This document shows positions 1-27,757 of a stretch of DNA of 27,757 nucleotides, one piece after another. Origin of the DNA: a virus; IMG/VR virus record IMGVR_UViG_3300044491_001486, positions 1 to 27,757 of that record; one strand, 5' to 3'. Each line of letters opens with the position of its first letter. The stretch's first letter is position 1. Below the pieces are notes generated by a model. That model ran no database searches. It was given only the letters and a program-made list of their open reading frames with translations, and had not been told where the DNA came from. A program made the translations under genes and the position numbers.

Positions 1-3000
1 GCTGGTGCTGCTAATATTGTTTCACATGGCTTTACAGAAGCTGTAACAGGAAGTGCTTGGCTATATAATTCAACTGCTACTGATGCTACAGGATTAACAA
101 GTGCTGGAACATATTATGTTAGACGTAGTACTGCAAATCAAGTAACTCTACACCCAACTGCACAAGATGCACTTGATAATACCAATCAAATTATTGTAAG
201 TGGCGGTACAGGTACTCAAACATTAAAAGATGCTACTTGGGATGATAGTGTTGGAGCACTTTCAGGATTTTGGACTGGCGATGCAATACTACCACGTAAA
301 AGTGTAACAAGACGTGAAGGCGACACCATGACAGGTGCGTTGACATTACATGATCATCCACAGCCATTTGCAGGAGCAGGAACTCCACAAGGTGCAGATG
401 ATTTACAGGCAGCAACAAAATATTATGTTGATGCACAGCAGTACAGTAGAAGTGAAAACATTTATGTAAACATCAACGGTGATGATTTACAAACAGAAAC
501 ACCTCCGGGTTTGGCTGGACGTAGCGAGAAGTATGCTTACAAAACAATTGCCGGAGCATGTTTACGAGCTGAAAGATTACAGGAAGCAGCAGAGATTGAT
601 ATTGGACCATACGTACAAACTCTTACGTTTACAGACGGCGGCGGATTGCAAAATGGTAAAATTACAAACTATTCAAGTAACGGTTATACAGCGCCAGCAG
701 TTGCAGCTACTACAACAGTAACAGCAATCAATACTAATAAACAAGCAATTATTGATCAAACTATTGCATTTATTGCAACAACATATCCTACCTTTGTTTA
801 TAGTGAAGCGGTGTGTAGAAGAGATTTAGGACTAATACTAGACAGTATTGGAAAAGATATTCTTGCAAGTACAGTAAGTGTAAAACACAATTATTTAAGT
901 AGATTTGCAGGCTTGCGCTACTTTAGTAATGCTAGTGGCGAAGTTGCAATATCTCAAGCAGGCGGCGGGCAGTATACCGAAACGGTCGCAGCAATTAGTT
1001 TTGCTAAAACTACTGCACTAGGATTTATTGCAACTGCACTTGGTGGTGGGTTTGCTTCCGATCAATGGTATCTAGCATCAAGTGCTAGATTTGATGATGT
1101 TTTAAACACTATTGACAGTAGCAGTGCTGATCCAACATTAGTTGAAGCTAGTAATAATTATAAAGTATATATTAGTAGTGGTAATAATAAATTTTTAACA
1201 CAGGCAGGCGATCCAACTGAAGACGAACCAAACATTGATATTTTTCCTGGTAAAATTATTAGAGGTAAGAAAAGTGGTGCTGTTGGTGTTGTTCAAGAAT
1301 ATAGTAGAGGTGTCGATACAGTTGGTACACCGGTATATGATACTATCGAGGTTAAACTACTACTACCAATTGATTTCATTGAAGAAGAAGAAGTTGAATA
1401 TGGCGCCTTTGTTAAAAAGCAACAAATTAGTATACGTATTGAATCAGGTACATATGAAGAACAACTGCCAATTAGATTACCTGCTAACGTAAGTATCAAA
1501 GGAGACGAATTTAGACGAGTCCTAGTGCGTCCTGCAGCAGGCATGAGTCTAAGTCCATCAGCTAACACATTCTTTTACAGAGATGCTACAATAGATGGCA
1601 ATGTTACTGCAACTGGCGGTGAAGCATATGTAAACGATCTTACAGGTAATACTGACGGTTACTATGGTAGACATTACCTAACTGATCCATCAACAGCATT
1701 AAGCATTAGTAATTTTGGTGCAACTAATCCAGGTAAATTTAACGAAGCAGCAGACTTGATTAGTCTAAACAGACAGTTTATTATTGATAGAACAATTAGT
1801 TATATTGTTGCAACGTATCCTAGTTTAGTATACGATGAAGCAAAATGTCGTAGAGATACAGGATATATTGTAGACGGTATTGAATCTGATTTACGCAAAG
1901 GCGGCAGAATACAAAGTGGTATTAATCAAAAATCATATGCTGCAAATGTTGTTCCGGGGCAAGAAACTGAAACAGCAGCAGCAATCAATAATATTGCTAC
2001 TATTATTACAAGTGTACTAGCTCAAACAGCATACGCTGGTGCTGGCGGTAATACAGGTCAAGTTGTAAATGCTAACTTAACAGCCGAAACTAATGCAAAC
2101 ACAAATGCAAGCGCTCTAGTAAGTTTTGTATCTTTTGCGTTTGATGCGGGCTACAATCCAGCCAAAGACAACAACGAAATGGATATGTTCCTGTGTAACG
2201 ATAACACTATTATTAGAAATATTACAGCACAGCGACAAGGTGGCTTTATGATGGTGCTAGATCCAGAAGGTGCTATCTTTACACGTTCGCCATATGTACA
2301 AACCGGATCTTCATTTAGTAGAAGTATTAATGCTAAAACCTTTGCAGGCGGTATATTTATTGACGGTTATTGCTACAACATGCCAGCTACAGTTATCCAA
2401 GGCGGCAACAGCGATCCTTTCCGTATTCAAATTGAAGCACCAACTACAAGTATTTTAGGACAACGTAAACCTAATCTTCCTTGTAGTTTCTTTGAGTTTG
2501 GCAGACGTTATCAAGTTAACGCTATTGTTGATTATGTTGCAAATAACGGCAGTGGAAAAGCTACTGCAACACTTGTACTAGACAGTGCAGCTAATGGTGG
2601 CGCAGGTTTAGACGACGACATTGACTCAGCAGGTGGACCAATTGATATTGTTTTACAAGGTGCTGGTAACAAAAGTATGTTAGCAAACGACTTTACACAA
2701 GTTAACGATTTAGGTTATGGCGTAGTTGTTACAAACAACGGACTTTCAGAACTTGTTAGTGTGTTTACATACTATGCGCACACAGGCTACCTATCATTAA
2801 ATGGTGCCCAGATACGTTCGCTTACAGGTAACAACAGTTATGGTAACTACGGACTGGTTGCAGAAGGTAGTGATCCTGATGAAGTTGCAAAATCTATTTC
2901 ACTTGCACAAGACTTAACACAGCCTGTTAAAATATTCTCAGTTGATCAAGAAATTGAAATTACTGGCAACAGTGCTACACCAGCACGTAACGCAGTAATT

Positions 3001-6000
3001 AGGCAATACGATACTGTAACAGGAAATGTTGCAAAAGCAACAGTTATCTTCAATGACGACAATGATACAAACAGTATTCTAAGTGTAAACAGACATATTA
3101 CTGCTACAACACGGTACGACTATGCAGTAAACGACACAGATCCTGTAGCAATTGATAGTGTAGTAAATGCAAATGCTACAAACAACGGAACAGCATATGT
3201 AATTGGAACGATTGGAACAACAGACTGGACTACTATTGGTGCAGCAAGTAACACAGTTGGTCTAGAATTTACAGCGACAGGAACAGGAAGTGGTTCAGGT
3301 ACAGCATATGTAAGTTTAGGCGCACCAGTAAGTATTACTAATAGAGACTTTGGTGCTGTAAAAGGCGTACAACGTGCGTTTATTTACGATACTACAAACT
3401 ATCCACTTAATGCTTCGCAACTTGAAATCCATCATGCTGATAGTGAAGAAACATTCCAGCCATACGAAGTTATCAACGTAAGTGACTCAGGCATAACTAT
3501 TCCAAGTGATTATGTAGATGGTACACTCACAGACGATATTGGTTCCGTAGGACTAATTGGTAGTAAAGTATGGAGACTTGAATTTACTAGTGGAACAGGC
3601 GGAGGTGTTGCTACAGAAACAACTGGTCTACAGTTTAACGTTGCACATGCTACAAACGCTGTACTAACAAGTCAACAAAACGTATTTGTAAATGGCGTTG
3701 ATAGTAGTACCGTTACTAGACCAAGTACAGCACTTATATTCAACGAACAAGAAACTGTAACCTACAGAACACTAGCATTTGAAAATACTATTACTGGCGG
3801 TATACCAGTAGTAGGAGCACAAACTAGAATTACAATTGATGATAACTTTGATTATGTTGATCTAGTTGTAAACAATACATTTGCAGCACAGGCTCCAGCC
3901 ACTTATAGTTTAAGCGGTGGTACAACACTAGGTAATACACAAGGCGATACTCACATTGCAGTAAGTACAGTTTTAAGTGCAAACGATCAAGCTCGATTAA
4001 ACTCAAGTGACGTTGATATGATATTTGCATGGCAAGGTAAAACACATATTATTACCGATTATCAATTAGTAACTGACAGCGGCACAGGTACACAGTTTGG
4101 TATTATTAGCTTTACAGACAAGTACAACATTAGTGATACATATGCTGGAGCAGGACTAGCAGCTAGAGCAAGTAGTGCAGCAGGTAATAATATTACACTA
4201 CAAGCAGGCTTACAATCAGCTGAGACTGGTAATATCACAGTTAATATCAGTACATGTAGAGCTACATCACATGACTTCTTGGATATTGGTACAGGCGGAT
4301 ACAACACTAGTAACTATCCTGATAGAATTTTTGGCGGTCCAAAAATTGCAGCAGTTACTGATGAAGAAAGTTTAGACAGTGAAGGCTTTGCAAGTAAAGC
4401 ACAGGTACAAGAACGTAGCAGAGGACGCTGTTTCTTTGCAAGTACAGACCAAGACGGTTTCTTCCGTGTAGGTAGATTCTTTACAGTTGATCAGGGTACA
4501 GGTAGAATTACATTCAACGCTGCACTTGTTCTAACAAACATTGACGGTATTGGATTCAAACGTGGTGTACGTGTAAACGAGTTTAGTGCAGATAGTACAT
4601 TTACAAATGCTACAGCAGACGCTGTACCAGTTGAAACAGCAATTGAAGGATACATAGACAGACGCTTAGGTATGGACCGCAACGGTACAGTACTAGCTGG
4701 CGCTGAAATTATTCCACAGTCAACTGGCGGTTTCTTAGCACTATCAGGTGCAGTACCAATGGCAGGTGATCTGCGTATGGGCGGTCAACAAATCAACGAC
4801 CTTGCTACACCAACTAGCGGAAGTGATGCAGCTACAAAAGCATATGTAGATGCAGGCGACGAAGCATACGATACACTAGCTGAACTTGAAGATACTGATA
4901 TTACATCTCCAGCAGACGCTTCTTTCTTAGTATATGATCTGTCAGCAACTAATTGGATAGATGCAGTGTTTGATACAGACGTTGCCAACAGTGATTTTAG
5001 CATAACACTAGATGGTACAACTGGTCTTCTAGAAGGACAAATCAACGCAGGTGCTATTGTTAACGCAGACATAAATGCAAGTGCAGCTATTGCACAGAGC
5101 AAACTTTCTTTAAGCGATGCTACAGCAGCAGCAACCGCCGGGGCAGCCGTAAAAGGTATAGCAAGTTTTAACAATGCAGACTTTGGTACAGCAAGTGGAT
5201 ATGTAAGCATTAAAGCACTTGGTGTAAGCAATGCACAACTAGCTGGTAGTATTACAAACGAAAAACTAAGCAACAGTTCGATTACGTTTGGAGACGCATC
5301 GTCAACTGTGGCAGTTGCATTAGGCAACGCAGTTACTATCCAAGGCACTGCAAATGAAATAAGTGTAAGTGTTGCTGACTCTTCACCGGTTGTAGGTTCG
5401 CCAACCTACACAATTAGTTTACCAAATAAAATTGCAGTTGATGTTAATGGCGATGTTTACAACGGTACTACACTAATATTAGATGTTAGTACAGGTGAAC
5501 TAACTGGTAACGCCGATAGTGCTGATCAAGTCAAAACAATAAACCGATCTACTAACGCAACACATTATCTTACGTTTGTGGATAGTGCAAATGCCTCCGC
5601 AGCAAACGAAACAATATACACTGACACTGGCGTAGCATATAATCCAAGCACAAACAAACTAACAATTGGTGGCGATATTGCAGGCGGCGGCAACTTAACA
5701 CTAGCAGCAGCAAAAACTGTAACTGCTCCAGGTGGATATAGAGGTGCAGGCAACGGCAGTGGTACCGACAACGGAAGTACTATTGGTACAAGCTCAGATA
5801 GATTCAACACTGTGTACGCACAAACATTCAACGGTACTGCAACAGAAGCATTATATGCTGACTTAGCAGAAAACTATGTAGGCGATAGTGCATACGAGCC
5901 AGGTACTGTACTAATATTTGGTGGTGCTGAAGAAGTTACTACAACTAATACAAAATCTGATCGTAGAGTTGCTGGTATTGTAACAACTAATCCAGCACAC

Positions 6001-6234
6001 TTAATGAATAGCGCACTAGAAGGCGAAACAGTAGTTGGTGTAGCATTACAAGGTAGAGTTCCGTGTAAGGTATTAGGAAAAGTAGAAAAAGGCGATATGT
6101 TGGTAACAGCAGCAAAAGAAGGATATGCTATTGTTAATAACACTCCGGGCGTTGGACAAGTACTTGGTAAAGCAGTTAGTACTAAAGACGATGACGGCTA
6201 CGGAATTGTTGAAGTAGTGGTAGGGAGAGTATAA
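1..6234 (+). CDS. giant tail-fibre/adhesin protein, 5'-partial
   Basis: The reading frame is open from base 1 with no stop, so the gene starts left of the window; about 2077 residues are visible. An internal ATG at 328 lies in the phrase GDTMTGALTL, a typical fibre repeat rather than a start. Visible parts: a duplicated module (nt 742-852 and 1774-1884), a beta-helix-like stretch around nt 1430-1610, a Gly/Thr/Ser-rich unit around nt 3180-3310, a second fibre unit near nt 4759-4850 (MAGDLRMGG, then DAATKAYVDA), and a C-terminal domain starting near nt 5845 (YADLAENY, VAGIV, GRVPCKV, KGDMLV). That C-terminal domain recurs in marine T4-like fibres and resembles the peptidase-G2/intramolecular-chaperone type; this likeness is from memory. 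It ends in TAATG shared with the next gene. Probable role is host recognition at the distal tail. Virion fibre is well supported; the exact fibre is unknown. Confidence 0.82.
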   Translation, partial: AGAANIVSHGFTEAVTGSAWLYNSTATDATGLTSAGTYYVRRSTANQVTLHPTAQDALDNTNQIIVSGGTGTQTLKDATWDDSVGALSGFWTGDAILPRKSVTRREGDTMTGALTLHDHPQPFAGAGTPQGADDLQAATKYYVDAQQYSRSENIYVNINGDDLQTETPPGLAGRSEKYAYKTIAGACLRAERLQEAAEIDIGPYVQTLTFTDGGGLQNGKITNYSSNGYTAPAVAATTTVTAINTNKQAIIDQTIAFIATTYPTFVYSEAVCRRDLGLILDSIGKDILASTVSVKHNYLSRFAGLRYFSNASGEVAISQAGGGQYTETVAAISFAKTTALGFIATALGGGFASDQWYLASSARFDDVLNTIDSSSADPTLVEASNNYKVYISSGNNKFLTQAGDPTEDEPNIDIFPGKIIRGKKSGAVGVVQEYSRGVDTVGTPVYDTIEVKLLLPIDFIEEEEVEYGAFVKKQQISIRIESGTYEEQLPIRLPANVSIKGDEFRRVLVRPAAGMSLSPSANTFFYRDATIDGNVTATGGEAYVNDLTGNTDGYYGRHYLTDPSTALSISNFGATNPGKFNEAADLISLNRQFIIDRTISYIVATYPSLVYDEAKCRRDTGYIVDGIESDLRKGGRIQSGINQKSYAANVVPGQETETAAAINNIATIITSVLAQTAYAGAGGNTGQVVNANLTAETNANTNASALVSFVSFAFDAGYNPAKDNNEMDMFLCNDNTIIRNITAQRQGGFMMVLDPEGAIFTRSPYVQTGSSFSRSINAKTFAGGIFIDGYCYNMPATVIQGGNSDPFRIQIEAPTTSILGQRKPNLPCSFFEFGRRYQVNAIVDYVANNGSGKATATLVLDSAANGGAGLDDDIDSAGGPIDIVLQGAGNKSMLANDFTQVNDLGYGVVVTNNGLSELVSVFTYYAHTGYLSLNGAQIRSLTGNNSYGNYGLVAEGSDPDEVAKSISLAQDLTQPVKIFSVDQEIEITGNSATPARNAVIRQYDTVTGNVAKATVIFNDDNDTNSILSVNRHITATTRYDYAVNDTDPVAIDSVVNANATNNGTAYVIGTIGTTDWTTIGAASNTVGLEFTATGTGSGSGTAYVSLGAPVSITNRDFGAVKGVQRAFIYDTTNYPLNASQLEIHHADSEETFQPYEVINVSDSGITIPSDYVDGTLTDDIGSVGLIGSKVWRLEFTSGTGGGVATETTGLQFNVAHATNAVLTSQQNVFVNGVDSSTVTRPSTALIFNEQETVTYRTLAFENTITGGIPVVGAQTRITIDDNFDYVDLVVNNTFAAQAPATYSLSGGTTLGNTQGDTHIAVSTVLSANDQARLNSSDVDMIFAWQGKTHIITDYQLVTDSGTGTQFGIISFTDKYNISDTYAGAGLAARASSAAGNNITLQAGLQSAETGNITVNISTCRATSHDFLDIGTGGYNTSNYPDRIFGGPKIAAVTDEESLDSEGFASKAQVQERSRGRCFFASTDQDGFFRVGRFFTVDQGTGRITFNAALVLTNIDGIGFKRGVRVNEFSADSTFTNATADAVPVETAIEGYIDRRLGMDRNGTVLAGAEIIPQSTGGFLALSGAVPMAGDLRMGGQQINDLATPTSGSDAATKAYVDAGDEAYDTLAELEDTDITSPADASFLVYDLSATNWIDAVFDTDVANSDFSITLDGTTGLLEGQINAGAIVNADINASAAIAQSKLSLSDATAAATAGAAVKGIASFNNADFGTASGYVSIKALGVSNAQLAGSITNEKLSNSSITFGDASSTVAVALGNAVTIQGTANEISVSVADSSPVVGSPTYTISLPNKIAVDVNGDVYNGTTLILDVSTGELTGNADSADQVKTINRSTNATHYLTFVDSANASAANETIYTDTGVAYNPSTNKLTIGGDIAGGGNLTLAAAKTVTAPGGYRGAGNGSGTDNGSTIGTSSDRFNTVYAQTFNGTATEALYADLAENYVGDSAYEPGTVLIFGGAEEVTTTNTKSDRRVAGIVTTNPAHLMNSALEGETVVGVALQGRVPCKVLGKVEKGDMLVTAAKEGYAIVNNTPGVGQVLGKAVSTKDDDGYGIVEVVVGRV
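742..1884 (+). repeat. duplicated CRRD module within the giant fibre
   Basis: Two copies of a 37-residue segment occur about 1 kb apart, at nt 742-852 and 1774-1884. Shared residues include IID.TI, ATYP, VY.EA, CRRD and a closing ILDSI or IVDGI. The copies are diverged at the nucleotide level, so this is an old intragenic protein-domain duplication rather than a recent DNA repeat. Confidence 0.75.
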
Positions 6235-6437
6235 TGGCTAAACAAACAATAAACATTGGATCATCAGTAAACAAAGGTGATGGTGATCCACTACGCACAG
6301 CATTTGATAAAATCAATGATAACTTTGATGAATTGTATACAGCAGATGCAACTTTTATTAGTTTAGCAACACTTAAAACAGAAGTCGCTGCGGCAACTGA
6401 TTTTGCTGACTTTCAAGCACGTATAGCCGCATTATAA
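6234..6437 (+). CDS. 67-aa stand-alone fibre docking module
   Basis: A 67-residue protein whose first 36 residues (QTINIGSSVNKGDGDPL, then AF.KIN.NF..LY) closely match the N-terminus of the gene at 8129. The rest is a short helical tail. In the larger protein this module precedes fibre sequence, so here it appears alone, as a minimal attachment or adaptor piece. The start ATG overlaps the preceding stop (TAATG), which points to translational coupling. The stop codon lies in the loop of a perfect hairpin. It could be a remnant of a fibre gene whose distal part was lost, but the intact frame and coupling favour a real small virion protein. Function is inferred from the shared module only. Confidence 0.7.
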   Translation: MAKQTINIGSSVNKGDGDPLRTAFDKINDNFDELYTADATFISLATLKTEVAAATDFADFQARIAAL

Positions 6438-6445
6438 TTAATGCG
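6428..6445 (+). terminator. 7-bp hairpin over the stop codon, touching a late promoter
   Basis: CGCATTA (6428-6434), loop TAAT, TAATGCG (6439-6445) form a perfect hairpin. The loop holds the TAA stop of the upstream gene, and the last base of the stem is the first base of GATAAATA. There is no T-run, so factor-independent termination is doubtful; it could protect or process the transcript end. Confidence 0.4.
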
Positions 6446-6452
6446 ATAAATA
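6445..6452 (+). promoter_or_regulatory. T4-type late promoter GATAAATA
   Basis: GATAAATA lies 25 nt before the ATG at 6478, in one of the few intergenic gaps of the fibre block. T4 late promoters are TATAAATA, and marine T4-like phages accept variation in the first base. It is recognised with the phage sigma (gp55) and gp33/gp45 in that family. Confidence 0.65.
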
Positions 6453-6477
6453 TGTATAACAATACAAGGACAAGAGA

Positions 6478-8115
6478 ATGGCAAGTAGATTTCCACTAAT
6501 ATTAGATGAAACAAACAATCAGTTAAGAGAACTGCCAGTTGGTGACGATCTTGATCTTACCGGCAACAATTTAACTGGATTGTCCTCACTAAGCACAACA
6601 GGCGGCATTACCGCAGGGGGTACATTAACCACACCGCTTGTGTTAGCAACTAATGCAACAGTTAGCGGAACAATTGAAGCACTTACTTATACTGTTGGAG
6701 GATTACCGTTACTAGAACAAGTTAGTTTTAACAATCTACTAGATGCTCCAACTATTCCTGTAGATGTTAATCAGTTAGCAGACACAGATGGGTTATTGGG
6801 CGGTGGATTTAGTGGTGATTATAATGACTTAATTAACACACCAACTATTCCAACAGATATCAATCAACTTGGGGATAACGATAATCTTATACCAACAGAC
6901 CTTGCTGATCTTACAGACAACAGCAGTTTATTAGCAGGCGGTACATTTGAAAGTTTAGGAGATGCATTTACATTCGACGGCAGAGCCGATCAACTAGTAG
7001 TTGTAAATGCTACTGAAGAAAACTTAACTACTATTACCACTGCAAGTATTTTAAATGCTTTAACTTCTGGACAGGTTACAGGAGCATTAGGATTTACACC
7101 TTACAATGCTACTAACCCAGATGGATTTATCAATACTGCAATAGGTATTACAGATGCTTTAGGTTACACACCATACAATAACACTAACCCAGCTGGATAT
7201 ATCACAGGTATCGCCGAAGCAGATGTAACAACTGCCTTAGGATATACTCCATACAACGGCACTACTAACCCTAATGCTTATATTAATGCTAGTGAAGTTG
7301 TAACAGCAATTGGATATACACCATATAATGGTGCAACCAACTTACTAGGATTTTTAACTTCTGAAACTCAAACACTTGATGATGTGTTAACATTAGGTTC
7401 TACTACAACACAATCAATTGGTACAGGAGCATTAACAAGTACTGGACAAATTATTGCTACCGATTTGCAACTCAATACAGGCGGCATTAGTTTTAATCAT
7501 TCTAATGCATTTAGTATTGATACCGCAGGCGGTAACGCTATGACCATCGGCGGCACCGGTAACTTAACATTAGATTCAGGAACTACTATTGGTGTGAATG
7601 CAACACTAACTCCTGCTGCAAGTGTTAACCTAGGCGATAGCAGTAATCAGTTTTTAGAAGGTTACTTCAGCGGAAATGTTAGCGTAGGTGGGATTGCAGC
7701 AAACTCAGCCAATTTACAAATTGACAACAACAACGCAACAGGAACACTCACACTTGAATCAGGCAGTGGAATACGTGTTCGTGCTCCTTATATAGAACTT
7801 GCACAAGGCGGTGGCGCATCAGATGCACAAAGACCTACAAGCCCATCAGAGGGTACTTATCTGTACAACACCACCCACGGTTACCATCAAATGTATCTTT
7901 CCAGTAGAGATTTTGTTAACGCAGCAGGCAACGGTATTGTTACCGGTGGTTGGGCTACATTTATTCCACCTTTTGGAGGCGAGCCAAACGCAGACGATAT
8001 TTTTGTAGGAATGCTTGCAATAGCCGACGGGGTTGCCTGGGATCCGATAGGTGATGGTTCCGAAGCATTGATGGTATTTATAAATAACACTTGGAATGAA
8101 GTTCTAACAAACTAA
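6478..8115 (+). CDS. tail fibre protein with YTPYN repeats
   Basis: A 545-residue fibre-like protein rich in Thr, Asn, Gly and Ala. The N-terminus (FPLILDETNNQLRELPVGD) precedes short units including two PTIP.D.NQL segments. Residues about 204-292 carry four YTPYN units (next entry). The middle has beta-rich segments (TLDSGTTIGVN, VNLGDSSNQFLEGYFSG) and the C-terminus has a compact globular end (GMLAIADGVAWDP, MVFINNTW). The pattern is that of trimeric phage fibres with a shaft and a distal tip. ATG at 6478 is preceded by an AAGGA-type ribosome site and by a late promoter. Fibre identity is good; receptor and position on the virion are not visible. Confidence 0.8.
   Translation: MASRFPLILDETNNQLRELPVGDDLDLTGNNLTGLSSLSTTGGITAGGTLTTPLVLATNATVSGTIEALTYTVGGLPLLEQVSFNNLLDAPTIPVDVNQLADTDGLLGGGFSGDYNDLINTPTIPTDINQLGDNDNLIPTDLADLTDNSSLLAGGTFESLGDAFTFDGRADQLVVVNATEENLTTITTASILNALTSGQVTGALGFTPYNATNPDGFINTAIGITDALGYTPYNNTNPAGYITGIAEADVTTALGYTPYNGTTNPNAYINASEVVTAIGYTPYNGATNLLGFLTSETQTLDDVLTLGSTTTQSIGTGALTSTGQIIATDLQLNTGGISFNHSNAFSIDTAGGNAMTIGGTGNLTLDSGTTIGVNATLTPAASVNLGDSSNQFLEGYFSGNVSVGGIAANSANLQIDNNNATGTLTLESGSGIRVRAPYIELAQGGGASDAQRPTSPSEGTYLYNTTHGYHQMYLSSRDFVNAAGNGIVTGGWATFIPPFGGEPNADDIFVGMLAIADGVAWDPIGDGSEALMVFINNTWNEVLTN
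7088..7352 (+). repeat. four YTPYN shaft repeats
   Basis: Four units of about 24 residues read LGFTPYNATNPDGFI, LGYTPYNNTNPAGYI, LGYTPYNGTTNPNAYI and IGYTPYNGATNLLGF. This repeat is common in side-tail-fibre shafts of tailed phages. The DNA copies differ at many third positions, so they are not a CRISPR or a recent tandem repeat. Confidence 0.85.
8079..8086 (+). promoter_or_regulatory. late promoter TATAAATA inside the end of the fibre gene
   Basis: An exact TATAAATA occurs 42 nt before the ATG at 8129, within the coding end of the 545-aa fibre gene. It sits in the palindrome TATTTATAAATA, so the minus strand also reads TATAAATA. The position before a virion gene supports use on the plus strand; the codons also encode Phe-Ile-Asn, so chance is possible. 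Confidence 0.5.
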
Positions 8116-8128
8116 AGAGGAGATTTAG

Positions 8129-8875
8129 ATGGCAGTACAAACAATTAACATAGGTAATGCAGCAAACGACGGAACAGGCGACGATCTCCGAGAAGCGTTT
8201 ATTAAGGTAAACAACAATTTTGCAGACCTAGAAGCAGTACAAGCAACTGATGGCTTAAGTCTTGGAGCTTCAGGAAGTAGTGTTTACAAAGACAAAGTAG
8301 CCAACAGTTTAAGATTTAGAAATCTTATTGGCGGTAGTAATATTAACCTAACAGAACTAGACAACACTATTGTTATCGACGGCAGCGATCCAGTTCTACA
8401 AAGTGCTGTGGTTAGTGATGTTGGTAGTATATTATTAGGAAACGGAAGTAGTTGGGCAATCTACGGCGGTGATGGAGTTGAAACTAGAGCAGACGCTAAT
8501 GCTAGTCCAAATCCTCAAATCATTATTGATGCTGCACTTGAGCAAGATACTAGTCCAACACTTGGCGCAAGTTTAGATGCTAATAGTCAAAACATCACAG
8601 GTGTAAACAATCTAAGTTCTACTAGTGCATTAACAGCAACACTTACTGTAAGCGGTACTGGATCAATTACTACACTTGCACCAACTAATATTAGAACTAC
8701 TGGTGCTAATTCAGTAGCATACGAAGATAATTTAGGCAGATTTTTAACTTGGGATATCGGTTCAATCAATACTACATACGAAGGGCAACTCCAATGGTTT
8801 TTAGGAACACAGAATGTAGATTTAGGAACTATTACAAGTCCAGCGTCAGGCAGTATTGACGGCGGAACTATTTAA
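8129..8875 (+). CDS. fibre-like virion protein with docking module
   Basis: A 248-residue protein. Residues 1-36 (QTINIGNAANDGTGDDL, then AF.KVNNNF..L) are the same module as the 67-aa protein at 6234. After a short linker come beta-rich segments of the kind used in phage fibres (NSLRFRNLIGGSNINL, SPTLGASLDANSQNITG, VAYEDNLGRFLTWDIG). An AGAGGAG ribosome site lies 7 nt upstream of ATG. It has no enzyme motif. Its place between two other large virion genes supports a short fibre or fibre connector. Inference on function is from composition, module sharing and context. Confidence 0.72.
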   Translation: MAVQTINIGNAANDGTGDDLREAFIKVNNNFADLEAVQATDGLSLGASGSSVYKDKVANSLRFRNLIGGSNINLTELDNTIVIDGSDPVLQSAVVSDVGSILLGNGSSWAIYGGDGVETRADANASPNPQIIIDAALEQDTSPTLGASLDANSQNITGVNNLSSTSALTATLTVSGTGSITTLAPTNIRTTGANSVAYEDNLGRFLTWDIGSINTTYEGQLQWFLGTQNVDLGTITSPASGSIDGGTI

Positions 8876-8884
8876 GGGGGTCAT

Positions 8885-11800
8885 ATGGCTGAGCCACAGT
8901 GGAGCGTAATCAACGGCAGTAGCCTAGGTACACTACAAGAAAGACAAACAATTGCTATTGACTTGCCTCTTGTAGATACAACCGGTATAACTACAAAAGT
9001 TATCAGTGGTGCATTGCCAGACGGATTGAGAATAGAAAACAATCAAATAGTTGGAACTCCGTATAATGTAAAAGCTATAACAACAAGTGCATTTTGTATA
9101 CGTGCTACAGGTGATACTAAAATTGCTGACCGTACACTAAAATTAACTGTAGATGGGTACGATGAACCAGTTTGGATAACAGCCGAAGGCGATTTACCTA
9201 TTGGGCCTAATGGTGTTTATTTTGTATTAGATAGTTCACCAATTGATTTCCAGCTTGAAGCAATTGATTTAGATGTAGCAGCAGGCGAAACACTTGAATA
9301 TATATTAGGCGATGGTAGTACTGCTGGGCAAAATACATTACCGCCGGGACTATCGATGAACAGTGCTGGACGAATTTCAGGTGTAGTTGATCCATTACGT
9401 GCATTAGACATTAACGAAATTCAACTAGGATACGATGCAGGTAGATACGGTAGCAATGTGTTTGACTGGGGTGCAAGAGCAGATGATAGAATTGAAAGTT
9501 ACTACTATGGTGATGTAGATTTAACAAATATTGACTTAGTGCAGCCGCCACGCAAACTTAATAGACGTTACACTTTTGTTGTAACAGTAACTGATGGCAC
9601 TGCAATAAACTCAAGACAATTTACAATATATGTTGTAGGTGATGATTTTACAAGAGCAGACAACACACTTATGGAAGTTAGTACTGGTGTGTTTACTGCT
9701 GATATTACGTTTGAAAGAGCTCCAATATGGGTAACTCCAAGCGATTTAGGAAAACGTAGAGCAAACAATTATACAACTGTATTCTTAGAAACAGTAGTAC
9801 AACCCGATGTTAGTGGTGCGTTAGTATATCAAAAGAAACAACGTAACCCAGGACAGTATAAACTAACTGCCACAGGAGAAATTACTGAAGGTTATTATGA
9901 ACTTAGTGGTATACTTCCATACTTTCCAGTAAGCAAACGTGGACCAGATAGTCTTAATGAACAATTTGTAGCAGATCCAATTACAACTGACGAATTTACA
10001 GTAGTAAAAGCTGAAAGCGTAAGTGAACTACCTCCTGGACTTGACTTAGATCCTGCAACTGGAGAAATAGCAGGTATTATTCCGTATCAGCCAGCAGTTA
10101 CAAAAGAATATAACTTTACAGTTAGTGCGCTACGCTATAATGAAGACACTGGCATTGTTACTGTGTTTGGTACGTTCTATGAGGATATGTTAGCAGGTAC
10201 GCAAATTATTAAAATTGCAAAACTAAGCACAGACTTAACAGACGGTTTAGACGACTTAGCAGAGCTAGTTGGCGAAGATGTTGAGATTGAAGGGCGTAAT
10301 TACAGAATTGAAGCTGTAAACGACAACAATGCCGAATTTGATACAGTAACACTAAACAGAGGTCTTGATCCATTATACAAATACAATCCTCTAGTTGTTG
10401 CTGAACCTTCTGGTCCTAATGACTATTTTTATATTAACAAGTTGGGTACAGCAGATTTGTTGTTCTATAAAGGACAGGATATAATTTATAGCGATAGTGA
10501 AACATACAATATTCAAAGTATAAACGATTATGTAAAATACACTGTTAGCGTCGATCCAACTAACTCACTTGAACTAGTTACAAATTCTTTTGATGATAGT
10601 GCAGGTATAACAATAATTGATGGACTGGAAAACTTATTAAAGCTAGGTGACTTGCCAGCATACATTACAGTTACAACAGGATCGGCTGGTGTATACCAAG
10701 TAGTAATGCAAGTACCATTAACAGCTAATTCAAGTAATGCTACATACATTAGAGATTTGTTTCATACAGCTGATAGTGCGCCAATTAATATTGCAAAAAA
10801 TGCAGAATATCAAAGAGTAAAAATTAATAAAACTCTACAAAGAATATACAATGTTGGTCGAAATATTAGTTTTGGCGCTGTACGTGGAGGAAACTTTGAA
10901 AAAAGTTTTACCAAAGACGAAAGCAATATACAAGAAAAAATTAAAACATTCACAATTCAAATTCTTGGAGAAATTGATAGTGTACTAAGTTGGAATACTC
11001 CTGCACTAATTGGAAGTATAAAACCAAATAGAGATAGCTTGTTTAGTGTAAGTGCATCTAGCACATATGCATCAGCATTAATAACTTACGCAGTAATAAG
11101 TGGTACAATACCATACGGAATGACACTTTCTGCAACTGGTGAAATCTCAGGAAAGTTTCCAAGCATTGGTACAGTAGACAAACCAGGTCTTACAAAGATT
11201 GATACACAGAACACTACATTTGATGGCAATACTCAAACATTTGATCGAACATTTAAATTCACTGTGTTAGCAAGAGACAGATCTGCAAATACAAATATTA
11301 CTCGAGAGTTTACGATTAACATTGATACATCTGATACTAATCAATATAGTAATTTGTATATGAAACCATTCTTACCAAAAACACAAAGGCGCATAGTAAA
11401 TCAATTCTTAAATGATACTACTGTGTTCACGCCGCAGAGTTTATATAGACCAAGCGATCCAAATTTTGGTGTACAAAAAGAACTACGTAGTTTAATTTTT
11501 GCTGGCATTGAACAAAAAAACATTAGCGATTATGTAAGTGCAAGTGTAAAAGGTGTTAAAAGAAAACAGTATTACTTTGGCGATATTAAAAGAGCAGTAG
11601 CAAAACAGCCTGGTACTAATACTGTATTATACGAAGTTATCTATGTTGAAATGGTTGATCCTGCATTACCGTCAAAGGGCGAAACAAGAGATAACTTTAT
11701 ATCACCAAATAGTGGTAAAGCAATTACAGTTGATAGCGTAGCATACGAACCAATTGACGATAGCTTTAGTGGCGGTGCTGGCGGCGTAGGTTTAAGTGTT

Positions 11801-12388
11801 ATTCGAAAAGATAACACTACATTTAAACTAGACTTAAAAACAGGTGAATTAACTGTAATTAAACGTGGCGGCGCTACAGTAAAAATAAACGCAGTTGGTA
11901 ATATTAGTATAATCAAACGCAACGGTGCAGTTAATCTTATTCCGGTAGCAAGTACAACAACAGTTGACGGATTAGAAGAAACTTGGCGACTACGTCCTGA
12001 CTGGACTACTATAAAAATTGATAGTGATGCTATAGCAGTTAGTGAAGGCTCAGACGCTAGAACTTATATTAGTAACATTGAAAAAATGAGAACTAATCTT
12101 AATGCAGTAGGCGAAACTAGTAAAGACTTTTTACCAGTATGGATGCAAACAGCACAAGAAGGTAGTTTACGTGAACTAGGATATACATTTGCAGTACCTT
12201 TGGTATATACAAAACCAGGCGAAGGTACACAAATTCTTGCAAATGTAAATAACTTTGTAAAAAACAACACAGATGGCTTTGCATTTAACAAACTCGATTA
12301 TGATATTGATCGATACATTGTTAATGCAACTACAACATCATCCGAAGATCAATATATTGTATTCGGTAATTATCAATTTAACAGCTAA
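8885..12388 (+). CDS. large virion protein with four Ig-like (He_PIG) units
   Basis: An 1167-residue protein. Four copies of the putative-Ig (He_PIG, PF05345-type) signature are visible: LPDGLRIENNQIVGTP (about nt 9014), LPPGLSMNSAGRISG (9338), LPPGLDLDPATGEIAG (10028) and IPYGMTLSATGEISG (11108). Long divergent segments between them are probably further beta domains. The C-terminal third has Lys/Arg-rich turns and ends without a membrane anchor. AGGGGG lies just upstream of ATG at 8885. Such Ig-like units decorate phage tails and heads and bind carbohydrate or protein weakly. The neighbours place it in the tail or fibre block. A baseplate or tail-spike role is equally possible. Confidence 0.75.
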   Translation: MAEPQWSVINGSSLGTLQERQTIAIDLPLVDTTGITTKVISGALPDGLRIENNQIVGTPYNVKAITTSAFCIRATGDTKIADRTLKLTVDGYDEPVWITAEGDLPIGPNGVYFVLDSSPIDFQLEAIDLDVAAGETLEYILGDGSTAGQNTLPPGLSMNSAGRISGVVDPLRALDINEIQLGYDAGRYGSNVFDWGARADDRIESYYYGDVDLTNIDLVQPPRKLNRRYTFVVTVTDGTAINSRQFTIYVVGDDFTRADNTLMEVSTGVFTADITFERAPIWVTPSDLGKRRANNYTTVFLETVVQPDVSGALVYQKKQRNPGQYKLTATGEITEGYYELSGILPYFPVSKRGPDSLNEQFVADPITTDEFTVVKAESVSELPPGLDLDPATGEIAGIIPYQPAVTKEYNFTVSALRYNEDTGIVTVFGTFYEDMLAGTQIIKIAKLSTDLTDGLDDLAELVGEDVEIEGRNYRIEAVNDNNAEFDTVTLNRGLDPLYKYNPLVVAEPSGPNDYFYINKLGTADLLFYKGQDIIYSDSETYNIQSINDYVKYTVSVDPTNSLELVTNSFDDSAGITIIDGLENLLKLGDLPAYITVTTGSAGVYQVVMQVPLTANSSNATYIRDLFHTADSAPINIAKNAEYQRVKINKTLQRIYNVGRNISFGAVRGGNFEKSFTKDESNIQEKIKTFTIQILGEIDSVLSWNTPALIGSIKPNRDSLFSVSASSTYASALITYAVISGTIPYGMTLSATGEISGKFPSIGTVDKPGLTKIDTQNTTFDGNTQTFDRTFKFTVLARDRSANTNITREFTINIDTSDTNQYSNLYMKPFLPKTQRRIVNQFLNDTTVFTPQSLYRPSDPNFGVQKELRSLIFAGIEQKNISDYVSASVKGVKRKQYYFGDIKRAVAKQPGTNTVLYEVIYVEMVDPALPSKGETRDNFISPNSGKAITVDSVAYEPIDDSFSGGAGGVGLSVIRKDNTTFKLDLKTGELTVIKRGGATVKINAVGNISIIKRNGAVNLIPVASTTTVDGLEETWRLRPDWTTIKIDSDAIAVSEGSDARTYISNIEKMRTNLNAVGETSKDFLPVWMQTAQEGSLRELGYTFAVPLVYTKPGEGTQILANVNNFVKNNTDGFAFNKLDYDIDRYIVNATTTSSEDQYIVFGNYQFNS

Positions 12389-12392
12389 CAGA

Positions 12393-12400
12393 TATAAATA
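12393..12400 (+). promoter_or_regulatory. T4-type late promoter TATAAATA
   Basis: An exact match to the T4 late consensus lies in the 31-nt gap after the large Ig-like gene and 19 nt before the ATG at 12420. A purine-rich AGAGGAAA ribosome site follows it. Confidence 0.75.
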
Positions 12401-12419
12401 GTATAGCAGAGGAAATAAC

Positions 12420-13007
12420 ATGGCAAGCACTATAGACACAAGTACAATTGACGCAGCTTATCCAGTAGCGGGTATCGACAACGATAGTCAAGGATTTCGT
12501 GACAACTTTAATAGTATAAAAACAAATTTAACAACTGCTGGATCAGAGATTACAGCACTACAAGCAAATCGTGCTAGAATTGACGAAGCCAATAATCATG
12601 TTGGCAACGAAATTCAAGATGCTGAACTGCTACAAGTTACTGAAAAGTTTAACAACAGTAATCAAACACTAACAGGTGATCACGAAGTAGACTATAGAGA
12701 TGCACATGTACATCAATTCAATGCTACTGCACCAGCAGGTAATATTATGACAGTATCGTTTGTTGGATGGCCTACAAATAGATATGCAAAACTGCGTGTC
12801 ATTATGAGTGTAAGTAGTGGAGTATCGACTAACATTACACTGTCAGCTGGCAATGGCACTGGCTTAAATGATAATAACGCTGCATGGGTTGGTGGAAACA
12901 ATATTCTAACACACACTGGCTCTATTGGACAAAAGATTATTGTTGACGTGTTTACATACGATACAGGAAGCAACCTGTTCTTTAACTATGTAGGATCGTT
13001 TGATTGA
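12420..13007 (+). CDS. virion protein with fibre-type N-terminus
   Basis: A 195-residue protein with N-terminal TIDAAYPVAGIDNDSQGFRD followed by NF.SIKTNL, a diverged form of the docking module seen at 6234 and 8129. A helical segment with QANRARIDEANNHVGNEIQD follows, then a C-terminal beta domain (HVHQFNATAPAG, VSFVGWPTNRYAKLRVI, NILTHTGSIGQK, FFNYVG). This resembles the small beta-sandwich proteins of marine T4-like tails, by memory only. A late promoter and good ribosome site precede it. Its TGA overlaps the next ATG (TGATG). It is probably a structural tail or fibre protein. Confidence 0.7.
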   Translation: MASTIDTSTIDAAYPVAGIDNDSQGFRDNFNSIKTNLTTAGSEITALQANRARIDEANNHVGNEIQDAELLQVTEKFNNSNQTLTGDHEVDYRDAHVHQFNATAPAGNIMTVSFVGWPTNRYAKLRVIMSVSSGVSTNITLSAGNGTGLNDNNAAWVGGNNILTHTGSIGQKIIVDVFTYDTGSNLFFNYVGSFD

Positions 13008-13231
13008 TGCATCCACAAGCTGACGTTAAGATTTTATCTGTACAAGAACTCGAAAAGAAACTATACAAACTCAACGGAATGTATTTTATGACTGACAACG
13101 AAGATGTTCGTCAGCAAATGATTTTATTAATGGACACATACAAGCTAGAGCTTGAAGAAAGACGTTTAGGTCAGCAAAAAAGTGCAGAAGAACCTAAAAC
13201 AGATCTTGACAAATTAATAAATGTAAGTTAA
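13007..13231 (+). CDS. small helical protein, unknown
   Basis: 74 residues from ATG at 13007, which overlaps the preceding TGA. A TTG three bases earlier would add one residue, but the ATG in the TGATG overlap is the simpler start. The sequence is mostly amphipathic helix (VQELEKKLYKLNGMYFMTDN, then ELEERRLGQQK) with a charged, coiled-coil-like pattern. It has no recognised domain. It sits between the last virion gene and the polymerase-III-alpha-like fragment, so it may be an assembly helper or belong to either group. Confidence 0.6.
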   Translation: MHPQADVKILSVQELEKKLYKLNGMYFMTDNEDVRQQMILLMDTYKLELEERRLGQQKSAEEPKTDLDKLINVS

Positions 13232-13240
13232 ACTAAGTGT

Positions 13241-13771
13241 ATGCTTATGAAAACAGACGAACTCGGTATCCCACGGTTTACAAATAAAGACTTAGTTAAC
13301 ATGATCTATACTGGTCATGTTGACAAGTGTCATGTAGTTCTGTGTGAGCAATCGGATGATGTAGATAAGTTTAATGAGGCTATGGAAGAACAGGGTCTAG
13401 ACAAACTACAAAAGTATATTCCATTAGATGTAAACAAAAAGACTTTTGACGGTGTTTGTCAAAGTGAATGGTTTATGCCTGACGAATACAAAAACATTAA
13501 CGTATATGAATACGTATTAGGCAAAGCAGAAACACCCTGTCCACAGCATGTACAAGATCGTATATGGCAAGAATTAGATGCTTTTAGAGAACGTGGCATG
13601 AAAGACTTACTACGCTATATGATCTATCTTGTAGATTTTATGCGTGAGAATAATATTGTGTGGGGTGTAGGTAGAGGTAGCTCTGTAGCAAGTTATGTGT
13701 TGTATTTGATTGGTGTGCATCGTATAGATTCAATTAAATATAACTTAGACTGGCGAGAATTTTTACGTTGA
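13241..13771 (+). CDS. stand-alone DNA polymerase III alpha-like GRGS fragment
   Basis: A 176-residue protein. Residues about 110-176 resemble the start of the DnaE palm region: EL.AF...G, then VWGVGRGSSVASYVLYLIG with G144-R145-G146-S147, then a D.IKYNLD..EFLR ending. In bacterial DnaE this is followed directly by the PD.D.D catalytic acids; here the protein stops just before them, and the next frame is an unrelated enzyme. It therefore has the nucleotide-phosphate-binding GRGS motif but no polymerase active site. Residues 1-110 are not recognised (VDKCHVVLCEQ, KYIPLDVNKKTFDGV). The TGA overlaps the TTG start of the radical-SAM gene (TTGA). Start could also be ATG 13247. Function is unknown; a decoy, a regulator of host Pol III, or a nucleotide sensor are possibilities only. 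Confidence 0.68.
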   Translation: MLMKTDELGIPRFTNKDLVNMIYTGHVDKCHVVLCEQSDDVDKFNEAMEEQGLDKLQKYIPLDVNKKTFDGVCQSEWFMPDEYKNINVYEYVLGKAETPCPQHVQDRIWQELDAFRERGMKDLLRYMIYLVDFMRENNIVWGVGRGSSVASYVLYLIGVHRIDSIKYNLDWREFLR

Positions 13772-15639
13772 ATAATATATACCTAATACAAGCAAGCGAT
13801 GCATATGGACCTAATAAGTTTTTGCCTTTGGCAATAGCATATCAATGGTGCTATGGTAAAAACGATAATTGGAATCTTGTAGACACTGTTATTGAAAAAC
13901 CTGTTCCAAGTGAATATGTTGCTGACATGATAGAACCAAAAATGGTTGTAATGAGCAGCTATATTTGGAACTGGGAATACAATAAACAACTAGCCGCAGA
14001 AGTAAAACGTGTTTATCCTGATTGCGTTATTGTTACAGGCGGTCCGCAAATTGACAAACGTGACAAAGAGTTCTTTGACAAGTATCCTATGTTTGATGTA
14101 GCAGTACACGGCGAAGGCGAAAATGCTATGAAAGAAATACTTGCCAGACCAATTGGCGAGTATGATGACATTGTGCATACACAAACACGTACACATATGC
14201 CTAAACCTGCAATGCGTAGAAAAAGTATAGCAGATATTCCAAGTCCTATACTAGAAGGCTTTTATGAGCCTATTATGGCAAAATATCCTAAAGATACTAT
14301 GTGGCAAGTTACTTGGGAAAGTTTACGTGGGTGTCCATATCATTGTGCATTCTGCGATATCGGCGACAGCTATTGGAACAAACTTACACTGTTTGACATG
14401 GAACGCTGTCGACAAGAAATTGAATGGATGGGCAAGAACAAAATTGAATACGTAAGTGTTTGCGATAGCAATTGGGGATTGTTAAAACGTGATATAGAAC
14501 TTACGCAAATGGTTTTAGATACAAAAGAAAAGTACGGCTATCCTATGTGGTTTGATGCTACATGGGCAAAGAACAATGTAGATAGAAACTTTGATATTGC
14601 ACTCATGAATAAACGTGCGCCTGTAAATATTTTCAAAGGTGTTACGTTTGCTATGCAAAGTTTTAACGATACAACACTAGTTGCTAGTGAACGTTTTAAC
14701 ATTAACGAAGAACAAGTAGCAGAATATTTGCAAAAGTATAGAGAAGAAGATATTCCTACATACAGTGAACTTATTTGGCCAATGCCGGAAGAAACTTATG
14801 ATAGTTTAAAAAGCAATGTACAAAAACTAATTGATTTAGGACAAGACAGTTATCTAATGATACATCCGTTGGTTATTACATATAATGCTACAATGGGTGA
14901 TAGTAAATATCAAGAAACATATGGCATGGGTGTAAAGGAAATACCACTGGATACATTTTACTTGCGTGACACTGATATGGAAAAGTATATCTTTGAATAT
15001 ACAGGCGCAGTAGTAAGCACACGCACAGCAGATTGGGATACAGTTCTACAAGGATTTATGTTTAGTTGGGTAAGTATCTTAATGTACTACTATGGATTTG
15101 GACATTATCTAGCAAAATATCTAAGCAAACAAGGAATACGTGAAGTAGACTTTTTTGAAGATTTGCGCAAATGGATAGTTGACAATCCAGATACTTTGCT
15201 GTATAGTGAATATAAAGCTACAGAACAACACCATGTAGATACATATTATAACCAAAAGTTGTGGGGAAGAAAAGTACACGGCGAAGATGACATTTATTGG
15301 GAATACAAAGGTGCTAGTGCTTGTGTGCTACACGATAACAAAGAACAATATGCAAATGAGCTTGTAAAATTTTTAGAAGAGTGCTATAACATAGATAATG
15401 CAGAAGAAGTAGTGTCGTTAAATTTAGCCATGACAAGAGATAAAACACAAACATACCCGTTTGTAAAAACAACAAATGCACAGGTTGCACAGGATATGTT
15501 GGGTATAAATAGTGATACACTTTTAATTGATCACTATGATAAAGAACAAATTGATCCGCTATTGTGGTATCAAAAGGCTTATCATTGGGATAGGAAAAGC
15601 CGATACTGGCGATGTACTGCCCAGGCAAATGATAAGTAA
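13768..15639 (+). CDS. B12-binding-domain radical SAM protein
   Basis: A 623-residue enzyme. Residues about 1-135 have the Rossmann-like layout of B12-binding domains (VVMSSYIWNW, VIVTGGPQ, VAVHGEGENAMKEI) but lack a clear DxHxxG ligand motif. The radical SAM cluster CPYHCAFC is at C189, C193 and C196, in GCPYHCAFCDIGD. The C-terminal 250 residues are helical and Trp/Tyr-rich with no known fold that I can name. The family uses a [4Fe-4S] cluster and S-adenosylmethionine to make a 5'-deoxyadenosyl radical; B12-type members often methylate or rearrange unreactive carbons. Substrate is unknown. The start is TTG in TTGA, overlapping the upstream stop by two bases. An electron donor is needed; a ferredoxin lies 5 kb downstream. 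Confidence 0.85.
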   Translation: MNNIYLIQASDAYGPNKFLPLAIAYQWCYGKNDNWNLVDTVIEKPVPSEYVADMIEPKMVVMSSYIWNWEYNKQLAAEVKRVYPDCVIVTGGPQIDKRDKEFFDKYPMFDVAVHGEGENAMKEILARPIGEYDDIVHTQTRTHMPKPAMRRKSIADIPSPILEGFYEPIMAKYPKDTMWQVTWESLRGCPYHCAFCDIGDSYWNKLTLFDMERCRQEIEWMGKNKIEYVSVCDSNWGLLKRDIELTQMVLDTKEKYGYPMWFDATWAKNNVDRNFDIALMNKRAPVNIFKGVTFAMQSFNDTTLVASERFNINEEQVAEYLQKYREEDIPTYSELIWPMPEETYDSLKSNVQKLIDLGQDSYLMIHPLVITYNATMGDSKYQETYGMGVKEIPLDTFYLRDTDMEKYIFEYTGAVVSTRTADWDTVLQGFMFSWVSILMYYYGFGHYLAKYLSKQGIREVDFFEDLRKWIVDNPDTLLYSEYKATEQHHVDTYYNQKLWGRKVHGEDDIYWEYKGASACVLHDNKEQYANELVKFLEECYNIDNAEEVVSLNLAMTRDKTQTYPFVKTTNAQVAQDMLGINSDTLLIDHYDKEQIDPLLWYQKAYHWDRKSRYWRCTAQANDK

Positions 15640-15656
15640 TTTTATAAGGAGACAGA

Positions 15657-16046
15657 ATGGCAACCCAAGGTCGTAAAGTATATAGAACAGCAAGAGGCAA
15701 ACAAGTCGATCTCGATCTGTTAATTAGTCGTAATGAATTAACACCGGCAGTTGGAAACCATAGAGTAAATGCACGTGGTGACGAACTAGGACAAGGTGGC
15801 AAAATTGTTAGAAAAAGAGAAGATGTACTCAAGGATTACTATCAAGCACAGCCCGGCATGCGTGACGAAACTGTATTAAGTTCAGACGCAAAAATAACAC
15901 AAGCCGAGCAAGAAGAATTTGAAGCATTTGATGAAGAACCGATTTTAGAAAAGCCTGTAGAAAAACCTAAGGCTAAATCTAAAGCAGATCCGCTTGACGA
16001 ATGGATCGAAGACGAAGAAGGCAATTTTATTAGAAAAGGTGAATAA
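15657..16046 (+). CDS. acidic-tailed conserved phage protein, unknown
   Basis: A 129-residue protein with a basic N-terminal half (GRKVYRTARGKQVDLDLLIS, NELTPAVGNHRVNARGDELG) and an acidic, lysine/proline-rich C-terminal half (EEPILEKPVEKPKAKSK, DEWIEDEEGNF). An AAGGAGA ribosome site precedes ATG at 15657. I recall similar proteins in marine T4-like phages, next to the cochaperonin gene, but know no function. The TAATG overlap with the next gene indicates coupling with the gp31-like cochaperonin. The charged tail could bind a capsid or chaperonin partner; that is conjecture. Confidence 0.65.
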   Translation: MATQGRKVYRTARGKQVDLDLLISRNELTPAVGNHRVNARGDELGQGGKIVRKREDVLKDYYQAQPGMRDETVLSSDAKITQAEQEEFEAFDEEPILEKPVEKPKAKSKADPLDEWIEDEEGNFIRKGE

Positions 16047-16426
16047 TGAACACAGAAGGAATGGGTGGCGGATTTAAAATTACGCCAAAAGTTAAAGGCA
16101 CACTAAGGCCTATTAGCAATCGAGTTATTGTAAGCAATATGCATTTTGGAGAACAAAAGACAGCTTCAGGACTTATTCTTACTAGTGACGATGGTGATTC
16201 ACGTGGTATCTATCCACGTTGGGGCCAGGTCCATGCAAAAGGACCAGAAAATGATGACGACTATAATATCGGCGATTGGGTGTTGGTAGAACACGGACGT
16301 TGGACTCGCGGCATTGATATTGACGAAGGAGACGGAGAAAAAACTCTGCGTATGGTAGAAGCAGAAAGTATTCTAGCGTTTAGTAATGAAAAGCCCGAAG
16401 GCGTACAAATGGCAGAGGAAATATAA
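16046..16426 (+). CDS. GroES-like cochaperonin (gp31-type)
   Basis: A 126-residue protein with GroES-fold features: an N-terminal strand GTLRPISNRVIVSNM, a mobile-loop equivalent FGEQKTASGLILTSDD, a WGQVHAKGPE strand and the GDWVLVEHGRWTRG hairpin, with a C-terminal strand LRMVEAESILAF. In T4 gp31 replaces GroES and lets GroEL fold the major capsid protein. Sequence similarity is to GroES rather than to T4 gp31, so the functional link is inferred. It begins in TAATG with the upstream gene and ends in TAATG with the next. It fits a capsid-folding role together with the host GroEL. Confidence 0.75.
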   Translation: MNTEGMGGGFKITPKVKGTLRPISNRVIVSNMHFGEQKTASGLILTSDDGDSRGIYPRWGQVHAKGPENDDDYNIGDWVLVEHGRWTRGIDIDEGDGEKTLRMVEAESILAFSNEKPEGVQMAEEI

Positions 16427-16845
16427 TGAGCCAAGTTGATTTAAATCGTTACAAAGATTTTGTTCGCGAAGTGACTAGTAACGAGTCACTATCAAGTATG
16501 CAAATGTATAATCGCATAGTTGATATTGAAACAACTGAAAGCAAAATGAAAGTAAACATGGCGCAACTTATGACTGGTGCAATCGGCATTAGTGCAGAAG
16601 GTGGCGAGTTTATGGAAATTGTAAAGAAGTGTGTATTCCAAGGTAAACCAATGGATGAAGATACACAGTACCATGCTATGCGTGAACTAGGCGACATTAT
16701 GTGGTACTGGATGAACAGTTGCAGTGCATTGGGTATTGACCCTAATGATGTTATTGCAGAGAATGTTAAAAAACTGGAAAAACGTTATCCTGGTGGATCG
16801 TTTGACCCGTATTACTCAGAGAATCGAAAAGATGGAGATATTTGA
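16426..16845 (+). CDS. mazG: MazG-like nucleotide pyrophosphohydrolase
   Basis: A 139-residue single-domain protein. The metal-binding motif ExxE is at E58-GG-E61 (AEGGEFMEIVKKC) and ExxD at E87-LG-D90 (ELGDIMWYWMN), then VIAENVKKLEKRYPGGSF as in MazG-type all-alpha NTP-PPases. These enzymes hydrolyse NTPs or (p)ppGpp-related nucleotides to monophosphate and pyrophosphate. Phage MazG is thought to adjust nucleotide or alarmone pools; (p)ppGpp hydrolysis is debated. The ATG overlaps the upstream stop in TAATG. A second, different MazG-like gene lies at 17770. Identification is firm from the motifs; the substrate is not. Confidence 0.82.
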   Translation: MSQVDLNRYKDFVREVTSNESLSSMQMYNRIVDIETTESKMKVNMAQLMTGAIGISAEGGEFMEIVKKCVFQGKPMDEDTQYHAMRELGDIMWYWMNSCSALGIDPNDVIAENVKKLEKRYPGGSFDPYYSENRKDGDI

Positions 16846-17017
16846 AAACTTTGAATGGTATGACTTCTTAGCCGTAGCTATATTTGCCAAAGTATTTCAA
16901 GTATTACTTATCGTCACCTTAATGGGTGGCGGTATTACAACAGGAATCATGTTAGCGTTTGCCTGGGAAGGTTGGCGGGCTTATGAAAGATTCCGTGCAA
17001 AAATGGTTGACAACTAG
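16832..17017 (+). CDS. 61-aa membrane protein
   Basis: ATG at 16832 lies inside the end of the mazG gene (14-nt overlap). The product has an N-terminal acidic/aromatic piece (MEIFENFEWYDF) and one or two hydrophobic helices (about residues 11-46, with VFQVLLIVTLMGGG and GIMLAFAWEG), then a basic tail (RAYERFRAKMVDN). It is probably a single-pass or hairpin inner-membrane protein. Its function is unknown; holin-like, superinfection-exclusion or host-membrane roles cannot be told apart. The overlap with mazG supports translation as part of the operon. Confidence 0.6.
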   Translation: MEIFENFEWYDFLAVAIFAKVFQVLLIVTLMGGGITTGIMLAFAWEGWRAYERFRAKMVDN

Positions 17018-17019
17018 TG

Positions 17020-17052
17020 CTCTTTGTGTTACATTAAACTGTAACAAAGAGG
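17020..17052 (+). promoter_or_regulatory. hairpin sequestering the ribosome site of the zinc-finger gene
   Basis: CTCTTTG (17020-17026) pairs with CAAAGAG (17045-17051), and TTACA (17029-17033) with TGTAA (17040-17044), leaving a TG bulge and a 6-nt loop. The 3' arm contains the AGAGG ribosome site of the ATG at 17059. No T-run follows, so it is more likely a translation control element than a terminator. Confidence 0.6.
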
Positions 17053-17058
17053 TGCTCG

Positions 17059-17271
17059 ATGTCCAAGTACGGTCCTAGAATTTATCCAAGCGATATAATT
17101 GATACTAAGAAACATTGGGCTGTAGGCACAGTGTGGAATGCTAAAGGTAGCAAAGGTATGTATAATATAGAAATGCTAGACAAAGGCTTTACATGCGACT
17201 GTCCGGCATTTAAAAAGTGTAAGCACATAAAAGCAGTAGAGGAAAAGTTTGAATGCCAATTCATGCAATGA
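17059..17271 (+). CDS. SWIM-type zinc-finger small protein
   Basis: A 70-residue protein whose C-terminal half has the SWIM signature CxC-x5-CxH: C46, C48, C54, H56 (FTCDCPAFKKCKHIKA). The N-terminal half has GTVWNAKGSKGMYNIEM, typical of the strand before the finger. SWIM domains bind zinc and nucleic acid or protein. It has no enzyme domain, so it may be a DNA- or RNA-binding accessory protein. A ribosome-site hairpin precedes it. Its end overlaps the DexA-like exonuclease start by 19 nt, suggesting joint expression. Confidence 0.72.
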   Translation: MSKYGPRIYPSDIIDTKKHWAVGTVWNAKGSKGMYNIEMLDKGFTCDCPAFKKCKHIKAVEEKFECQFMQ

Positions 17272-17780
17272 TCGACTTAGAAACATTAGACGTAACACCA
17301 CAGGCAACTGTGCTTACAGTAGGGGGTGTAAAGTTTAATCCGTTCGACGATAGTGAACCTCACAGCGAATTTTATTACAAACTAGATTTAGATAGCCAAG
17401 ACCGTAGTGTAAATGATAGCACTATTGCTTGGTGGGCAACTCAAGATCAAAAAGTGCAAGATGAAGCATTTGGCACTGAAGGTAGAGAACATCAAGACGT
17501 GTTCTTAGACATCCTACCCAAATGGATGGTAGGTGTTGACGTACTGTGGGGACACGGTTACGGATTTGATATTACTATTATCGAAGACATGTTACGACAG
17601 CGTAGCAAACCTATTCCGTGGCAATTTTGGCAAGTGCGTGATTCACGTACATTATTTTCAATGGCAAAAGTAGATCCACGTAAAGCAATGCAAAGTGACT
17701 TACACAACGCATTAGCAGATGCTTACTTCCAAGCAAAAGGTGTACAAATGGTATACAAGGAGCTAGGCATTGCAAAATAG
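17253..17780 (+). CDS. dexA: DexA-like 3'-5' exonuclease (DEDDh)
   Basis: A 175-residue nuclease. DEDDh residues are visible: D8 and E10 (MIDLETLD), D106 (GHGYGFDITIIED) and H151 with D156 (HNALADAYF). The layout and short length fit the T4 DexA/Rv2179c-like family, which degrades DNA or RNA from the 3' end. In T4 DexA is thought to help degrade host DNA or edit ends. GAGGAAAAG upstream supports ATG at 17253, though the ATG codons at 17262 and 17268 would also be in frame. The gene runs into the next by 11 nt. The exonuclease call is firm; the substrate is inferred. Confidence 0.82.
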   Translation: MPIHAMIDLETLDVTPQATVLTVGGVKFNPFDDSEPHSEFYYKLDLDSQDRSVNDSTIAWWATQDQKVQDEAFGTEGREHQDVFLDILPKWMVGVDVLWGHGYGFDITIIEDMLRQRSKPIPWQFWQVRDSRTLFSMAKVDPRKAMQSDLHNALADAYFQAKGVQMVYKELGIAK

Positions 17781-18048
17781 TCCTATTAACACATTACAGC
17801 AACTAATGATTATTACAGCAGAAGAGTGCGGAGAGCTTACACAACGCTGTTCAAAAATTGTACGCAAGTTCGAGTACAAAGAAGAAATTACAGACGAGCA
17901 ACGTGTAAAATTACTTGAAGAAATTGGCGATGTACAATGTATGATTGAACTTATGATAGATCACGGAATTGTATCGCATCACGATGTGGCTACCCGCAGT
18001 AATTATAAACGAGATAAACTAAAGAAGTGGAGTACATTAATTGAATAA
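17770..18048 (+). CDS. second MazG-like pyrophosphohydrolase, small form
   Basis: A 92-residue protein starting at TTG 17770, with AAGGAG 7 nt upstream inside the exonuclease gene, which decides this start. The ExxE motif is E19-CG-E22 (EECGELTQRCSKI) and ExxD is E51-IG-D54 (EEIGDVQCMIELMIDHG), followed by a charged RSNYKRDKLKKW tail. It is a compact member of the MazG/phosphoribosyl-ATP-pyrophosphohydrolase superfamily. It has no clear sequence identity with the MazG at 16426 outside the motifs, so they probably act on different nucleotides. Overlaps both neighbours. Confidence 0.75.
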   Translation: MQNSPINTLQQLMIITAEECGELTQRCSKIVRKFEYKEEITDEQRVKLLEEIGDVQCMIELMIDHGIVSHHDVATRSNYKRDKLKKWSTLIE

Positions 18049-18232
18049 TTTTGCAGGACAACGTACATGGCAAGTTTATGTAAACGAATTATTTTTAGGA
18101 TACGAGTATGCCGAAGAAGAATCGGTTGTAATTGAAAAAACAATGCGAAAGTTTGGCTCACCGGCACTTTGGGGCGCAGATCAATATACTGTTGAAAAAA
18201 TTAAGTGGGAAGATGAAGAAGATAAAGTCTGA
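18041..18232 (+). CDS. 63-aa protein, unknown
   Basis: Starts at TTG 18041, eight nt before the end of the previous gene. There is no in-frame ATG before residue 34, so the TTG is needed to keep the conserved-looking front (GQRTWQVYVNELFLGYEYAE). The product is a small acidic alpha/beta protein (GADQYTVEKIKWEDEEDK). I recognise no motif. The gene lies in a run of very small overlapping genes before the clamp loader. Ribosome site is weak (GTGGAG). Confidence 0.55.
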   Translation: MNNFAGQRTWQVYVNELFLGYEYAEEESVVIEKTMRKFGSPALWGADQYTVEKIKWEDEEDKV

Positions 18233-18353
18233 CAGTAAGAAGCTAGTCCGAGACTGGAAGCTAAAACTGTATGCACAAGGCAAACTCAATGATAGAGAAG
18301 TTAATAAAAGAGCAAAAGAATTTGCTCGTAAAGGAATGAAAGTAGAAAAATGA
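18213..18353 (+). CDS. 46-aa lysine-rich protein
   Basis: ATG at 18213, inside the end of the previous gene (20-nt overlap), with GGGA 3-4 nt upstream. The product starts MKKIKSDSKKLVRD and ends KGMKVEK; it has about a dozen lysines and is highly basic, mostly helical. Basic small phage proteins often bind nucleic acid or host RNA polymerase; nothing here fixes the role. The stop overlaps the next ATG by ATGA. A longer in-frame reading begins at 18132 but starts inside another gene without a ribosome site, so the short form is preferred. Confidence 0.55.
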   Translation: MKKIKSDSKKLVRDWKLKLYAQGKLNDREVNKRAKEFARKGMKVEK

Positions 18354-18532
18354 ATCCAGTATCACGTAACACATCCGATGAAGATAAAAAATTAATACAA
18401 GAGTATTTAGATAACGGAGGTAAAGTTACATACTTGGAAAAAGGTGCAAGAACAGAAGAGATCGAATTCAAAGGCGGATTTTATACAAAACGCAAGAAAG
18501 CCAAAGAGGAAAAGGAAGGAAAAAACAGTTGA
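18350..18532 (+). CDS. 60-aa basic protein, unknown
   Basis: ATG at 18350 overlaps the TGA of the preceding gene (ATGA). The product has an acidic-helix front (NTSDEDKKLIQEYLDNGGKV), a strand pair and a very lysine-rich tail (TKRKKAKEEKEGKNS). It resembles a small DNA-binding-type protein by charge only. It ends in TTGA with the next gene. No family recognised. Confidence 0.55.
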   Translation: MNPVSRNTSDEDKKLIQEYLDNGGKVTYLEKGARTEEIEFKGGFYTKRKKAKEEKEGKNS

Positions 18533-18557
18533 CAAAGTTTGAAAAAACTATTAATAT
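18529..18557 (+). promoter_or_regulatory. possible sigma-70 promoter upstream of gene 44
   Basis: An exact TTGACA (18529-18534), a 17-nt spacer and TAATAT (18552-18557) lie about 175 nt upstream of the clamp loader start. The -35 overlaps a coding start, so the match may be coincidence. Early or middle expression of the replication genes would be consistent with it. Confidence 0.25.
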
Positions 18558-18735
18558 AGTAGAGCAACTGCCAGCAGATCATGCTGTTGTTGAAGTAACA
18601 TGGGCTCCGGCTACAGAAGAAAGTGTTGAATTTAATAAGCATAGTTTAGCTGAGTTAGATGAAGTACTAGATCAATTACAAATTTCGCCTGCCTGGTTAG
18701 CAAGACTAGAACAAATTATAGAGGACAGTAAATGA
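18529..18735 (+). CDS. 68-aa acidic protein, unknown
   Basis: TTG start at 18529 in the stop-start overlap TTGA; AAGGAAGGA lies about 10 nt upstream, supporting it. The product is acidic and mostly helical (IVEQLPADHAVVEVTWAPAT, then LAELDEVLDQLQISPAWLAR, then EQIIEDSK). Its stop overlaps the ATG of the clamp loader by ATGA, so it is likely co-translated with gp44. I do not recognise it. A sigma-70-like sequence begins at the same TTG codon. Confidence 0.6.
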   Translation: MTKFEKTINIVEQLPADHAVVEVTWAPATEESVEFNKHSLAELDEVLDQLQISPAWLARLEQIIEDSK

Positions 18736-19646
18736 AAGACTTATGGGTAGAGAAGTATCGGCCTAAAACAGTTGAAGGGTATGTATTTAGAGATGAAGCA
18801 CAACGTAATCAAGTTAATACATGGATTAAAGATAAAACTATTCCTCATTTGCTCTTCAGTGGTAATGCTGGAATTGGCAAAACTACTCTTGCTAAGTTGC
18901 TTTTTAATGAGCTTGATACTAATCCGCTAGACATACTAGAGATTAACGCAAGTCGTACAAACAGTGTTGACGATGTACGTGACAAGATTGTTTCGTTTGT
19001 ACAGATGATTCCATTTGGTGACTTTAAGGTTGTACTACTAGACGAGGCTGATTACTTGTCGCCAAACGCACAAGCGGCATTGCGTGGTGTTATGGAGGAG
19101 TATCATACTACAGCACGTTTTATTCTAACGTGTAACTATCCTAATAGAATTATTCCTGCTATCCACAGCAGATGTCAAGGCTTCCATATTGCTAAGATTG
19201 ACCAAACAGAGTTTACAGCAAGAGTTGCAGAGATTCTTATTACAGAAGGTGTAACTCCAGACTTAGATACACTTGACACATATGTAAAAGGCACCTATCC
19301 AGACTTACGTAAGTGTATCAACACAGTGCAAATGAATTCAACAGACGGTGTGCTAGTAAAGCCCAATGAAGGCGATAGTGGTGCTGCCGATTGGAAATTA
19401 GAAATGGTTGAACTGTTTAAGGCAGGCAAGATTTCAGACGCACGTAAACTATTATGCGGTACAGTACGTGCCGAAGAAATGGAAGAGATCTATCGTTGGT
19501 TGTATGACAACATTGAATTGTTTGGCAGTGAAGATCAACAGGACAAAGCTGTGCTAATTATCAAACAAGGCTTAGTAGATCACACACTAGTTGTAGATCC
19601 TGAAATTAACTTAGCAGCAACGCTTATCAGGCTCGGGCAACTTTGA
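18732..19646 (+). CDS. 44: sliding-clamp loader large subunit (gp44)
   Basis: A 304-residue AAA+ ATPase. WVEKYRPKTVEGYV is the family N-terminus, Walker A is GNAGIGKTT (44-52), Walker B is VLLDEAD (101-107), and the arginine-finger SRC motif is at 146-148 (HSRCQGF). A helical C-terminal domain follows. Length is near that of T4 gp44 (319). It loads the gp45 clamp onto primer-template for the phage polymerase; in T4 it works as a 4:1 complex with gp62. No gp62 is visible beside it: the next gene, in TTGA overlap, is a different protein. The clamp-loader call is strong. Confidence 0.9.
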   Translation: MKDLWVEKYRPKTVEGYVFRDEAQRNQVNTWIKDKTIPHLLFSGNAGIGKTTLAKLLFNELDTNPLDILEINASRTNSVDDVRDKIVSFVQMIPFGDFKVVLLDEADYLSPNAQAALRGVMEEYHTTARFILTCNYPNRIIPAIHSRCQGFHIAKIDQTEFTARVAEILITEGVTPDLDTLDTYVKGTYPDLRKCINTVQMNSTDGVLVKPNEGDSGAADWKLEMVELFKAGKISDARKLLCGTVRAEEMEEIYRWLYDNIELFGSEDQQDKAVLIIKQGLVDHTLVVDPEINLAATLIRLGQL

Positions 19647-20632
19647 TATACTTAATTGATCAAAACAAAAAATGCTTAGTACTTGATCAAAATCTAAAAC
19701 CTATGAAACCGTTTGATGACTATAGGCATGATGCTGTAATGTATCTTATGGATACAGTTTCTATGCCGCTAGTTGTACAATTTGATAACATAAATGATCC
19801 GCCAGACGATGAAGAACACAATGTAACACATATACTAGACCACTTGGGCACAGATAAAGTAAGTTGGTTTAGTTTTGAGCCTGTGCATGTTTTGCCAAAA
19901 GATGCAATTGACTTTATGAGAAAATACTTAGGCAGACTTGATAATCATTATTGTAGTGAATATGAATTTGCCTACAGTTTAGGTATTGATTTTGAGTTCT
20001 TTGTTCCTAATAAAGGACTTGAAAAATACTTCGATCATATGAGTTACATTGACACATATCTTTGGCATGAATCTACACAAATAGTTTTACCAGAGATTGA
20101 TAAAACTTTTGAGAAGACTTTCTTCTGTCCAAACAATGCTGACAAGATTCATCGACGGTTACTTGCAAAGCACTTGATACGCTATCATAAGAATGAAAGT
20201 CTAGTTACATACGGCGACTGGCAAGAACATCCTATGATTGACCAAGAATTATTAGAAGCAGCATATAAAAATAGTTTTTGCACAGTAGTAACAGAAACGT
20301 TATATAACAAACAATATGCTAACTTTAGCGAAAAAACAATAGATCCAATGGCAAACTACAGACCTTTTGTTCTAGCGGCACCGCCGTTTACACTGCGTCT
20401 AATGAAAGAACTTGGGTTTAAAACTTTTGATGCTTGGTGGGACGAAAGTTATGACCAAGAACTAGACGATAAAAAACGTATAAGAAAATTAAAAAATGTT
20501 CTAGACTTTATAGCAAGTATGTCGTATAATGATAAACAACTAGTACTTGTTGAGATGGACGAAATACTACAACACAACAGGCTGCATATTAAAAATTTAG
20601 AAAAGGTATTCTATGACATATATTGTAAATGA
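19643..20632 (+). CDS. glycosyltransferase-like protein, unknown
   Basis: A 329-residue protein starting at TTG 19643 (TTGA overlap with gene 44; no good ribosome site). The C-terminal half contains [11 protein letters not shown], then [35 protein letters not shown] and WWDESYD. This TE...SEKT.PIA..PF order recurs in uncharacterised phage and bacterial proteins and recalls the nucleotide-sugar-binding TEK region of GT10-like GT-B glycosyltransferases. The N-terminal half ([30 protein letters not shown]) looks Rossmann-like. It is not gp62 by length (T4 gp62 is 187 aa) or sequence. Sugar transfer to DNA, fibre or host surface is possible but unproven. Confidence 0.5.
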
Positions 20633-20954
20633 TGCATGTATTAAATGTAAACACATGGACTGTGTAGAGGTTTGTCCAGTAGATTGTTTTTACGAAGGTG
20701 AAAACATGTTAGTTATTAAACCAGATGAATGTATCGATTGCGGTGTATGTGAACCTGAATGTCCAGCAGATGCTATTAGAGCAGATACAGATCCGGGCAT
20801 GGAACAATGGGTTGAATTCAACGATAAGTGGGCAAGTGTTTGGCCCAACATTACTCTAATGCGCCCTGAAGATGTTCCTCCAGATGCAACAGACTGGCAC
20901 GATGTAGAAGGTAAAATGGAACACTTTAGTGAAGCACCAGGAAAGGGAGATTAA
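20613..20954 (+). CDS. fdxA: FdxA-type 7Fe ferredoxin
   Basis: A 113-residue ferredoxin. Nine cysteines fall at 9, 12, 17, 21, 25, 40, 43, 46 and 50; the CxxCxxC-P order ([12 protein letters not shown]) binds a [4Fe-4S] cluster, and the first group (CIKCKHMDC, then CPVDC) fits the [3Fe-4S] site of FdxA-type ferredoxins. The sequence [18 protein letters not shown] is very close to alphaproteobacterial FdxA. The C-terminal extension ([13 protein letters not shown]) is also of that type. Length matches bacterial FdxA (about 107-113). Overlaps the previous gene by 20 nt; AAAAGG precedes the ATG. It is an electron carrier of likely host origin, possible donor for the radical SAM enzyme. Confidence 0.88.
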
Positions 20955-21160
20955 TGTTAAGCAAACAATGCAAATTACATTTAAAGTCAGTAAACATGAC
21001 AGGCTGGCAACATATGAAACATGCACTTAGCATTGCTTTTAGGTTGCAAGTTGTTGTACTAGCTGTTATAGTACATAGTATAGGACCACGTTTTTTTAAA
21101 ACGTATGCAAGCGATACAATACGCAGGATTTTAGATGAGCAACCAAACATTAGTAAATGA
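20954..21160 (+). CDS. small membrane protein, DUF6356-like
   Basis: A 68-residue protein in TAATG overlap with fdxA. The pattern H..SVN..GWQHM.HA, then a hydrophobic helix (LQVVVLAVIVHSIGP), then F..YASDTI.RIL resembles the small DUF6356-type proteins of alphaproteobacteria (assignment from memory). It has one transmembrane segment at about residues 31-47. Function of the family is unknown. Coupling to fdxA suggests both came together or are expressed together; whether it affects electron flow is not visible. Confidence 0.5.
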   Translation: MLSKQCKLHLKSVNMTGWQHMKHALSIAFRLQVVVLAVIVHSIGPRFFKTYASDTIRRILDEQPNISK

Positions 21161-21314
21161 TCTAGTACGTGTAAATGTGCTAGAAGAAGAAATACAGTAT
21201 TACAAAACTTTATTGCAGCCACATGACACTGGTCATATACATACTACAATAAATTTTTTAAGCCAAAGATTATCGAATTTAAAAGGAGAATTAGCTGAAT
21301 GGCCGTTCGATTAG
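21135..21314 (+). CDS. 59-aa coiled-coil protein, conserved type
   Basis: Frame from ATG 21135 to TAG 21312-21314, overlapping genes on both sides. The product begins MSNQTLVNDLVRVNVLEEEI and continues with QYYKTLLQPHDTGHIHTTI, then FLSQRLSNLKGELAEW. The central LLQPHDTGHIHTTI phrase recurs in small T4-like marine phage proteins I have seen. It is mostly helical, coiled-coil-like and acidic. It is too short for routine length cut-offs. Function unknown. Its tail overlaps the thyX start by 16 nt. Confidence 0.6.
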   Translation: MSNQTLVNDLVRVNVLEEEIQYYKTLLQPHDTGHIHTTINFLSQRLSNLKGELAEWPFD

Positions 21315-21970
21315 TAAGTTATAGTAAAGCAACAGACGAATTTGCAGCAGAAGGATTAACAGATCTGCAAGAGCTTATTGCGTTTTGTGCAAAAGTATCA
21401 AATCCGCAAGCACAAATTAGCACAGAAACAAGCGAAAGGCTTATCAAGTATCTAATCAAACATGCACATTGGTCACCACTTGAAATGGTTAATGCTGTAT
21501 TAGAAATTGAAACAACACGAGATATTGCACACCAAATTGTGCGACATCGTAGTTTTGCGTTTCAAGAGTTTAGTCAACGTTATGCTAACCCTGCCGAAAT
21601 GGGTGATCAATTTGTATTACGTGAATGTAGATTACAGGATACAAAGAACAGACAGAACAGTATTGATACTGATGATCGCGAATTAACTCGCCTGTGGGAA
21701 ATTAAACAACAGATGGTAATCAATGCAGCCAAAGAAGCGTATGAGTGGGCTATTGATAATGGCATTGCTAAAGAGCAAGCACGGGCTGTTCTACCAGAAG
21801 GTAATACTAAAACAAGATTATATATGAATGGCACTATTCGTAGTTGGATTCATTATATTGATTTACGGAGCGCCAATGGAACACAAAAAGAACACATGGA
21901 AATCGCTATCCAGTGTGCTAAAGTCATCTCAGAAATTTTTCCAATGGCAAATGGCTTATCCAAACTATAA
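21299..21970 (+). CDS. thyX: flavin-dependent thymidylate synthase ThyX
   Basis: A 223-residue enzyme with the ThyX signature RHRx7S at R82-H83-R84 and S92 (RHRSFAFQEFSQRY). It also has the SPLEMVNAVLEIE, YEWAIDNGIAKEQARAVLP and LRSANGTQKEHMEIA segments of the family. Length is typical. It makes dTMP from dUMP with methylene-tetrahydrofolate, FAD and NADPH. Many marine T4-like phages carry ThyX, often with hosts that lack ThyA. AAAGGAG precedes ATG 21299. Together with the MazG genes it fits nucleotide supply for phage DNA. Confidence 0.93.
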   Translation: MAVRLVSYSKATDEFAAEGLTDLQELIAFCAKVSNPQAQISTETSERLIKYLIKHAHWSPLEMVNAVLEIETTRDIAHQIVRHRSFAFQEFSQRYANPAEMGDQFVLRECRLQDTKNRQNSIDTDDRELTRLWEIKQQMVINAAKEAYEWAIDNGIAKEQARAVLPEGNTKTRLYMNGTIRSWIHYIDLRSANGTQKEHMEIAIQCAKVISEIFPMANGLSKL

Positions 21971-22172
21971 CAAACACTTTGAACACGATGTAGTTCTCCC
22001 ACGTGATGCTATTATGGAATATGTTCTTAAATGGACAGAATTACATTGTAAGCATCCGTGGGCCTGGGGACATGAAGATGGTAAAGGATATTTTAGTTTT
22101 ACTTGTGAAAAAGAAGCTATCGTATGGACTCTACGCTGGTGGGAAGATGTATGCCGCCAACAATTGAAATAG
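21951..22172 (+). CDS. 73-aa protein rich in Trp and His, unknown
   Basis: ATG 21951 is inside the end of thyX. The product begins MAYPNYNKHFEHDVVLPRDA and has EYVLKWTELHCKHPWAWGHE, then FSFTCEKEAIVWTLRWWEDV. Two Cys and several His could bind metal, but no known motif is seen. A longer frame reaches back to 21828 within thyX and lacks a ribosome site, so the short form is chosen. The ribosome site is weak. Function unknown. Confidence 0.55.
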   Translation: MAYPNYNKHFEHDVVLPRDAIMEYVLKWTELHCKHPWAWGHEDGKGYFSFTCEKEAIVWTLRWWEDVCRQQLK

Positions 22173-22411
22173 ACATTGAATGGACACAACATTATGCATG
22201 GTGGCCAACACGTAGTAGTTGGAGTAAAAAGCGTATTTGGTTAAAGACATACTGGCAAGGCGAAATATTCTATGACGCAATGGGACGCCCGCCTATTAAA
22301 CAAAGTAGTTGGAAACTCACCTATACTGAAAATGAGTATCTTTTGATGTTATTAAAACAGGATGAGAAATATAATTCTCACCCTATTCCTTTTAAGAGTG
22401 TTAGAGTTTAA
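22151..22411 (+). CDS. 86-aa basic protein, unknown
   Basis: ATG 22151 with GGGAAG upstream; overlaps the preceding gene by 22 nt. The product begins MPPTIEIDIEWTQHYAWWPT and is Trp/Lys-rich (SSWSKKRIWLKTYWQGEIFY), ending HPIPFKSVRV. It is a small basic beta/alpha protein without a recognised domain. It is the last gene of the plus-strand operon. Its stop lies within a hairpin and overlaps the stop of phoH on the other strand. Confidence 0.55.
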   Translation: MPPTIEIDIEWTQHYAWWPTRSSWSKKRIWLKTYWQGEIFYDAMGRPPIKQSSWKLTYTENEYLLMLLKQDEKYNSHPIPFKSVRV

Positions 22412-22440
22412 TCGTCTCCGTAAATTGCTAACACTTCTTT
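22397..22440. terminator. hairpin terminator at the convergent gene junction
   Basis: AGTGTTAG (22397-22404) and AGTTTA (22405-22410) pair with TAAATT (22421-22426) and CTAACACT (22428-22435), with one G bulge, one G-T pair and a 10-nt loop. The stop codons of both convergent genes (22408-22411) lie in it. On the plus strand TCTTT follows, a weak T-run. The minus strand has no T-run after the stem. Confidence 0.55.
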
Positions 22441-23130
22441 GACAGCATCGTGTCTCTCAATATCTCCTTGTTTGAAAAATACAGCAGAAATATGTTTGCT
22501 CTCACGTGACTCTAGATGATTAATAAAGTCAATCAATCCATTGTCTTTTAGTCTATCTGCTTGATTAAGATCACCAGTTACAACCATTTGACTCTCAGTG
22601 CCGATACGTGTTAGTAGCATCTTCATTTGATTCTGTGTTGCATTTTGCATTTCGTCTGCAATAATATAACTGTTTTTAAAAGTTCTACCTCGCATATATG
22701 CTAATGGTGATATTTCAATTACGCCTTCTTTTATCATTCCCTCAATTTCGTTAGCATAGAAATATTCTCTGAACACATCAAAAATAGGTCTTGTCCACGG
22801 TGCCATCTTCTGTTCTAGTGTTCCTGGTAAAAACCCAAGATCCTCGTCTGCACTAACTGCTGGACGGGTTACAATGATACGATCAATGCTTCCATCTAAA
22901 AACGCTTTTACACCTGCTTGACATGCTAACAGGGTTTTACCTGTACCAGCTGGACCTATTCCGAAGACTATGTCTCTTTCTCGGTTCAGTAATTCAAGGA
23001 TGTATGTTTCTTGGTTTTTATTTCTTGGAAGTATTTTTACTTGTCGTGATTTTTGAGGTTGAAAATTATTCAATTTTACTACGTTGCTTGGTGATATATG
23101 CGCTTGGCGTTTTGCTTTCGCTTTTCCCAT
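22408..23130 (-). CDS. phoH: PhoH-like ATPase
   Basis: A 240-residue protein. Walker A is GPAGTGKT (59-66), the family block VTRPAVSADEDLGFLPGTLE is at about 87-106, Walker B IIADE at 156-160 (SYIIADEMQNAT), and sensor VVTGDLNQAD at about 183-192. It is of the PhoH single-ATPase-domain type common in marine phages, often called a phosphate-starvation gene; its true biochemical role (possible RNA helicase/ATPase) is unsettled. AGGAGG lies 5 nt before the ATG. It is the only minus-strand gene here, with its own leader, so it is likely expressed separately from the operons. Confidence 0.9.
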   Translation of the reverse strand: MGKAKAKRQAHISPSNVVKLNNFQPQKSRQVKILPRNKNQETYILELLNRERDIVFGIGPAGTGKTLLACQAGVKAFLDGSIDRIIVTRPAVSADEDLGFLPGTLEQKMAPWTRPIFDVFREYFYANEIEGMIKEGVIEISPLAYMRGRTFKNSYIIADEMQNATQNQMKMLLTRIGTESQMVVTGDLNQADRLKDNGLIDFINHLESRESKHISAVFFKQGDIERHDAVKEVLAIYGDD

Positions 23131-23259
23131 TAAGGCCTCCTATATTAAGAAAAAGCATGGGTTTCCTTTGCAGGATCCCCCTGCACTGGTATTTACCTTT
23201 TATAGCACAGTACTGAAGCGTCAAGCGATAAATAACTATAATAAAGACAAGGTGACAAG
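23131..23259. promoter_or_regulatory. divergent phoH / virion-gene control region
   Basis: This 129-nt gap is the longest without a gene. It holds a late promoter (separate entry), a perfect 6-bp hairpin TGCAGG-ATCCC-CCTGCA at 23169-23185 in the phoH leader, and the phoH ribosome site AGGAGG (complement of 23136-23141). A TTGACG...TATAAA pair on the minus strand (about 23200-23225) is spaced only 14 nt, so it is a weak candidate promoter. Confidence 0.45.
23227..23234 (+). promoter_or_regulatory. T4-type late promoter GATAAATA
   Basis: GATAAATA lies 25 nt before the ATG at 23260, the same spacing as the promoter at 6445 before its fibre gene. It implies that the two following genes are late and probably virion-related. 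Confidence 0.65.
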
Positions 23260-23787
23260 ATGACTAATATATTAGACGAACTTGATGTAATTAAGAATAT
23301 TGAAAGTATCTACGAAAGCAATAGTGCATTTAACATACTGAAGGATCTTGAAAGAGTTCTAGACGAATTGGATATCTATGTATACAAGAATTGGGAAGAT
23401 GGCGAACTAGCCGAAGGACCAAAGATTGACCGACATTGGGTAACTGCAAGATTTATGTGGCCAAAAAATAAAATGCCTGATCCTGAAGGTGGCAAACGTT
23501 TGTTAGATTATGATTGCAAAATTGGTTATGCAAAATCAAGTCTCCTAAGACCAAGAAAAATTTTAGAGCCAGAAGATGTACGTCAAGGTACACGATTTGG
23601 CAAACTCGATAGACATCCAATTTGGATTGTTGAAATTAAAATGCCAAAGAAATTATTAGCCGATATGTATGGTGCAGAGTTTGATGATATTATTCAAGAC
23701 AAACCACAAGATGCTCCAGACGCAGGTGCATCAGCAGAACTAGAAGATCAAGCAGCGCCAATGGCAGGTGCAGAGGATGAAGTATAA
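23260..23787 (+). CDS. conserved late phage protein, unknown
   Basis: A 175-residue protein with a helical front (LDVIKNIESIYESNSAFNIL) and a middle that I recall as conserved in marine T4-like phages: YVYKNWEDGELAEGPKIDRH, WPKNKMPDPEGGKRLLDY, LDRHPIWIVEIKMPKKLLAD. A low-complexity acidic/Ala/Pro tail follows (DAPDAGASAELEDQAAPMAG). No enzyme motif is evident. The late promoter and the TAATG overlap with the next gene support a virion or morphogenesis role. The flexible acidic tail could be a protein-interaction tail. GGTGAC-type ribosome site is moderate. Confidence 0.68.
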   Translation: MTNILDELDVIKNIESIYESNSAFNILKDLERVLDELDIYVYKNWEDGELAEGPKIDRHWVTARFMWPKNKMPDPEGGKRLLDYDCKIGYAKSSLLRPRKILEPEDVRQGTRFGKLDRHPIWIVEIKMPKKLLADMYGAEFDDIIQDKPQDAPDAGASAELEDQAAPMAGAEDEV

Positions 23788-24503
23788 TGGGTTTAAGAGA
23801 AAATGATTTACAGGATCTTGTAGTTCCTATGTTTGAAATTGATAGCTACAAGAGTAAGATGGGTAGCGATAAAGACATTTGTGTAATGAGCTTTAATGTT
23901 TTAGAAAAAGGTGCAGCTGACGACCTAGTACAATTTATCGAAAGTGGATATAATTTTGTACTAGATGCAGATGCTACTTCAGGCGAACAATCTGATGGAT
24001 ACTATCGAGTATTTGTTGAAATGGAACGTGAAGAGGGTATTGCAAATCAAATTATAGAACTAGCAGATGGCGTAAGTCGGTTAACTGGTTCTACATTTAA
24101 ATATCGTTATTATAAAGGCTTTAAGCCTAATGAACTTACAATTGAATCGTTACAAGATACAGTGCCAACGGATCCAGAAAGTTATGATGAATTAGTAAAC
24201 GAATCAAACTTAAACAACTTTAAAAACTTTTTTAGTAATAGTTACATTGATGACATCTTTATGGAACGTGAAAACGATTTGATTGTTAAAAAAATATATG
24301 CTGATCCGTTAGGATTTAAAGTAAAGGATTTTGGAAACACTACTGAAATTCTTGAAAGCATTGAAGAAAAACTAAATATGAATGACTATGCAGAAATAAT
24401 GTTTCTAACAAAATATTTAGGTGATTATAATATATCTAAATTTGGTGATAAAACTATTACACTAGAACATGCTAATAAAATGCTAGTTGTAGAAAGAATA
24501 TAA
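23787..24503 (+). CDS. conserved late phage protein, unknown
   Basis: A 238-residue protein in TAATG overlap with its partner. Visible segments: LQDLVVPMFEIDSYKSKMGS, ICVMSFNVLEKGAADDLVQF, YYRVFVEMEREEGIANQII, FKYRYYKGFKPNEL, and a C-terminal acidic-helix part ending HANKMLVVERI. It has no signal peptide or catalytic motif. I believe homologues occur beside the preceding gene in marine T4-like phages but cannot name the function. Expression is probably late from the GATAAATA at 23227. It may be a structural or prohead-associated protein. Confidence 0.68.
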   Translation: MGLRENDLQDLVVPMFEIDSYKSKMGSDKDICVMSFNVLEKGAADDLVQFIESGYNFVLDADATSGEQSDGYYRVFVEMEREEGIANQIIELADGVSRLTGSTFKYRYYKGFKPNELTIESLQDTVPTDPESYDELVNESNLNNFKNFFSNSYIDDIFMERENDLIVKKIYADPLGFKVKDFGNTTEILESIEEKLNMNDYAEIMFLTKYLGDYNISKFGDKTITLEHANKMLVVERI

Positions 24504-24576
24504 GCTCTCCCAAAAGCAATAATAATAAAATTGAATTTGTGTCCGGGGAATCACATCAGAAAAAGGATAATACCTA

Positions 24577-25434
24577 ATGGGTAAACAACATTTTAAATTT
24601 GAATTCGAACCATGGATGGCTAAAGAATTAATTCACAGAGACGATCACTATGATTGGTATGAAGCAATGCTTGATATCTTACCTTTGTGGGAAGTAGACA
24701 CACCTGAACGTGTTGCTATGTTTTTAGCACAATGCGGACACGAAAGTGGTGGCTTTAGAGTACTAAGCGAAAATTTAAACTATAGTGCAAAAGCACTTAA
24801 TACAATCTTTCCAAAATATTTTAAAAGGGCAGGTAGAGATGCAAACGAATATCACAGACAGCCAGAAAAGATCGCTAATGTCATTTATGCAAGCAGGATG
24901 GATAACGGCGATAGTGCCAGCGGTGATGGCTGGCGTTTCCGCGGAGGTGGCATACTTCAGCTTACTGGACGTTACAACTATACAAAATTTGCCGAAGCAG
25001 TAGAAATGACACCCGAAGAAGCAGTAGACTATGTACGCACCAAAGAAGGTGCATTAGACTCAGCTTGCTGGTTCTGGGATACAAATGGACTAAACAAGTA
25101 TTGTGATGACATGGACATTATTGGTGCTACAAAACGTATCAACGGTGGTACAATTGGTTTAGACGATCGTAAGAAACATTACCTACATGCAATGGACGTA
25201 CTAGGTGGCGATTATGAAGAACCAGAAGAACAGGAACTTAATCTAAATCAAACAATCCGTCAAGGATCAAGAGGACCGCTAGTTGCTGAAGTACAAGAGA
25301 AACTAGGTATTACACCAGCAGACGGCATCTTTGGCCCAGGTACTGCACGTAACGTTAAAAAGTGGCAAACTAAAAATGGACTTACTGCTGACGGTATTGT
25401 AGGACCCAAGACGCTGGGAAAGCTGCTAGGATAG
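24577..25434 (+). CDS. GH19-type endolysin with peptidoglycan-binding domain
   Basis: A 285-residue lysin. Residues about 10-210 form a GH19 chitinase/lysozyme-like domain with the catalytic Glu in CGHESGGF (E56), then YASRMDNGDSASGDG, RFRGGGILQLTGR and ACWFWDTNGLN. A Glu/Pro linker (YEEPEEQE, 213-220) leads to a PG_binding_1 domain at 227-285 (RQGSRGPLVAEVQEKLG, DGIFGPGTARNVKKWQ, DGIVGPKTLG). There is no signal peptide, so it needs a holin to reach the wall. It hydrolyses the glycan chain. A 73-nt gap before it holds the AAAGGA ribosome site; no clear promoter is seen. Spanin and holin candidates follow. Confidence 0.88.
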   Translation: MGKQHFKFEFEPWMAKELIHRDDHYDWYEAMLDILPLWEVDTPERVAMFLAQCGHESGGFRVLSENLNYSAKALNTIFPKYFKRAGRDANEYHRQPEKIANVIYASRMDNGDSASGDGWRFRGGGILQLTGRYNYTKFAEAVEMTPEEAVDYVRTKEGALDSACWFWDTNGLNKYCDDMDIIGATKRINGGTIGLDDRKKHYLHAMDVLGGDYEEPEEQELNLNQTIRQGSRGPLVAEVQEKLGITPADGIFGPGTARNVKKWQTKNGLTADGIVGPKTLGKLLG

Positions 25435-25439
25435 GCAAG

Positions 25440-25928
25440 ATGGGTGCTAAGTTAGCAATAGTAATGTTTATGTTGTTGTTGGGTGCAGGTGGTATCGGAT
25501 ATTGGTATTACAACGACACCCAAGAACGCTTGGCTATCCTTACATCAAACAATGCTAAACTTAACACCGCAGTGGAACTAAATGAACAAACAATAAGTTC
25601 GCTAGAGGAAGACTTTGCAAAAGCGTCTAGCGAACTTGCTACATTAAACGAACAATACATAAGTATACGCAGACAAAATCAAGCACTAGCAGAAAAACTA
25701 GAACGTATTGATTTAACAGCAGCAGCGATTGCAAATGCAGAAGGCATAGAACGTGCAGTAAACAGAGGCACACTAAATGCAGGGAGATGCTTTGAATTAC
25801 TATCGGGGGCAGAATTAAATGAAAAAGAAAGGACAGCAGAAAATGACATCGCTTTTAACAAAGAGTGTCCTTGGCTTTACGATACTTATAAGTCTCGCGG
25901 CTTGCTCAACGAAACCACAAGTAATTGA
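25440..25928 (+). CDS. inner-membrane spanin candidate (Rz-like)
   Basis: A 162-residue protein with an N-terminal transmembrane segment (about 4-24: KLAIVMFMLLLGAGGIGYWY) and a long periplasmic coiled coil (LTSNNAKLNTAVELNEQTIS, SLEEDFAKASSELATLNEQY, RRQNQALAEKLERI). The C-terminal part has two cysteines (GRCFELLSG, NKECPWLYD). This is the Rz architecture: anchor plus coiled coil spanning the periplasm. It follows the endolysin by 5 nt, and its 3' end holds the start of a lipoprotein gene in another frame, the Rz/Rz1 arrangement. Membrane fusion in the last lysis step is the expected role. Confidence 0.75.
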   Translation: MGAKLAIVMFMLLLGAGGIGYWYYNDTQERLAILTSNNAKLNTAVELNEQTISSLEEDFAKASSELATLNEQYISIRRQNQALAEKLERIDLTAAAIANAEGIERAVNRGTLNAGRCFELLSGAELNEKERTAENDIAFNKECPWLYDTYKSRGLLNETTSN

Positions 25929-26238
25929 CATAAGCACAGCGCCGGTTGAAAAGCCTACACTTACGCTACCTCCAGTTGACGAACTCAACATGAAAAAAGT
26001 AGAATGGATTGTGTTAAACGAAGGTAATGTAGACGAAGTCATATCTAGATTAAACTCAGAAGGCAAAGCATTTGCTCTGTACGCTCTAACCGGAGAAGGT
26101 TATGGAAATTTAGGACTTAACTTTAGTGACATACGTGCATTAGTACAACAGCAACAAGCTATTATTGCAGCATACGAAGGATACTATGCAAAAGCAGAAG
26201 AAGCAATGGACAATGCAGTAATTGAGGTAATCGACTAA
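25819..26238 (+). CDS. outer-membrane spanin-like lipoprotein (Rz1-like)
   Basis: A 139-residue lipoprotein beginning inside the spanin gene in a different frame (110-nt overlap). The signal peptide ends in lipobox SLAAC, with C29 from ATG 25819 or C21 from ATG 25843; AAAGGA before 25843 makes that start possible. The mature part has a Pro/Thr-rich front (PVEKPTLTLPPVDEL) and VEWIVLNEGN, ALTGEGYGNLGLNFSDI, QQQQAIIAAYEGYY. This second half resembles lipoproteins or lysis accessory proteins of other phages. It is longer than the usual Rz1. Function as outer-membrane spanin partner is from position, lipobox and overlap. Confidence 0.72.
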   Translation: MKKKGQQKMTSLLTKSVLGFTILISLAACSTKPQVIDISTAPVEKPTLTLPPVDELNMKKVEWIVLNEGNVDEVISRLNSEGKAFALYALTGEGYGNLGLNFSDIRALVQQQQAIIAAYEGYYAKAEEAMDNAVIEVID

Positions 26239-26769
26239 TTGATCAAAAACATTATTGTAATATTCAGCATTATGTTAATTACAGCATGTGCGCCCTTTAC
26301 TAGTGAAGAAAATACTAGTGTTGAATTAGCCCAAGGATACATTGGATTACACGAACGTAGTCATAGAGGACAACTACACCAATTAACAGGTGTTGATCCT
26401 GTACGTACAGAATGGTGTGCGGCGTTTGTTAATGCTGTATTAGAATTAGATAATATACCAAACTTACACGATGTTGGTTCTACAGCTCCGCTTATGGCAC
26501 GTAGTTTTTTAAGTTGGGGATTGCCAATTGAATCTGAAAACATACAACGTGGAGACCTTGTAGTATTTCCTAGAGGTAAAGAAGGCTGGAAAGGTCACGT
26601 AGGTTTCTTTGTTGAAGAACAAAATAACAAATGGGTAATACTAGGAGGCAATCAAAACAACGAAGTACGTTACGATTTATTTGATCCTAAACGAGCTATA
26701 GGCATACGGCGCTGGGCAACACAGCAAGAAGTAGCAGGCAGTTTGCCAAAGTGGATGGCTAAATACTAA
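26239..26769 (+). CDS. lipoprotein with NlpC/P60/CHAP-like (TIGR02594-type) domain
   Basis: A 176-residue protein starting at TTG 26239 directly after the upstream stop; GAGG lies 11 nt before. N-terminus MIKNIIVIFSIMLITAC has lipobox LITAC (C17). The mature domain has a Cys-His pair as in CHAP/NlpC-P60 peptidases: C60 in EWCAAFVN, then ARSFLSWG, RGDLVVFPRG and H120 in GHVGFFVEE, and GGNQNN. It matches the TIGR02594 pattern, a family of presumed peptidoglycan hydrolases. As a lipoprotein it would sit in the outer membrane, exposed to the wall. It may be a second lysin or a wall-remodelling or exclusion factor. Confidence 0.78.
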   Translation: MIKNIIVIFSIMLITACAPFTSEENTSVELAQGYIGLHERSHRGQLHQLTGVDPVRTEWCAAFVNAVLELDNIPNLHDVGSTAPLMARSFLSWGLPIESENIQRGDLVVFPRGKEGWKGHVGFFVEEQNNKWVILGGNQNNEVRYDLFDPKRAIGIRRWATQQEVAGSLPKWMAKY

Positions 26770-26790
26770 CATAATAATTGAGGGATTACT

Positions 26791-27087
26791 ATGTGGGAAA
26801 TGATTGAAAGAATGGCGAGTGATCGTCTGTGGATATACACAGCAATTGGCGGCAGTGTACTAGGTGCTGTATTTGTAGCATACATAAGCACAACACGAAT
26901 AGGGCTTTGGGGTTATGCAAAAATTGACAACGCAATTGACTTCCTTGTAGCACGTTATGGATGGACTTGGTTAGAGCAACCAGAAGATGCATGGCGTAAA
27001 AAGTATCCAAAAATAACAGCAAAGATAGACGACCTAGAGGGCAGATTACAAAAATTGGAGGGTAAAAATGCCAAGAAAAAAACTTGA
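26791..27087 (+). CDS. small membrane protein, holin candidate 1
   Basis: A 98-residue protein with one transmembrane helix (about 13-33: LWIYTAIGGSVLGAVFVAYI), then a conserved-looking WGYAKIDNAIDF and YGWTWLEQPEDAWRKKYP region and a charged coiled-coil tail ([20 protein letters not shown]). GAGGGA is upstream of the ATG. It overlaps the next gene by 20 nt. The lysis context suggests a holin, antiholin or pinholin-type partner, but the long cytoplasmic part is unusual. Topology needs test. Confidence 0.6.
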   Translation: MWEMIERMASDRLWIYTAIGGSVLGAVFVAYISTTRIGLWGYAKIDNAIDFLVARYGWTWLEQPEDAWRKKYPKITAKIDDLEGRLQKLEGKNAKKKT

Positions 27088-27457
27088 AGACTTAGATAAA
27101 CCAGCAGCAGCACCTGCGCCAGCACCAGTAGCAGAAGCAAAACCAGATGCTGTAGTAGTAAGTACACAAGATAGTACTACACGCAAAGTTAAATTAGACT
27201 TAGAAGTAGATACAAGTGTAAAAGATATGGGCCCAAATCCATATGCTAGAGTAATACACCTAGCAAGAGCTATAGATAGCTGGAGAATTTTTCCACGCTT
27301 GTTCTTAACTGTATACATTATATTGTTATACAAATGTGTCATTTGGTATATGAATTTACCAGATCCAAGTATGGAACAAAGCGGGTTGATTAGTATTGTA
27401 GTTGGCGCTGGCGCAGCATGGTTTGGATTATATACCGGAACTGACAAATCTAAATAA
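27068..27457 (+). CDS. two-helix membrane protein, holin candidate 2
   Basis: A 129-residue protein. A flexible Pro/Ala-rich front ([15 protein letters not shown]) and charged segment ([16 protein letters not shown]) lead to two membrane helices at about 76-95 ([20 protein letters not shown]) and 105-122 ([18 protein letters not shown]), separated by LPDPSMEQ. The tail is short and basic (TGTDKSK). Two-helix hairpins of this size are typical of class II holins, and the place at the end of the lysis block supports it. GGAGG ribosome site precedes ATG. It would permeabilise the inner membrane for the GH19 lysin. Confidence 0.65.
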
Positions 27458-27477
27458 CACAAATAGTAAGTAATAGT

Positions 27478-27757
27478 ATGGACTATTACAGTATATTAGG
27501 CGTTAGCAAACAAGCAAGTCAGGATGAGATTAAAAAAGCATACCGCAAGTCGGCTATGGCAAATCATCCTGACCACGGCGGCGACAGTGGAAAATTTGCA
27601 CAAATTAATGAAGCATACGAAACATTAAAAAATCCAGAAAAAAGACAACAGTACGATAATCCTCAAGTTAGAATGAACACACAGTCAATGAACGCTGGTC
27701 CAGGCAGTGTGAATGATATATTTGAGGCAATGTTTGGTAGAGGATTTGCACAACAAC
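27478..27757 (+). CDS. J-domain (DnaJ-like) protein, 3'-partial
   Basis: ATG at 27478; the frame is open at the right edge with 93 codons visible. It begins [20 protein letters not shown] and continues [16 protein letters not shown] (HPD motif present) and [19 protein letters not shown], a full J-domain of about 65 residues. Then a linker rich in Asn/Gly/Met follows ([20 protein letters not shown]). J-proteins stimulate host DnaK. The phage copy may recruit DnaK to virion folding. The ribosome site is weak. Whether it has the zinc and peptide-binding domains of full DnaJ is not visible. Confidence 0.85.

Follow-up and report, generated by a model that had tools for sequence, protein, structure and literature searches.

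We analysed a 27.8-kb virus record (the window), a fragment of an incomplete genome, which encodes a small DnaE-like protein among replication genes (Table 1). The first-pass annotation had aligned this protein by eye, through a GRGS motif, with bacterial Pol III alpha, and profile searches bore the relation out. The protein matched the Pfam family PF07733 (E 2.4e-13, 50.7 bits, cut-off 23.9), with residues 95–175 aligned to profile positions 14–94 of 260, and ten NCBIfam Pol III alpha models matched on the same stretch, all stopping at residue 175; the PHROG family phrog_11127 covered nearly the full protein (E 7.5e-44). The protein carries a VWGVGRGSS motif and ends in ...NLDWREFLR. In searches with the whole protein, residues 1–75 gave no Pfam or structural match, and because these residues are too few to hold a PHP domain, the protein lacks one. 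Anticipating the reading set out below, we refer to this protein and its homologues as N-halves. A profile of 64 homologues aligned to E. coli DnaE 319–392, and the aligned stretch stops about 9 residues short of the catalytic D401, so that the protein does end just before the catalytic acids, as had been noticed from the sequence. The unrelated enzyme seen earlier in an overlapping frame is encoded by a B12-binding radical SAM gene whose start overlaps the N-half stop.

Table 1 Position of the DnaE-like gene, its parts and its neighbours in the window
Feature	Position	Strand	Basis or remark
Conserved small upstream gene	13004..13231	+	75 aa; tblastn hits directly precede the N-half at many of 80 loci
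Proposed N-half of a split minimal Pol III alpha, phrog_11127	13241..13771	+	176 aa, ATG to TGA
Phage-specific N-terminal part, residues 1–75	13241..13465	+	No family match, no PHP domain
First part of the DnaE palm, residues 76–176	13466..13768	+	VIA-align on DnaE 278..393 and PolC 822–964
GVGRGSS, GS nucleotide-binding motif of family C polymerases	13664..13684	+	Residues 142–148
B12-binding radical SAM gene	13768..15639		Start TTG 13768
p129 (phrog_14844), which usually follows the N-half	15657..16046	+	PHROG match, synteny
GroES/gp31-like co-chaperonin, conserved neighbour	16046..16426	+	Cpn10 E 1.8e-5; synteny
T4 gp44-like clamp loader, conserved neighbour	18732..19646	+	phrog_168 E 1e-75; synteny

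Spread and conservation of the N-half

Relatives of the N-half are encoded by at least 595 stretches in IMG/VR and by the isolated jumbo phages PA5oct/MIJ3, 121Q, GAP32, CBB, Atu_ph07 and XacN1. The window protein is 34–96% identical to 63 non-redundant homologues drawn from 141. Within the GS motif, G142, G144, R145, G146, S147 and S148 are invariant in all 64 aligned N-halves. Equally invariant (64/64) are H160, D170 and E173 (window 13718–13759), residues that are atypical of DnaE. The last of these occupies the position of E. coli R390, an arginine in DnaE which we take to contact the dNTP phosphate.

Whether related genes also end before the acids, a check proposed at first reading, could be answered uniformly: the C-terminus lies 29–31 residues past GRGS in each of the 141 proteins inspected. 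Moreover, a PDxDxD motif was absent from the 600 bp downstream of the N-half, in every forward frame, at 141 of 141 loci, and we therefore rejected a frameshift or readthrough into the acids.

A second gene with the catalytic acids

A search with TIGR00594 at a permissive cut-off, covering five large records, yielded a second small ORF in a marine relative of the window, G001, and in XacN1; a PF07733 search for the same protein missed it. The G001 protein (MPDIDIDF...KKHNTGVYVT...GYFKLDFLNV...IIRPAKRHL...FKKAHAIAYA) belongs to phrog_11778, whose members, about 190 aa long, start at the PDIDID motif and occur in relatives of the window and in jumbo phages. We refer to them as C-halves. Both families are annotated merely as 'DNA polymerase', the window protein falling in phrog_11127 and the C-halves of its relatives in phrog_11778. 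An alignment of 52 C-halves showed D9, D11, D13, K69, D71, R138, P139 and H171 to be invariant in every one. From the alignment, we take K69 to correspond to K553 and R138 to the RPG arginine of DnaE. D9, D11, D71 and H171 are the equivalents of E. coli DnaE D401, D403, D555 and H760, of which the three aspartates are catalytic and the histidine is a steric gate (PMC8485763). The motifs PDIDID, RP and KxHA follow one another in the DnaE order, and the C-half begins at most 18 residues ahead of the first acid in 150 of 150 proteins. No C-half was found in the 27.8-kb window; to judge from the relatives, the window's own phage would be expected to encode one.

Both halves were modelled with AlphaFold2 (pLDDT 84.6 for the N-half and 89.2 for the C-half) and the models searched against the PDB, where family C polymerases ranked first for both. 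In VIA-align, residues 76–176 of the N-half superposed on DnaE 278–393 with Z 10.4 and an rmsd of 2.5 over 92 residues (4jom), confirming the palm relation for which a structure prediction had been suggested, and with Z 9.2 and an rmsd of 2.9 over 97 residues on 2hnh. Residues 1–191 of the C-half superposed on DnaE 395–780 (Z 9.0, rmsd 4.1 over 184 residues, 2hnh); roughly half of the DnaE residues in this range are without an equivalent in the C-half. The corresponding PolC ranges are 822–964 and 965–1300, which places the seam at 964/965, and on both DnaE and PolC the two ranges abut without overlap. For both halves, every match listed above Z 5 was a family C polymerase. With the N-half alone, Foldseek gave weak E-values (best 0.014); its ranking, the VIA-align Z scores and the sequence profiles concur in assigning the N-half to family C.

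Measured against DnaE, the features of the polymerase are distributed over the two proteins. The window protein has the palm with its GS motif and stops at the equivalent of residue 393, and the three catalytic aspartates are thus not joined to it in one polypeptide. The fingers with the RPG and KSHA motifs are represented in the C-half partner by the invariant R138-P139 and H171. The C-half has no thumb, and PHP, clamp-binding and C-terminal domains are absent from both halves. PF17657 reached only E 0.009 on the C-half, below its cut-off. The distance from the first acid to the NTGV strand is about 29 residues in the C-half versus about 105 in a contiguous marine phage DnaE (locus L329), and from the first acids to the NTGV/HAGG strand the C-half is about 75–85 residues shorter. 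Separately, three marine contigs that also carry a split C-half have a contiguous ORF for a DnaE-like protein of about 560 aa, in one case cut by the contig end, with a DLPDVDIDF motif and apparently no PHP domain (L255 13390–15078, L256 3278–4948, L257 3–1262); these phages apparently have an unsplit small polymerase alongside the split C-half.

Co-occurrence and gene neighbourhoods of the halves

In each of the eight annotated jumbo phages tested, the two halves are present as single copies separated by 15 to 224 kb, and both halves also occur in the records G001, G016, G045 and G051–G058. Among records of at least 235 kb, which entered the comparison via searches for one half or the other and so are not a random sample, 19 of 21 carry both. 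The two exceptions are compatible with a split enzyme because the whole neighbourhood of the missing half is absent from each: G017, with the C-half only, lacks gp44, GroES and PhoH, the neighbours of the N-half, and G028, with the N-half only, lacks primase, gp41 and UvsW, the neighbours of the C-half. Contigs of 71–168 kb usually have one half only. The one-sided contigs checked gene by gene were G017, G028, G029 and G030; the latter two, with the N-half only, also lack the primase–gp41–UvsW block. We therefore rejected the idea that these four represent genuine N-only or C-only genomes; most likely they are fragments. The marine relatives G001–G004, G006 and G016 encode a family B polymerase, as does every one of the eight annotated phages (W01–W08).

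The order N-half, p129, GroES, gp44 and often PhoH is common to marine loci and jumbo phages, p129 being found in nearly all of the 80 marine loci and in MIJ3, 121Q and Atu_ph07. The N-half thus lies with the clamp loader, and most of the phages inspected have the C-half close to primase, gp41 helicase and UvsW. Almost without exception, p129 comes immediately after the N-half; it has a strongly conserved N-terminal motif, GKxVDMDxL..NELTPAVGN.RVNARGDELGPGGKI, followed by a variable acidic tail. Its VDMD made it a tempting candidate for the carrier of the acids; the second Asp is a Glu in Atu_ph07, no third acid was seen, and the true acids sit in phrog_11778, and p129 was rejected on these grounds.

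Of the 80 nearest loci, only four (L001–L003 and L062) have the radical SAM gene beside the N-half, and in those lacking it the next recognised gene after the N-half is of the p129 family; its place in the window is an occasional insertion. G001 encodes at least three radical SAM homologues (loci L153 and L154 among them), and such genes look like a multi-copy family in these phages. Elsewhere in the window, near the replication block, translations read by eye indicate a small ferredoxin-like protein (20613–20954) and a ThyX-like thymidylate synthase (21299–21970), and a 329-aa protein with no family match (19643–20632) has homologues at several places in G001.

Proposed split polymerase and known systems

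The clean seam, the DnaE motif order, the invariant residues on both sides, the co-occurrence of the halves, their conserved ends and an independent published proposal lead us to suggest, with a probability of roughly 0.8, that a minimal family C DNA polymerase is split in these phages, with its N-terminal half encoded by the window gene and the partner by a second, unlinked gene. The active site 'missing' from the window protein is probably supplied by this second protein. We infer that the N-half would contribute the first part of the palm and the GRGS loop holding the phosphates of the incoming nucleotide, and the C-half the palm sheet, whose three catalytic acids would bind metal ions and carry out catalysis, together with a fingers core bearing the sugar-selecting histidine; the two would assemble into one active site that adds deoxynucleotides. 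Such an enzyme would work alongside the family B replicase encoded by these phages, and probably has a specialised task, for instance in repair, in filling gaps or in synthesising one strand. Four points speak for caution. With thumb, PHP, clamp-binding and C-terminal domains all absent, it is hard to see how the enzyme would grip DNA, which counts against a polymerase; the invariant Glu at the R390 position is a further cautionary sign; an obligate heterodimer would not be expected to be expressed from genes far apart; and the 27.8-kb fragment itself contains no C-half. More tentatively, and at less than even odds, the pair may act as a naturally split, thumb-less family C polymerase in trans, a dedicated second polymerase next to a family B replicase, whose activity is gated by joint expression from two replication blocks.

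The absent thumb, the Glu in place of R390 and the phage-specific invariants H160, D170 and E173 would also fit halves that assemble into something other than a polymerase, be it a structural complex or one that transfers nucleotides to a non-primer target. We regard this as unlikely, though it deserves to be kept in mind, since the three acids and the equivalents of K553 and of the dNTP-selecting H760 are all invariant, and the neighbours of both halves are replication genes. Less probable still is a decoy or regulator, raised as a suggestion in the first-pass annotation, which drew no conclusion on function and had no view of genes beyond the window. In such a scheme the N-half alone would mimic a piece of host DnaE and titrate a host replisome partner or nucleotide. 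That the N-half stops short of the acids and has a gene separate from that of the C-half invites such a view, but a partner with intact catalytic residues, phrog_11778, is encoded in the same genomes of related phages, the N-half region excludes the clamp- and tau-binding parts of DnaE, and the invariant GRGS fits catalysis; the suggestion thus finds no support. That the window ORF is a sequencing artefact or a pseudogene of a full DnaE, as its short length alone might suggest, is scarcely credible, because none of the 141 strongly conserved homologues, from many samples and isolates, contains a full polymerase, all share the same end, and no PDxDxD follows downstream.

The split polymerase proposed here would settle the puzzle posed by the 'DnaE fragment without acids', an annotation met with in dozens of jumbo phages. 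It also supplies the exact seams and residues for asking whether a polymerase cut in its palm works as two subunits, and it bears on what a second polymerase does in giant phages.

The genome paper on phage CBB of 2017 listed a truncated Pol III alpha of 172 aa, CBB_328 (PMC5259590); this protein is a homologue of the window N-half, and its partner gene goes unrecognised in the portion of that paper available to us. For a major marine jumbo phage group, a PF07733 frequency of 51.9% has been reported (PMC9123017), which possibly reflects the N-half, or else a full polymerase. A split minimal Pol III alpha was described in group 2.2 jumbo phages by Iyer et al. 2021 (PMC7824862), who, in the accessible part of the text, proposed that two proteins reconstitute the enzyme and left this as a proposal; a literature search with the terms tried brought up no further report of phage family C polymerases that are split, and a search for transcript data on these genes likewise found none.

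Compared with DnaE and PolC, the phage enzyme would share the palm segment with GRGS and, in the partner, the PDIDID acids, KxD, RP and KxHA in the same order, but it would consist of two polypeptides and has no PHP, thumb, clamp-binding, OB or tau-binding domains. Closer is the arrangement of Iyer et al., which the window gene joins. There, as far as the available text describes it, the N-terminal NTP-binding unit has its own gene, the C-terminal Mg- and DNA-binding unit is distant, and a family B polymerase is present beside them; like that unit, the window protein is a stand-alone GRGS protein that ends before the acids. It differs in coming from a marine clade whose N-half is 34–47% identical to the N-halves of other groups. 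As far as the accessible text of that study allows a comparison, the new elements here are the seam at residue level, the division of the invariant residues between the halves, the uniformity of the ends, the deletion of the thumb, the association of the two halves with different replication blocks and the window's marine clade.

Follow-up and report, generated by a model that had tools for sequence, protein, structure and literature searches.

Enzymes of the TokK/CysS type, which are cobalamin-dependent radical SAM C-methyltransferases, are known from bacterial antibiotic pathways. In CysS, Trp75 lies below the cobalt like Trp76 in TokK, Trp188, Trp206, Phe238, and Trp271 line the substrate site or make contact with it, and His371 is a proposed SAM contact for cobalamin methylation (PMC12846815; PMC13331322). 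The W215 of TokK has been reported to bridge SAM and cobalamin (PMC9692996). Reports also exist on radical SAM genes in T4-like phages. Pelagimyophages carry cassettes of such genes within their host recognition clusters (PMC7029224), and one T4-like viral genome contains 12 of them (PMC5332604), so the presence of radical SAM genes in such phages is not in itself new. A literature search for cobalamin-type radical SAM enzymes in phages found no paper on the TokK/CysS type.

The gene described here lies in a 27,757-nucleotide stretch of DNA from a marine T4-like phage (IMG/VR record IMGVR_UViG_3300044491_001486, positions 1 to 27,757), referred to below as the window. It is an accessory gene at positions 13768–15639 of the plus strand, and with high confidence its predicted product is a cobalamin-dependent radical SAM C-methyltransferase of the TokK/CysS structural type, here called the methylase.

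Domain structure and active site of the methylase

The methylase reading frame is open throughout and encodes 623 amino acids from a TTG start codon; most relatives have Met at the position matching this start. The motifs named in the preliminary description of the sequence are all present in it, namely GCPYHCAFC with the cysteines C189, C193, and C196, VTGGPQ (residues 89–94), and HGEGE (residues 114–118). The cluster motif CxxxCxxC (C189-P-Y-H-C193-A-F-C196; 14332–14355, plus strand) was found in 100 of 100 family members inspected. Pfam recognizes a B12-binding domain (PF02310, residues 49–124, 1.9e-8) and a Radical_SAM domain (PF04055, residues 185–348, 4.3e-9), both above the curated cut-offs. 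When the domain limits of CysS (PMC12846815) were transferred by alignment, the protein was divided into a cobalamin-binding Rossmann domain (residues 1–177; 13768–14298), a radical SAM domain (residues 178–442; 14299–15093), and a C-terminal domain (residues 443–623; 15094–15636), all on the plus strand. The two Pfam domains, together with 17 close viral homologues and the 80 loci returned by a family-profile scan of viral contigs, argue that the reading frame is not a chance one. Compared with a relative of 96% amino acid identity (L001), the DNA differs at 31, 11, and 175 first, second, and third codon positions, which indicates strong purifying selection.

A single-sequence search of solved structures returned TokK (4e-68) and CysS (5e-43). 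With a profile of 37 family members, the PDB matches were TokK at 1.4e-151 over profile positions 17–582 and CysS at 2.1e-100, the alignment extending to TokK residue 609, well into the C-terminal domain. The AlphaFold model of the methylase (mean pLDDT 92.4) matched TokK with a fold Z of 37.0 (609/623 residues, 2.5 A) and CysS with a Z of 39.5 (572 residues, 3.6 A), and the next-best entry had a Z of 24.3. The fold match spans residues 1–623, and the B12-binding Rossmann, radical SAM, and TokK-like C-terminal domains are all present. Pfam domains, profile, and fold thus bear out the earlier view that the phage encodes a radical SAM enzyme of the B12 type. The C-terminal domain, which had been described as 250 residues of a kind not known, has about 180 residues; the structure prediction that had been proposed for it, together with the profile, identifies it as the C-terminal domain of TokK and CysS, and it is therefore not novel.

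The best curated family was NCBIfam NF033712 (KedN5-family B12 radical SAM C-methyltransferase; E 1.3e-57, residues 56–472), but the methylase scored 195.5 bits where the curated cut-off is 700 and is therefore not filed under the KedN5 subfamily. PHROGs offered no convincing family, and a search of 50,697 phage records yielded a single distant match of 23% identity. Three models of like fold, with 16–17% identity, were found in a library of predicted viral structures.

Residue equivalences were taken from an alignment that reproduces the published CysS and TokK numbering. W67 (13966–13968, plus strand) aligns with CysS Trp75 and TokK Trp76, the residue below the cobalt, and H366 aligns with CysS His371, whereas Q180, I198, S230, and D263 replace CysS W188, W206, F238, and W271. 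In TokK, the positions of I198, D263, and H366 are those of W215, R280, and Tyr381. Because W67 and H366 are conserved while four pocket residues are replaced, the catalytic machinery appears to be kept and the substrate to differ. The replaced pocket also led us to reject the notion that the methylase is the TokK (carbapenem) or CysS (cystobactamid) enzyme itself; going by these residues, its substrate is probably new, neither a carbapenam nor a cystobactamid intermediate. Across the three viral groups A (which includes the window), B, and C, residues I198, D263, and W266 do not vary, H366 and Q180 vary little, and position 230 is a small residue throughout. The more distant viral members of group F mostly retain the TokK-like W and often the R. 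One substrate probably serves the whole of groups A, B, and C.

The site behind the DnaE-like fragment

The methylase gene lies downstream of a tail block whose tail-fibre protein (1–6234, plus strand, open at the window start) matches the PHROG tail fiber annotation at 8.4e-47. Directly upstream of it is a core gene for a DnaE-like fragment (phrog_11127; 13241–13771, plus strand, 176 amino acids), and the TTGA overlap reported between the stop of that gene and the start of the methylase is exact. The DnaE fragment is found just upstream of the methylase in all 17 closest loci. On the 3' side is another core gene (phrog_14844; 15657–16046, plus strand), which comes immediately after the DnaE fragment where phages have no methylase. 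Of at least 584 loci matched in a scan with this fragment, the best 80 were evaluated, 77 of which had enough sequence. In 70 of these 77, the DnaE gene is followed within about 30–70 bp by the homologue of the 15657 gene, without a methylase, and only 7 contain the methylase. The same gene order with an empty site is found in MIJ3, a Pseudomonas jumbo phage of the PA5oct type. Conversely, groups B and C have the methylase with no DnaE gene nearby.

The two genes have also had different histories, as their identities are discordant. One relative (L001) is 96% identical to the window in the methylase and 74% in the DnaE fragment, and another (L030) is 58% identical in the methylase and 96% in the DnaE fragment. 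On a tree of the DnaE fragment, the presence or absence of the methylase has to change 11 times, and supported branches force at least 7 of these changes. Given the empty sites, the methylases without DnaE, the discordant identities, and these changes, the methylase is accessory cargo, present or absent within a conserved backbone, at a fixed site after the DnaE fragment and near the tail-fibre block. That the two genes form a co-functional replication unit is very improbable, in spite of the overlap and of their being adjacent or one gene apart in the group A loci that have both; the empty sites of the 70 loci and of MIJ3, groups B and C, and the changes on the DnaE tree all speak against it. 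The link drawn earlier between the DnaE fragment and the methylase as a unit does not hold, and the co-occurrence check proposed for it found the pair not conserved in related phages. More generally, a gene overlap with a neighbour is no proof of joint function when most relatives show an empty site.

Many large phages have the DnaE-like fragment as a conserved gene that stands by itself. All aligned copies terminate at one point past a GRGS segment, and the fragment may have a non-polymerase role of its own. Among other genes of the window, a MazG gene (16426–16845) varies in presence among relatives, and a second reading frame 0.9 kb past it (17770–18048) is MazG-like by eye. In this phage group, ThyX (21299–21970) and a PF00303 thymidylate-synthase protein (c29; 8865–9728 in L186, and in the L012 and L022 types) seemingly interchange near a clamp-loader gene. 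A ferredoxin (20613–20954; phrog_8732) was considered as a dedicated electron donor and rejected, because 30 of 38 loci without the methylase also have it, which makes it a core gene. It may still pass electrons to the methylase, but like ThyX it is uninformative, being present with or without the methylase.

Viral distribution, neighbouring genes and candidate substrates

A family-profile scan of bacterial and archaeal genomes returned 13 weaker loci, with about 31% identity for the best of them. Groups A, B, and C come out together in a maximum-likelihood tree as a clade supported at 100/100, and this clade holds no cellular member among the small cellular sample taken into the tree, few having been sampled because the scan needs exact peptide patterns. 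In the sample of the tree, the viral sequences are therefore a virus-only clade of TokK/CysS-type enzymes with its own conserved pocket. The related contigs are all metagenomic and mostly incomplete. Terminase matches in 8 of 27 contigs tested, and genes for tail sheath and tape measure proteins next to the group B methylase cluster, identify the methylase-bearing contigs as phages, and the group B genes together with the tail fibre of the window place the methylase near tail genes in both settings.

The protein family that recurs most around the methylase is represented in the window by a gene at 19643–20632 (plus strand), whose model (mean pLDDT 85.4) has a GT-B glycosyltransferase fold. Its fold matches include the glycosyltransferase of phage HY126 (Z 11.8), T4 BGT (Z 11.6; Foldseek 6.4e-5), and an alpha1,3-fucosyltransferase (Z 11.3). 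By sequence, an alignment of the family gave no noteworthy Pfam family, no NCBIfam family, and no PDB sequence match, so the GT-B assignment comes from fold comparison only. The family has 64 members in methylase loci, with up to six copies per phage, and members overlap the methylase or sit within 42 bp of it in L032–L035, L044, L077, L050–L053, and the 275-kb contig G030. It was found in 6 of the 9 contigs that bear the methylase and in 1 of the 16 without it (p 0.003, a value that overstates independence because phages share ancestry). Three methylase-bearing contigs (G004, G005, and G029) have no GT-B member; in its place they have nitroreductase genes and genes for small radical SAM proteins. 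In the window, the GT-B-like gene is the sole sugar-type gene identified, 4 kb from the methylase. Methylase neighbours in groups B, C, and F include NAD-dependent epimerases (NDP-sugar), UDP-glucose/GDP-mannose dehydrogenase, DegT aminotransferases, GT8/GT9-like and other glycosyltransferases, NeuB, an MptE-like protein, an arginine-deiminase/amidinotransferase-like protein, and SPASM/twitch radical SAM enzymes.

Radical SAM genes are also concentrated in islands. The jumbo phage contig G030 has the same DnaE backbone with an empty site, and three members of the wider family lie at other places in it. Its island adjoins structural genes and, over about 45 kb, has about 16 CxxxCxxC proteins, of which three are B12-dependent, along with a GT-B protein overlapping one B12 radical SAM gene, an epimerase, and a UDP-sugar dehydrogenase; the whole contig has 18 PF04055 matches. 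This radical-SAM-rich jumbo phage island falls within positions 8000–67999 of the 275-kb contig IMGVR_UViG_3300021959_006010 (L176–L178). Directly upstream of the methylase in L025, L026, L030, L036, and L031 is the gene for c22, a small radical SAM protein with a length of about 285 amino acids; some group A loci have it placed between DnaE and the methylase, and L031 has it in another backbone. The nitroreductase (c21) that often accompanies it in group A was considered as BluB, the cobalamin lower-ligand synthase, and rejected; it had no NCBIfam BluB match and just weak matches to reductase models.

The analysis itself shows the class, fold, and motifs of the enzyme, its accessory status, and its gene neighbourhoods; methylation, a sugar substrate, and a role at a surface are what we infer for the methylase. 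By homology, a first SAM would methylate cob(I)alamin held base-off over W67, and a second SAM on the [4Fe-4S] cluster (C189/C193/C196) would give rise to the 5'-deoxyadenosyl radical. This radical would abstract a hydrogen from an sp3 carbon of the substrate, and the substrate radical would pick up the methyl from methylcobalamin. The substrate would be a sugar, nucleotide sugar, or glycan intermediate on which the GT-B glycosyltransferase family also acts, in other phages a fuller sugar-biosynthesis set would handle it as well, and the product would be a C-methylated glycan on the virion or host surface during infection. A substrate of this kind is favoured because sugar and glycan enzymes recur near methylase relatives in independent contexts. 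Against it, GT-B folds include the T4 DNA glucosyltransferases, so the fold cannot tell glycan from DNA. Taken as a whole, with optional cargo and surface role included, the proposed C-methylation of such a substrate has in our judgement a little short of an even chance of being right. The wider proposal is more tentative; it is possible that the virus-only subfamily adds C-methyl branches to sugars for phage-directed glycans, within host-recognition islands rich in radical SAM genes, which number up to about 16 over 45 kb.

The preliminary description had suggested modification of DNA bases, with which the GT-B protein could act as a DNA glycosyltransferase. The T4-like character of the phage and the resemblance of the GT-B model to T4 BGT, among others, are in keeping with this. 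However, PF00303 (thymidylate synthase/dCMP hydroxymethylase) is absent from the large group B and C contigs of 119–195 kb, being present in some group A contigs, and a single phage may combine as many as six GT-like copies with epimerases and a dehydrogenase, which suits glycans better. A search for Tet_JBP gave zero matches, but as its control was also silent it carries no weight; in most contigs no homologue of the dCMP-hydroxymethylase or TET type was seen. The absence of PF00303 and the multiple glycosyltransferases beside sugar-biosynthesis genes weaken the DNA-base reading, which we hold to be quite improbable. A phage or host protein or peptide is an unlikely but better candidate, with the SPASM/twitch radical SAM enzymes and nitroreductases as a peptide- or tail-fibre-modifying set. 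The methylase is near tail fibres, c22 is directly upstream of it in two backbones, and c22 and c21 occur in 13 and 12 of 34 methylase loci, respectively, vs. none of 38 without it. Twitch/SPASM radical SAM genes are plentiful in the islands of several carrier contigs, and those co-located show weak matches to peptide maturases. No precursor-peptide-like partner was found, however, the closest solved relatives work on small molecules, and the sugar enzymes recur in independent contexts. Those same relatives bring in a small-molecule product of a natural-product-like phage pathway, made or tailored for instance on carrier-bound intermediates, since the CysS substrate is a pantetheinylated intermediate (PMC12846815) and TokK was crystallised with one. 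The group C and G030 islands are rich in radical SAM, TauD-like, Asp/Asn-hydroxylase-like, and arginine-deiminase-like genes. Yet a non-exhaustive look noticed no carrier protein, NRPS, or PKS genes near any member, and the methylase is nearly alone in group A loci, which leaves such a product rather improbable. The GT-B family, which has no Pfam name, is a testable partner of the methylase.

Comparison with known systems

The nearest described enzymes share the architecture of the methylase and differ from it at the substrate site. TokK (carbapenem C6 methylase, PDB 7KDX/7KDY) has the same three domains, a Trp below the cobalt, and the CxxxCxxC motif at about 25% identity, but its W215, R280, and Tyr381 are Ile198, Asp263, and His366 in the methylase, which is a phage gene with no carbapenem genes. 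CysS (cystobactamid methylase, PDB 9N1B–9N1D) likewise shares the three domains, the cluster cysteines, Trp75 as W67, and His371 as H366 at about 22% identity, with Q180, I198, S230, and D263 standing where it has W188, W206, F238, and W271. The KedN5 family (NF033712) is the best curated match, yet the score is far below its cut-off. The marine T4-like phages have similarly optional radical SAM genes beside tail fibres and glycan genes, and in the relevant passages of those reports (PMC7029224; PMC5332604) neither the cobalamin-dependent TokK/CysS type nor its pocket comes up. Overall, a virus-only TokK/CysS clade with a different conserved pocket points to a C-methylated product that marine phages would make in the course of infection, and to phage dependence on host cobalamin.
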